From Kalmusia sp. IMI 367209 (taxonomy: Eukaryota; Ascomycota; Dothideomycetes; Pleosporales; Didymosphaeriaceae): a stretch of DNA of 64,000 bases. This document shows positions 1 to 64,000 of this stretch, piece by piece. Each line of letters begins with the position of its first letter. The first letter of the stretch is position 1. Location: positions 2,108,001 through 2,172,000 of the forward strand of contig JAPEUQ010000005.1 of assembly GCA_027946365.1 (NCBI GenBank), written 5' to 3'. Position numbers and translations under genes: made by a program. The notes beneath the pieces are model-generated. The model was not told the DNA's origin. It did no database searches and was given only the letters and a program-made list of their open reading frames with translations.

Positions 1-47
1 GGGTACAGGCGCAAACAGAGTGAGCGCCATGTAACACTGCGAGCTTG

Positions 48-209
48 TTAACTTGTGGGGGACATGTAGAGCTGCGTGGTCGTCCATACCCAGAATAAGA
101 GTGCCCCGCAGACGAAGCCCAATGCCACGACGAGCACCCATGTTGGCGGCAGTTCCACGCGCTGTGCAGGAATCCCCTTGGGAAAGCCATATGGCGCATC
201 GAGTCCCAT
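48..209 (-). CDS. Possible small single-pass membrane protein (53 aa)
   Basis: An uninterrupted reading frame runs on the minus strand from an ATG at 209 to a TAA at 48-50. It encodes a short proline-containing N-terminus, then a hydrophobic stretch of about 20 residues (about residues 24-43) with several W and F, then a short polar tail. That layout suggests one transmembrane helix. I recognise no family. The reading frame lies close to the window edge and could be one exon of a longer gene. Existence and boundaries are uncertain. Confidence 0.35.
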   Translation of the reverse strand: MGLDAPYGFPKGIPAQRVELPPTWVLVVALGFVCGALLFWVWTTTQLYMSPTS

Positions 210-795
210 TGTGTCCGTAAGGGCGGCAAGAGTGGCCGTGTGAAGCTCGGGTTATCTGCGGGGAGATGTGTATGTGGACATTGATGCGCGCCTGCGAGTG
301 GGGGGATGGAAAGGCGAATTGAAGCTGGTGGAAGCTCCAGGGAGTGCAGTAAGAAAGTAAAAACGAAGTGAGCGGCGGGCGACACGCGGTGTCGTGCAAA
401 ATGTCCCGTTGCGACGCGACTATTCGGTCGAAGATGCAACGTAGGCAGCTTACGTCTGCAGCGCGGCTGAAATGTCGGACCGATTTCCGCTCTTGTAACG
501 CTGAAACTCAACACGTATATACTAGAATGCGACAAGAACTGTTGCAATTGGATATCATTCGCTCCTATATATCAATAGAAAGCGCTGTAAAATGCTAGCA
601 AAGGCCATGTAATGCTCTCGCAAATGTGTACCATCCTCTAACATATAGTTCAAATGTATGGATGAAGGAACAGGATATCAGTCCTTAGCGCTCTTAATGC
701 AAGCTTCAAAAAGAAAAGACTCATGTACTCCCTTACTAGGGTAGTGAGTTATATCAACGATTTCAGGCAAAGAGGGAGAGGAGATCAAGTGCTTA
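210..795. other. Intergenic, no gene seen
   Basis: About 590 bases between the small membrane-protein frame and the 3' end of the MFS transporter. A 76-residue frame on the plus strand (368-598) has no recognisable features and I do not support it as a gene. Confidence 0.5.
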
Positions 796-2715
796 TTATG
801 CATCGACCTCTTGGTCTGGCGCAGGCATGCTGCTTCCACGTCTCGACGGAGAACCGTCAGCCTCAAGTTCTAAGTGGACTTATGTAACGTTAGCATTTGA
901 GTGAGCAAAAAAAAGGAAGACTGCAAATACTCACCATGCGGCCGCACAAACCAACTCAACACAAAAGCCACTCCAAAGGTGACTGTCAAGCAGACGAAGA
1001 CAGTTTGTCTGAAACTGCCCACCGTAGCACTATATATACCGTTGAAAATTGTAGGTCCTATGACCCTCGCAAATGCATGCAACAGCCCAGTAGCTCCAAG
1101 TAGCTGCCCCACCCGGTCTGGAGGAACATGCTTGGTCAATGCAGACCCAATGGCTGGAGATCCGATGCCTCCAAACGCGGCGATAGTTCCCGAGAGTATA
1201 AAGAGGTTGCCAGCTCTAGAGAGTGTATATCCGAGGAACCCAAGCATGTCAAAGAAGATAGCCAGCCGAATGATTGATAGATCAAAGAGGTCGGAGCCTG
1301 AGTTCTGCTGCTTTTTCGTACCATCCTTGCCACGTATTAGTCGAGTGAAAGCTGGGAGTGCGACGAGAAGGGCGAACACGCGGGCGCTGTTAACAATGCT
1401 GACGAACTTCCCTGACTCCAGCTCTTGCCAATCGAACTGACGACGCGTATATACAACCACGACGCCCATTGCACCCATTGCTATGCCGAACGAGATAGTG
1501 TCCGTAGCAGCGAGCAGAACCAAGTTCCGTCGAAGAGAGGAGCTAGTGCCGGGCCCAGTGGGCCAAAGAATTTTCAACGGTTCGAACAGATTAATCGAAC
1601 GTAGTTGGTCGATCCAGTCCGGATCCAGTCCTCCAAGTCTTTCCCTCTCCTCACGATACTTTTCGCGTGCAGCGTCTTGTCGACCCTTCGACAGAGATTC
1701 CGGAACAGCAAACGTTAAAAAAAGTATGAAAAACGCGTGGCATGACAAAGCAATGTAGAATATCAAAAGTACAGCCTCTGTCTTGCCAACATACTTTTCT
1801 CGCCAACTGATCACGTAGCCGGATAGGACTGGGCCGACGGCAATTCCAGTGAAAAGGCAGGCGTGGAAGTACCCAAAAGCTACATTTCTCTTTTGCGGCG
1901 AAGTGCAGTCGGCAGCGTACGAATGTGCGAGGGCCATGCCGACGATGAACGAGCCAGCGAGTCCATCGAGAGCATATCCAACGAGTATCCAGTTGACGTG
2001 TACAGTCTCGGGATACTTTGCAGCAAGAATAGTTAACACTTCACCCAGTAGAGCCCCGAGCGTAGTAAAGACGAGTAGCTTTTTTCGTCCGTAGCGATCG
2101 GACAGCGCCCCCAATTTTGGGCTGGTGATTGCTGCCAAGATACCAGAGCACAGATTGCCGTATAGAAGAAATAGAGACGAGCGAGACGAAACCGCATCTG
2201 TCTGACACCGGTCGGGTTGCTGCCCTGGATCCATTGGTCCACTTATAGGGTCTGTAGAGGAAGCATAGTATTCGTCGCATACAAGGTCCATTATCAGATT
2301 TAGCTTTGGCACAATGATGGCGCCGAATGCCATGGTGAAGAGAAGGAACGGTGGCAGAAGCCAGTATATCTGTCCAACATTAGGCTTGCTTCTTTTTGTA
2401 CAGACTAGCGCATACCGAAGGTGTCTTCCACCAGGGAAGTCCTCGAAGCTCTGCATACCCAAACCACTCTGGCTCACTGTCTTCACCATTTTCGTCTGTA
2501 CTTTCCGTCGAATTGTAACTGCTCCTATGTCCAGCTAACAAAGGTGCCTCCTCGTTGACATCCGGGGCGCGCGAATCGCCATCAATCTTGTTCGGGCGGT
2601 CGCGTACAAGGTGTACTTTAGAGCTGGAGGCCGATGCTCGCGCGCGCGAGCGCTCTTCAAATTCTCGGTCTAGATCTGCATCTTCTACGAAAAGATCCTC
2701 GTTCGAGGAGGTCAT
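796..2715 (-). CDS. MFS transporter, TetA/YCR023c-like (605 aa, 3 exons)
   Basis: Exons on the minus strand are 2715-2416, 2369-935 and 878-796. The introns are 46 nt (GTATGC...ACAG) and 56 nt (GTGAGT, GCTAAC branch, ATAAG), and the phases agree. The protein has a hydrophilic, acidic N-terminal tail of about 100 residues. About twelve hydrophobic segments follow. The motif-A loop GALSDRYGRKK lies at about residues 187-197, typical of proton-driven drug/metabolite transporters of the major facilitator superfamily. Without the last intron the frame would instead end near 870 with an unlikely tail, so I prefer the spliced C-terminus ending in QEVDA. This type usually sits in the plasma or vacuolar membrane. 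The substrate cannot be told from the sequence. Confidence 0.85.
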
Positions 2716-4554
2716 TTCGCAGTTCGGTGGCGCGGCGAGCGCACGATCGAATGTATGGAGATCTAGATACTGTCGTGTGACAGTTGCGTATTCGTTATGA
2801 TCGCGAGATCATTGCTAGTTGCTTCCCTAGGGACAATGAGTATCGGCGTGTAGTAAGACAAGATTGTCCAACATGTGGAATGTTAATCGAAAGTCGGGCT
2901 CGGAGCTTGGATAACTCTGCTTACCTACCACGTCGGTCCGTCTTAAGTCCCACCCACTAATGTACTGCGAAGAAAAGACTAAGAAAAGAACGGTGCAAAA
3001 TATAGGAAGGGAAAAGTGTCGTCCGCGACATCTGGTCCGCGACCGCGTTGACGTGAGCTATTTCTTGGAAGCACTACCGACGGATTCGAGTGGAATATTC
3101 AATGACGTGGTGATGTCCCATCCATGCCGGAGCGGATCGTCGGACGCAACTGAAACCCGATAAGGCTAAACCATATTCAGCTAGAATCCCCCACGCTTCC
3201 ACCCCGCAACATCACTATCGGCTTCTTCCTTCCTTCAGCAATGTTCGTAGTGAAGCACATATATGTATGTGTGAGAAGACATCTTTGCACTTTGAAGCTC
3301 TCAAAAGTATCATGAAACGAAATAATCATGTTCAATTGAACATCTCTTGCCTCTTTTTTTCTTTCGAAGGTAAGGCTGCATTATGCAACTTGCTATATTA
3401 ATAAAGCCACTATCTAGACCTGTTTTGCTGTAAGCCGGCTCTGTACGTTGATGCTATACAAGTGAGATCGAACCGATGAAAAGAGACAACTGCGCCAGTG
3501 CTCTAATCAAAATGTGCTTTCTTAATCATGTTATTTTATCTGAGATGTCCTTTTGGCCTCTGTCGTGACTGGCTAGCCTCTTCGTGAACGTCGTGTATAC
3601 ACACTCCAAGATTGACAGCCCTATGACATTCTTTAGCTTCCTAAAGCGTCCCTATGATTACAGACAATCTATCCAACAGCCTTGTCGCAAGATTGACATT
3701 CCGGATTTCAACTCTCCAATCAAGACTTGTCCGTTGGCCCTTCAGATCATGTCTCCGGTTGTAGATATACTTGGGGTGTAGGCGGTGGTATTTTATTGAG
3801 AGGAAACAGCGCGCATGTTGTCGCCTCGAGGACATAATCGGCCGGTATATCTGAGTATTCCCAGGCCACGGTACGCACGTTGTTCAGGTTGGGGTTACCC
3901 TTCTTGCCGCGACGACACTAAGATGGAGCTAGTCATGCTGAAATTAGGCGTTGATGCTCTTTGGGTCTCATTGCTTTGGGATTTAGATGCCTATGTCTAG
4001 TCTTGGAAAATCTTGCAACGCAAGATGTGCATCAGCTATTTTGTTCGTTGTGAATCAATGCACCATGTTGTCGTAGATATGTGGTAGACGCCTTTTGATA
4101 GTGTCAAATTGCAGACGTTGTCACCATGTAGACAGGCTATCTCTGTTCGTGTTTGAATTGATTTATGCTGTTTTTGGCTGATTATCATGATGTTTTGCTA
4201 TCTCCATTGTCAATCTATTCTTCTAATACTCGCCCTTGTTGCACCTGGTGCAGAAATAGCCATATACTTCATGAAGTGTTCTCTGTGCAGGGAGTGTCCT
4301 TATGGACGCTTACCTCAGTCTTTGTATGCCGCGACTCGTTGGATGGTCACATTTCGACCTTTGGCCAAAATCCCTAATGTACTAACGCCTTCGCGCCTCA
4401 CAAGTTTCGTTGATTGGGCGACCTTTCAAAAATTCCACCGCCATGCATTAGATTCACTTCGAAGTTTGGTGAAGTTACTGTGGAACACGAGTCAAAAGAC
4501 GGCGCGATCGTGATCCTCTACAACTTGGACTCGGGTTGCGTTAGGCTTTTAAAA
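2716..4554. other. Intergenic, no gene seen
   Basis: About 1.8 kb of fairly AT-rich sequence between the MFS transporter start and the Est1-like gene end. The frames at 2960-3163, 3584-3781, 3815-4000 and 4165-4611 are short, have no recognisable domain and show no convincing splice partners. The first few hundred bases upstream of 2715 are presumably the transporter promoter. Confidence 0.5.
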
Positions 4555-7071
4555 TCAAAAAGAGTCGGACGCATTGACCACAGAAAACGTATAAGTCTGT
4601 TCATCATATGATATCCAGCGGTTGAACTGGAAACTTGGTCAGAAACGTAAACGTGGAACGCAACATACTCACGGTAGCCAATTCGAAGCCCAGACGCAAC
4701 ACTCTTTCCGTCCGTAACCTCACAGTGCTCGCCAACTCCATTTGCCGGTCTTCCTCATCGTGCTCCCTATTGAACCAGTCCTCTGGGAAATACCATTGGC
4801 TCCAAATTTGACCACGAATCAAATAGTCCTCTGGTAGAGGAAGACTATCAGCTTGGTCCGTAGGGAATACGGGACCCGGCAATGTTTTCTCAGGTCGTTG
4901 TTCTGATTTTAATAACGTATTCAGAAAGGAAGAAAGCTCGGACCAAGGAGCGTGGTCATTAAACTGGGCAACGTATTTGATGGAGGCGAAGGTTGAAAGA
5001 AACGAAAGGAGGACGTGCACGTGAGGAAGCACGTTCTTGTCACCGATGCGTCGGAGTACTAGCGTGAGCGTAGTCATCGTGAGGAGGTATGCGCGGGAGA
5101 ACGTGAAATCGGAGGAAAGGGTCTCGATCTGGGCGGAAACTTCCGAATCAGAGATCAATTGATGCGATCTATCCTGCTCGACGGGCGAGGGAGATCGACT
5201 ACTCTCGTCCGAGTGGGACGATAGGCTTGCGGGTCGGCTCAATTGTTTACCGTGTAAAACAAGAATCTGTCGCAGAATTGACTCATCACTTCCGTAGTCG
5301 AATAGACCTGCGAGATTGGTAACAGCAACAAAAACCCCCTGCTCTTTCCATTTGGCGGTTACACGCCCAATATGATTGTCGAGTTGGTTGTGGAAAGCGA
5401 AGCGAGCATCTTCAAATCTTTCCGCTGAAAGTTTTCTGAAAAGTATACCATGCGCCTGGATAAAATTGGTATCAATGGGCAGATCGTGAGAATATGGTTC
5501 AGCGGGTCGACCAAGGATAGGGTCCAAAAGGGTCAAAATAGATTCGCGCGCACTGGGGAACGGCTTGACGCATGTCAGTGACCTTGCATAATAGTACAGC
5601 TGCCGAAGAGCATTAGGGCGCGCCAGGATCGCCAAGTGGTGGTATAGACGACCAATGGTGGGATTCTTGTCAGAAGCTTTGCTATACCACGATCGAGCAA
5701 CACCGGCCCAGGTTTCACGATCCCGCGGATTCTCGTCTTCAATTGCCATGCGATAGCGGCCTAAATCGCCCAAACACTCAATCCATGTGTCTTCAAAGGC
5801 AGGCACAGTCTCGTATAGGAGAGCCATCATCTGGTAAGCAAGATATATGAAAGCGAGCATATAATCAATACTTTCAGGAAGCCGACGACGAAGAAGTTCA
5901 AGAAAAGAGTGAATACCGTGTTTCCACATTCTTGCAGGCATAGAGTATTTGGCTGCTAACCGTCTGAGAGCTGGAGATGCGGAAGGATGTTGCGAAGCGA
6001 GAAAGAAGTCATGATGTTCATGCAGCAGTGTTTTGTGAAGCGCAATAAGTGCCTGCCAGTGATCGCTTGCGAGTCTTGAGGTGGGGTCTGAGCCGTCTTG
6101 CAAAGCAGCAGCTTGTGCTCGGTCTACATGAATACACTTAGTCTCGACCATAGTCAGGCCAGCATAAATGGACTTGACCTCGGATGCAAGCTGTTCCTGC
6201 GATATTGGGCGAGAGTCAGGCTGCAAGAGGAGGCCTGGGTAACGAGTGTCATATCTTGGGATCTCAATTAGTCCAGGTTGACGCTGGGGAGCAGGCGACG
6301 CTGCTGGCTTCGCTATGTAGTTTTGGGCAGCGGGACCTGGTTGTTTCGCCAGAGGGCGGCTGGGCGAATGCGGTGTCTGGGACTGGAGTTGGCTACGGTT
6401 AGCCTCCACTGACCATTCGCTAGCAACTTCGGGGGTCGATCGATACAGAGATGGGGTGCCTTTGGAGCCTTGGTTGGGGTCAAACAATCGAGGATCTCTC
6501 GGCTTTGGCCGTGTCCGTTCCGGGACAATGGTGTGAGGAAGGTCTCTCGAAAAGTCTTCGTCGTAGATTTCCGTGTGGAGCGGCGCCTTACCTCGCCGAG
6601 CATGGAAGTCCGAGTCGGCAGGCCTCTTCTTTCCAGAGGGGGACAGCCGGCCCTTGGCTGTGTCCAGCGATAGGGAGGTGATGTCGGGGGTGGAACCGCC
6701 TCCAGCAGTGGCTTCCGACGACTGGTCCGCGACACCCTTCCTGCATGCGGTGGTCAGAACTTGTGCCTGACAAGTAGGGCATACCGGCATCGTATGACAT
6801 AATCGGCGTTGACTTACATCCGCAGAGCCGCATCTCGTACCTGAGCACGGGCCGTTTCCGGATCGAGGGCTCGCAGGTCGGAGGCGTGTTCGACATTGAC
6901 GTGGCTGAACAGCTGGTCGACTCCTTGGAATATCCTTCCCGAGTGGCTGCAATAGGGACAGTGGAGAGCATCGGTGGGCGCGGCGTCAGCCGTCTTTGCC
7001 TGCGTCCGCAACGCGTTCACCCATCTGGAATGGAAGTCGACATTGCTGGTCATGGTGAGAGCCGCAGACAC
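4555..7071 (-). CDS. Est1-like protein with N-terminal C2H2-type finger (797 aa)
   Basis: Exons on the minus strand are 7071-6818, 6740-4673 and 4626-4555. The introns are 77 nt (GTAAGT, CTGAC, TGCAG) and 46 nt (GTGAGT, CTGAC, TCCAG), with agreeing phases. Residues 38-62 hold a C-x2-C-x15-H-x4-H finger. A disordered Ser/Pro/Arg-rich linker reaches about residue 270. An all-helical region from about 270 to 580 resembles the Est1/SMG5-7 TPR-plus-DNA/RNA-binding module, with HEHHDFF, RMWKHGIHSFLELLR and GRLYHHLAI-like segments. Proteins of this fold act in telomere maintenance or mRNA surveillance. Which role applies here is not visible. Initiation could also be at the second Met, six codons in. 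Confidence 0.75.
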
Positions 7072-8770
7072 GGCGGCAGCGTAAACCTTGGAAACGGAGA
7101 CAACGTATTCTGCTGTAGATGCTGGCCCCTCTGGCCTTAGGCCTTCGCACCATGTGACTGTCTGGGAACAAACTGAGCGAGCGCGCCCTCAAAGCGGCTT
7201 AGCGCCGACTCTTGTATTGGACGCGCTGGGCGGCGTGGGAGCTACTGAAGGGTAGGTTGCATGGATAGCGGTCGGGGGCGCGCACAGAGCTGGGGGCGCA
7301 AAGTGAGGTTTCTGCGCGTGGATGCGCGTTCGAGGTGTGAAAGAGGGGTCGGTTTTACGGTCTGCGCTCTCGACGCGGCTCGTCAGACAACCGGGATGCC
7401 GATTGGAGCAGGCGGAGGGCTAGATTGCGTGCAGACGTGCGTGGGGAGCTGGAAGAAGCGTACGGTGAGCCTCGAGGACAGAGAAGATGGTTTAGTATGT
7501 CCCGGCAGTGTGCGCGTGCGGCTCTTTTAGTGGTTCGCAAAAAGGCGGAGAGCAGGCAGCGAGAAGGCAACCATCGTGGCAGCGACGACGGGGGGCCCGT
7601 GCAGAGCCACCCGGGAGGCCGCTCACACTTGCATCAAAGCTGCATCACGCTGCACCAACAACCCTGGAATGCATCGCACCCTTGATTCCATCGTCCGCCC
7701 ACTAGGCACGCCGACTCAAACGCCCGCGAACCACGGGAGCTGATATTAGGCGATGGGCTCGACCGCCGCCTTGTTCTTATACAGTGGTCCAAAGAGCCGC
7801 ATCTCGTTAGTCGACGCTCAGCTGCGCCATGAGCGAAGAAAGCCTCCACCCTTCTGGCGCGCTCTGCATGACGGCTACGTTTCTCGACGAGCGACACGCT
7901 GCTGGCGCCACCTCCCGCCATGCAAGTCCCAGATCCGCCGCCGCCATTGCCTTGTTTTTGCCCGTCAGTGTTGGACGAAAGCATGCGGAAGCGCCCCTCA
8001 GGGTCCACGATGCTCCCGATGCTCCCGTTGGGCCTCACCGGAACAATCGCTGCGCGTGCTGACCAGCGACCATAAATCCTCGATTCCCGACTCCCGACTG
8101 CCCCTGCGCGAGCCGCAAGTCGAGCCCTGACCAGAGCTGCCATCTCAGCCTTAAAAGTCGGCGCCTCTGCTCTCCGCTTCATCCTGATTCTGAAACGCTG
8201 ACGTTCACGGCCTTCGACTCCATGGACATTCATCTGTCTCCGTCGCCTTCTTTGTGCACGTCGACGGACCCACGTAAACCCACGCAGGGAGACGGCTCCT
8301 GGGTAGGCCCGAATCCGCTGGCTGCGCTTGTTGTTCTCTCAACGCGCACAGCCGCAGCGGTACGCGTGCTGCCAGGCATCAATCGTTTCAGCAAGGGCGG
8401 CAATGGCAAACGGTTTCCAGCGCTGATATTGCTAGTACGATATGCTAAATTCAGAGCAGGCTCTGAAGAGGCCGCACCTTCCCACCCAGCGCTACCAGCC
8501 GTTCGCGCCTACCTTATGTGGCGGGGCTTTTCCTTAGTCCCTTCCCTTGGAGGCAGCAGCGACACTTTGCCCGTCAGCGGCTGCATTGGATCTCGTTGGA
8601 ACGGAACCACCACAACATCGTCTTCTCTACCATCCACCGTCGTCGATAGCCCCCCACGTCACGAGGCAAAAGCCCTGTGTGACCCTCCGTACTTTTCAGG
8701 TAGTTGCTGCGGTTACCCAAACGCAGCCTCACCCGACTCCTCCTTCTAGCACGCGTTACGACCACTAGAT
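7072..8770. other. GC-rich gene-free stretch
   Basis: About 1.7 kb upstream of the Est1-like gene. Many overlapping frames exist on both strands (the longest are 199 aa on the minus strand, 8233-7634, and 175 aa on the plus strand, 8222-8749). Their composition is Arg/Ser/Pro-rich, as expected of random translation of GC-rich DNA, and I see no domain or convincing splice structure. It may hold the Est1-like gene promoter and a long leader. Confidence 0.45.
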
Positions 8771-10934
8771 CCTCGTGGGCTTTGATGCCTCGAGGCGACC
8801 TGCACCAAGTGCGTGGTCCTCACCTCGGGTGCCAGCGCATTCCTTGACAGACGTGGTTGCCGGAGCGCCAAAAGCTGTCGTGGCATGCTTCTCTACTTTG
8901 TGCCGGGCTCGCATGGTCAATATTTTGCTGCCCAAGAAACGTGTCACCCCAACGGCACGATATTGGCGTATATCACCACGTAAACACACTTCACAGGGCT
9001 TTGACGTATGAACACAGAGTCCAGATGGTCCCCTCAACTGCAGCCTGGGGGCCAAAACAGGCTGATCACTATGGTTTGTGGCTGCATTTCCAATCATCTA
9101 CATGCTTCACGAACACGACACAATGGGCCATGGCTGCTCTGGACCACGGACGTACCTGGAGTCGACAAGGCAATGCGCCCAGCTCAGCGATCTTTTTCAG
9201 CCTTGCATCACAGTCTGGTCAACCATGGCATATGTTGCATGTGAGGCGCGCCTTCAGGCAGGAAGCGCTGCTGAAAGACGGCAAATTCAGCAAAGGTGTT
9301 TGAGTGCAGCCCTTGGACCAGATCTTGCTTACTTTTTACAATCTCACCATCGGAGTCGGATTCGAGGTTTGCCTAATACAACAACTGGAGCTGCGACCTG
9401 GTTCATCTCTCAGGGCGTATCGCTGCCAATTTATCGGCATCAACTAACCCACCAGTCCTATCCTCGACCTCGTCCCCCTTGGGCAATCTCGCGATGCCCA
9501 GTCTCCGCGTTATACGTCAGCGATCCTACCTATGCCATTAGTTCGTAACGATCATGCAGATTGTAGAGAACTGACCGATCCGAAGCATGATCCCGCCATT
9601 TAGCCCACAGTAATTCCGGCCACACGGATGTTCTGTAATAACGATCAGGCGTATCTCGGTAAGCTCAATGTGCTCACTGCATGTGGGGTAAGCACCTCAC
9701 TGCATTCAATTCTATGCTCTCGGGTTACCCAAAATGCGCTCACACTGTCAATCCGTCTGACAATTTAGATGTCTTCGCTTTTGGGAAAAACTTACATGTT
9801 ATTCACTGATTGCAACGTCGAGTTCACGATAGCCAGGCTACTGAAAAGAAAATTCGCTGGATTTTTGCATTAGCCTTCGGGATCCGAGTCTTCGACTCCA
9901 GGTGTCCGTATGTCGTCATCTTCCGTCGGCCTTCAACGCTCGAAACAAGGCATACGAAGGGTTGCCCCTCCATTGTAAAGACATTTGGCTCTTGATTGGT
10001 TCCTCGGAACACTTATCAAAGACGTGTGCCTACGCGCATACTCCCGCTTGTCCAGTATGCAAGCCAACAATATTCCGGAGCCGTTGGTTGGTGCGTGTGT
10101 AACAGCCTAGATGGCTATTGGGAACAAACTCTCCGACTTGGAAGCGGCCTCCACACGTACAACCTTGCACTCCCGTCAGTACCGGCGGCCCGTTGTGCTC
10201 CGTGCGTGTAGAATTTGCCTATTTCGTAGAATGCCGTTGCGAATACAAGTCGTTCCTCTCTTTTCGGCGTAATTTTCATCCTGTCTTATAGGGCATGTTG
10301 GGGGGCTCAAAGTGCGGAGACAAAGTTCATCCCACGGTCACGGGTCCGCAGCGGTGTGGGGTCCAAGAACCGACTCGGTGGTGAATGGCGGCCGCTTCGT
10401 GCACAGTGCAGATGGCGATGCAATGCGCTACACAATGCCTTAAAGATTCAGACTTGCATATTCGTGGAATGCGCCAGCCTTTTTGTTCTATTAATTCATA
10501 CTTGAACTCAGTCTTGAGTCCAAAGGTAAAACACATTCGCTTAAAGGATGCAATAGGTTAGGTTGCCTCGTTGCCTTTCGCTAACTAACGCCCTGGAAAT
10601 GCGGTCCTGCATGGACGGATCCGAGCTAGTGACAACGACTTGTCCGTTCGTCATATGTCCTCCCAGTGCTCCTGTGACCGAACAAGCGCGGAATGCGACT
10701 GGTGCTGCGATCGGAGGCTGGGGGATACAGAAAGCGGGGTTTCCAGTTCGACTGGCCACTCGACTTCTCTAACGCTATCAACCAGACGGCCGGAAAGGGG
10801 AAAGCGGACATTGTGATGCGTACGACCCTAGCGAATAAGGCAAAACACCGGTATTGATCTGTCCAGGATATACCGACAGTGGTGTGGTTAAAGACATCCT
10901 GTGAATGTGACTCTCAAACCATGATAACCCCACT

Positions 10935-10978
10935 GCAATCACGATGCAATCACGATGCAATCACGATGCAATCACGAT
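10935..10978. repeat. Tandem repeat, 11-bp unit x 4
   Basis: Four exact head-to-tail copies of GCAATCACGAT. It lies in the gene-poor stretch with no adjacent coding sequence. Copy number is likely to vary between strains. Confidence 0.95.
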
Positions 10979-11446
10979 ATCAAGCCCAGGGCACAGCACA
11001 CAAGGCTGCGAACCATGTACCAAGGCAAACAACACCACTTCATCACAGTGACAGCATGCAGTGACCCGTGGCCACGACGCTCGTGGACTTTAAAGCATGC
11101 CGCACGCGGTCTTGGCTAATACAGGCACAGATTATCGGGCCTTGGGATCGATCGCAGGCAATATACTGGTGAACCGTTGCACAAGGCTGAAAGCCACCGG
11201 GTCTCTCTCTCTCTGTGTGTGTGCGCGGCCCTTACCTGGTTGCCCGCCCATCGGTAACGAGGTGCAACATGTTTTGAAGGCCCGATCAGATTATGTAGCC
11301 TGACACAACTTTGGCGCGAGCCAATGAGTTTACGTCTGACATTGATCACCTGTTTTTCTGGGGCCTTTCGAGAACCAGCAACGAAGCCTGAACGACAAAA
11401 GAAAAAAAAGGATGCTCCGCGGGCATCGAATGCTCGAGAAAAATAC

Positions 11447-11462
11447 AAAAAAAAAAAAAAAA
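11447..11462. repeat. Poly(A) mononucleotide tract (16)
   Basis: Sixteen consecutive A on the plus strand, followed by TAAAGG. No retroelement sequence or target-site duplication was recognised beside it, so it reads as a microsatellite rather than a retroposed tail. Confidence 0.9.
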
Positions 11463-13711
11463 TAAAGGTTCCGTATGACGCGGCGGCGGCCCGCAGTTCA
11501 CTGCTTCAGCCCTGCAGCCTAGAAATTTGCAATCCTCGAAAGCAAGCAGCAGCGGAACGGAAATTGCCGAGGCAGGCGCACAGGGTACCAAGGAAGGCAG
11601 GTATCAGATTAACAAGGCCCGTTCGGGCAAGTACTTCGGTGACGACGCAGTGGCTGTGATGAGTAGAGGTGACATATCATGCGCGCGTGGAATGTCCATC
11701 ATGAGACTCGTGTTTGTGCGTGTGCGTGTGCGTGTGTGTGGGACGTGTCAACAGAATGGACTAGATTCCGTAGCTGAGTGATGATGCTACTGCTACTACT
11801 ACTTGCTGCTGCGGGCATAGGGGGGGGTTGGCAGCATGGATTTTTTTTTTCCTCGGCTGCGACCGTTTGGCTAAAGCTGCGCGAAGCAGAAAGAAGAAAA
11901 TATAAGGCAAACGATCTAATGAGAAGAAGAAAAGAAAAATCAATCAAGGTCAGATGAGGGTTCCGCAAGGAGTGATTCGAGCGGAGTTGCAGCCTCTCAG
12001 GGTGCGCGAGAGCGGAATCATGGGCGTGGTTTTCGCCTCTGCCACCCGCTTGGCTGATCCGGTGCATGTTTGTGCGCTGGGGTGACCGAGATTTATGGAC
12101 CAGTGGCTGCGGATATCCGTATTGCCTCCGTGATCGGGGATGACCGGATCGTGAGCAAGCTGCGACTGTCTGTGTGTGTGCGTACTGTGCGGTGAGCAAA
12201 GGGATGAGACTAGTGTAGCGGGAAGGGTTCGTGGGAGCTGAGTTGCGTTGTGTTGGCGGTACGTCTTCACCGTCTTTTACTAAGGGGTTGCCTTGCTTAT
12301 AGTGGCGATGTGAGCGGGAGAAAGCGAAATTTGACCACCCTCAATGTTCGAGCAGGGTGAGAGAGAAGGGATGTCGTTGCGACGAGGAAAAGGAATAATA
12401 TGCGCGAATTGTCTTGTTCACCGGAAGCCTGAGTCAGCCCGCACGGTACGTGGGGAGTATGCGATTCATGTATGAGACAACATGCGAGAAACAACAATGC
12501 TCTTTCTTCGGTGGAAATTTCTCTGCGAGATCGACATAGTGGGTGCGACGAATGCACCATGTATACACCTGACCGCACACACCACTGCACCGATATGGGA
12601 CGCTGCGTATGCAATATGGATCACACTACTGTCCTTGGGCTGGTGGCATCATCAGCGAAGGCCCCCACAAGTTCTTCACATTATTCCTCTTCTACGGTGC
12701 GCTGCAGCAATTGTATCCCCAGTAAAAGCGATTTCATATCTTCCCGTTCGCCAAAAGACTGTTTCCAAGATAACCTTGATCTCTTTCCTACGGCATCGGT
12801 CTTTCCACAGCGTCTACGACTGTATCTAATTATAAGCTCCACTTTACCAATCATTCTTACATACACATTCTCAACCCACCGCTCATGGGGCCAAATTTCT
12901 GATTCCAAATCCAATTCTAGATCCCCAAAACATTCGCATGGTTTCGCAGCTCGCGCAGCGGTAGTGAGCGCAGCTCGGGCAGTGGTAATAAGCGCAGCCA
13001 CCACAAGGCTAGAACATTACGTCCTCGGATGCTGCTAGACCTTAGAGCAATTGCTTTTTTTGATAAGTGATGACCTCATGGATTTCCTGCAGCGCATGAT
13101 AGGCGTGGTCATGATGTCTACTCCGTATGATTAGACCACTCATTTACCCTCATTAAAGGAGCACGCGATAGTAAGATAAGACTTTCAATGGAGATGTAGA
13201 TAGTTTTAGTGGAATGTGGGATTGCAGCAGTGAATCATAGAATCTGGGAGAGAGAACACCAGTGTTCAGCAATAGGTATATTGCACGTAGTGAATCCTCG
13301 CGCAAAGCTCATGAGCACAAAGAAGCATTGGGATTTTTATAATCCCATGCTGTTGGATTTGTCGTATGATAAGCATTAAACGGATCGTCGTGTGCGTACT
13401 TAAAATCTTATGGGTTAACATGATCTTGATTTTCCAGCAAAGTCACAATTGCTCGTGCTATGGACAAGCTGATAGTGGATTTCAATTCTACTCATCAACG
13501 CTGATCAGGTTCTTTGCCCTCAGCTTGACACCGCCTTGTTCTTATTTGCTTACTTTCAGGTACGACTAGATTGACTACCCATAATGTTTATCTGAGTGTC
13601 CCAGATTTACTCCTCAAACTACTTATCTGGCAGAAGGTCAAGTTTCAAACATTGATTTATTCAACTTTGATATTAAAAAACCAGCCTTACCTAGTCAACA
13701 GCTGGTACCTA

Positions 13712-15747
13712 TTAATCTGGTCCAACGGGTACTAATCTTACACCACCAAAGCTCCAACCACCTATCTTCATGCCTGGTGTATATTTGTTATTGATGACCA
13801 ACCCGAGATTGCCTTCGACACCGACAGACACTTCCTCCTTCAATTCGACTTCCACCCAGCCCAGACCCATATAAGTTTGGTACGTTTCTTCTCCCAATCT
13901 GAAACGAACCGCATCTTCGGCCAAAAGTATGGTCCCCACGTCTGGTGTAATTTTCACGTCTATCTGGCGCCTCATGAACGTCGAGGGATTGCGCGGCCTC
14001 CCAGCCGAAAGAACTACATTGTCGGGTGGGGTTGCCTTTGTTTGCCAGAAATTGAGGACGAACTTAACTTTATATCGCCCAGGTGTGATTTCGGTCTGCA
14101 TTACCCTGAAACAGATCTTATCACTGTGAAAACAGGAATATACCTGGGTAGTAGAGTGTGCCGAATCGGATTTCACAGGGTATATCAGATGTCGCTTTCC
14201 TGCATCATCCATGAAGAGCCCTGGTTTTCCCAGCTGTGGCTCTTCAGTCTGGGAACCGGATGAGGCTAGTCTACGGCGCTCAATTCGAACTACTCGGGTT
14301 TTGATATTATCCTTCAACTTTTCGGTATCGTTAAACTTGAAGAATGTCGCTGGCAGCTCCAAGGTGGAAATTGGAAGGGTTAGATTTACAATTACCTTAG
14401 CACACTTTTGTAGTTTTCTTTGCTGTGCGGAGTCTCTCATGTATGCCTCAGTCAACGCGGCTGCTTCGTCTTCTTTCATCCATTGGTCCATTGTGATGTT
14501 TGCAAGGCCTCTATCCAGATCGTATCGAACGAAAGTTGTGGTCGTCCCGTGATACATTCGTTTCATCTCATTTTCAACTCGAGCTGCACTCGACCCTTGC
14601 GCAGCAAACACAGGTCCTAATTTTGATCCCCAACCGATTGACCAGCGATTTAGCTACAACATCAGCATGCATCTTAGCTACGTTCTTTACATACGTGTCA
14701 TAGTCGAGATCACACTGTAAGAATGTACAGGTCTGCGCCTTGGACATGAGGATTCATGAAGGGAACGGGTTATGACATGACACGACTTACCCACGAGTCT
14801 CGCACGCTTGGAATGGACCGTAACCCACAACCAATGGAAACAATGATGCCAATAGGTCGCGCTTCCCAGATCGTCTTAGCCGCGTAAGCTAGCTCGGCAG
14901 CAGGATTTGCGAATTCCATGCCACCACTCACGTACGTTTCCCGATGTGTACCGAAGGGAATTTCTTCGAAAAAGAATGGCATCATGCAAGATGCACGTAT
15001 TGCTTCGCAGATTCGTGTGCCTTTGTCATTTGGATCATAGGTGCTCAGAAGACAAGGTAAACCATTTACAAGGGTGGCCAGAACAGCGACTCTGCAACCT
15101 CGCCTATCGCGCCTTCGCTGTACTGTTCGTTGTCGCCGTACTCGAGCCACGTTCGTTTCTTCGAATGAGGGAGACGGATCGTCCACTATTTCAAGCGAAT
15201 TGCCACGTGAAGAGACAGGTGATGTAAGTTCCTGGTTCGTATTGATATCCTCGAGCTCTTCATGGTCGGAAGATTGATCTCCAGACTGTTCGAGGTTATC
15301 GATCTCCTCGAATAAAGAATAGTCCCACATCGGCTCATCCTCATTGTATCCCAAGTCTAGTAGTATACTCTGAATCGTTGTTTGGAGTACTTGTACAGAG
15401 TATCTGGCCGATGCAGTAGGCAATTTTTGCCCAAGGATGTTGATAGATTGGTCGGCCTTGAAAACTGCATCAACTATTTTTAAATATACGTTAACGCAGT
15501 CCTTGGTATTGAGACGCAGTCGACCTAGAAGCAAAGCAACGATAGCTCCGCAACCAGAGCCCCCGATCAAGTCGAAGTAGTCGCACGGCCTGAGAGGATC
15601 TGTGTCATATGGCGCCCTGTGACCGCGTCTTATTTCTTCCATGCCGATCTGTTCTAGTTGATCGTGCAAAATCATCAACGATGATAAAGCCCTTAAGCCA
15701 CCGCTGTCGAATGATAGCAGTCGTAAAGGTCTCTGTGGCTCCTCCAT
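13712..15747 (-). CDS. Patatin-like protein, catalytic residues replaced, with PP2-like C-terminal domain (about 632 aa)
   Basis: Exon 1 is 15747-14791. The best single-intron model then removes 14654-14790 (GTAAGT...TGTAG) and joins exon 2 at 14653-13712 in phase. The N-terminus has the patatin fold layout. The oxyanion motif is SGGLR at residues 15-19, in place of GGGxR. The nucleophile elbow reads GSGCG at residues 63-67, so Gly replaces the Ser of GxSxG. The DG[GA] dyad reads SGG at 274-276, so Asp is lost. I infer no lipase activity. About residues 500-632 are beta-rich and resemble phloem-protein-2 lectin-like domains (a GWVEVEL segment, then an NxG...GG[VI]xLxP ending). The intron contains a further possible exon (about 14679-14722) whose phase does not fit, so the junction needs transcript support. 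The gene is divergent to the STAND gene. Confidence 0.7.
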
Positions 15748-16224
15748 GCTAGTTCAAGTGACTTTTTCGCGGGTGTGATCTGTGATCCCTCCGGTAAACA
15801 CGGTCGAAAGTAGAGACCTTTAGATTTTTTCGTACAGTTATTGGATCTGTTGTCGTCGAATCTTAAAGCGACCCGGCTGAGCTAGTGGGGACAGTTGTCG
15901 CCTGAATATGTTAGAAATCTGCGGCATGCAGTAAGCTTTCCAACAGCACAGGATTATCTTTGGTGCCAAGAAAAGCGGTTTTAAGGTTAATGATCGTAAT
16001 GTTCCAGTGGCTGAGTGCACAAGCGCTGTACTCCTTTGGCTGGCGGTTTTTTTGAAGACGTCATCGCAGTATGCCTAAATACCAAGCATTTATAGCCCCC
16101 ACCACAATGCTCGTTCTCCCACTATGTTCAACGAGGCAACGTGCTCACACTTATCCATTCCATATCCATTCTACGCGATAAATAATCTCCTACCTTTGCG
16201 TCCTTGTAGTTGCGAAGTTCACTC
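15748..16224. promoter_or_regulatory. Shared divergent promoter, patatin-like / STAND genes
   Basis: This 477-bp gap is the only space between two genes transcribed away from each other, so both promoters must lie here or overlap it. TATA-like TTTATAG occurs near 16090, about 135 bases before the STAND ATG. No other element is recognised. Confidence 0.45.
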
Positions 16225-19120
16225 ATGGATCCTCTCACGGCTGTGAGTTTAGCGGGCACTATAATCCAGTTTGTCGACTTCAGTGCCAAATTATTCTCGG
16301 AAGGCAAAGAACTTTACCGCTCAGCTGATGGAGCACTAGAGGAAAATGTGAAAATTGAGAACGTTACATCCGAGTTCCAATCAATTTGTCGAAATCTTCA
16401 GGACAAAAATGCACCAACCACGACTCCAGGCACGCGAAGTATTGCAGATGCGCATACGAATGCGCTGCATAATTTGGCATCGAATTGTATCGTGGAGTCT
16501 GATAAGCTTACGAAGCTTTTCAGGGGACTTCAAGTTCCAAAAGATACGACACATAGGACTTGGCACGCTATCCGTCAATCAATTCGAGCTGCGCTCAAGA
16601 AAGAAGAAATTGCAAGGCTGCGATCGACTTTGGACATGTTTCAGCAACAGGTCAATACTAGATTACTAGCAATTCTTAGGTAATAGAATATTGAGCTGAA
16701 ACCTAACACCATTTTATTCAATCAGCTAACTCTCCGGTAGTGATGGTCAATGGAACATGCAGCTAGATATTATGGACATAAAGCAAGCAAGTCGTCGGCT
16801 TGAAACAGACACGTCAACACAAGTAGAGAAGATCCGTGAGGAGATTGTACAAGGCCTTCGCACGCAGTCCCAGAATCAAAGCAGAAACTCCCAATCTACG
16901 TTGCAACAAGTCAGGAATCTACAGCATGAGATGGAAAAAGGCACCAATCTACGTCGCTCATTACGTATTCTCGAGGGCTTACATTTTGATTATCTTATTG
17001 AACGAGAATCAAAGATTAAAGAATCGCATGGCAAAACGTTCAAATGGATTTTCGATGAGACTGTGACCACATTTCCGCGCTGGGTAGAGTCAGGCGGCGG
17101 TATATTTTGGCTTACTGGCAAAGCTGGTTCGGGGAAGTCAACTTTGATGAAGTACATTTGCAATAATGCGCGCACACAACAGCTCATCAGATCCTGGGTA
17201 AAGTCTGACAAGGTCATCATTGCAGAGCACTTTTTTTGGGTGACTGGTAAGACATTGGAAAAATCGCAAGAAGGGTTGTTCCGATCACTGTTGTATCGAA
17301 TACTTAAACAGTGTCCTCACGATATTCCCACTGTGTGCTCTCGACGCTGGGAAAAAGGCGAGCATTTTGACAAAGACGACTGGACAATCTCCGAGTTAGG
17401 TGAGGCCCTGGAGAAACTGGGGGATCTTCGAGACCGGACTAAGATCATCCTGTTCATTGATGGCCTAGATGAGTACGGGGACGAACATAGGGATATTATT
17501 CGCATCGTCAAAAATATGTCCTCATCTCAGCACATCAAGCTCTGTGTCTCAAGTCGACCTTGGACTATCTTTGAGAAGGCATTCGGATCATCAGTCAACC
17601 AATTGCTATTGGAAGATCTCACCCGAAATGACATTCGTCGATATGTCGAAGATGAACTATGCCAAGATCCTACGTTCGCAACACTTCGACACACAAATGT
17701 TGACTACAATGACCTTATTGAACAAATAACCGCAAAAGCGAATGGAGTGTTCCTATGGGTGTTTCTTGTAGTTCGCTCGCTATTACGTGGTCTCGAAAAG
17801 AACGATGGTATCTCAGACTTAAAGAAAAGAGTGGATGAGCTACCACAAGATTTGAATGAATACTTCATGCGTATGCTCGATAATATCGAAAGAGTATATC
17901 GAGAGCAGACCAGTCGAATGCTGCTCGTCACAACATATGCGTCGGAACCTCTTCCGGTACCCGCACTTTCTTTTTTGGAATTGGAGGAACAAGATCCCCG
18001 ATACACGATTCGCCACAAGTTTCCTTATATACACGAACCGGCTTTGAAGAAGATGGTCGCTGAATGGAAGAGGAAAGTCAATAACCGATGTACCGACTTG
18101 CTAGAGGTGCACGTGTGGAACGTCGGTGACCAGTTCATGCGCGCAAGAGTGGAATTCTTACACAGATCGGTCCGTGATTTCCTTCTACAAGAGGATATTG
18201 TCAAATTGTTACTCAAGCGGGTCGCCACTGATTTCGACCCTCGGCTATCACTGTGTCGAATCCACGTTGCTCTCATAAAGTCTTTGCCTATGGAACAAGG
18301 GTACGCAACACAGATTCGAACTATTGACAAACTAAAAAACGGTTTCATTTAATATGCGAGATCGTTCGAGCTCTACAACGAAACTACAGATCTGGACCTT
18401 CATGATGACCTTGATGGCTATCTATCGAAACATACCGCGCACATACGAAGACACTGGACTGGGGAACCCAAGGACTCATCCAACCCAACTGTGCCATTTC
18501 TGTCCTTCATGATGAAAAAAGGGTTATATCTTTACACGGGTCATAAATTGGCTACACAGCCATCGCTGGCTCAGGACAACCTGTCAAATGAGTTGCTACA
18601 ATACGTACTTAGTAAGCCGGAAGATTACAATATAATCCTAAGAAGACGGCGGATGCAACTTTCATTCCAAGTCCTCCGCGTGCTTCTCGATTCCGGGCTA
18701 GACCCGAACGGTAAGACAGATATGCACATTGCCTCTGATCGACGGGGAACTGTATGGACGAGATTCATCAAGTGGTGCTGCGAGAGAGAAGCAAACTCAG
18801 AATGGGATTCTACCATTGAAATCAGCTGCGCAGATATCATCGAGGGGTTCCTTAATGCTGGGGCAAATCCAAATGCCTTTGTGACAAGATCGCTTTCTGT
18901 TCAGGAAGCAGTTCGGCAGGTCTTACCGAAGGATCGTATACCTCGGATTGAAGAGCTTATGAGGAGAAACCAGAGTCAATTCGTTTTTGGGCTTCGTATT
19001 CGCAGGACCCCCACTTCATACACAATATCAGCAAAGCAGACTCATGCCTGGCTCTTCGTGCTAGGTATCATACCACTTGTCTGGTTTGTCATCGTTAGCT
19101 ATTATGGAAGACACACTTAG
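16225..19120 (+). pseudogene. NACHT STAND (NLR-like) protein gene with one in-frame stop
   Basis: Exon 1 is 16225-16679. A 61-nt intron follows (16680-16740, GTAATA...GGTAG), then exon 2 is 16741-19120. The N-terminus (MDPLTAVSLAGTIIQFVDF) is the fungal STAND N-terminal (HeLo-like) domain. A coiled linker follows, then a NACHT NTPase with intact Walker A GKAGSGKST at about residues 278-286 and Walker B ILFIDGLDE. After 688 codons a TAA at 18350-18352 interrupts the frame. The same frame then continues without shift for 256 codons, with two degenerate ankyrin-type units (the LLDSGLDPN and FLNAGANPN segments) and a C-terminal hydrophobic helix. The TAA falls between NGFI and YAR, inside a stretch that reads like family sequence, so I call it a nonsense mutation. 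A 60-nt in-frame intron ending at 18361 could skip it but would remove that stretch. The truncated product would keep the HeLo-like and NACHT parts. Confidence 0.75.
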
Positions 19121-19387
19121 ATCATAGTAACAAAAGAATCAAACAGTAACGCATGCTGTGTCGCACTCTCACCTACGATCTTACGCCCCCATTCCTAATT
19201 GTGCTTATCAAAACATACAAACCAAGTATTAAAACAAAAGTTCACTTCTGCATCACTCGCAATGAGATCCAATGTCCCTCGCTGGGTCCCCACTCACAGC
19301 TCAACACAACACTAGCGACTAGCCGTAGAACGCCATTTTTACGAATAACACATCTAACGTGGACTCGCTGAATGCTGCCCTACTTAC

Positions 19388-19798
19388 ATAGGTCCGCGAG
19401 ATATCCTCGGACTGAGCTACATCATTTTTGGGGGGAATTAATTCCATCGATGTGACCAATTTAAAGAAGTTTGTCGACCCGACCGCAACAGCGGCGACTG
19501 CCAGCTTCTTCAATATCAGCATGAATCCTAACTCATCAACATACATTTTGTATGATTCTTCGTACAGCTCCCGCTAGGCGTTCGATAGGAAGGCGCTGTA
19601 CAGTCCAGGCAGACGGTCGCGAATGTAATTGAGTTCATGAGCAATGGGGCGCGTGGCGTGGATACGTACATTTAGGCCAGCCGTTGCGAAGGCGAAGTGC
19701 CTACTAATGTAATCAAGGAGTTGAATCCAATTGACGAGCGATACCTCAGTTGCATGACCTTTGTAGTTGACTAGGAGCGATCTTGCAACAGCAATACC
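19388..19798 (-). pseudogene. Broken coding fragment of unknown family
   Basis: A 137-codon frame on the minus strand runs from 19798 to a GTAAGT donor at 19387. It is interrupted only by one TAG at 19574-19576. The translation on both sides is protein-like, with amphipathic segments such as LVNWIQLLDYISRHF, HELNYIRDRLPGLY and ELYEESYKMYVDELGF. I know of no family. The stop could be a CAG to TAG change. Upstream exons may lie in 19800-20350 but I could not connect them. Its position beside the STAND pseudogene suggests a decaying accessory locus. Confidence 0.45.
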
Positions 19799-21057
19799 TC
19801 ATCACCGCTGTGCATACACGCACCGCTCAGACATACGATTCGAGAGCGAGACGCTCATCTTCGTGGACAGTGGCTACAAGGCTTCGCAGCTACTTTTACC
19901 GATACCATGGCTGCAACGGCGGAGTCAGTGGCGGCGGAGTCACTGATCGTTGCGTGGCGAAGTAACAGTGATGACGTGTTTCCAACAATGTCAAGTCGCT
20001 GGCAGCATGCAGGGGTATATTTAAGCCCGCTATACCAGCAAACAAGCCTGGTCTTATCCAGCAAATGAGTCGACTGAACAGTGTGAATAGCGAGCTGAGC
20101 TCCGGCGCAAAAATACGTATCCCGATGAGAGCGAATTGGGATAGCAGCCATGACGAAGACGGTCATTCCACTCCTGACTAGGGAAGAGCGGAAACGAAAA
20201 GCTACAGAGGCAGCAGGAGGAAGTCCGCAATGTTCCCCAATTGGAGACATCACCCTTGGATAGGAGTCTCTCCTTCCGCACGGCAGCTGTTGGATCAAAC
20301 ATCTGTAAACCATGTATGAACCTGTTCATTGGAAACTCAACAGACATCAGATCAACACTCCGGAGCCGCTCTCTCTAATATCAATGATGAGACATCCTAG
20401 ACCGCCTTCCTTTGTGATGGACATTAATAGTATTGGACTGTTTAGCTGACGCTATGAGTACAGTTTTTTGTGACTATACAACAGATCTTAGTGTACTAGC
20501 CGATGGGAAAATTTGCAATTTTGCCAATTTAGCTTGATGCATATATACCCACCTAGGGTTTTTGTAACTCTTCTTTGTACAAATGGAAGTTCCCACGCAG
20601 ACTTTTAGCGCATTGTACGCCATCCAAACAATCGTACAACGTTCATAACCACTTCACACAAGAGTCGATGCGTCATGAATTCTGACACATAGACCATATA
20701 CCATTTTCAAGCTTGTTACGAAAGGTAGTGCCCATCATAATCTTATAATAAAGCACGTCTTCCGGCGTATTTGGTATCTATGCCTCACTGCTATTTTTTA
20801 GAAAGACGAATTGTCCTAGGGTACCATAATGTACGCACTAAAACACTTTCATAGATAGCAATACATCGCATCAGCGTCTACACTCACACGAGGGAGAACA
20901 CTCACCGCCAAGCACATCAAAAGCGTTCAAGACTCAACATTTCACCACAACAACAAGCACTCGGCCCATTTCTCGAGAAAAGATTCTCATCTTGATTCTT
21001 ACATCTACATCACCTATATCTCATCTCCTCAACAGTCACCTTATCTGCTATCGTGCT
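19799..21057. other. Intergenic, no gene resolved
   Basis: About 1.26 kb. Frames on the minus strand between 19855 and 20347 overlap and have no recognisable domain. They may include remnants upstream of the broken fragment. The 20350-21050 part is AT-rich and lies beyond the 3' end of SRP72. Confidence 0.4.
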
Positions 21058-23101
21058 CTACTTCCTTCCCTTGCCCTTCTTCTTCTTTCCTGCACCTCCA
21101 GCACCCTGCTGCACCGCTGCACTAGCCTTCTCTTCGCTCACAACCCCGCCTTGCGTGAATCCCTCCGCCTTCTTCTTCCCCTTCCTGCCCTTCGGCCTAT
21201 AGTAACTTCGATCACGCATTGGTAACCACCTCTCTGCGTCTATTTTCTTATTGGGGTCGAACTCCTTGGGCATGCGGGCCTTCCGTATCCTTTTCGTTTT
21301 GGACGTCACAGGCTTAGGTGCCGCACGTTTGCGAGACTCGGTGGTAGTTTGCGCGGGGAGTGCGAGAGCAGGTACACCTTCGGCTTCGAGCGCCGCGGCG
21401 TCGATGTCACCTACGAGGCGCGAAGCTTCAGGGAGAAAAGACCTGAGGTCTTCCGGGATATTTTCAGGGTCTGAGATAGAATATGCGGCCACGAGGCCGG
21501 CGATAGTAGCGCGGTCATTGCTATCCTGGTCATACAGGCTTTTGAAGATCTCGCCTGCGGTGGTGACATTGTCGGGGTTGTGTGTATCGAGCAGGGCTGT
21601 CCCTGCAGCGACCATGAGTGCTTTGGATGGAGCTTCAGTTTTGGACTTGTGCGGTTTGCGCCAGTATTCTGCTGCTTTTGCGAGCTCGGATCTTGAGGCG
21701 CCGGGGCGTCCTTGTTGCGAGTAGAGGGAGACTAGGGTGGCGACTAGGCCGGGGGCGAAGCGTACGTCGAAGTCTGATGCTGAGCCGGATTGTTCTAGTC
21801 GTTTGAAGAAGGATTCTAGCAAGTCTGTAGCAGCGGCATGGTTACCTGTTAGAACGTAGAGGTGCGTTATGGTTAGTATGAGGCCCACATCGGTGGGTCT
21901 TTTTTCTAATAGCGGAATGATTTCTTTGAGAGCCGACTTCTCGGTAGCTGTGTGTCGCGAGTGTGCTGCTGCATTGAGGACAGCCGCCATGTTGACAGCT
22001 GGGGAGAGCGTCGGTGTCGGTGCCGCCGATATCACCTTCTCGGTAGAGGATGCTACCCCAGCGGCTTTCTGCGAGAGTAAGGACATAACGTACTCATCTT
22101 GGCGTAGAAGATTTGTTTGGAAAGAGAAATATTGATCTGTCTTGGACGGCTTGGGTGAAGAGTGGAAAAGGCGATGCGAGAGATATGTGTTCGAGTGATC
22201 CTTTGATGCAGCGATGCTGTTCACTTGGGCAATGTGTCGCGTCGACAGTTCCTTAATCCTACGTCAAATCAGTGCATGCTCCTTATGAAATATCCCTGGA
22301 GCCTTACTCGGTCAACGGAATAGTTGCCGCCAGCTTTTCTGCCTCATCAATTTTCCTCATTTGCGTGAGAATGTAGACGTGTTGCACCTTCATGGGTAAT
22401 ATCTCGGCCTCTTTCTCAGCATCGCTCATATCCTCGACCTCATTGCAGCGATCGATTGCCCGTTTCAGACACACTTCTCCTTGCGCAAATTCACCACGCG
22501 CTATGCTCGCACAAGCCGCGTTGTACGCCGTCTCGAAAACGTCCAGGTCCTCTCGTGCCGGCTTCTTTTTCTGTGCAAGCTCGCCCTGCCCCGACCATTC
22601 TAGCTGCGCATCCACAGCCCCAGAATTGATGCGGAGATCGTACTCCTCGTCCTGAGCACCCTGACTTGCCAGCTCCCGATACACGCGTAACGCTTGTGCG
22701 AAGTTTTCAGAGCGATATGCCTGCTACGTTTAGCCTCCCGGCACCCCATTTCCAATTGTCCTGAAACTCACAGCCTGCGCAAGAACATGCTTCATACCGC
22801 GACTCGCCTGCTCACTCCCCGCGCCCGCGACCTCAACGGCCTTCGCCGCGTTGCCCGTCTTGTATAGCGCATACGCATACTCGAAGCGCGCCTTCTCCTG
22901 CAGCTCTTTCACATCCTCGAAGACCTTGAGCGCATCCTCGAACCGATCGAGGTGTAGAAGCGCTACCGCTCTTACGTTGTGCGCTTGTGTGTCTGTTTTG
23001 GATTTCTTTATAGCTGCATTAGCGGCCTGTAGATATTCGTCGTGGTCGTCGATGGTCGTCTGCGCGAGGAGGGAGGCGAGGGACTTTGTGGAGGCGGCCA
23101 T
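21058..23101 (-). CDS. srp72: Signal recognition particle subunit SRP72 (647 aa)
   Basis: Exons on the minus strand are 23101-22772, 22720-22308 and 22258-21058. The introns are 51 and 49 nt with agreeing phases. SRP72 is a core protein of the cytosolic signal recognition particle; it binds SRP68 and the SRP RNA during co-translational targeting to the ER. The N-terminal half is a TPR-like helical array (HLDRFEDALKVFEDV, ARFEYAYALYKTGNAAKA). Near the C-terminus PKEFDPNKKIDAERWLPMRD and the following YYRPKGRKGKKK match the conserved RNA-binding motif, followed by a Lys-rich tail. Length matches the family. The neighbours are also housekeeping genes. Confidence 0.93.
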
Positions 23102-23596
23102 ATCTGATTCTTTGAGCTACCCCGTATCCATCGGAGTGCAACGCCAGTGAACAGGGAGTGCGGTGACGAAGGGGCGGGGTGGTTGCGGTCTCGCGTGTCT
23201 TTGGCGGGGATGGAGTGGGATCGCTAAAAAGTTCGGTCCGTGCACAAGGCTGGCAATTCGCTAGCTCTTTCACCTCGAAATCAGATCTGTGAGGTAATGT
23301 ACCTGTCTTTTGAGATTTGATGCAATCAAGTGTGCTTGTATAGTTTGACCGAGAGGGTTTGCACAAAGCAAAGATATAATTACACGTGTGAAATTTACAT
23401 TTAGTATTCTACATTGTAGGATAGCGGCTCCAGCCAGAGCCCTTGGACCATTTTTGCCATCGGCTCCGAAATTGAGACCCAGAGAGAATCTGTTTCCACC
23501 CAAAAATGCCCCGAAGCCAGTTTTCTACCCGATTTGAACCAAAATGTGGCAGGTCTCAGGTATAGAACGCCATAACCAACGCCGTCGCTATGCAAA
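23102..23596. other. Intergenic, SRP72 promoter and TFIIE-alpha 3' side
   Basis: About 495 bases upstream of the SRP72 start and beyond the TFIIE-alpha stop, both on the minus strand. No coding frame is recognised. Confidence 0.5.
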
Positions 23597-24870
23597 TCAA
23601 TTGACATCCTCAAACTCATCCTCGTCGCTCTCGTCGCCGCCGTCGCCCGTAGATATGGCCGGCGTGGCCATGTTCGTGGGCGTGGGTGCAGCCGAAGATT
23701 CCAGCTTCACGCGCTTCGCATCTGGGGCACCACCTGGTGTGTCTACCAGAGCATCCTCAAATTCATCGTCTTCTTCGTCCTCATCATCCTCTTCCTCTTC
23801 CTCTGCTTTCGCTCGCTCGGCAGCGATTTGGGCAAAGACATCGTCTAGATGTCCCGCGTCGCTCTTGATGTCTACTGTCTCGCTCTTGATCGTGGGTGTT
23901 TCGGTACCGTTAGCCGCTATGCTTACAGCTGCACTGCTGCTATCTTGGGTCTTGTCGACTGTGGATTTGGTGTGCCAAGCAGGAAGCTGGTTCTGCGCCG
24001 AGATTTTCTCCTGGCGCTCCTTTTCGGCTGCACGTGCGGCTTCGTTGTACTCTGAGTTTGAAGCAATCTGCACCTCAATCTTCTCGACGACGTTGTTCGT
24101 GCCTTTGACCGCTGTTGGTTTCACCGTGTACTCGGGGACGACCTCGTGTCTCGCGCCAGGGTTGACCTCCTTGTCACGTGGAAGCTCGACAGCAGCTTCG
24201 AGCGCATCTTTCCCTTCGATGGCGGGTATGGTGACTCCATCGATCTGTTGCATGAGGTCTAACAGCGGCTTGAACTGCCTATTGAACTTGGCTGGCGTGT
24301 CATCGTTCTCAGGTTCCGGGCCATCATCGTCACCGAGAGCCGTGAGTGGAAAATTGCATCGCTTGCACAGAAAGCCGCTGTCTCGACCTAGGTGATCTAC
24401 ATTGTCCAGTACATCCATAGTAGTCCATTCCGACTTGCACTGAGCGCAGCGGAACTCCATCTTCTCGGCGGTAGGCTTCGCATCCTTCTTTATGCGCGAG
24501 TCGACCTTGTGGATCTTGTACTTGACGGCATCAATGGCACGGCGATAGTCTATGTAGAAGTATTCGCGGGTGGTAGCCTTCATGGCTCCCTCGCGCGTCT
24601 CTTGTCGAGCATACACCGTGATCAGGCCGCCCTCTTTCAGCTTTCCGCAAAACTTTCCCACGGTCTTCGAGTTCTTGCCGGCGTCGAGCACGAGTACCAG
24701 GTCGCTGAGCGTAAGCCTGGAGCACGTCAGCCCGAACCTGCAGTTGCAAAGACGCATTTCACATACGCGCCATGATAGATAAGCGCGTCGATGACGACGA
24801 TGTGCTCCGTGTCGTAGAACATGCGGACTACCGTCTTGACAAAGACCTTCCCGAGCTCAAGCGGATCCAT
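23597..24870 (-). CDS. tfa1: Transcription initiation factor TFIIE subunit alpha (407 aa)
   Basis: Exon 1 is 24870-24767. A 50-nt intron (GTATGT, GCTGAC branch, TCCAG) is followed by exon 2 at 24716-23597, phase 2. TFIIE alpha recruits and regulates TFIIH in the RNA polymerase II pre-initiation complex in the nucleus. The N-terminus (residues 1-100) is the extended winged helix, with ALIYHGA and LSDLVLVLD. A C4 zinc ribbon follows at C125, C128, C152 and C155. The C-terminal half is disordered, with a long Glu/Asp run at about residues 330-350 and an acidic end. The ATG at 24870 is shown by the canonical MDPLELGKVFVKTVVRMFYD start. Confidence 0.92.
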
Positions 24871-25152
24871 GGCAGCGGCGTTGGCGACGGCAACGACCCT
24901 CTTGCTAACGATGCTATTACGGCACGCGCAATGCCTCGGGCGGGACGAAAGCGTAACGGGAGGTTGAAGTCGCGCTCAAGGCTCCAGAGCTGGCGCGACA
25001 ATGTAGAGACAAGGCGGTGATGCGGGCGGTGAGCCGGTGAGCCGCACTTTCTGCGCCAAGACCTGCAGCTTCCAAAATTTAGTCCGCGAAGCTTACCCCA
25101 CGCCTTCACAGCTCCGTTGTGATCTTTCACTCATGCCCGCTTGTTTACCAAT
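24871..25152. promoter_or_regulatory. Shared divergent promoter, TFIIE alpha / Pus1
   Basis: A 282-bp gap between two divergently transcribed housekeeping genes. It is GC-rich with no clear TATA box, as is common for constitutive fungal genes. Confidence 0.4.
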
Positions 25153-27115
25153 ATGGAGCAAGCTTCTGAGAAGCCAGACGTGCCAATGGACTCCGAAAGC
25201 ACTCCCCGCGACGATTCGCCGAATCACGACAGGAAGCGCAAGCGCGACGACCGCGGCCGCGGCAGGGCCTTGCAACACGGTAGCCATCAACATAAGAAAA
25301 GAAATATGGGGCGTAAGGAGCATTTGTGAGTTTCTCTGGGCATCGCTATGCGCTTCTCTAACTAAACAGCCGCGAACAACTAGATAGGCGCGGGCGCAAC
25401 GCAGAACAACAGGCGAAGAATAAGCAGAAAGAGGAAAAAGGCGAGAAGGAGGACTCGGCACTGCCATCGGCTTTTCCAGCTGAAGAGGTCGACGCCGAAG
25501 AGCGCCGTCCTAAGCGCAAAGTTGCTGTGATGATTGGTTACTCTGGTACCGGCTACAAGGGCATGCAGATCGACAACAAGCAGAAGACCATCGAAGGCGA
25601 CTTGTTCAGTGCCTTTGTTAAGGCTGGCGCGATATCTAAGGCGAATGCCGATGATCCGAAGAAGTCTTCATTAGTACGATGTGCGAGAACCGACAAGGGT
25701 GTGCATGCGGCTGGAAACGTGATCTCGCTCAAGTTAATCATCGAAGACGACGATGTCGTTGAAAAGATCAACAGTAATCTGTCCGAGCAGATCAGGGTCT
25801 GGGGTATACAGCGAACGACTGGGTCATTCAGCTGCTACCAAGCATGCGACTCGCGGTGGTACGAATACTTGATTCCTACGCACACTTTCTTGCCTCCCCA
25901 TCCATCAAGTCATTTAGGGAAAAAATTGGAAGAGTTTGCCGAGAATGCGGGTGACTTGGAAGAGTATAAGAAGCGTCAGGCCGAGGTTGCACATTTCTGG
26001 CCAGAGGTAGAAGAGAAGCACATCAAGCCGATCTTGGAGACATTGGACGATTCCATCCGGCCGCTCGTGGAAGAAGCTCTGTACAACGTTGAAGCGATTG
26101 ATGGCCCCGAAGGCGATCCTGCCATCGACGCAGCCATCGAAGTTGAACAAAACGAAACTTTACCAACTACCGACGGCAAAGCTTCAGCTGAACCAGTTGA
26201 GCAAGCCAACAACTCAGCATCCAATGATCCAATAGATCAAGAAGTGCAGGAAACAATTGATACCATCCAAAAACAGCAACCCCAAGTCAGTCTGGATGAT
26301 GAGACTGACGGTGGGATTCCACTCCCGGATGATGTTGTAAATAAGCCAGCTCTCGAAGCCGCCGTTAAAGTACTGAAGAAGGCCTACCTGGACGCTAAAA
26401 AGGCATATCGTATCTCGCCCGAACGACAAGCGCGCGTTCAAGCGGCACTAAACCAATACGTTGGCACTCACAAATTCCACAATTACACCATTCAGAAGAA
26501 ATTCAACGACCGCTCCGCGCAACGCTTTATTAAATCGTTCAAAGTTGGCGAGAAGCCGATCATTATCAACGACACTGAGTGGCTTTCTCTCAAGGTACAT
26601 GGACAAAGCTTCATGATGCACCAGATCCGGAAGATGGTCGGCATGGCGGCGCTTACTGTGCGGTGCGGCACACATCCAGACATCTTCAAGTTGTCCTTCG
26701 AAAACAACATCATACGAATACCAAAGGCACCAGGTCTGGGGCTGTTGCTTGAACGTCCAGTCTTTGACTCGTACAATGACAAGGCAGCCAAACAGGCCGG
26801 GAGGGAAAAGATCGATTTTTCGAAGTACGACAAGGAAATTGAGGATTTCAAGGAGAGAGAAATTTATCAGCGCATCTTCAGGGAAGAAGCGCATGGCAAT
26901 CAGTATGCTTTCAAAAGTCCCACCATTGAAAAGTTTTGGCATTAACTATAAACAGGTTTAATTCCTTCTTTACACACCTCGATAATTACAAGGACCCCAT
27001 CTTCTTGTACCTGACTTCCGGTGGCCTCGAAGCAACCAAGAAGTTGAACAACAAGTCTACGCAGGGCCAGTGGGAGGACTCAGAAGATGAAAATGCGTCC
27101 GGCGGCGAAGGCTAA
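25153..27115 (+). CDS. pus1: tRNA pseudouridine synthase Pus1-like (621 aa)
   Basis: Exons are 25153-25325, 25370-26902 and 26956-27115. The introns are 44 and 53 nt, with CTAAC/TTAAC branches, and the phases agree. Pus1 isomerises uridines in tRNAs (and some snRNA/mRNA) in the nucleus. The TruA-fold catalytic motif ARTDKGVHA carries the nucleophilic Asp. MIGYSGTGYKGMQ and the FMMHQIRKMVG segment are further family signatures. An acidic insertion of about 110 residues (roughly 215-330) separates the two halves of the fold. The N-terminus is Lys/Arg-rich and could be a nuclear signal. Without the last intron the frame stops at 26945; splicing gives the conserved FNSFFTHLDNY ending. Confidence 0.92.
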
Positions 27116-27273
27116 TACCGCCTCTTTCACCTTTGCCTAGGCCCTAGCGGCTCTTATGTACATACAACATAATACCATGTTTTCTAAACATCAGACACGT
27201 GCCAGCTATCTCTTTGGATGCTAGGCAATCGCCAGTCAGCCCTGTCTATGCACAAAGGCTCTTTTACGGAGCC

Positions 27274-28471
27274 CTAGAAGATGGCCAGAGCATTGGGTGG
27301 TGATCCTACAAGTCCTGGAATGTTGAGCGGAGCTGATGTTAGTAAAAAGGTGTAACGCCCTGTTCTCTTACAATGCGCAGATAACGCTTTGAGGTCCCAA
27401 AATTCGCCGATACTCATCCCGAACATGGAGAGAAGCCATGGGTGGAGAACTAAGGAGTAACAGCATGAGGCACCATCACCGTCGCCAGGGTAAAAAAGCT
27501 TACCTAAATCCTCAGGTGCGCCAACAGACCCATCTTCTTTCATTGGCATTAGAGCCTCAAAAGCAACAGAGTCACCTGCAACGGCTGCAAAGTGCTTGTT
27601 CCAAAGCCACTTCACCGTCTCCAGACTACCGTGGACACCCGCCAGCTGCACATTCTGCATCATTGCGAAATCGGCTGGTTGTGGTGCTTCCAAGACTTCT
27701 GTCATGCCCGTCCGGATGATCAACACATCCCCCGAGCGAAACTCAATACCCTGATCTTTCGCTACAGCCTCAATGTCCGCCACTGTAATACGGTGCTCTT
27801 CGAACGGATGGAACACGGCTTCATCGCCGGTCTTTCCCTCTGCCGCCGCCTTGGCATCGAACCAATTCTTGACGTCTATCAGGACTCCACGTGCGACCAG
27901 ACCGCCGGCGGCGTGCCAATGGTCCAACGTTGGCATTTCATTAGCTTCTGTCGATTCAACCGAGAGTGCCTGCTGTGTGACTTGGATGCCATTGTAAGCT
28001 AGCTTTGCTTCCTGGTGCTGCCAGTGAACCAAGCTGTCCCACTGACTGCTCACCTATGTTTCGGTCAGCACCTAGACGTTGCCTCACAGTGTGGGGGCGC
28101 AAACCTGCGTGTTGAAAGTGAGCTCGTCATCCCAGCCGCAGCCATTCGAGAGACCTAAGTCGCTCAGCTTGGCTGCCTTGTGGGATGGAGGCTTGCGACC
28201 CATCGGAACCTTGCTTGCGTTTAGCGGCCAGCTAGTGGTAAGATGTCAGTGTTGAACGGATCAAGGGTAGTAATGCTGACTTGAGGGAGATGGACACGCC
28301 TTCTCGCGCTTCTCTGCAGGCTTCGGCGACGATTGAGGGCGTGAGTATGTTCAAGGTGCCACGCAGGTCTTTTTTACCATCCTTGTCGAAGATGCCCCAT
28401 GCGCAACCCTGCGGCATGCCATCAACTGGAGGGAGGTCATCAAAGTCGGGTAGATTTGCCATTGCGATCAT
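27274..28471 (-). CDS. Cyclase-family metal-dependent hydrolase, paralog 1 (347 aa)
   Basis: Exons on the minus strand are 28471-28281, 28231-28105, 28053-27504 and 27449-27274. The introns are 49-54 nt and all phases agree. The family (kynurenine formamidase-like cyclase) hydrolyses amides or lactones using a metal centre. The fungal form of the metal motif reads SSQWDSLVHW, with Gln in place of the usual first His. The core segments RGVLIDVKNWF, FRSGDVLIIRTGM and HFAAVAGDSVAFE and the C-terminal NIPGLVGSPPNALAIF are present. There is no leader peptide. Translation may start at the second Met (28462). The gene is divergent to a Baeyer-Villiger monooxygenase. A second member is at 45420-46577. 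Confidence 0.88.
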
Positions 28472-29084
28472 CTAAAGTCCGACTCTTGTGCTGTGTGGTG
28501 TATGTGGTATATGTGGGCTGACACGACCCGATATTTCACCTCAGCGCCGTCTTTCACAAGACCTCTTAGCGCGCACTATACGCGCCTGCAGCGCCTGACC
28601 AACGAGACGCCCCCTCTTTGTACCACATTAATATCGCCGTACACACGTACGTCCTGGGCGACGCCTGCTATTCGCGAAGAGGAAGGCACCCCGCATTTGG
28701 GGTAGACGCGCGGAACTGAAATAGGAAGTGTCGTTTGATACTGGAGGTGCTTTCGCGGAAGTGCGCCCGTAACGTTGTACCCGCTGCGTCATTTCAGCGC
28801 TGCGTATGACAAACACACTGTCTTGGGTGCTCTCGTCTTCACAGGCTGAAATCGCTTCATATGCGGGTGCGGCGTAGCACAAAACCTACATTGGAACTTC
28901 AATGCGCGGGCCTCTTTGCTTGTTCGTATAGCTCGACACCGACTTGATACATTGTGCTGGCTGTCTCTTAAGACGAGCTTTTAGTTACACCTGCCGTTGG
29001 TTCATTCTTTCCCCTTTTAAGCTTCCAGCTTTTGCGCTCTCAACGATCGTGCACCTCGCAGACTCCCAAGCACCACTTTCCAAC
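28472..29084. promoter_or_regulatory. Divergent promoter, cyclase 1 / Baeyer-Villiger monooxygenase
   Basis: A 613-bp gap between two genes transcribed away from each other. The last 100 bases before the monooxygenase ATG are pyrimidine-rich, as in many fungal core promoters. The frame that could extend the monooxygenase upstream lacks any ATG before 29085. Confidence 0.4.
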
Positions 29085-31019
29085 ATGGCTGCCGCAGTGC
29101 CTATGCCTCAGCTGCCATCTGAGCAGCTGAAGTTCATGGAAGAAGCTGCAAAGCGCAAACGACCCGAAGGGGCCAAACAATTCCAACCGCTTCACTATAG
29201 CGACAACGACCGACTACGCAGCCTTGTGGACGACATCTTTGCCGACCATGCTGCACTCGACAGACTTCCCCTACCGATAAGAGCCGGTGGTCACACCAAG
29301 TTCCTCATCATGGGCGCGGGAATGGGCGGTATCCTCAATGCCATCAAGCTTGTACAGGCTGGTTTCGCTCCCAATCAGATCGTGATGATTGAGATCGGTG
29401 GTGGCATTGGGGGAACGTGGTACTGGAATCGCTATCCTGGACTTCACTGTGACGTCGAGGCTTATTGTTATCTGCCGCTGCTCGAAGAAACGGGATATGT
29501 GCCCACGCACAAGTACACTTCTTCGGTTGAGATACGCAATTATCTGGTGCAATTGGTCGAGCACTTCGATCTTTCGGTTAGGATTATGTATCGTACTCAG
29601 GTCAATGGTCTCCAATGGGACGAAGGCGCGCATCAGTGGAAAATCGATATGACAATGGGCCGCGGCGAGGAAGGAAAAGAGAAGAACGCGATTTGGGTTA
29701 ATGCGGACTTCGCTATTCTGGCAGGAGGTCTGTTTCCGCATCCCCATGTTCCCAAGATACCTGGACTCGCGGGCTTCGAAGGCGAAATGTTTCACACCTC
29801 GCGTTGGAATTATGCCATCACGGGCGGAACAAGCGAGGAAGCATTCCCAGAGATGGTCAACTTGAAAGGCAAACGTGTAGGTTACCTTGGTACGGGCGCT
29901 ACAGCCATTCAGGCCGTGCCGGAAGTCAGCAAGTACGCAAAAGAGGTATACGTTTTCCAACGGACACCTTCCCAAGTCAACTCTCGAGGCCAACGGCCGA
30001 CGGATCCTGACGAATGGCATGAGAGCGTGGCTACCGGGCCAGGATGGCAGAAAGCCCGCATGGAGAACGCTGCACAGTACCTATGCAGGAACATCCCCGA
30101 TGACACGATAAACCTGATCAACGACGAATGGGCCAACTTAAAAGCCTACTGCGCCGTACTAGGTAGTGAGCGCTTCAGCGGCCTCACTCCCGACAAGATC
30201 CCCGAACACTTGGCTAATCTAATGGCCATGGATGCAGACCACAACACCAAAGCCAGACAGCGCATATCCGCCATCGTCAAGGACAAAGCAACAGCCAAGA
30301 ACCTCACCCCCTGGTACCCGACCTGGTGCAAGCGCCCCACCTTCTCGGACAACTACCTCGAGACCTTCAACGAGCCGCACGTGCACCTCATCGACACAGA
30401 CGGAAAAGGCATCGACAGCATCACGCCTCATACCGTCGTCGCAAACGGCCAAGAGTACCCCGTCGACGTGCTGATCCTTAGCACAGGATACCGCTCCCCT
30501 GCCTACGCAGGCGGCGACCCCGCTGCCCGCATCGGCATCGAGATAATGGGACGCAATGGTCGGAACATGACCGAGAAATGGACGTCGCAGGGCCCAACCA
30601 CCCTCCATGGCGTCTTCACAAACGGCTTCCCGAACCTCTTCTTCATCGGTCTATCGCAATCTAGTGCCACCGCAAACGTAAATCACACGCTCGCCGTGCA
30701 GACTACGCATATCTCGTCTATAATTTCGCATTTCCAGGGCTTGCATGCTGGCCAGCGCATCGTCGTCGAGCCGTCGGTGGAGGCGGAAGAGGGCTGGGCG
30801 GCAAGGTGTCTGGCGGGCGCGGCATTCTTTGCCTCGGTGGCGGTTTGTACGCCGGGGTACATTACGATAGAGGGGGAGGCTACGAGGCAGAGGGGGATGG
30901 AGGAAATGGTCAAGGCAGGAAGGGGCGCCATGTGGGCGGGCGGAATCGTGCCGTTTGAGAGGGTGTTAGAGGGATGGAGAGGAGAGGGGATGGTGGGTGT
31001 TGACGTTAGTGTTGTGTAG
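29085..31019 (+). CDS. Baeyer-Villiger-type flavin monooxygenase (644 aa)
   Basis: A single-exon frame. The first in-frame ATG is 29085 (MAAAVPMPQLPSEQ). Class I Baeyer-Villiger enzymes use FAD and NADPH to insert oxygen next to a ketone, giving an ester or lactone. Visible signatures are the FAD-binding GAGMGG loop, the GGTWYWNRYPGLHCDVEAYCY block, the fingerprint FEGEMFHTSRW (FxGxxxHxxxW) and the second Rossmann motif GYLGTGATAIQ. ILSTGYRSP near the C-terminal third is also typical. Its neighbours, a cyclase-family hydrolase that could open a lactone or ester and a Zn2Cys6 regulator, would fit a ring-cleavage pathway; that is inference. Confidence 0.92.
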   Translation: MAAAVPMPQLPSEQLKFMEEAAKRKRPEGAKQFQPLHYSDNDRLRSLVDDIFADHAALDRLPLPIRAGGHTKFLIMGAGMGGILNAIKLVQAGFAPNQIVMIEIGGGIGGTWYWNRYPGLHCDVEAYCYLPLLEETGYVPTHKYTSSVEIRNYLVQLVEHFDLSVRIMYRTQVNGLQWDEGAHQWKIDMTMGRGEEGKEKNAIWVNADFAILAGGLFPHPHVPKIPGLAGFEGEMFHTSRWNYAITGGTSEEAFPEMVNLKGKRVGYLGTGATAIQAVPEVSKYAKEVYVFQRTPSQVNSRGQRPTDPDEWHESVATGPGWQKARMENAAQYLCRNIPDDTINLINDEWANLKAYCAVLGSERFSGLTPDKIPEHLANLMAMDADHNTKARQRISAIVKDKATAKNLTPWYPTWCKRPTFSDNYLETFNEPHVHLIDTDGKGIDSITPHTVVANGQEYPVDVLILSTGYRSPAYAGGDPAARIGIEIMGRNGRNMTEKWTSQGPTTLHGVFTNGFPNLFFIGLSQSSATANVNHTLAVQTTHISSIISHFQGLHAGQRIVVEPSVEAEEGWAARCLAGAAFFASVAVCTPGYITIEGEATRQRGMEEMVKAGRGAMWAGGIVPFERVLEGWRGEGMVGVDVSVV

Positions 31020-31517
31020 AGTGATGTGATGTAAAGGGTGTGGTTGGGTCGGAGTGGGGGCATGGAGCACAAGTGTTGTTTTCTTTACAGAGGAAGCAGC
31101 TAGATTGTTCAGATTATCTGGGGGTAGGCTAGTGGAAGAGGTCCGTGAATTGGACTTGACTAATCTCTCCAAGGGATGGTCTAGGGTAGATACATAGCAA
31201 GGCGGCTCTGCTGGAGCTACGGCCCTATTTATCTATGTGAACTCAATAGTGATGAGTACGCTTTGTTAATGGGATGCACGTTATCACGAGTTTGCGCGGC
31301 TTGTACACGCTAGCTGAATTGCTTGCTTGAAAAGGTAAGAAGTGGGGTTCCGGAATGCCCTATGTATGTTTAGCGGATCTCGAGTCGCCAACGTCTTAGA
31401 CATCAGCATGTCTTCACGTATCTTCTACTCGTTCATCAAGAAAGCTTTGCATATTCCTTTGCTAGTTTAAATTGTGTGCACAACCCGTCAAAGCCTATAA
31501 AAGCATCGCACCCATTC
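31020..31517. other. Intergenic, no gene seen
   Basis: About 500 bases between the monooxygenase stop and the Zn2Cys6 gene. A TATAAAA lies at 31496-31502, only 16 bases before the ATG I chose, too close to be its normal TATA box. Confidence 0.45.
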
Positions 31518-33244
31518 ATGTCACGCGGACCAAACTATCGCTCCACGCAACGCGCCCCGCTTGCATGCACTGAGTGCGCTTCCAGGAAGATCAAATGCAG
31601 CAGAGAGATACCATGCCGGGCCTGCGTAGCCCGGGGAATGGCGACAGAATGCAGGCGCGAGGTTGTCGTCGTGCGTGGTCGTATACAAACTGCAGCTGTT
31701 CAACCGTCTCGTTCGTCTACCGATTGCCTTCAGCTTGACAATGCACGCCTAGCTGCTTTGATCACAGGTAATGATGGCGGCGAAAGAGACAACTATCCTG
31801 TCATTGATCTGACCGAGCATTACGAAAAATGCCTGTACGCCGCTGTAGGGCAGTCGCGCATGAGACGGACGGTTAGGTCCATCGATGATGTTATTACGCC
31901 TTCAGAGAGTTGTAGCCGCTACTTCGTCGATCATGCAAACCTCTGGACTTCGTGGGTACATTTTGCGTTCTTCTTTCCTGATTTCCGCGCCGAACACGAG
32001 CAGTTCTGGGCTCGGGATGCTGGGGCCCTCTCCTCGCGAGACTCACTATGGCTCGCGGTCTACTTCAGCGTCCTGTCTTCCACTCTGCTTTTTATGGATG
32101 ATGATGAGCTGAAAGAGATCGGCCACCTTCTAGGTAGTGACACTCCGCTCGATTCCCATAGTCATCTTCTCAGAAACTGGTATGATGCCGCGCTGTACTT
32201 CCTCGAAGAAGGTGACTTCATGCAGCGGTCGGACATCGCCGTCGTCCGCGCCATCGCCATCCTCGGCATTGTTGCTACGAACGTCGGCGACACTCACCGC
32301 CACGCCAACCTCTGGGCCTGCGGCATCCGAACGGCGCAGGAATTAGATCTCGGCTCAGACAGTGCGATGGCAGCCGTTGGGGAGACTACTCTAGAGCGAG
32401 AAACTCGGCGGCGGCTATGGTGGACTTTGGTCATATGCGAATGGCTCCCCATCCCGACTCGCGCGCCTTTCGTCAACGACGTCGACTTCGACTGCCAGCT
32501 TCCAAAAGATGTCGACGATGCGCAACTAGAGGAGCACCGAGGGGACCGTTTTGAGCCTGTCACAGCTCGGCAAGACCCGCGGCCTGTACAGTACCACATC
32601 GTCATGAGCAAGATTGCAATCATAAGCTACCAGCTGCATTCACGTATCCGACTTCGCCGGTGGTCCCCAAAAGACATCGACGGGTTCGTGCTGCAAGCTG
32701 ACAATCAGCTAGCCGCTCTGATCGAACAGCTGCCGCCACATCTCCGGAACGACGAGCTGAGCAGCCCGGAAACCCGCACGCGAGATGCTAAATATCCCTG
32801 GATACCTTATCAGAAGACGAGCTTGGCGATGAGCATACTCTATTATCGTCTGGCTATCAACCGGATCCTGCAGGTTTACTGGCTGGAAGGCTCTACTACG
32901 TTTGCGCGGGCACGGGCAGTCTGCCTCTCGTCGGCCATGGGCGTGGTGAGCTCGGCGGTTTCGGGGAGCAGTAGTCCTACTCGATTACGATCATGGTAAG
33001 CACACTACAATTCTAGCGTAGATTTATGCTAATTGATTCTAGGGCTTTTGCAATGACCATTTTTTCTGCAGCTGTCACGCTTTCGAGAGAGATCCTGGGC
33101 AGTACTAGTCCGAATCCGCAATTCATCCAGGCCGTCATTGAAAGCAAGGCGTTTTTGAGGCGGGTCCAGTTTCAGAATAAGCTGGCGAGTGAGGCTTTGC
33201 TGATCCTTGAAGAGCTGGGGGATGGTCTAGATCACTGGTCATAA
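31518..33244 (+). CDS. Zn2Cys6 transcription factor (559 aa)
   Basis: Exon 1 is 31518-32995 and exon 2 is 33043-33244, with a 47-nt intron (GTAAGC, GCTAAT, TCTAG) and agreeing phase. The binuclear zinc cluster is at C17, C20, C27, C33, C36 and C45. The middle region is the fungal-specific transcription factor domain, with ETRRRLWWTLVICEWLP and VNDVDFDCQLP. Such factors usually bind CGG-containing sites and often regulate adjacent pathway genes. Here the neighbours are the Baeyer-Villiger monooxygenase, the PhyH-type oxygenase and a transporter, so pathway-specific control is a reasonable inference. The start is the first in-frame ATG; the frame upstream lacks one. Confidence 0.88.
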
Positions 33245-33401
33245 TATAGTTGATGGCGGGCAGAATCAGCTACATCTAGAGGACACATGTGTACAACGTA
33301 TTCTCGTTGGGGCTCCTGTTCAACAAATGGAACAATACCAAGCAGCATATTCATTTTGTCTCGATCTATGATGAGTCGTAGCTTCACAGTTTTGTTCATT
33401 C

Positions 33402-34537
33402 CTAATATGCCACTACGCCTGCCAGCCTTAAGATCAGCTCGCTTTCTTCTGGTTCCTGCACCGGGCGGAACCGGGAGTACGTATCAGGCTTCCCGAGTCG
33501 CAACTTCTTGTCCTCCTGGTGAAATATGTTTGCGTGAGGCCAATGCGTCTGGAAAAGGTCAGCTCGAACTTCTAAACACCTAGATCTAATCTGCTCACCG
33601 TTCCAAGTCTCTGATGGAAGTACGTAGCCTTCTTCTCAAGGTCGTCCTGCGACGCAAACGCAGCAGGCGTATAGCACACATACATGACGGCCCTCACATT
33701 ACGACTACTCGGCACCACATTGTAATGAATCGTCCGCGAATCCCAAAGAATAAGATCCCCAGGGTCCGCGCACACTTTGCGCTGCGTGCAACCCCGTTGC
33801 TCAAACCACGCTACTTCCTCGTTCGCGAAGCCAAACCAGTCCGCAGGGCCCCACGTCGGGCGGTCTTTCAGGCCGGGATGCGCCTTGAAGAACTCCTCGT
33901 TCAGCTTGTGGGACCCTTGCAGCACCACCAGGCCGCCGTCTTCGGGCCCGTTCGGCGCAAGGTTCAGGATGCCTTGCACGCACTGCATGCCTTTGCGGTT
34001 GGGGCTCTGGTCGACGTGCGGCCATGGGTCCGAGGGTGCCATGTCTGCGGCGGGGAGCGTGAGGTTCATGCCGTCGAAGGATACGAGCAGCTTGTTTGTG
34101 CCCCATAGCTTTGCGAAGGCTTGGATTATTGCGGGCTCGCTGCAACGTGTCAGTCACTTTCTTTCTGGCTTTGGTCATACTGATTGTGTTGACTTACGCT
34201 CTTGCGTCCCACATGACTTTTTCGTGCGCTACGGCATAGCCGTGATACATGCCTCCCCCCTGTATGATGGTCAGCTGCCAGATAGAACCCGCAAGCATGT
34301 TGGGCCTTACTTGATGTGAGTTGGCAAGTATTTCTCGCCCCATTTGGAGACATCGTCGGCTTTGAAACCATATGGAAAGCTCTCCAGCCACTGAAACATT
34401 CCATCCACGTAAGACTGTGCCTTCTGATCGGACAAAACACCTTTGACTACAACATAACCATCGCGAAATAATTCGTCGCGCCAGTCTCCAGCTGTCACGG
34501 TCTCATCGACTGTCGGCTCGTTCTCGTAGTGTGGCAT
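33402..34537 (-). CDS. Phytanoyl-CoA dioxygenase (PhyH)-family protein, possible 1-nt frame problem
   Basis: Exons on the minus strand are 34537-34311, 34259-34198, 34139-33599 and 33548-33402. The introns are 51, 58 and 50 nt. The family comprises Fe(II)/2-oxoglutarate oxygenases that hydroxylate acyl or other metabolites. The iron-binding HVD (in WPHVDQSPNRKG) and the distal His in WDSRTIHYN are present, with RAVMYVCYTP after them. The exon 1/2 junction is out of phase by one base: exon 1 ends with two bases of a codon, but exon 2 must be read from its first base to give GGGMYHGYAVAHEKVMWDAR. The acceptor abuts a run of six G (C on the plus strand, 34255-34260). Seven would restore the frame, so this is either a real frameshift, a sequence error or unusual splicing. 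Confidence 0.8.
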
Positions 34538-35111
34538 ATTGGCTAGGAAGAGGCTAGTAATTCGTAAAAAGAGACTAAAAGGGGCAGCGTAGAGCGAGCG
34601 GTGAGGTCCTAACAGCTCAAACAATAGCAGCTATCAGCAATAATAGCTAGTATAGTTACTCGAGCTGAAGCTTTTAAACATAGCCCTACTCAGAGCTACT
34701 TGCCCGGTGCGTAACTGGCCAACGTAAAGTTGACACTCGGGCGAGCCCGGCCGAGTTCGCGCAGGTAACAACAGCCTAACTGATTCGGCGCCGGTTATCC
34801 ATAGCCGCTAAGACGTCGCGAATGATGATAGCATGTAAAGTCGCGGCGACAAATTCTTGCGGTCGTATTGGTTGAAGCGTGCTCTTTAGAGCCGGCCCGA
34901 TTGGCGCCTTACCCTGAAGGGAACCCGGGCGAGCTCGGGCGAGATACCGGCCTCATTTGGGCTTGTATCAATCTGCTCCATACCGGCAATCGCCATACCA
35001 TGGGGCCTCAACCGCCTGAGATCTAGATATAAATGGTGATTGAGGTGTCAATTTCGTTGCTGCAGCTGAATTTTGAGCCGTCTCTCGGGTGTCTGCCGAT
35101 TCTTTTCGACA
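34538..35111. promoter_or_regulatory. Divergent promoter with three CGGGCGAG elements
   Basis: A 574-bp gap between the PhyH-type gene (minus) and the sugar-type transporter (plus). CGGGCGAG occurs three times on the plus strand, at 34738-34745, 34926-34933 and 34936-34943, the last two 10 bp apart. The sites carry CGG triplets and overlapping GC palindromes (CCCGGG, CGGCCG), as expected for a Zn2Cys6 target. A TATAAAT box at 35028-35034 lies 84 bp before the transporter ATG. Confidence 0.5.
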
Positions 35112-36763
35112 ATGGCAATTCCCTCTCACGACGCAGTGGCACCGCCCAGCGCCATCGTTCTTGATGCATCTGGTCCAAAATGGTGGCGAGATTCCGGCCT
35201 TCGACGCCTTCTATTTTGGCAGTTTTGTATATTGATATCTCAATGCACGGTTGGATACGACGAGAGCGTCACTGGCAGCTTCCAGACCATGCAATCGTGG
35301 GTGGATGGTAATTCTTGTCATCAGCGTCGTGTTTATACTACTAGCTTACACTGTATAGACATGGATCACCCCAACAGCTCTGATATAGGACTCATCACCG
35401 CTGTTGTGTTTGTTGGCGGTTTCTTTGGGGCCTTCTTCGCCCCTTCACTGGCCGACCGATATGGACGTCGACCGTCGATATTCATCGGATCGCTTCTCAA
35501 CATTCTTGGTTCCGTGATTCAAGCAGCGGCACACTCCAGGTCTATGTTTATCGGTGGCCGCGTGACTATTGGGGTTGGGATCTCCTTCACGACATCGGCA
35601 GGGCCCAGCCTCCTGAACGAGCTTGCTCATCCGAGAATGAGAGGGCAGATAGCGGCCTCGGTATATGTTCAGCTTCTTGTAATATCTGTGACGCTAATTG
35701 TGCTTAGTTCAACGTCCTGTGGTATGTTGGATCTATCGTCGCTTCCTGGTTGACTTTTGGCACTGGGCACATGGATTCTTCTTGGGCCTGGCGAATTCCC
35801 TCGCTTGTACAGGGCGTGCCGGCGCTCCTGGTAGCCATCGCCATCCTTTTCATGCCTGAATCTCCACGATACCTCTATTCGAAAGGCCGAGTTGATGAGG
35901 CTCGCAAGATGCTCCTCTACTATCACGCCGAGGGACGAGAAGACGACCAGCTTGTCGAGATGGAACTTCGGCAGATCGGCGCCGCCCTTCAACTAGAGAA
36001 GGAAAGCAAGACGCTGAGCTGGGGCACAATGCTAAAGTCTCGTGCGAACAGAAAGCGATTCGGCATCTGCATTTCCGTCGCTTTATTGACGCTTTGGAAC
36101 GGCCAGGGCGTTATCTCGTACTATTTCTCACCTATCCTCACACGCATCGGCATCACTGGTACAAACCAGCAAACCGGCATAAACGGCGGCATGCAGATCT
36201 GGAACTTCCTTTGTGCACTGCTCGGGGCGTACCTTGTAGAACGCATCGGACGAAGACCGTTATGGCTAGCATCCTTCATCGGGATGATCGCAGCAAATAT
36301 TCCTCTCACCATATCCTCAGCTCGATATGCCGCCAACGAGTCCAAAGGCGCGGCATACGCCACCGTAGTCTTCCTGTTTCTCTACAACGCCGCTTTCAAC
36401 ATTGCATGTAATCCGCTGCTGTACAGCTACACCACAGAGCTACTCCCATACACAATACGCACAAGAGGACTCGGACTCCAGATCCTCATTAGCCAAGCTG
36501 CGCTCACCGTTAATCAGTATGTCAACCCCATTGCTCTGGAGCATATCGGATTCTGGTACTTTGTTTTCTATCTCGGTATGCTGATTTTGGGGCTCGTCGT
36601 CATCTACCTTTTCTTCCCCGAGACAAAGGGCCACACGCTTGAGGAGTTGGGGCAATTGTTTGAGGCAAACGAAGGGCGGCGCTTGGACGTCATTCAGGGG
36701 CTTGATCTGGAGGATGGGGTCGCAGAAAATGAACAGATCAAGCATGTACCTAAGATTGCGTAA
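35112..36763 (+). CDS. MFS sugar-type transporter (517 aa)
   Basis: Exons are 35112-35307, 35359-35660 and 35708-36763. The introns are 51 and 47 nt, phases agree. Twelve transmembrane segments are expected. Sugar-porter signatures are visible: GYDESVTGSFQ in TM1, ADRYGRRPS after TM2, FMPESPRYLYSKGR, LVERIGRRPLWLAS and FFPETKGHTLEELG near the C-terminus. It probably imports a sugar or related polyol across the plasma membrane. It shares a promoter region with the PhyH-type oxygenase, suggesting co-regulation. The second intron removes a stretch that would end the frame at 35753. Confidence 0.9.
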
Positions 36764-37379
36764 ACCTAGGCGACTGTCATCGACAAGTATATGGGGCCCG
36801 TATTAGCATGTTGGGCTTCTCATTTATAGAATTTCGAAAGGTTTGGCTTTCTGATACTTTCCATCCCTACGTGTATGGTCATGTTAGATTACTAATCCTA
36901 ACATACAAGATGTTGACGAAGATGCTCCAATCAAGAGGTTTTATTAGCTTCAAGTGAAGCGCTTTTCTTGAATTCACGGTAATCATAGTTTCTAGTTCAA
37001 ATGGATTGGCAGCAAAGATTCAGCCTTGAAGTCCGAATATGTAGCGTGTGAGAAGGTGTAAGAGGAAATGTATGATATGTACTGAGGAGCATGTCTACTT
37101 CTAGAGAACTCCTCTTATACCGTTCCTTACGCCTTCTTGATGTAAGCGCATGGTGTTCTCTTACTTGAAGGCCAATTTGATTCTGATTTCGATTGCCAGA
37201 CCATCTAAAGTTTGCAAGTTGGCTCTACGTCTCTTCCATGCTATGCAAACATCCATAAACATGTTGAAATAGCGCCGTAAAAACAATATACATGGATAGT
37301 TCCTGATCCAGCACATTCTACTCTGGATATCTTCTACCATCATTCCGGTGCGCTCAATGCTTCTGGAGACGTGCAAAGC
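36764..37379. other. Intergenic, no gene seen
   Basis: About 616 AT-rich bases between the convergent 3' ends of the sugar transporter and the CCCH coiled-coil gene. A 71-residue frame (37161-37376, minus) has no recognisable features. Confidence 0.5.
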
Positions 37380-38861
37380 TCATTTTTTCCTATGGCCTCC
37401 ACGAATACCTGCGCCACCGCGCGTCGTCGGAGGGGGAGGAGACTTCAATTTATCGAACAGCCATGCGCCATAGTAATCCTCTTGGTTGTCATGGATGTAG
37501 CCGCAGCTCTTGTCAGTGCATGTAACTTTCATGCAGACGCTCTTGTATCTCGGCATAGGAGGAGGTCTGTCTTTCGTTAGCATTAGTGCACTATATATAA
37601 TTAGAGGCAAGTTCATTACGTGTCAGCGCTGCTATCAGAAGCAGCAGGGCCCGATTTAAGAGTATCTCCACTACGCGGGGTAGCAACTGAGGTATGGCCG
37701 CCGCGTGCAGTGGCACGTCCATCGCGGATAATTTTACCTCCTCCACGTGGAACAGTATTAGAGAAAAAGGTAGGTCTGCTACGAGAAGAACCACTGCCTT
37801 GGGCGTTGCGTGTGGCGCCATTGTCTCGAGTAGCCCCGCTGCCGCCAGAAACACCATTGCCAATCGAAGAAGAATTCTTACCCTTAGTGAGAAGACCTTG
37901 AGAAGGAAAATTCACCTGAGCAGAAATCCTGGCTTGAGGAGCAAGTCTGCCGCGAACGGTACCACCACGGCGACGTGGACTTCTGGCAACGGCACTACCG
38001 ACAGTGGAAGCGCTGCCGCGAGATAGTGCACTGGCAAGAGTAGCCGTAGAATGGGCTAGATTATCGAGACGAAGGGCATCAGCAGCAGCAAGTGTCGCGG
38101 TTTCGGCAGTATTGATGGGAGAACTCGGCGCAGGGCGAGGACGTTGAGCGGCGTTTCCAGATGCTGCGACGTCGAACCGAGAAGATTGAGTGTTGCGGAT
38201 ACGAGAAGTAGCGGTGTTTTCGAAAGCAACCGTACCAGCTCGGGAGACTGATTTATGACAAGAATCAAAGGCAGCATAGGCTCCAAGAGCGGGAGCGCCC
38301 TCGAATTCGTGTTGTCCCACGTGAGCGCGACTCGAAGCACCTCCACGACGAACACTCTCATTGGCTTTTGACAGTGAAGCAGGATCTTTTCGTCCAGATT
38401 CTTGTGGGCTGATTGTTGTGTACGGTGTGCGCTCCATGTTCTCGGCAGAGGGTGCGGTCGCGGAACATAGACTCTGGCTGCGGATCTGTGTGTCGCCTTG
38501 TATGGTTATGAGCGGTCATGATATCTATACAAAAAAGTATCTTGTGAGCGAGCATACCTGACGCTGTGGAGGCCTTGGCTTCTTCGTCTTTCTTCATCTT
38601 GACCTTCTCATATTCGCCGAAGTGGTGTTCAAAGAACTTGAGTGCCTCCTCTAGATAGAGGATCTTCTTGGAATGTTCACCCTTTTCGAACTCCAGGTTA
38701 CTTACAGCCATATCTTTGGTGATAAGTTGGTCCTTAAGGTCAGTGATCAGAAACTGCAACTCAAGAATCTCGTTATCTTGACTTCCGTCCTGTTTCTTGC
38801 TTGTATCGTCGACCCGCTGCGCGACCTGGCGTCGCTTCTTCAATTTCGGTTGAGCACTCAT
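37380..38861 (-). CDS. Coiled-coil protein with C-terminal CCCH finger (455 aa), unknown function
   Basis: Exons on the minus strand are 38861-38558, 38496-37620 and 37566-37380. The introns are 61 nt (GTATGC...ACAAG) and 53 nt (GTAATG, GCTAAC, GACAG), with agreeing phases. The N-terminus is basic (KLKKRRQ). About residues 30-90 are a heptad-like coiled coil ending LEEALKFFEHHFGEYEKVK. The middle of about 290 residues is disordered, rich in Ala, Ser, Arg and Gly, with RGG-like spots. The C-terminus has one C-x4-C-x4-C-x3-H finger (C405, C410, C415, H419) of the CCCH RNA-binding kind, then a Pro run and an RGG-like tail. I infer an RNA-associated protein. The coiled coil resembles that of the next gene (39802-40329). 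Confidence 0.7.
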
Positions 38862-39801
38862 TGTTAGGATCAAATCAATTATTTACGCCGTGAGGTGAGT
38901 AGAGGTTGCGTACAGTCTATCGTGATACTTTATAGAGCAGGTGCGGGCGTCGTTATACAGGCTAGCACGGTCACGCCGCGTCTCCGTGACGCGTTAGTGA
39001 AGCAGCAAATTTCTTGACGTCACCCCGGAGAAAAGACCAATAGCCTCAGTTTCACTTGCATTATGAGCTTAATATCTTTTATTAGGACTACTGTAGGATA
39101 AACTATAGCGCAACAACATTATTCGGCCTACACTTCTTCTAGTAACTGGGCGCTGTGACAACTTACGTTAGCCACGCGTAAGCTATGGCAGACCTTATTC
39201 CATTCATGAGGTAGGACATGTCCTATTACGCTTATTTTATCAAAGCCATGTCGAGGGAGCGTCAGCCGCCTACTCTTTGCTTACACTAAATGCTGCCTTG
39301 CCCTGATCACCCAGCCTATGCTCAATCAAGTTTGCGAAGCCTACCTCGCTTCATATAGGATGGATTTATTATATTCTTAAATGATAACCAATATGGGTAG
39401 ACCATGCGATCTTCGCTAATAGCACGGTCATAGCCTGATCAAACACATCCACCTAGCAAATAAGCCTTCACTGAGAGGCTAGTCCATGCAGGTACACTCC
39501 ACGTGCCCTTCTAGCTTACATCATCATCTATTAAGGTCATTGTAAAGTAACCTTGGCTAGCGTAATCACGAGGATCATGAGGAGGTCATTTTACTATGGA
39601 ATCCATCTTTGAAAGACGCGCACGGCCTAGTTCTGCCAGGTGCAGAATCAGAGTTCTCGATTCGGCTCAAACGGCAGCACAAATCAGCTTTCGGAGATTG
39701 GTCAACCAAGCGCTCCTAGTGTGTCAAAGTCCATAAAGGTTTAGACCCTTGTCTTCCGTCGCTTCCTTGGACATTGTTTCCCTCTGGCTGCTGACTCTAA
39801 C
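38862..39801. other. Intergenic, no gene seen
   Basis: About 940 bases separating two related coiled-coil genes on the same strand. It is AT-rich and many-stop. It probably holds the promoter of the downstream CCCH gene. Confidence 0.45.
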
Positions 39802-40329
39802 TTAGTCACGGAAGGCTCGTCTCAGCCGCTTGCCAATGTTGGCTTCTGGCGTTGAATCATCGCTTTCGGAGGACCCTTGCTCGAAGCCTTGATCAAAGGC
39901 ATGCTCGTCAAAGTCTTGTCCAACAAAGTTATGATCGTCAAGATCTTCCGCATCATCGTTCATGTACTCTATCCATGGTTAGTGTCATAATTATTGAGTC
40001 CCACAGAGGGTCAGAATACCTTTGACCTCGCCTTCAGCGTCATTTCCATTGTGCATCTGCTCTTCAATCTCAACCTCCTGCGCCGCCCCAATGAAGTCCT
40101 CATATTTCCCGAACTTCAGTTCATAGAACTTCTTCACAGCCTCCAGCTCCTCGATGCGACCCTCTAGGATGATGGCCTTGCGCTCCAGCGCTGTTTTCTC
40201 GGATTTCACCTCAACCCGCAACTCCACGTTCTGTGCCTTCAGCGACTTTTGTCCGTTCTGCAGAAGTCTGGCCTTCTTCTTGAGTCGCACCTGGGCTAGG
40301 CGACGATTCGCACGTGCATTCGTCGTCAT
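39802..40329 (-). CDS. Small coiled-coil protein with acidic tail (158 aa), paralog of the CCCH gene's N-terminus
   Basis: Exon 1 is 40329-40020. A 51-nt intron (GTATTC, CTAAC, GATAG) is followed by exon 2 at 39968-39802, phases agreeing. A basic N-terminus leads into a coiled coil (about residues 20-85). It ends with LEAVKKFYELKFGKYEDF, which lines up with LEEALKFFEHHFGEYEKV of the neighbouring gene. The C-terminal 70 residues are strongly acidic and end with a basic KRLRRAFRD. There is no CCCH finger. No known family is recognised. It is probably a product of local duplication and divergence, or a shortened relative. Confidence 0.65.
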
Positions 40330-41714
40330 CGTCGTTGTGTGTATGTGATGGGCGGTCGGGGTAGAACACAAATGTTGGTGGTCCGGTGCCGCATGTACTG
40401 TCGAGCGGAGTAGGCGGTTGAGTTATTCGGCGGAGAGTATCCGGATTGTTTTGGCGGCGGCGCGGGTGGCGACGTCCGTGGATTAGTGCCAGAGTAAGAG
40501 ATGCGAGTTCACGAGGTTAAGGTGACTAAAAGAGCCAGACTCGAAGTTGGCGCGAAGAGGGCTAATCATGAGCTACACATACCGAATCAAACTACAATGC
40601 GATTGATGGACGCATAAATCACGTGTGGCTGCTTGGTTGTTCATTCACGTTGATTTGTTCACTATAGTGCTCTGCTAAACAAAGCCGCAAACTTTTACTA
40701 AGAAGAATCTTGAAGATACGCGCACGGCAATAGGCTGTTTTGCCTCACGATAGAAAGAGCTGGAGGTTTTGAACAATGTAGGGTATTTGGTGACTCTATG
40801 TGGTCGAGATAAATACATGAAAATGTTGCGTGTATGGCTGTCATTGTTGTTAATGATATCAACGCCATAATATTGTTTCCAACCCTGAAATAAAATTACT
40901 TTCGTCGGATATATGGCGCTCACGTGGGTATAAGGAAATCCCACAAACCTGACCGGATCGCATAGCAAGGATTCAAGTATACAGTCAATGTGCATGGAAT
41001 CTCGGGACTACTTTTCCCATTGGTATGGTCAACCCACCAAGAATCTGTGCTGTGAATAGCCAGTGTAATTTGTACATGAAGTTCAAGGAAGATAAAATAT
41101 ATATTACTACTTCACGAACCAAAGAACTCCGTCTTTGAGGGGAAATGGGTAGACGGTAGGTACCGTTCGAGAGGACACGGTGCGGGTCTGCTTGCGCGCA
41201 ACATGTTCATCGACATTGGGTGCATGATTTGGGTCAACAGCTAAGCCTTCTGCAGACTTAGAATACTTGTTAGATTTTGAGTGGCTATGTTGATCACAAT
41301 ATGCTCAGAGCTTCTTCGGCAATCCTAGAATCTTTACTACATTGGGTCGGGCGAATGTATTGGTGAATCGGTCGGCGGTCCTAAACTTGACAGCGAGCTG
41401 TTTGAGCGGAGAAGACATATCAATCATGCCTAGTATATCGACTGTAGGCCGCTAGAATGGGTTTGTGGACATGGTGAGTGAACTCGCAAACTCGAGTAAA
41501 TCACGTTACTCTTCACTTCACCGTTCCTCCATTGACGTCGATAGAAGGGCGCCTAGTTTGCTTACGTAATAGAGACTGGGCCTATGTACCTCGCTGTATA
41601 TAAGTCCTTCCGACCCTCGCAACTCAACTGCTCCTCACCACTTTTTCTTTGGTTTAACCTCTGCGCCTCTTTCTGTTTGTTTAGCGTGTGTCATGCACCT
41701 AGACTTGCACTTTT

Positions 41715-41736
41715 GGACGTGCATACGTGCACGTCC
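41715..41736. repeat. Perfect inverted repeat, 9-bp arms, 4-base loop
   Basis: GGACGTGCA, loop TACG, TGCACGTCC. It is the first of several inverted repeats in a 650-bp block with no coding sequence. Confidence 0.9.
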
Positions 41737-41794
41737 GGAATGTTTCGTAGCCATGCGACTACACGGCGAAGGTGTATAACTCTCTATCTGTTCT

Positions 41795-41821
41795 AGTGTG
41801 GGTGCTTTTGCATCCTACACT
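41795..41821. repeat. Imperfect hairpin with TTTT loop
   Basis: AGTGTGGGTGC, loop TTTT, GCATCCTACACT: arms of 11 and 12 bases with one wobble pair and one bulge. The right arm ends TCCTACACT, which recurs in the next hairpin. Confidence 0.75.
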
Positions 41822-41901
41822 GGAGGCCACACAGTCACGATTCATACATAGTATGTCTCGTCACGCGGTAACAGGATCGAGAGCACATCTCCAGCGACCG
41901 T

Positions 41902-41937
41902 GCCTAGTGCGGAGGTTTATACCTCCTACACTAAGGC
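41902..41937. repeat. Imperfect hairpin with TTAT loop
   Basis: A left arm of 15 bases (GCCTAGTGCGGAGGT) and a right arm of 17 bases (ACCTCCTACACTAAGGC) around TTAT. It shares the TCCTACACT segment with the hairpin at 41795. Confidence 0.75.
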
Positions 41938-43213
41938 TTCATACCCTCCGGATGATTCATTCGTTCGGAATATGAGTCTCGGCGACGACAAGCAGCAGAG
42001 ATGAGCAGCGTTCGATGGTCACTCCAAACAGCCGGTTCCAAAGAGTTAGTCTCTTTCTCTTCCCGTAGGCTAGCGTGCCCATTTCTAGGATGGTACCACC
42101 TAGTCGTGCGCCTTCAAGCGTAGCCGGAGCCCGAACGAAACCAACGCGTGTGTCAAGGCGCACCGTTGAGACCAAGTGTGGAGGCCCTGCACTCTGCTTT
42201 CACACTGGTGTCCATACTCCGCGGGTATGAGCGTTCTCGACTACGGCGTGCGATGGAGACTGAGACTAACTCTGGGCTCAACTTCAACTACCCCTCTTCT
42301 TCGCTTGTTGCCTACTGTGTCCACTCCCTAGAGTGGTACGCGTAGTCGTGCGCATTATTTACATCGAAGCGCGCGCCAAGCCTATTCTACCATCTCTGAC
42401 CCTTTTGTCACTTTTTCAGATACTTGGTGGGGCTGCTCTGTAAGCGTTGCCTGAACTTGGAACGACGTTAACGCGTGGATGCTTTGATTACCACGGTTGC
42501 AAGTCCATGCAGACGGCGTGCAGCGAAGAATGGGACTAGTTGAAGTTGATCCCGAGGAACCCGACGGACTTTTACAATTTTTTTTGGAAATACTCAGGCC
42601 TTGTTGCCATCACCTTTTTTTTCATCGAGTCCTACTCATGATATGGGCAGCTCGAGGAAGAAGACAGTTGTAATTGCTAACTTCTTATGGATTTGGCTAA
42701 CCTGCTGTGTACAGAGAGTTTCCATCGATGCAGCGCAGCCTACTGCATCGCTGGCAAATTCTCCACAGCCTCTCCCGAAGATTCACAGTTTCACATTGGA
42801 AAAGAGCCGTCATGCCATGTACCGCTGTCAGCTAGTACAGGTCCTTTCTGCAAGAAGGCGCTTTCGTAGCGTGGAAGTCAGAACCCACCTCCAGGAAAGT
42901 GTCCACTCTGGGTGTTCATGTTACCTACTTAGCTAGCGTTAGCGTTTATAGTTTTGCTATATTCAACCTCTGTATGCGTACCTAGGCAATCCGTATGCGA
43001 ACACGCGTGATTGTGATGAGCGTTGAGTTTGCGTGTGCTCTGTGATGCGATTCACACACATTTGGAAGCGGGGCGGACCTACTATGCTCATACGCATCAA
43101 GTATTATGTTGGGAAATGGTACACCATGAACTTTTACATAGATTCGAATTGTTCTTGTACCTATAAGCTCCTACAAATTGTACAATTGTATGCAAAAATT
43201 GAAGTTCCTTAGC

Positions 43214-44861
43214 TCAAAGCACGTACAGCCTAGACACGTTGTCAGCTGACTCTCTCAGCCTCTTTCTATTTGCGTGCTTCAGCACCAAGCAATTGACTAC
43301 AGCCACAATCGCACATGCAACACAAAACCCTGCGCTTGAAGCCAAACCCATGATATACCTCGGACCATCCGACGATGGCCACAAGTAGGCCGTATACACA
43401 TTAGCAGCCACCGCCGAGAAATTAACAAGAGCCAAGGAGACACTCTCCTTCTCGTGAGAATCAACAATATTAGTCGACACCCAACCAAGGATGATGCTTC
43501 CCGTGGAATATGAACCACCGGCAAAGAGAAAACAGGCGAAATAGCGCGGCGCCATCGACGTCGTGGCGCAGGCGAGGATGAAGCCAATGAGGGCCAGGAC
43601 ATTTCCACCGACTATGTGCCATGTGCGTTCGTTGAAGTGGGAGGAAGATTTCGCGAGGGCAAGACCGAATAGGGCGGAGAATACGAAGGGTGGGGAAGTC
43701 AACGCCAGGGTGACGGTAGAATTGTATCCACTAAGAAGATTAATGACGTGGCTTGGACGTGTGGATCTGATTTTGGTTCATCTTACAGCGTCTTCACAAT
43801 CGTTGGAAAAAATTGGTTGAAGCTCATTCCGGAGAAATGAAGGTTTTGCATAAGCATCAGAAGCCAGACTTTGTAGTCTTTCAGTGCGCTAATGAGACCC
43901 TGGAGTGGGCTCTCTGATCCTAACTGATTGACGCTATCTTCCTCATGTCGCTGGAGAGCGCATCGGTTTTCAGCATCGCTCATCCACCTTGTCTTTCCGG
44001 GAGTGTCGGGGAGGAGGAAGATACCGATTATTGCGAAACCGAAGGTAAGACAGCCTTCGACTATGAAAAGCCTGTACTGCATCAACAAAATGATCATAGT
44101 AGCTGAGTTGACCTTACCATTGCCATCCATGGATGCCGTAGCGGCCATCTAAGGTCGCAAATATTGCTGCAGTCAAAAGCCCGGAGAATGCGCTTGAGAA
44201 CAGTTGTCCGCAGTACAAGATAGCGAGTCGCGTTGATATCTCACTCCTGGTGTAGAACCTGCTCAATAGATACCTAACAGAGCTCGTGTCAGCTATGTTC
44301 TGGAGTTTTCTGCCATTCGGACCTCTTACAGTGCTCCTGGGTAGAAAGGCGCCTCTAAAAATCCGAGTAACAGTCGTAAGACCAGTAAGTGCGTATAATT
44401 GTCCGCTAATGCCGTGCACCCAGAAATTATTGCCCAACCGCACATACACACACCGAGATATACAGAGGGTCTGACGCGTGTGATGAGCATGTTAGAAGGA
44501 ACCCCAGCGATGAGATAGCCGACATAGAGGATCGAGATGCACACGTTGTATTGCACACCTTTGAGGCCTAGATGCTTTTCTATATCGTTGAGACGAGCTT
44601 GGGGTAAACCGTTTCGATCCCCTGCTACAGTCAGTATTTATCCGAAGTGGGAAGGTCTTGGAGTCTCGTACAATGATTGAGAAAGTACATGACGAAAAAG
44701 ACAGGCATCATGCGATAGTCGAGCTTGCGGAGAAGCGTCTTCTGGACTTCGGGGTCGACTTGGGAGACGCCTTCCGCACTGGGGCCTTTTTCATTGACAA
44801 ATTCGATCGGCATCATGGCAGGTTTCTCATCGTTATATGGGATTGGATTCGAACCTGCCAT
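43214..44861 (-). CDS. MFS transporter, Dal5/allantoate-permease-like (479 aa)
   Basis: Five exons on the minus strand: 44861-44672, 44621-44330, 44273-44118, 44071-43787 and 43730-43214. The introns are 46-56 nt and every phase agrees. The family (anion:cation symporters) imports carboxylates, vitamins, ureides or dipeptides at the plasma membrane. Visible signatures are KLDYRMMPVFFVMYFLN, DRNGLPQARLNDIEKHLGL, LRLLLGFLEAPFYPGALYLL and the FLLPDTPGKTRWMSD loop. The tail is short and basic. It is divergent to cyclase paralog 2, so the two may handle the same compound. Confidence 0.9.
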
Positions 44862-45419
44862 TGTTGTATGAGTATCAAGTAACTCTGTCGAGAAAGAGGC
44901 GATGGACTCCTCGAGGAGGATAGACTTGGGGCAAGATCGGCTCAATATTTCGAGGCAATGATGGTAAGCGTATTTTATACATCAAGCATGTTCATGAATA
45001 ATGTCAGACCTGTCGAAAACGAGTGCCGGCCTGAACCCGCAGGCTACGCGCACTAGGAATGGAGGGATTTGGAGCCAGACGAATTCTGTGGGGTAACCCG
45101 GGGATTTGCGGGGAAGTCGGAGTATTTAGAGAGGCAAGCGATAGCAGGTGGCACGAGAAGAGATGGCAGCCGCTTGGCGAATCATCACCATACCGGCGAA
45201 GTTCCGCTGCCTTTCGGCTTCTACCCGCTCATTGGATTTTAGCGTACTTCTGCCCCGCCATTCGACACCAAGCAACATATTCAGTGACTATGAGGTAATG
45301 CAAGCTAGACAAGATCTTCGCGGGGAGATAGATCAAAAGCTGGGTGGATGTTAAAGTATAAGATATAAAGTCTAGGCATGACTTGGTAAGTCTTGTACTG
45401 CACAAAAAGAAACGTCGAA
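44862..45419. promoter_or_regulatory. Divergent promoter, Dal5-like MFS / cyclase 2
   Basis: A 558-bp gap between two genes transcribed away from each other. TATAAAG at 45364-45370 is 50 bp before the cyclase ATG. No further element is recognised. Confidence 0.4.
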
Positions 45420-46577
45420 ATGAAGACTTCCTTGCTCACTCTTCTGCTTGCAAAGCAATTAGCCCTATCATTGGCAGGAACTATTGATCTTTCCAAGATG
45501 AACGCCCATCGCCCATTCGTTTCCTTTGACGAACTTCCATTGCATGAAGGTGACCCGCCGTATTCAGCTTGGGGCCTATACGGCGACGACGACGAGCTTG
45601 GAAGGATCAACCTAATTACCTCAGAGGTCACAAAGAAGGCATCAAAGGAAATAAGAAGTGGTGAAACAGTCCCGTTGAAGTGTGTGCAACCCACGAGATG
45701 CGACGATACTCCATTCGCTGATATTACTACAGTCTTCCACTCAATATTCCGTTGCGACCCATGAATCCAGTGAGACAACCACTAAATCACACTATAATAA
45801 AAAAGGCAAGCTCAAATGATGATGAATTCACTATGAACACACAAGCATCATCTCACTGGGATTCCCCACGACACTACCCTTATCAGGACACGCTGAGCTT
45901 CTACAACCACGCGACACAGGAAGACATCAGTGGTCCAAATGAAACAGATCGAATTGGAATCCAAAGTCAGCTCAGCTCTTGATGATCCTGTGGCCACTCT
46001 GACTAACTTCATCTCAGACATCGCTAATCACCCTATTGCGACTCGCGGTGTGCTTCTCGACTACGTGGAATATGCTGCAGCTCGAAACATAAGCTATGAT
46101 GCTTTCACGAGCCATACAATATCTCATGAAATCTTACAAGAAATTGCAGACGAGCACGGGATTCGCTTTCAAACCGGTGATGTATTGCTTGTCCGCAGTG
46201 GTTGGTATTTGCAATACGCTGCGCTTAATGAGACTGAGCAGCTTAGTCTCAGTAATAGAGAAGGCGATCGGCGTACTCATGTAGGCGTAAAAGCTACAAT
46301 TGCGGCAGCGCGATGGCAGTGGGAGCATGGGTTTGCTGCAGTCGCTGGAGATACGGTGGCTTATGAATCAATGCCACTAGGAGGGGGCGGTGATGGCACC
46401 AAGCTGCACGAGATCTTTCTTTCTGGCTGGGCAATGCCAATTGGAGAGTCTTTTGATCTGGAGAAGCTTGCGAAACGATGCAAAGAGCAAGGCCGCTATA
46501 CATTTTTCTTCACCAGCCAGCCTCTGAATCTGCCTGGTGGCGTTGCAAGCCCGCCTAACGCCATGGCTGTATTCTAG
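45420..46577 (+). CDS. Cyclase-family hydrolase, paralog 2, with hydrophobic N-terminus (350 aa)
   Basis: Exons are 45420-45679, 45733-45965 and 46018-46577. The introns are 53 and 52 nt, phases agree. The core matches paralog 1 at 27274-28471: RGVLLDYVEYAA, FQTGDVLLVRSGW, HGFAAVAGDTVAYES and the NLPGGVASPPNAMAVF end. The metal motif reads SSHWDSPRHY, keeping the His that is Gln in paralog 1, so the two may differ in metal use or substrate. MKTSLLTLLLAKQLALSLAG at the N-terminus looks like a secretion signal, absent from paralog 1. Neighbours are a Dal5-like importer and a Zn2Cys6 factor. Confidence 0.87.
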
Positions 46578-46651
46578 TGGATATTCATAGATACATATAA
46601 ATATGTGACTTCAAACCCAAATTTGCTCTACCAGATGCTCAGTTCCTTTCC

Positions 46652-48798
46652 ATGGCTTCCCAAGATGACTACTGCTTTGAGCTGGCGTTGCCTGATTCGA
46701 CTAGCGCGTCGCGAGATACCGGTACCGTAATGGTGCCGTGCGCGATCGATCCGTCACTCCTTCACCAACCGGACTTCAATGCCTTCCCACCCTCGCCTTA
46801 TTCCACCGCGTCTATGACCAGCCAGGATGCCGGCGAAGCACGACGTTCTTCAGAGCGCCGTCGCCCCTCACCAGCGGCGTCAGCATCATCCGGACTAGAG
46901 TCTAGCAGCTTTCTTAGTAGCGCGTGCAGTAGATGTCGCGAGAAGAAAACGAAATGCGACGTGAAACTCCCACGGTGCAGTTCCTGTGTAAAAGCGGATG
47001 CAGAATGCGTGCTGTTAAGCACAGTCAACAATCGCGTTTATCACCGAGGGTAGGCTCTCCAAACAGACCCTTAAACTCCAATCGACGATCGTTAAGTAAG
47101 GCTCACAACTCGTAGATATGTTGCAGAGCTTCAGCAGTCTATACAAGAGTTGCAGCTAGAAATTTCAAGCGTGGACGACGAACTGAATACATTAAGGCGA
47201 TCGGCTGATACTAGTCGCTACAACACAACTCGTCCTGGCCATGACACTCTGCCACCTATGCAAAGTAGTGAAGATCTCGATGCGACCGCAGAGTCCCTCG
47301 TCTCGCTAAGCAGAATGAATCGTAGTGATAAAAGCGGCCTATTTGACCTCAGGTTCTTGCTATCTCAGATTCTGAGTACAGATGGACGAGATCCTTACGA
47401 GACGCGCATCATGCACCTTGGTGCTGCTCACGTCTTCCTTCAAGATACCAACGAGGCAATCTCGAACACAGTAGCTCGATTTTTGGGTGAGCACGGCCAG
47501 AATTTGCTGAACAAGTTCGATGCTCAGATACATTCGAGATATCCCTTCTTGAGCATGGAGGATGCGAGATCCGCGGTAGCCGATTTCCAACAACGAAATG
47601 CAACTATATACCAGGAGCCATCCGGTTCCTGTGCTCGGGCTTACTTCATGATGGCTTGCGGAATTGCCATAAACGTCGGTGGACGCGATATCCCTTTCGC
47701 AGATCACTTCGAGTCCCAGGTCGTCTCCGCAGCAGTGCGCGAAATGTTCAAAATCGCAGATTCTTCCAATTCTATTGATAAAGTCAGGATCACATTGCTC
47801 CTTGCCGTTTACAGTCTCTATAAACCCTCTTTAGGTTCAACCTGGCACTATGTTGGAGCAGCATTACGATCTTGCGTTGCACAGGGCTACCACACCACAA
47901 ACGCGTCTCACGGCGATATAAATGACGCCGGAAGATCGGCGCTCTGGAGCTGCTTTATCCTTGCTCAAGAATGTTCTCAAGCTTTGAGCAGGCCATTGTT
48001 GATTACTATCTCAGATCTATCCACGGTAAGAAGCCCCTTCCTGTCAGTGCGGATCATTATTTAATGCACGCATAGCCCGTACAAAGCCAAGAAGTGCTTC
48101 CTCCGAAGCCCTGGAATTCCTTCCAGCGGATTCTGGCGTCGCTTTACGTTCTGGAAGAGTCTCCGTTGTACTGTATTCGTGCTATGTATAATTTTCATGC
48201 CCGCCACTCCGGTACACCATCACCGGATCGAGACTGTCTGGACAGAGCTTACTTGATGGCGATACTCGATTTCAGCAATACAAAAGATATATCATGGGAC
48301 GCCTCGACCGCCCAAATGGTATTCTTCGCTGCTGTTTGTTTTGTAAACAGGACCACACGTGCGGAATATTTCTCTTGGATTTCCGGTGTCCAAACGTTCC
48401 TGGCTGGACTGCTCTCCCTGAACTCGTACATAGTCCTTTCTAACACGGTCGTCGCGGAAAGACTGACACAGGAGCTCACCCAAATAATCAACAAGTGTAC
48501 CCAGATTCTGGCAAGAATTGCAGTATCTTTCACAGCGCTCTCTGGACATGGAAGCATGCTCTTGCATTTATTAACAGTGGTCATGTCTAGGAGTAATCCT
48601 TCTGCTCAGCTCTTGCAAGAATTACAGAAGATAGGAGAACCAAAATCTACGAACCGCATAACGCGCGCCTTGGTGGTCCGGAACGGTGTTGCTGGAGTCG
48701 CCAGCCGCCATTCTTCGAAGCACGTTTCCATGTTCTTTGATTCTCTCTTCCAGTTGGATGACTCTGAGCTAATGCTGAAAGACACTTTATTTAAATAG
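46652..48798 (+). CDS. Zn2Cys6 transcription factor (676 aa)
   Basis: Exons are 46652-47049, 47116-48025 and 48076-48798. The introns are 66 and 50 nt, with agreeing phases. The zinc cluster is at C92, C95, C102, C109, C112 and C119, unusually far from the N-terminus, after a Ser/Pro-rich segment. A coiled coil (YVAELQQSIQELQLEISSV) just after it suggests dimer binding. The fungal-specific factor domain follows, with YSLYKPSLGSTWHYVGAALRSCVAQGYH. It starts 74 bp after cyclase 2 on the same strand and may regulate that gene and the transporter. Confidence 0.88.
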
Positions 48799-48821
48799 CC
48801 TCCGGTCGACTTTAGCATATC

Positions 48822-48916
48822 TCCACCCCGAGCTATATCCTCCACCCCGAGCTATATCCTCCGGCCCGAGTTGTATCTTCCGGCCCGAGCTGTATTCTCC
48901 GGCCCGAGCTATTGTC
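48822..48916. repeat. Minisatellite, 19-bp unit x 5
   Basis: Five head-to-tail units. The first two are TCCACCCCGAGCTATATCC, and the next three are TCCGGCCCGAG-type variants. The array starts 24 bp after the stop of the Zn2Cys6 gene, so it would lie in its 3' untranslated region. A degenerate extra unit precedes it at 48801. Confidence 0.93.
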
Positions 48917-49053
48917 TTTCAATCGATTGTCTCGACATTATGCCTAGAGTTAGCCCACCACCGCCACCACCACCAGGATCCTTAGTCCATTCCCACCAGT
49001 ATGCCGCCTACCATATATTGACGCTTCGTCACCAGTCTGCCGGATCAAAGCGC

Positions 49054-51493
49054 TCAAAAGATATCTCCCCAGTCAGAGACAAGTAGATCGTCCATATTGG
49101 TAGATCCGGTCATCCATAGTCGTTCGGTTTCCCCTATATACGGATCTTCAAGGCCATATTCCGAACTCAGATTCGTAGGGAAATTCATCATGGTGCTGAG
49201 ACTACAGTTGCACGGTTGAATGTGTGTCTGTGTATCTTGACATGTGTTTAAAGGGAGACTGAAATCGAGTTGTGAATTGATCAGCCAGGGGAAAGATGGA
49301 TTTACGTCGATTCCGACTTGAGCAGGGGCGATGGACTGTTCAGAATGTAGCTCCGGCGGTACCGTAGGTACGGTAGAGCCTACGGACGCATGAGCGGTCG
49401 CACTATCGACTTCGTTCGCAGGCCGTACCTGCTTCGCCCATAACGAGGGCTCAGCAAAATTCCTTAACACCTCGCGACACAGTACATCGAAATATCCCAC
49501 GTATTTGACAGTGGCCTGCTTTACTGTGAAGAGGGTTGACATTGACTCCAGAGTATCGCGGCATAGTTTCAAGATGCCTACTCTTTCCTCCAGCCAGACT
49601 CGAGAGGGCAAATTCTCCATATTGTGATCCTGAGCACGCAACACAACGACTACTGCAAATAACACCGAAAGACCAGCGGTCAATATGCGATACAATCGAC
49701 CTGTAGTGGGTTCCATGCTCGCGCTAAGAAGTAGTTGCGAGTACAACCGGACAATGTTGCTCGCACAGTCATAAAGCTCCTCTATTAGGCTGAGAGGATC
49801 ATTTTTCACTGCGAGTGGCATAGGCGAGTGTTCGATTGAATATCTTATTAGTAGCAACTTTTCCTGGAAGTAATGTAGGTCTCTCCACTTGGCACCCAGA
49901 TATGACACGGATGAAACATCGATATCAGCGAGCAGCGGATATTGCGACCTCCAAGTGGATAGTTGCTCAAGATACTCGAAGTGTATTTCCCAAAGAGCAG
50001 CTGCGTTTTCACATTCTCGCATGATGCCGGCACTTAAGGGGAGATTTTGCTTGCTCCTCTGTTCGAACCTCTTAAAGTCCGATTGCATTCTGGAAACTAT
50101 TTGCCGAAGCCAGGTCTGGCAGATCATCAAGCTCAGACTAGTATGTAGCCCATTTTGGCCGAGAACGACAGCATCTAGAGGCCCTACATGGTCCAGCAGG
50201 TGTTCATCTTCAATGTTAATAATATTTCCGACCGTTATATCCTCATCGGAGATGCTGAAGGGCAATCCAAGAGTCGCAGCGCAGTGCCTATTCAAGTTGT
50301 AGCACTGCCAAAAAACTCGGCGTTGCATCTGCTCCGTGAATGCGTCCAGAGAAGTTTCGGGGGCTATGTGTAGTCGGTTGTCGATGCAAATGTGTATGCA
50401 AAGCGCTGATATATCCCATAGACTCGCGCCAGTCAGATAGAAGAACCCGTACCGTGCTATGAGAAGTAGGTTTTGGATGCCTTCAATACCGCTCAGAAAA
50501 GGGACTTTCGCTGCAACACGCATCGCCCTATCAAAGAGTCTAGTCGGATCAAGCATACCGTCGTTCAGAGAGGGGGCCCTTGATTGGAGCACCAGCTCCT
50601 GGTTCCTATATGCAGCTCCAATGGCAAAAATGGCATACGCGCGGAAGATGTCTTCGTCCGAGACCGCCGTCTGAGATATTTCGGCATAAAGAACTTTGTT
50701 GCAGACCGCAACAACGGTATTGTAAGATAAGAAAGGATGTCGAGGATGACCTCGCCTTAGGTACGTATTCATTAGAGTGAGGGCCTGCTCAATGGTGAGC
50801 AGAGAAAATTCATTCGTTTCTCTATTGGTACAAGCTTCGAATTCCAATTGAGATTCTCGGTTCAGGTTATTGTTGAGCACATAAAGGCTTCTCTTTGCTT
50901 CATTACGAAGGGTTCCAAGGATCATACTAATGAAGCTCATCGCGTGCTCCTGATTCGCAGGTCTCGCATTCGACGTAGCTTCTCTACTTTGTTGTGTTGC
51001 ATTGCGCTGTGCTTGTGTTGTTTGTTCGCTGGCGCTTCGCAGGCGCGTCAACTCTGCTTTCTTGTTGGAGAGGCTACTTCGTAATGATGTGACTTGCGCT
51101 TCAAGTAATTCTATGTGCGCTTTGGGCATGCGCTGTGCTCCGGCATTGACGTTGTGCGTCAACTTGCTGTCTACCCCTGGTACAGGCAAATGACAATCAG
51201 CACCTCGGCGTCGACAGTCTCCGCACACGGGACTGATTTTATCGCACTAGGTATAGTCAGTCCTGCGTCCCAGAACCCATCGTCGAGCAAATCCAGGGCA
51301 TTTGTTCCTATCAACCGGACAGGTCACTCAATGCTTCCCATTGGCTATTGTAACAATAGCACCTTGAACCTTTACTCCTCTTTCGTGACGGATGAGGCAT
51401 CGGATGTTGACCGAAGCTTACCTTGCGCTTGCGTTTTCTGCATGGATTACATGCCACAGGCAATCGTTCAGCCCGATGCTCCGGATCCTCCAT
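49054..51493 (-). CDS. Zn2Cys6 transcription factor (754 aa)
   Basis: Exon 1 is 51493-51422 and exon 2 is 51246-49054. The 175-nt intron splits the zinc cluster between the second and third cysteines: ACNPCRKRKRK in exon 1 and CDKISPVCGDCRRRGADC in exon 2 (C15, C18, C25, C32, C35, C42). A coiled coil follows (about residues 70-110), then the fungal transcription factor domain with MQRRVFWQCYNLNRH and LGLPFSISDEDI. A start at an in-frame ATG 30 codons upstream (51583) is also possible. It is divergent to the AtuA-DUF4387 gene, a likely target. Confidence 0.87.
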
Positions 51494-51637
51494 ATGATGT
51501 TTGTGGGGGAAGGTGGAGAGGAAATGGATAGAGTTGCGGGTTTTGCCCGAGAAAGATCGGGTAGTCGCCGGTGTGCTTGGCATTAGTGGCAAAATAGGAC
51601 ACCTCGGCCAGGATTGAAGTAACCCGATATGTTAGAT

Positions 51638-51644
51638 TATAAAA
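51638..51644 (+). promoter_or_regulatory. TATA box of the AtuA-DUF4387 gene
   Basis: TATAAAA 76 bases before the ATG at 51720, in the short (226-bp) divergent promoter shared with the Zn2Cys6 gene at 49054-51493. Confidence 0.5.
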
Positions 51645-51719
51645 CAGCTCAGCTTGTCGTCTGCTGCACTGTCCTTCATTGCGAAGCTATTAAGCAGATT
51701 GTTTCATCCACCTTTCACT

Positions 51720-53673
51720 ATGCCACATGCCAACTCACCAACACGGGTGACTGACCAGTTCGCTCGGGCACCTGGTGAGGTCCGCATCCTTACAGCCAAT
51801 GCTATGCTAGGGTAAGGATATTGAAATATATAATACGACAAGAATACTGAAAGTGATAGTTATGGCTACAAACCACATCATTTCTGGCACGGTATCCACG
51901 ATTACAGACCAGACGCTATCATCATCGACTCTGGCAGCACTGATGGCGGACCTTTTAAACTTGGCATGGGTCGCAAAACTGTCGCAGACGAGTCGTACAT
52001 TCGGGACCTGACACCTTATGTCGCCGCCTGTGCTCACTACGGATGTAAACTCCTCATCGGTAGCGCTGGTGGTGATGGAAGTGACAAACATGTCGCAGAG
52101 ATCTACGATATCATCGCGAAGATCATCAATGATAATGGGTACCATTTCAAGGTGGCGAAGATAGGCTCCAGTATCCCGAAAGACTATATCAAGCACAAGA
52201 TCGCCAGCTCCGACGTCACTCCTTGTGGTCCTGCGCCAGAACTCACTAATGCTGAGGTTGACGCGGCCGTTGATGTGGTAGCTCAAATGGGCGTGGAGCC
52301 GTAAGCATCGTTCCGGTAATCTGATATGATATGGAGGCTTACTAACAAGCAATAGGTTCATACGTGCGCTCCGCGAACAAGATCCAGATATTATCATCGC
52401 TGGGCGTGCTTACGATCCATCACCCTTTGCAGCATTTTGTATCCATCTCGGTGTGGAAGAAGCTGTTGCCCTCCAGATGGGCAAGGTCATGGAATGCGGT
52501 GGACAATGCGCCGTTCCCAAAGGTCGTTCCATGATTGCGACAATGCGTAAGGATTCTTTCGATCTGACTCCTTTGAACCCCATTGAGCGTTGCACTCCCC
52601 TTTCCGTCGCTGCACACTCGCTCTACGAGAAGACTCGGCCAGACTTGCTTCCTGGACCTGGAGGTGCCTTGCATCTAGACCAAGCAAAATACGAACAGCT
52701 ACCGGACGGGCGAACAACGCGGTGCAGCGGTGCGCGATTTGTCCCCACACCTAAATATCAAGTCAAGTTGGAAGGTGTGTCCTTCATAGGACATCGCGCA
52801 ATCTTCATAGGTGGTTTCCGAGACCCGATTCTCATCGCGCAACTGGATGACTTCTTACAGAGCGTGCGTTCCTACACACAAGGCCTCTTTCCTGAATTGG
52901 ACAAATCCAATGACTGCAGGCTTCTCTTCCACGTCTACGGCCGAAATGCCATAATGGGACCACTCGAGCCGAATCCTACACCCGCACACGAAGTCGGCAT
53001 TATGGGTGAAGTCGTCGCTCCTACGGAAGCAAAAGCCATGGCTATTGCCAATAGCGCCCGAGTCTCTTGCCTTCACCTCTTCTATCCTGGCATACTCGCG
53101 ACTGCAGGGAACTTTGCCAGCCCCTTGAGTCCCCATGAACAGAGTGCGGGTCCCGTGTTCAGGTTTAACATTTACCATCTGATGAACATCGATGACCCGG
53201 CGGACCCGGCACTCTTCCCGATCACGTACTCGACCGTCGGCCCCAACACATTCACACCCGATACACAGTACGCGAGGCAATTCTACAACATCAACGATTT
53301 CATCGGCGTCGAGCCCGAGAAGATCGTAGCTCCGCGCGTGCCTAGCGAAACGACGACAATGCGGCGACTCGCGAGCGTCATCCGGTCTAAAAATAGTGGA
53401 CCGTTCGAACTTACTTTCGACATCATGTTCAGTGACACCGCCGTCTATGAACGCGTCAAGAAAGCCAACGTGCTCAATGTAGAGGTCATTAAGAAACTGT
53501 ATAGCTTGAAGGACGAGGATGTGCTGGTGAATATGTACTTTGATCCTGCGCTTGCGTGGAAGTGTACGATTAAGAGACCGTGGGAGCAGGGTACGGTGGG
53601 AGAGACAGATACTTTGGGGACGGCGCAGCATGTGCCGCTGTTGGATGTCGTGGTTCCAGGGCTGGATGCGTAA
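51720..53673 (+). CDS. AtuA (DUF1446)-DUF4387 fusion protein (616 aa)
   Basis: Exons are 51720-51811, 51860-52300 and 52356-53673. The introns are 48 and 55 nt, with agreeing phases. The first 480 or so residues match the acyclic-terpene-utilisation AtuA family: IIIDSGSTDGGP, LLIGSAGGDGSD at about residue 95, IIAGRAYDPSPFAAF and ECGGQCAVPKGR. The last 105 or so residues (RRLASVIRSKNSGPFELTFD to QHVPLLDVVVPG) match DUF4387, which in bacteria is usually a separate small protein encoded beside AtuA. In Pseudomonas AtuA is needed for citronellol/geranyl catabolism, but its exact reaction is not settled. Here it stands with a permease, cyclases and regulators, suggesting a catabolic role. Confidence 0.88.
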
Positions 53674-53926
53674 TGCTGCGGACACGAGACTGTTGGACAA
53701 TTTGAAGTATCTAGAAGGCTTATCTAGGTTGATATCCCTAGACTTTGATTAGTCACGGCTTTAGTTCTTATAGCAATTAACTATATTTATTCGCTTCTTT
53801 TCATGTTAAGCGATTACTAAAGTACAAAATGGGTATAAGTCAAGTAGATGAAAGAAATCGACGCTCGGAGGAAAGAGCCGTCGAATGGCTTGGCTCTTCG
53901 GTATCTCCTCCCTCAACATCCTATCG
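53674..53926. other. Convergent intergenic gap
   Basis: About 250 bases between the converging stops of the AtuA fusion and the WD-like gene. No hairpin terminator is seen. Confidence 0.4.
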
Positions 53927-55461
53927 TTACACAGTCAGCATAACTTCTATCTCTTCTGAAACGCGTTCCCATTCGGACTGCACGGCCGAATCCGCTCGAG
54001 TCGACCGTCTTATCTCCTTTCCACCAAGCTCTCGCACAATGGGATCAGCTGGTAGTTCTGCCACCTCGAGAGGACGTCTTATAAGAGAAGGTGGTGTTGT
54101 CACAGGCATGTCAAGTACGCTTACCCGCGCAGACACTAGATGGCCACGACCGTCAACGCCCGTAATCTCAATGCAGCCCGTGGTTTCCTTGACACAAAGC
54201 GATATCGCAAAAGTGCCCTTAGCCGTATCTTTGAGGGATGATGGCCATCCCAACGTGTGCTCATCGCATGTGAGACCTCCTTCACAAGCCGCACGTAGCG
54301 TGAGGAGCTTCATGGCCCCTTCCTCCACAGTAATGAGATAGCGGCCGTTCGAACTAGCTGCAGCCGAAAGTAGATGTCTTCCGGCTACTTTGTCGGGAAG
54401 CGTTCTCCATTGCGGTTTATATGTCCCAAGAGGCGCCATGAAACTCCGAAGTAGTTGAGAACCAGGTCTCTGGTCTACCGCGCAAAGGACGTATGCTATT
54501 CCGGACGGCGATTCGAAGATCCGGACGGCGGTGATCTCGCCCCTATGTGGCTACCAGTCGTTAGACACTGCGTGAGTGGATCGATGTTGTTGCTTACGGA
54601 TGTACTTTGTGCTGCATTGGCATCATATTCAGTCCGAGAGAGGATTACTGGGCTACCTATAATTGGAAACATGATGAGAATCACTCAAAAACGCTACATA
54701 CCCAAAGCTTACTTACCTATCTCATGCGAGCGAACGTTCCAACAGATAATACGATTATCTGAAGTTGCCCCAAACACAACGAAGCTATTCATGCGCACAA
54801 AGGTAGAGAAGCCAACAAGTCGCATCAAGCCCGTATTCTGTGGGCACTTCAACGTCAAGCGGCAGTTGCGTAGGGCGTTCCAACATGAGTTTCTGGAGTA
54901 TTGGAATAGCTTGACACCATTCACGCCCTCACCGCCCACCGCCACCCATGCTGCGGCGCTTTGGAAGGTATCTGTTGACTTTACCTGCAGTATTGACACT
55001 GATTGTGGGAACCATGCTGCTTTCTGATCGATGCAAACGTCTTCTAGAACGTTGTCATCAATGCTTCCAGCTTCGCGGTATTCGTACATTATCAGGCGAA
55101 GATGTGTTACCACGGCGAGAAGATCGTCAGAAATGGCGATTGCCCGTATGCTCTCGTTCTTCGGCTGCAGTTTTGGGTGAAGAACAACATTCGGCCTAAT
55201 CTCCCTGGCACGATCTTGGTTTTCTACATCGTACAGACGAATTTCTGATGATGTAGCAGCTGCTAGCCATCCTGTTGGTGCAATGGCGGTTGAGACGAAG
55301 ATGTCAGAGTCGCGTATGGATAGTCGACGTCGTTGTTGCAATCGGCTTTGTGATGTGGGACCTAACGTCGCTGGTAGAAACTGGAAGTGCTCCGTCATAT
55401 GAAGCTGTCGCTCTGGAGAAGTCGGGGATGCCCCGGATGATGCATAGGAATTTCGAGCCAT
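53927..55461 (-). CDS. WD40-like beta-propeller protein (470 aa), unknown function
   Basis: Exons on the minus strand are 55461-54717, 54656-54598 and 54535-53927. The introns are 60 and 62 nt, and phases agree if the third exon starts after the CGAG at the end of the second intron. Several blade-like segments are visible: TGWLAAATSSEIRLYDV, LLAVVTHLRLIMYEY, AAWVAVGGEGVNGVKLFQY, VVFGATSDNRIICWNV and NGRYLITVEEGAMKLLTL. This spacing fits a WD-type propeller scaffold. No signal peptide or other domain is seen. The tail (about the last 60 residues) is probably disordered. Confidence 0.7.
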
Positions 55462-56179
55462 AGTCTACAGCATGCTTGGCCAAAATGTCCCAAGCCTGGT
55501 GCCATGCCAAGGAGTGGAGAAGTGATAGTCCTGGAGGTTGAAGATGGGGAATGCAGCAGCCTTGTGAGCGTTCTAAAGACGAGAGACGTCAGTGTCGTGG
55601 GGCAAAGTTGGCACCTGCGCTTCCGTGGAGGCCTAACTATGAGTGCATAACGCGCTGCGTGCTAAGCCACTTCCTACCGAACACCATACATTGTTGTTCC
55701 AGAAAGCTCGTTTGTATTGGTCAAATCAAGATGGTGAGGCGAGCTGGATACTGCACGCGACATATGGCCAATGACACACTGCTGTGGCGTTAGATAACCC
55801 CTCTCGATCGACCATCAGGCGTCGCGAACCTATGCGAGACTGCGCATACGGCCCTCTAGGCTGCGATAACGAGTTGCCAAGTTGCCCGCTGCGCCCTTAA
55901 ACTCGGCCAGGCGTTTATCCGGGCACCGATTACTGCGCCTCCACACAAGTTCATTCAAGTCGTCTTTCTTTGGTCTCCAAGCTGTTGCCTAGTTTGATTG
56001 TGTCTTGATGAGCTTGCCGTTGATGGCTGGGGACTCGAAGCAAGCCTCGTTCTTATCGTCTTGGCTGGATTCTGCCTCGCCAACTCTACGTCGTTTGCCT
56101 GCTTGAGCAAAGAGTGTTATTATTGCTCGCATGTCTTCCATGTTCCACTCAGACTGTTTGCCCAAGCAATACCTCAATT
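55462..56179. promoter_or_regulatory. Divergent promoter, WD-like / amino-acid permease
   Basis: A 718-bp gap between two divergent genes. Short frames inside (for example 55551-55793) are unsupported. No clear TATA box or repeat is seen. Confidence 0.4.
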
Positions 56180-58821
56180 ATGGATGACGTGCGCCCTTTA
56201 GATCGCAACCCTTATTTTGTGGACCATTATGAACACCTCCATCGTATACTCAATCGTCCACAGCTGACTGGTAATTACCATCGCACTAGATTACATAATA
56301 GTCCTAATTCAGTTGCACAGGCATCGGCATCTCTGGCTGCGTCGGCGTGGGAATCTTTGTAACTTCTGGCTCTTTGATCACTACTTCTGGATCTCTTGGA
56401 GGCCCTATCAGCTATCTCGTCGCTGGTCTAATAGCAGCATGCGTTCTATATACGCTCACGGAGATGGTTGCCTGTCGTCCTTTGACAGGAGCTTTGATCG
56501 ATCTGCCGCATAACTTCCTAGATCCTGCAGCGGGATTCGCAGTCGCGGCATCCTACTCGTGCGTGTTTGGTGATGGATGCTATTGCCGCAAAATGTGCTG
56601 ATCCATAGCAGGCTCGCGAATATTTTCTCCATGGCTACTTTAACTGCACATTCTGCTGAACTTACTGCACTATTGAAAGATGGGCCACCAAGGCGTCATC
56701 CAACGGGAGTCGAGGTTGGCATCAATGTAGCGCTTATCGCATTGACGACGCTGACCCATTGTTTTGGAGTCAAGGTATGTTTGTACCCTAAGACAATATA
56801 AAGGACTATGTTGACCCAAGTGACCTAGTTGTATGGAAGACTTGAGAGAGTAAGCCAAGCATAGCGCTCATGCAGTTCGACTGAATTAACCTTCACTAGG
56901 TGATTGCAGCTTTCAAACTATGCTTGTTCGTTCTCGTTTGTATTCTTATGATTGTGATCAATGTCGGCGGTATGTCAATGCTTCGATAGCACCATCAGCA
57001 TGAGACCTTGACTCATATTCAACTAGGCGCAGGCCCACGGCAGGGATCTTATCGTAGAAGTAGGTTGCGTCAGTTCCTCCGGAATCACTACCTTAATGAC
57101 ATGCGATAGATTACACGGATCTGGGCTTCCCGCCAGGTTTCATGCCAACGGGATATCGCAGTACGTACTCTTGGTACTTTTGAGTGCGACCAAGCAGCGT
57201 CGCTAACATTATTATATCTAGACTCTTCAAGTGGCTTGATTAGTGGTGAGGGTGTACCTGACACCCAGTTCGGTATACCAGGGTCAGGTGGTCGGCTGTT
57301 CGGATTTCTGTAAGAAAACCCGCATTTATATAGTCCCACCACTAAAGATATTTTCTATAGTACCTCCGTCACATTTGCCATGTTCTCTTGTTATGGGGGA
57401 GAAATCATCGCAATGACTGCCGGCGAGGCCAAAGAACCTTTCAAAGATGTCCCAGTAGTCATGTCATTTGTGTATCTGGTGCCATTGTCTCTGTATCCTC
57501 TGACTCTCATGGCCGTAGCAGCAAACGTCAATTACACCGACCCCAATCTGCCGGTCATATGGAGTCCTGGGAGTGGATCACTAGAGATGTCTCCGTTCGT
57601 CATCGCCGTTCAAACATCTGCTATTCATGGCGTTGTAAAAGCGTTGCAGCTTTTCTTCATCATCTCGGCGTATACAGCTGCGTAAGTGGAGGAATCAACA
57701 TGTGATTCTATGTTGCTGATAATTGATAGGAACACCGAGTTGTACGTGGCATCGCGTGGCGTATTCATGCTCGCACAAACGTATTTGCCTAGGAAGGTCG
57801 CGAACGTCTTTGGGAGAACAAACAATGGTCACACTCCACTCGCAGCAATCCTATTATGCTCGCTATTTGGTTTTATTTCGCTCTCGGGCCTTAGCAGGCA
57901 TGCATATGATCAGGTAATGAGCAAATCCCCATTGTTTGATACGTTTACACCCGGTGCAATGGCAGTGGTTTAAAATTCAATATACATGCTAATACACTCG
58001 ACAGCCACGACAAACGATGACGGCATTCTTCACTGGATCAATTGCCTGTGTCTACGTTTGCGAATGCGTGACATTCCTCAAATTCAAGGCCGGGTGAGAC
58101 TTGTTTTTAGTGTATTATGTGGACGATACTTACAATCTACTAGGCTAAAACGGCTAGAAGAGCGGAGGATCTTGAGCCGTAACGACCCGCTCTACATATC
58201 TAGGATGTTCAAATCGCGGTGGCAACCGCTACCGGCATACGTCGGTATCATCGGTTGTACATTCGTCGTGATTTGGTCGGGTGTCCATCCACTCTACATC
58301 TTAATATCAAAGGGTGGCCTGACATCAACCGAGCATCTCAAGTCGAACTTCGCTCTTGGCTGTGATATACTGGGCGCTTATCTAGGAGTTTGTTCACCCA
58401 GCCTGCCTCTTAGACTGCACTAACGATGTTCCAGCCGTTTCTCTTCGCAACTTTCTACCTCACCTACAAATACATCACACCTCGCTCTTTCAGTGTCGAC
58501 ATTCGAGACCTCACTCCGGGTGATTATGTCCTTGGCGATCTTTCCGTCATCGAAGGGGAAGATCCTGCTACTGTTCATGGCACCTCTGGAGTAATGTCGG
58601 AGACGGAGGGAACTGAACTCGAGGCGCAACGGAGGAGCGCCGCTTCACCAAGGGACACTGGACTAGAATTTGAGCTGAGTCCCGACCTGCAAGAAGAGTA
58701 CGACATGCAACAGGCACGTGAAAAGGAACGCAGACGAGTCGAAGAGATACTCGAGTTGCGACCACAGCGCATGGAAAGACGGTTGCTAAGAGAGCTGTGG
58801 AGCTGCGTTGTTGCAGATTAA
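56180..58821 (+). CDS. Amino-acid permease, 13 exons including a 21-nt microexon (660 aa)
   Basis: Exons: 56180-56270, 56321-56558, 56609-56774, 56829-56849, 56900-56969, 57027-57059, 57110-57160, 57222-57309, 57361-57681, 57730-57913, 58005-58093, 58144-58387, 58435-58821. Every phase agrees. The family (APC/YAT-type) imports amino acids with protons at the plasma membrane. Signatures: GIGISGCVGVGIFVTSG in TM1, ANIFSMATLTAHSAELTALL, FKLCLFVLVCILMIVINVGG, YGGEIIAMTAGEAKEPFKDVP, and PRQTMTAFFTGSIACVYVCECVTFLKF. The 21-nt exon encodes LYGRLER, bridging GVK and VIAAFKL. The third exon has two usable acceptors three bases apart (TAG/CAG at 56606-56611). The C-terminal 110 residues are a charged cytosolic tail. 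Confidence 0.85.
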
Positions 58822-59418
58822 TAATAGGCACAACGGTCGGCGCCGAAATAAAAATGTCAGGGTGATGCTAGCCTTGTATGCACCTGTACACTCTCACATC
58901 TACCGACTGTGTCGGGGCCGACTCAAGCCGCTTCTACAGTCAGTCTGCCTTCTGGAATAACGGCCGTAGCGTTTATACCGCTCGTCGCAGACTGCTGACG
59001 CGACACTAGTTCCCAACTCAAGACCCGATTTCAAGAATTGTGGTCTAGAGCTTGGCTGGAGCTTAATTCCACATCCATCGTTCCAATCTGCGTAGCAGAT
59101 AAGCATGCGACGCTCCAATAAGATAGTCGTTATCTAACGTCAACGCGACGGTGTATTCGTCGCCCGTTAAGCGAACGGTTCTGTACTCCTGCACCTTCCT
59201 AGCTGGGTGGGGAAGGATCAGAGCCGAGTATAGTGCTCTACGGGTTTGTAGAGTTGGGCGAGGGCGGGGGCCAGGACCAACGTGTACTCCAGGAGGGGCG
59301 GAAATGGTCGGAGAGGTATATAAGAATGGTAGGCGTTGTAGGTAGCGGTAAAGGGTCGCAAAAGCAAATATCAGTCTGCTTGACAAGTTCACGAGCTACG
59401 GCTATTGTAACGTTCACT
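58822..59418. promoter_or_regulatory. Promoter of the repeat-peptide precursor gene
   Basis: About 600 bases between the permease stop and the precursor ATG. TATATAA at 59317-59323 lies 96 bp before the ATG. The frame on the minus strand at 59063-59392 is not supported. Confidence 0.5.
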
Positions 59419-59950
59419 ATGAAGTTCACTCAGATCGTCGCGGGCTTTGCCATGTTGGTCACTGCTCTTGCCGTTGCTATTCCTGTCGGTGGGTTGCAAG
59501 TCGTTTCTCGGAGAATCACTCTTTGTACTGATCCTTGATGAACATTAGACTGCGGCTTGAATCCTCACTCGAACTGCAAGAGGGTCGCTGTCCCTGAACC
59601 CGAGCCTGTCGGTACGTCGCGTTTACTCGACACGAATAAATTGAAACGCTAATGAAGGATGTGGATTAGACTGCGGTCCGAACCCTCACTCGAACTGCAA
59701 GAGAGAGCCTGTTCCCGAGCCTGTTCCCGAGCCTGAGCCTGTCGGTACGTCGTTTTCACTCTATACGGACCAATTGGAATGTTAATGTACCATGTGAATC
59801 AGACTGCGGTCCGAACCCTCACTCAAACTGCAAGCGAGTCGCCGTGCCCGAGCCAGCCGGTACGTCCTAGACCACGCCGACAGATGGGTCCAAATACTGA
59901 TGCTCAAAGCAAGTTTAGACTGCAACATCAGGTGGCACGAAGGTTGCTGA
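59419..59950 (+). CDS. Secreted repeat-peptide precursor with KR sites and duplicated exons (98 aa)
   Basis: Exons are 59419-59488, 59549-59611, 59670-59744, 59803-59859 and 59919-59950; introns are 58-60 nt. All introns are phase 1 and split an Asp codon, so each internal exon can be gained or lost without a frame change. Residues 1-20 are a signal peptide (MKFTQIVAGFAMLVTALAVA). Three units follow: DCGLNPHSNCKR at 24-35, DCGPNPHSNCKR at 45-56 and again at 70-81. Each KR is followed by a Pro-rich spacer (VAVPEPEPV, EPVPEPVPEPEPV, VAVPEPA). The last exon gives DCNIRWHEGC and stop. All four peptides have C-x7-C and a His five residues after the first Cys. KR is a Kex2-type site, and the spacers parse as X-Pro/X-Ala dipeptides. 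I infer release of small disulfide-loop peptides. Introns 2 and 3 are similar to each other, showing exon-intron duplication. No known family is recognised. Confidence 0.82.
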
Positions 59951-60291
59951 GCAATGATGTTCTCAGGCTAGATGGGGGGAATCGAAAGCATTGGGGACGG
60001 AGTTGTATGGCTGGGAGGCACCTTGCAAAAGAGAGGAGGCATGATTGGAGTTTGAACAAGGTTTCATTCATATTCGAAATTATAAATACAATTCACGTCC
60101 AAAAGAATATCTCGATCGCCTTTTTGAGACCTGGTAAGATGCGCGTGCTCAGGCTTGCTCCCACCCACGTGGTCGAGTTGTGGATTCCGGATCCGTCGTC
60201 GCTTCCTTCCTTGCTTCTCTTCTTCGTTGCGTCCCTCCGTCTGGGCTTTCTCCCCTAGGGTATCTTTGCTATTGCTGGTGTGTTGTGTCGC
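59951..60291. other. Convergent intergenic gap
   Basis: About 340 bases between the converging ends of the precursor and cupredoxin genes, probably their 3' untranslated regions. No further copy of the DC-x7-C unit is seen. Confidence 0.5.
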
Positions 60292-60919
60292 TTATAGGGC
60301 GAGGAAGGCGATCATGCCGAGAGCGGCAGTGAAGATGGCGCCGTTGCTTGCGCCAAGCATCGAGGCGCCGCTGTTATTTGTGGTGCCGTTCATCGTGGTG
60401 CCGTTCATGAGCATGCCGCCAACACCGGCAGTGGTGGTGGGCGAGGTGTTGTTGCTGGCATTAGCTGCTGCCTTGGCGAAAGCCTCGATGGTCTTCCCGC
60501 CGGACACACTTTGGCTCGTTAGCAATGAAGACGTCTGGAAATGTGGAGAATGCTTACGGAGGGGGGTTGATCACACCGACCATACCTTCCTGGCAGTGGT
60601 TGCCGCGGGAGCAGTAGAACCAGAGCGGTTGCGACTCGTTGGTGATGGTGATCATGTAGGTCATCGCTGCGGCGCCCTTCTCGCTGGGAATGAAACCGGA
60701 CCAGAAACCACCCTCCATTGGCTCGCAGGGTGATGCAAAAGCGGCCTGGGCGACGGAGTGGCTCTTGGGCCAGAACTTGAAGGTGACGGTGTCGTCCTTA
60801 GCAGCGGTAAAGTTCGAAGGCTCGAAAGTGAGAGTGCCATTTCCGACAACGACCAAATGGTCAGCCGCGAGAGCGGAGCCAGCAAGGGCGGCGGTAGCAG
60901 TGAAGAGTGAGAAACGCAT
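60292..60919 (-). CDS. Secreted cupredoxin-like, probably GPI-anchored protein (192 aa)
   Basis: Exon 1 is 60919-60558. A 49-nt intron (GTAAGC, GCTAAC, CAAAG) is followed by exon 2 at 60508-60292, phase 2. Residues 1-18 are a signal peptide. A plastocyanin/azurin-like fold follows, with candidate type-1 copper ligands H54, C103, H108 and M113 (WPKSHSV and FYCSRGNHCQEGM). A Ser/Thr/Asn-rich stretch and a hydrophobic C-terminus (AIFTAALGMIAFLAL) suggest a GPI signal, so it probably sits on the cell surface. Such proteins are common in fungal cell walls. Function is not established. Confidence 0.88.
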
Positions 60920-62850
60920 TATGATTGGATGTGAAGGAGAGAGACTAGCTCGTCTAGGTAATGAAGATAAAAATTAAGTGGGTTTGAAGAAGCGGATCGA
61001 GATAATTGGAGTCGAATGTATTGGAAAATGAAATCCTGGGCCTGCCTGAGGGAGGAAAGTCAAACCTGAGGGCATTTGAGGCCATTATATACGGCGTGGA
61101 TCGAAACACAGCGGCTGGGAAATGCATCTGGATGCTGCGAGACTGGTCGAGGAGAGGGTGACGGAACACCTCTGCGACTTCACGCGTCGCGGAGCCATGT
61201 AGTTCCAGCGCCTCACGTCTGTACCCGGAAGCCCAGCACGTACCGAAGCTTCGTGATTGGCGCAGTGTGCCACAGACGCTGTGTTATGCGCCACCGAGGC
61301 TTGACGAGACCCTGTGGTCTGGCTGAAGCACGAGCATGGCTGTTTGGTACGAGAACGCTACGGTAGAAAAGGCTTGTCTTTGGCGCCTTTTGGTGTTTCT
61401 GTGTAGGGGATGAAACTTGGGGAGCGCGGCTGCGAGGACATGAGACGGATTTGAGGCGGCGCACGGGCCCGTCGTCGGCGGACGCCCCCTCCGCTAAAGA
61501 AGAGCTTCGTGTGACAGGCCCGTCGACGGGCTATTGCGGATATCTGGGGTGCAGACGGGCCGAACGGCTGCTCAGAAGTTTCGAAGGGATGTTTCTTCAG
61601 TCTTGGAGTGCATCTGGGCCGCTGTCTGGCGGTTGGTCGACATATTGCGGTGAGGAGCGAATACTGCCGCAGAGCATCGACTCTTCCTCCCATCTTCCTT
61701 CAGCACGCCCTCCTCTACACGGTCCGTTCCTTCAGGCTTTCATCTTCGTTGATCGCAACATTTAGGCCATTGTTATGAGCACATGATCGCCATCCCGATG
61801 GAACCGCTCGCTGCGACGCGGCCACTTCCGAGCGCCTTTGCGGCTGTGCATCATCAGCTCGCACTGCGCATCGTCACGTCGACGGTCCCAACACAGGTAG
61901 GAGTGAGGCATCTTGACGGCGCTCGGAGTCGCGCTTTTTTTCAATGTCGCTCAGAAGTTGCCGCAACCGATAAATTCAGAAAACGTGTCTTCGGCGGTCA
62001 AGCTGGAAGTGCTACTGCTGTGCAATGGAATCAAAACCTGCGAACCACGGGTTGCGCAACTATCGAAACCAGGCCAATGTTTCCCTGGCCACCAATGCTA
62101 TTGCTGAAAATGCATCAGTTGATGACTGCAGCTTTGGTACTGGAACACGGCCACTATGAACGCCCGTATATTTTTCCGATGAGATCCACATGCTACCCTG
62201 ACCGTGCTGTATTGACAATTCATCTGTCTCAATGCAAGCCCCCGTTATGACCTACAACGGTGCTAGATGCTGGGCAGCAATTATTGATCGCTGTCACAGA
62301 TTGCCCGTTGAGGCTCCGCACGATGTAACCGGCCACTAGCTTCGGGCGATTTCCTCGCTTTTATCCACCTAAAAGCATGACAGGCTGGCTGGTCCCGGTA
62401 CATCAGGCCAAAAATAATCACGAGTATGACCGCCGTCTCTGGCACCGCTCCGAGAGCTATGAGCGCACCTACATTCTTTAGCTTCCGAATGCCACTAAAT
62501 GGTCACCTGCACCGCCCACATTCCTACTTTCGGGTTGGTTCCAGCGAAGCAACCCTCGATCGCCATGGTACGCCTCGCTAATGCGCCAAATGATCCAATA
62601 TTCGTTGTCGCCGTCGCTGTGGGAACGTATAAGCTATGATGTAGAGGTCAGGAATGCGCAAGCTATGATGCAAAGACGAGGACCTGAGTATGAAGTCTGT
62701 CTATAAAGCAGTCGACATTGTCGAGCAGAAGAATTCATCATCTTACAGCTCAACCCATTCCACAGCACTTCCAACAACAAAAACACTTCCGCTTTACAAT
62801 TCACACAAAGGTTTCCTGAACATTCCACGATCCACATCTCAACAAACACC
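60920..62850. other. Long divergent intergenic region of two secreted-protein genes
   Basis: About 1.9 kb between the cupredoxin and cerato-platanin genes. TATATA occurs near 61085, about 165 bp upstream of the cupredoxin ATG. TATAAAG at 62702-62708 is about 145 bp upstream of the cerato-platanin ATG. A direct repeat AAGCTATGATG lies at 62631-62641 and 62660-62670. The frames at 61076-62250 are not supported. Confidence 0.45.
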
Positions 62851-63374
62851 ATGAAGTTCTCCACTGCCGTTTCCGCCGCCGTTGTCGGGTTTGCTTCGCT
62901 CACCTCCGCCATCACTGGTCAGTCCACCTCCACATGGTCTCTGGTGCTGCTGTTAACCACAATATAGTGTCATACGATACCGGATACGATGATGCAAGCC
63001 GCTCTATGACGGCCGTTTCCTGCTCCGATGGAACAAACGGTCTGATCACCAAGTACGGCTGGCAGACGCAAGGAAACATCAAGACTCCCTACTTTGGTGG
63101 TTACCAAGGCGTTGCGGGATGGAACTCCCCTCAGGTACGACTCGCATTTGTGTCATTCCATTGCAACTACTAACGGCATCTCTTGTAGTGCGGAACTTGC
63201 TACAGCTTGACCTACAACGGCAAGACCATCTACGTCCTCGCCATCGATCACACAGCTGCAGGCTTCAACATCAACAAGAAGGGCCTCGATGCCCTAACCA
63301 ACAACCAAGCCACTCAGCTTGGACGCGTCGACGCTACCTACTCCCAGGTCGCACTCAGCAACTGCGGTCTATAG
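62851..63374 (+). CDS. Cerato-platanin family secreted protein (139 aa)
   Basis: Exons are 62851-62917, 62968-63134 and 63189-63374. The introns are 50 and 54 nt, phases agree. Residues 1 to about 20 are a signal peptide ([20 protein letters not shown]). The mature part has the family start VSYDTGYDD and four cysteines placed for two disulfides (VSCSDG, CGTC, SNCGL at the end). The double-psi beta-barrel segments [16 protein letters not shown] and [20 protein letters not shown] are also present. Cerato-platanins are small surface-active, chitin-related proteins of fungal walls that plants can recognise as elicitors. Length is normal for the family. Confidence 0.93.
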
Positions 63375-64000
63375 AGGGCGGCAACGATTCACGATAGTTA
63401 CGATACCTGAGAAAGTACATCGGGAGCGGAGAACAAAGCAGGGAAATATTTATTGGGTCATGAGAACAGCATAGCCGCGGCGTACTGCACTGCATCATCT
63501 ACCAGGTCATTCCTTGATACTTAATTTCTAACACATAATTAAAATATATTGACGTTTATACACATACTATCCTATATACTTTTGTAGAAGCTATTTCTTG
63601 TGTGCTTCTTCTATGCTTCTAGAATCCTGCTGTATTGTCATGGAGCTCACAGAAAATAGATTGCGGGTTTGTCGGCTCCTCGGCCTGCTTGTGGAGCTCG
63701 ATCGGTCCATTTACGGTTTAGCCGACGTCTCCGAATCTCACCCCATCCCCACACTTGGCCGGCATCCATCGGGTCCTTCCGTCCCTGTCGTCACGCTACG
63801 AAGCTTGAAATGCCTCAACCCCGAGTATTCACTATGACGAAAGATGTGCCTTACGATACGAGCTATACGCACACGCTTTGCGCTATTGCTGAAGGAGAAG
63901 GCATGACGGCTATTAAATCCTGCTGTCCACCTGGAAACCCACATGCGCAACCGGAATATGATAATGTCTCCGTTCATCGGTCAATTATGACGTTCATTTT
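63375..64000. other. Intergenic to window end, no gene seen
   Basis: An AT-rich 3' region after the cerato-platanin gene, then about 400 bases with short frames on both strands that have no recognisable features. Confidence 0.45.

What the first reader, a model, noticed from the sequence alone, without database searches (positions are those of the whole stretch)
59419..59950. A secreted precursor made of duplicated symmetric exons, predicted to release four Cys-x7-Cys peptides
Seen: signal peptide, three near-identical DCG[LP]NPHSNC units each followed by KR, then a divergent DCNIRWHEGC ended by the stop codon, so it needs no KR. All introns are phase 1. Established: Kex2 cuts after KR, Kex1 trims C-terminal basic residues, and Ste13-type peptidases remove X-Pro/X-Ala dipeptides. 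Inference: the segment before every unit divides cleanly into such dipeptides. After signal cleavage at AVA it is IP, then VA-VP-EP-EP, then EP-VP-EP-VP-EP-EP, then VA-VP-EP. That leaves 11-residue peptides starting with V (three) or A (one). This is alpha-factor-like maturation of a peptide that does not match the WCxxxGQxC alpha-pheromones. It could be a signalling peptide or other small secreted cyclic peptide of an undescribed family.
Basis: partly seen in the sequence, partly recalled or inferred. Interest (0 to 1): 0.88.

Follow-up and report, generated by a model that had tools for sequence, protein, structure and literature searches.

The report
Alpha-factor-like secreted fungal peptide precursor
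A mould gene encodes a small secreted protein built from repeated exons that should be cut into four tiny disulfide-ring peptides in the way yeast makes its mating hormone, but the peptides do not look like a known mating hormone, so it may be an extra chemical signal of this group of fungi.

Summary
Five exons and four phase-1 introns (59419-59950) give a 98-aa precursor: leader, three DCG[LP]NPHSNC-KR units, terminal DCNIRWHEGC. Relatives in Paraphaeosphaeria sporulosa and P. minitans, the only two found, keep leader, C-x7-C cores, KR sites and X-Pro/X-Ala spacers; P. minitans also keeps the last unit. The genome has Kex2-type and Ste13-type candidates. It has two other alpha-factor-like precursors, C23 (8 x NCRFPGQPC) and C29 (2 x WHS[DG]FRKFPGQPIS), and one STE2 gene was found. 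So this is a third alpha-factor-like precursor; its cores lack the GQ/PG turn of most alpha-pheromones. UstYa matches lie over 330 kb away and the protein has no tyrosine, against a dikaritin. However, a tyrosine-rich, probably dikaritin, precursor here also has X-Ala/X-Pro spacers, so the spacers alone do not prove a signal. Best reading: a Kex2/Ste13-processed secreted peptide signal, perhaps a recast pheromone-precursor copy, receptor unknown; a new variant of a known kind (KEPs).

The parts
59317..59323 (+). TATA-box-like TATATAA, about 100 nt upstream of the ATG
   Evidence: sequence; pattern position; function not shown
59419..59488 (+). exon 1: ATG, signal peptide MKFTQIVAGFAMLVTALAVA, then IPV and first base of the Asp codon
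   Evidence: leader conserved in P0001 and P0002
59489..59548 (+). intron 1, phase 1
59549..59611 (+). exon 2 (63 nt cassette): DCGLNPHSNC-KR then VAVPEPEPV
59612..59669 (+). intron 2, phase 1
59670..59744 (+). exon 3 (75 nt cassette): DCGPNPHSNC-KR then EPVPEPVPEPEPV
59745..59802 (+). intron 3, phase 1; 72% identical to intron 2
59803..59859 (+). exon 4 (57 nt cassette): DCGPNPHSNC-KR then VAVPEPA
59860..59918 (+). intron 4, phase 1
59919..59950 (+). exon 5: terminal unit DCNIRWHEGC and stop codon
   Evidence: P. minitans P0002 ends DCNVTWHEGC

Best explanation
[not shown]
For: Spliced frame. Relatives P0001 (E 6.4e-42) and P0002 (E 4.1e-25). 9 of 12 positions of the DCGxNPHxxCKR unit are identical in 8 of 8 such units from three species. 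Dipeptide register in 10 of 10 complete spacers. Nucleotide differences among the window's three DCG units are mostly silent: 3 silent to 2 replacing, 5 to 2, and 2 to 0 in the three pairs. One proprotein-convertase gene on C11 with the three S8 motifs DDG, HGTRCAG, GTSAAGP. One DPP with an N-terminal TM-like stretch (Ste13/DapB-like, C11) and one with a leader-like N-terminus (C23). The canonical precursor on C23 has the same layout: first core directly after a VAIP leader, KR, X-A/X-P spacers, last core ended by the stop. Its leader is the best match to the window's leader among the 29 other MKFT-start loci read (score 49; next best 32).
Against: No expression or peptide data. Only two relatives, from one genus, and the P. 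sporulosa protein as annotated lacks the DCN unit. 0 of 4 window cores has GQ or PG. The X-A/X-P spacers also occur in a tyrosine-rich repeat precursor next to a UstYa match, so they do not single out signals. The promoter shares no word above background with the C23 pheromone promoter and lacks its TGAAACA and CTTTGT motifs, so nothing points to mating-type regulation. Leader similarity was tested only among loci chosen for MKFT; just 6 of the other 28 have a clearly hydrophobic leader (mean KD above 1), and seen from the C23 leader two of those score 43 against 49 for the window. The post-leader part alone is reached by 425 of 5000 shuffles. No second STE2 match was found.
Confidence: 0.57

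Rival explanations
1. The peptides act outward, as small antimicrobial or host-directed secreted peptides (competition, mycoparasitism or plant interaction), and only borrow the Kex2/Ste13 maturation route.
For: KEPs include mycotoxins and candidate effectors (PMC6339444 abstract); one relative is in P. minitans, a mycoparasite from recall; X-A/X-P spacers also occur in a non-pheromone-like repeat precursor of this genome; cerato-platanin and cupredoxin genes lie downstream.
Against: Dipeptide spacers are, in PMC6339444 (section 8), generally a mark of alpha-pheromones in Ascomycota; cores are not cationic by inspection; the neighbours are common kinds of secreted protein (recall) and need not be linked.
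Confidence: 0.27
2. It is a second true mating pheromone: a diverged alpha-factor read by the single Ste2 together with, or instead of, the canonical C23 and C29 peptides.
For: Same precursor layout and best-matching leader; one STE2 gene found; the assembly carries MAT1-1-1; RWHEG in the last unit resembles RWHS[DG] of the C29 peptide (weak, not tested against chance).
Against: No GQ/PG turn; C-x7-C instead of C-x6-C; two better alpha-factor candidates in the genome; no shared promoter motif.
Confidence: 0.12
3. A dikaritin-type RiPP precursor whose cores are cyclised by UstYa-type enzymes.
For: KR-separated repeats; the genome has 102 UstYa matches; a tyrosine-rich repeat precursor on C30 also has X-A/X-P spacers.
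Against: No UstYa match within 330 kb (nearest on C26: 1827689-1828114 and 2539896-2540345; an exon-by-exon search that can miss short pieces); no tyrosine in the protein. The C30 precursor (repeated ATYAPL[VY]YTGGLK) lies 1.4 kb from a UstYa match, which shows what such a gene would look like here.
Confidence: 0.04
4. An uncut secreted proline-rich protein (wall or matrix) in which KR sites are incidental.
For: PEP-rich spacers; the only Pfam match is a sub-cut-off low-complexity one (Trypan_PARP, 18.8 bits against 100).
Against: KR kept after 8 of 8 DCG units in three species and absent only where the stop ends the last peptide; even-length dipeptide spacers.
Confidence: 0.05

Closest known systems
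KEX2-processed repeat proteins (KEPs) with STE13 signature (Le Marquer 2019, PMC6339444; Umemura 2020, PMC7329392)
   Same: Secreted precursor, repeated cores separated by KR, X-A/X-P dipeptides after the cut
   Different: Core sequence not found in the texts searched (supplements not open to me); cores on separate symmetric phase-1 exons; a second, single-copy peptide type at the end
Ascomycete alpha-type mating pheromone precursors (ppg1/ccg-4 type), here the C23 gene of the same genome
   Same: Leader, first core directly after it, Kex2 and Ste13 spacers, two Cys per peptide, last core ended by the stop
   Different: C-x7-C, not C-x6-C; no GQ/PG turn; five exons against one open frame; no detectable core homology
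Dikaritin RiPP precursors (ustiloxin, phomopsin type); likely local example on C30
   Same: KR-separated repeats in a secreted precursor; the C30 gene also has X-A/X-P spacers
   Different: No UstYa match nearby, no tyrosine, two Cys per core

Membership tests
KEP (definition in PMC6339444, section 24) | signal peptide | tested here: inconclusive
   hydrophobic stretch 5-20, mean KD 2.11, and conserved leader; SignalP not available
KEP (definition in PMC6339444, section 24) | at least four KR/RR/KK fragments, at least three alike, repeats at least 15% of length | tested here: met
   4 fragments, 3 alike, about 37% of 98 aa, by hand; the P. minitans relative has only 2 alike and would miss the threshold
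KEP (definition in PMC6339444, section 24) | a Kex2-type protease to cut it | tested here: met
   one P_proprotein match, E 6.2e-28, in a frame with the three S8 motifs; cutting itself not shown
Ascomycete alpha-type mating pheromone precursor | repeats of 9-14 aa preceded by STE13 sites and followed by KEX sites (PMC10569646 passages) | tested here: met
   the last unit is ended by the stop instead of a KEX site
Ascomycete alpha-type mating pheromone precursor | GQ or PG turn in the mature repeat (the vast majority in Leotiomycetes, PMC10569646 passages) | tested here: not met
   0 of 4 window cores, and none in the cores of P0001 and P0002 by eye
Ascomycete alpha-type mating pheromone precursor | sequence homology to known precursors | tested here: inconclusive
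   protein searches found only two hypothetical proteins; weak own-genome match to the C23 precursor, E 0.014, carried by the leader; the reverse search from C23 did not list the window locus
Ascomycete alpha-type mating pheromone precursor | activates Ste2; mating-type-dependent expression | not testable with these tools
   no expression or receptor assay
Dikaritin RiPP precursor | UstYa (DUF3328) gene close by | tested here: not met
   nearest of 102 matches is more than 330 kb away
Dikaritin RiPP precursor | tyrosine-containing core | tested here: not met
   0 Y in the 98 aa

The most novel reading that the evidence does not exclude
A third peptide-signalling channel in a filamentous fungus: besides two alpha-factor classes (Cys type and yeast-like WH..PGQP type), a pheromone-precursor copy has been recast as cassette exons that deliver two different disulfide-ring hormones in about 3:1 ratio. 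Exon skipping could change the ratio without breaking the frame, and the peptides would be read by Ste2 in a second mode or by an unknown receptor for a non-mating process.
Probability: 0.2. Interest if true: 0.75.

Novelty: new variant of a known kind. Interest (0 to 1): 0.5.

Why it matters
The roles of KEP peptides are largely unknown (PMC9769878, abstract in a listing). Here one genome offers three alpha-factor-like precursors and one STE2 gene, with predicted products defined to the residue, so synthetic peptides and yeast receptor assays can ask directly whether alpha-factor-type maturation serves signals other than mating. The symmetric exon cassettes also suggest how peptide copy number and ratio could evolve or be regulated by splicing.

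Tried and rejected
WCxxxG[QE]xC search of the genome: 11 hits against 9 with the reversed control. 8 of the 11 had loci. One search read 5 of these on the right strand and 3 on the wrong one; the 3 were reread. None of the 8 sits in an evident repeat precursor with KR sites; the other 3 hits were not read. The canonical precursor was found instead through protein search. A search for another DCN..WHEGC: 5 hits, the window exactly and 4 others at 3 mismatches, against 6 in the control. A profile search for more relatives: none beyond the same two. Promoter words shared with the C23 gene: at background. Pfam on the window protein: only a low-complexity sub-cut-off match. Literature searches for the peptide letters or locus tags: 7 listed papers, all unrelated by title; for C23/C29-type and Pleosporales pheromone letters, 0 papers; for cassette-exon Kex2 precursors, nothing relevant in the listings. 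Supplementary tables of the KEP surveys could not be opened, so I cannot say whether the P. sporulosa protein is already listed there. Considered and dropped: prokaryotic and viral contig scans (a fungal gene), and folding a 98-aa multi-peptide precursor. Also dropped: the long overlapping frame 59737-60258 (+), because relatives support the spliced frame.

Full report
Observation. The spliced gene at 59419-59950 is real at the sequence level. Five exons give MKFTQIVAGFAMLVTALAVAIPVDCGLNPHSNCKRVAVPEPEPVDCGPNPHSNCKREPVPEPVPEPEPVDCGPNPHSNCKRVAVPEPADCNIRWHEGC. All four introns are 58-60 nt, phase 1, with fungal-type donor, branch point and acceptor; keeping any of them brings a stop, and each of five tested exon skips stays in frame. 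Introns 2 and 3 are related (72% identical, beyond all 300 shuffles); the other five pairs are not.

Relatives. In a search of about 5.8 billion proteins, 2 of 142 candidates passed E 10: P. sporulosa PSPO01_12855 (E 6.4e-42) and P. minitans PMIN06_007256 (E 4.1e-25). A profile of all three found the same two among 4064 candidates. P. minitans has two DCG units and ends DCNVTWHEGC. The P. sporulosa model has three DCG units but a C-terminus without DCN, which may be a gene-model error or a real loss. So the last unit is seen in two of three species. Nine of 12 positions of the DCG unit are invariant in 8 of 8 units. Spacers follow (X-[PA])n in 10 of 10 complete cases, 34 of 34 dipeptides; the eleventh, at the P. 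sporulosa end, was not counted.

Genome context. The window is C26:2108001-2172000 of a 42.8 Mb assembly without name. The closest relatives are in Didymosphaeriaceae, Pleosporales. The only own-genome match to the precursor outside the locus is at C23:792981-793643, best E 0.014. That is a canonical alpha-pheromone-type precursor: 8 NCRFPGQPC cores plus one WHSGHRTFPGQPIS. Its hits (18 at E 0.1 or better) include Paraconiothyrium brasiliense, Karstenula rhodostoma and proteins named clock-controlled pheromone. Searching the genome with it found a further precursor at C29:2028057 with 2 x WHS[DG]FRKFPGQPIS; the window locus was not among those hits at E 1. There is one STE2 (two adjacent fragments), one STE3 (two fragments) and MAT1-1-1; MAT1-2-1 was not sought. 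One P_proprotein gene has the three S8 motifs. Of 3 DPPIV_N matches, one has a TM-like N-terminus, one a leader-like N-terminus and one is weak. Kex1 was not searched.

Relation to the pheromone gene. Of 30 MKFT-start loci read (of 42 hits), two being the window and C23, the C23 leader is the best match to the window leader, 49 against at most 32 for the other 28, of which 6 have a clearly hydrophobic leader. Seen from the C23 leader the margin is smaller: 49 against 43 for two others. The N-terminal 36 residues beat 5000 of 5000 block shuffles, but the part after the leader alone is reached by 425 of 5000. So the leader may share ancestry while the cores show none. Promoters share nothing beyond background, and only the C23 promoter has TGAAACA and CTTTGT. 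Paralogy is an inference, not shown.

Mechanism. From knowledge of alpha-factor maturation (PMC6339444, sections 8, 10 and 24 and passages; PMC10569646, passages), Kex2, a Kex1-type carboxypeptidase and a Ste13-type dipeptidase would release three ZDCG[LP]NPHSNC and one ADCNIRWHEGC. The dipeptidase would stop at Z-Asp since Asp is neither Pro nor Ala. A leader cut after ALA instead of AVA would leave VA-IP-V and the same result. Disulfide closure is inferred from the paired Cys. What the peptides do is inferred. A secreted signal is favoured by the likeness to the pheromone precursor and because PMC6339444 (section 8) holds the dipeptide signature to be generally dedicated to alpha-pheromones in Ascomycota. 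Against this, the same paper reports such signatures in other fungi, and the C30 repeat precursor of this genome has X-A/X-P spacers with tyrosine cores beside a UstYa match. An outward-acting peptide therefore remains a serious rival.

Against a dikaritin. 102 UstYa matches were found, none within 330 kb of the locus, and the protein has no tyrosine. The C30 precursor at 1363465-1363728 sits 1.4 kb from a UstYa match.

Novelty. KEPs are a described kind; PMC7329392 (passages) says most are unique at least at genus level, so a genus-restricted member is expected. In PMC6339444 (section 24) 1114 of 1193 KEPs release one motif type. Less usual here are a second peptide at the end kept in two species, the phase-1 cassette exons, and a third alpha-factor-like precursor beside two pheromone-type ones. 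I found none of this in print in ten searches, which cover open-licence papers only and no supplements. Of the papers listed I opened four, in part: PMC6339444, PMC7329392, PMC10569646 and PMC6265332 (passages only).

Noticed in passing
L007:1501-2190 (C23:792981-793670); P0003; P0004: Alpha-pheromone-type precursors of this group carry two peptide types in one protein: Cys type NCRFPG[QM]PC and a W[HQ]SG..[LF]PGQPI[GS] type that (from recall) resembles baker's-yeast alpha-factor. This may link the two Dothideomycete pheromone classes of PMC6339444.
   Followed up: partly
L070:1471-1779 (C29:2028027-2028335): Separate pheromone-type precursor with only the W type (2 x RWHS[DG]FRKFPGQPIS); one STE2 gene found for two or three ligand classes.
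   Followed up: partly
L072:1453-1866 (C30, minus strand): Likely dikaritin precursor with repeated ATYAPL[VY]YTGGLK, 1.4 kb from a UstYa match, and with X-A/X-P dipeptide spacers in at least two of its four repeat gaps.
   Followed up: partly
whole genome G000: 102 UstYa/DUF3328 matches (pieces of one gene counted apart), which suggests many RiPP-type or related oxidase genes.
   Followed up: no
window 60554-60973 (-) and 62820-63170 (+): Secreted cupredoxin-like gene and a cerato-platanin gene downstream of the precursor.
   Followed up: no
L038:7873-9906 (-): Long ORF with about 18-residue tandem repeats (GGQGSSQGDFKYPLHEQV) close to MAT1-1-1.
   Followed up: no
L007:1501-2187: The C23 pheromone precursor matches Pfam Toxin_29 (39.7 bits, cut-off 25) with no single stretch passing; it looks like a spurious match to short Cys repeats.
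   Followed up: no
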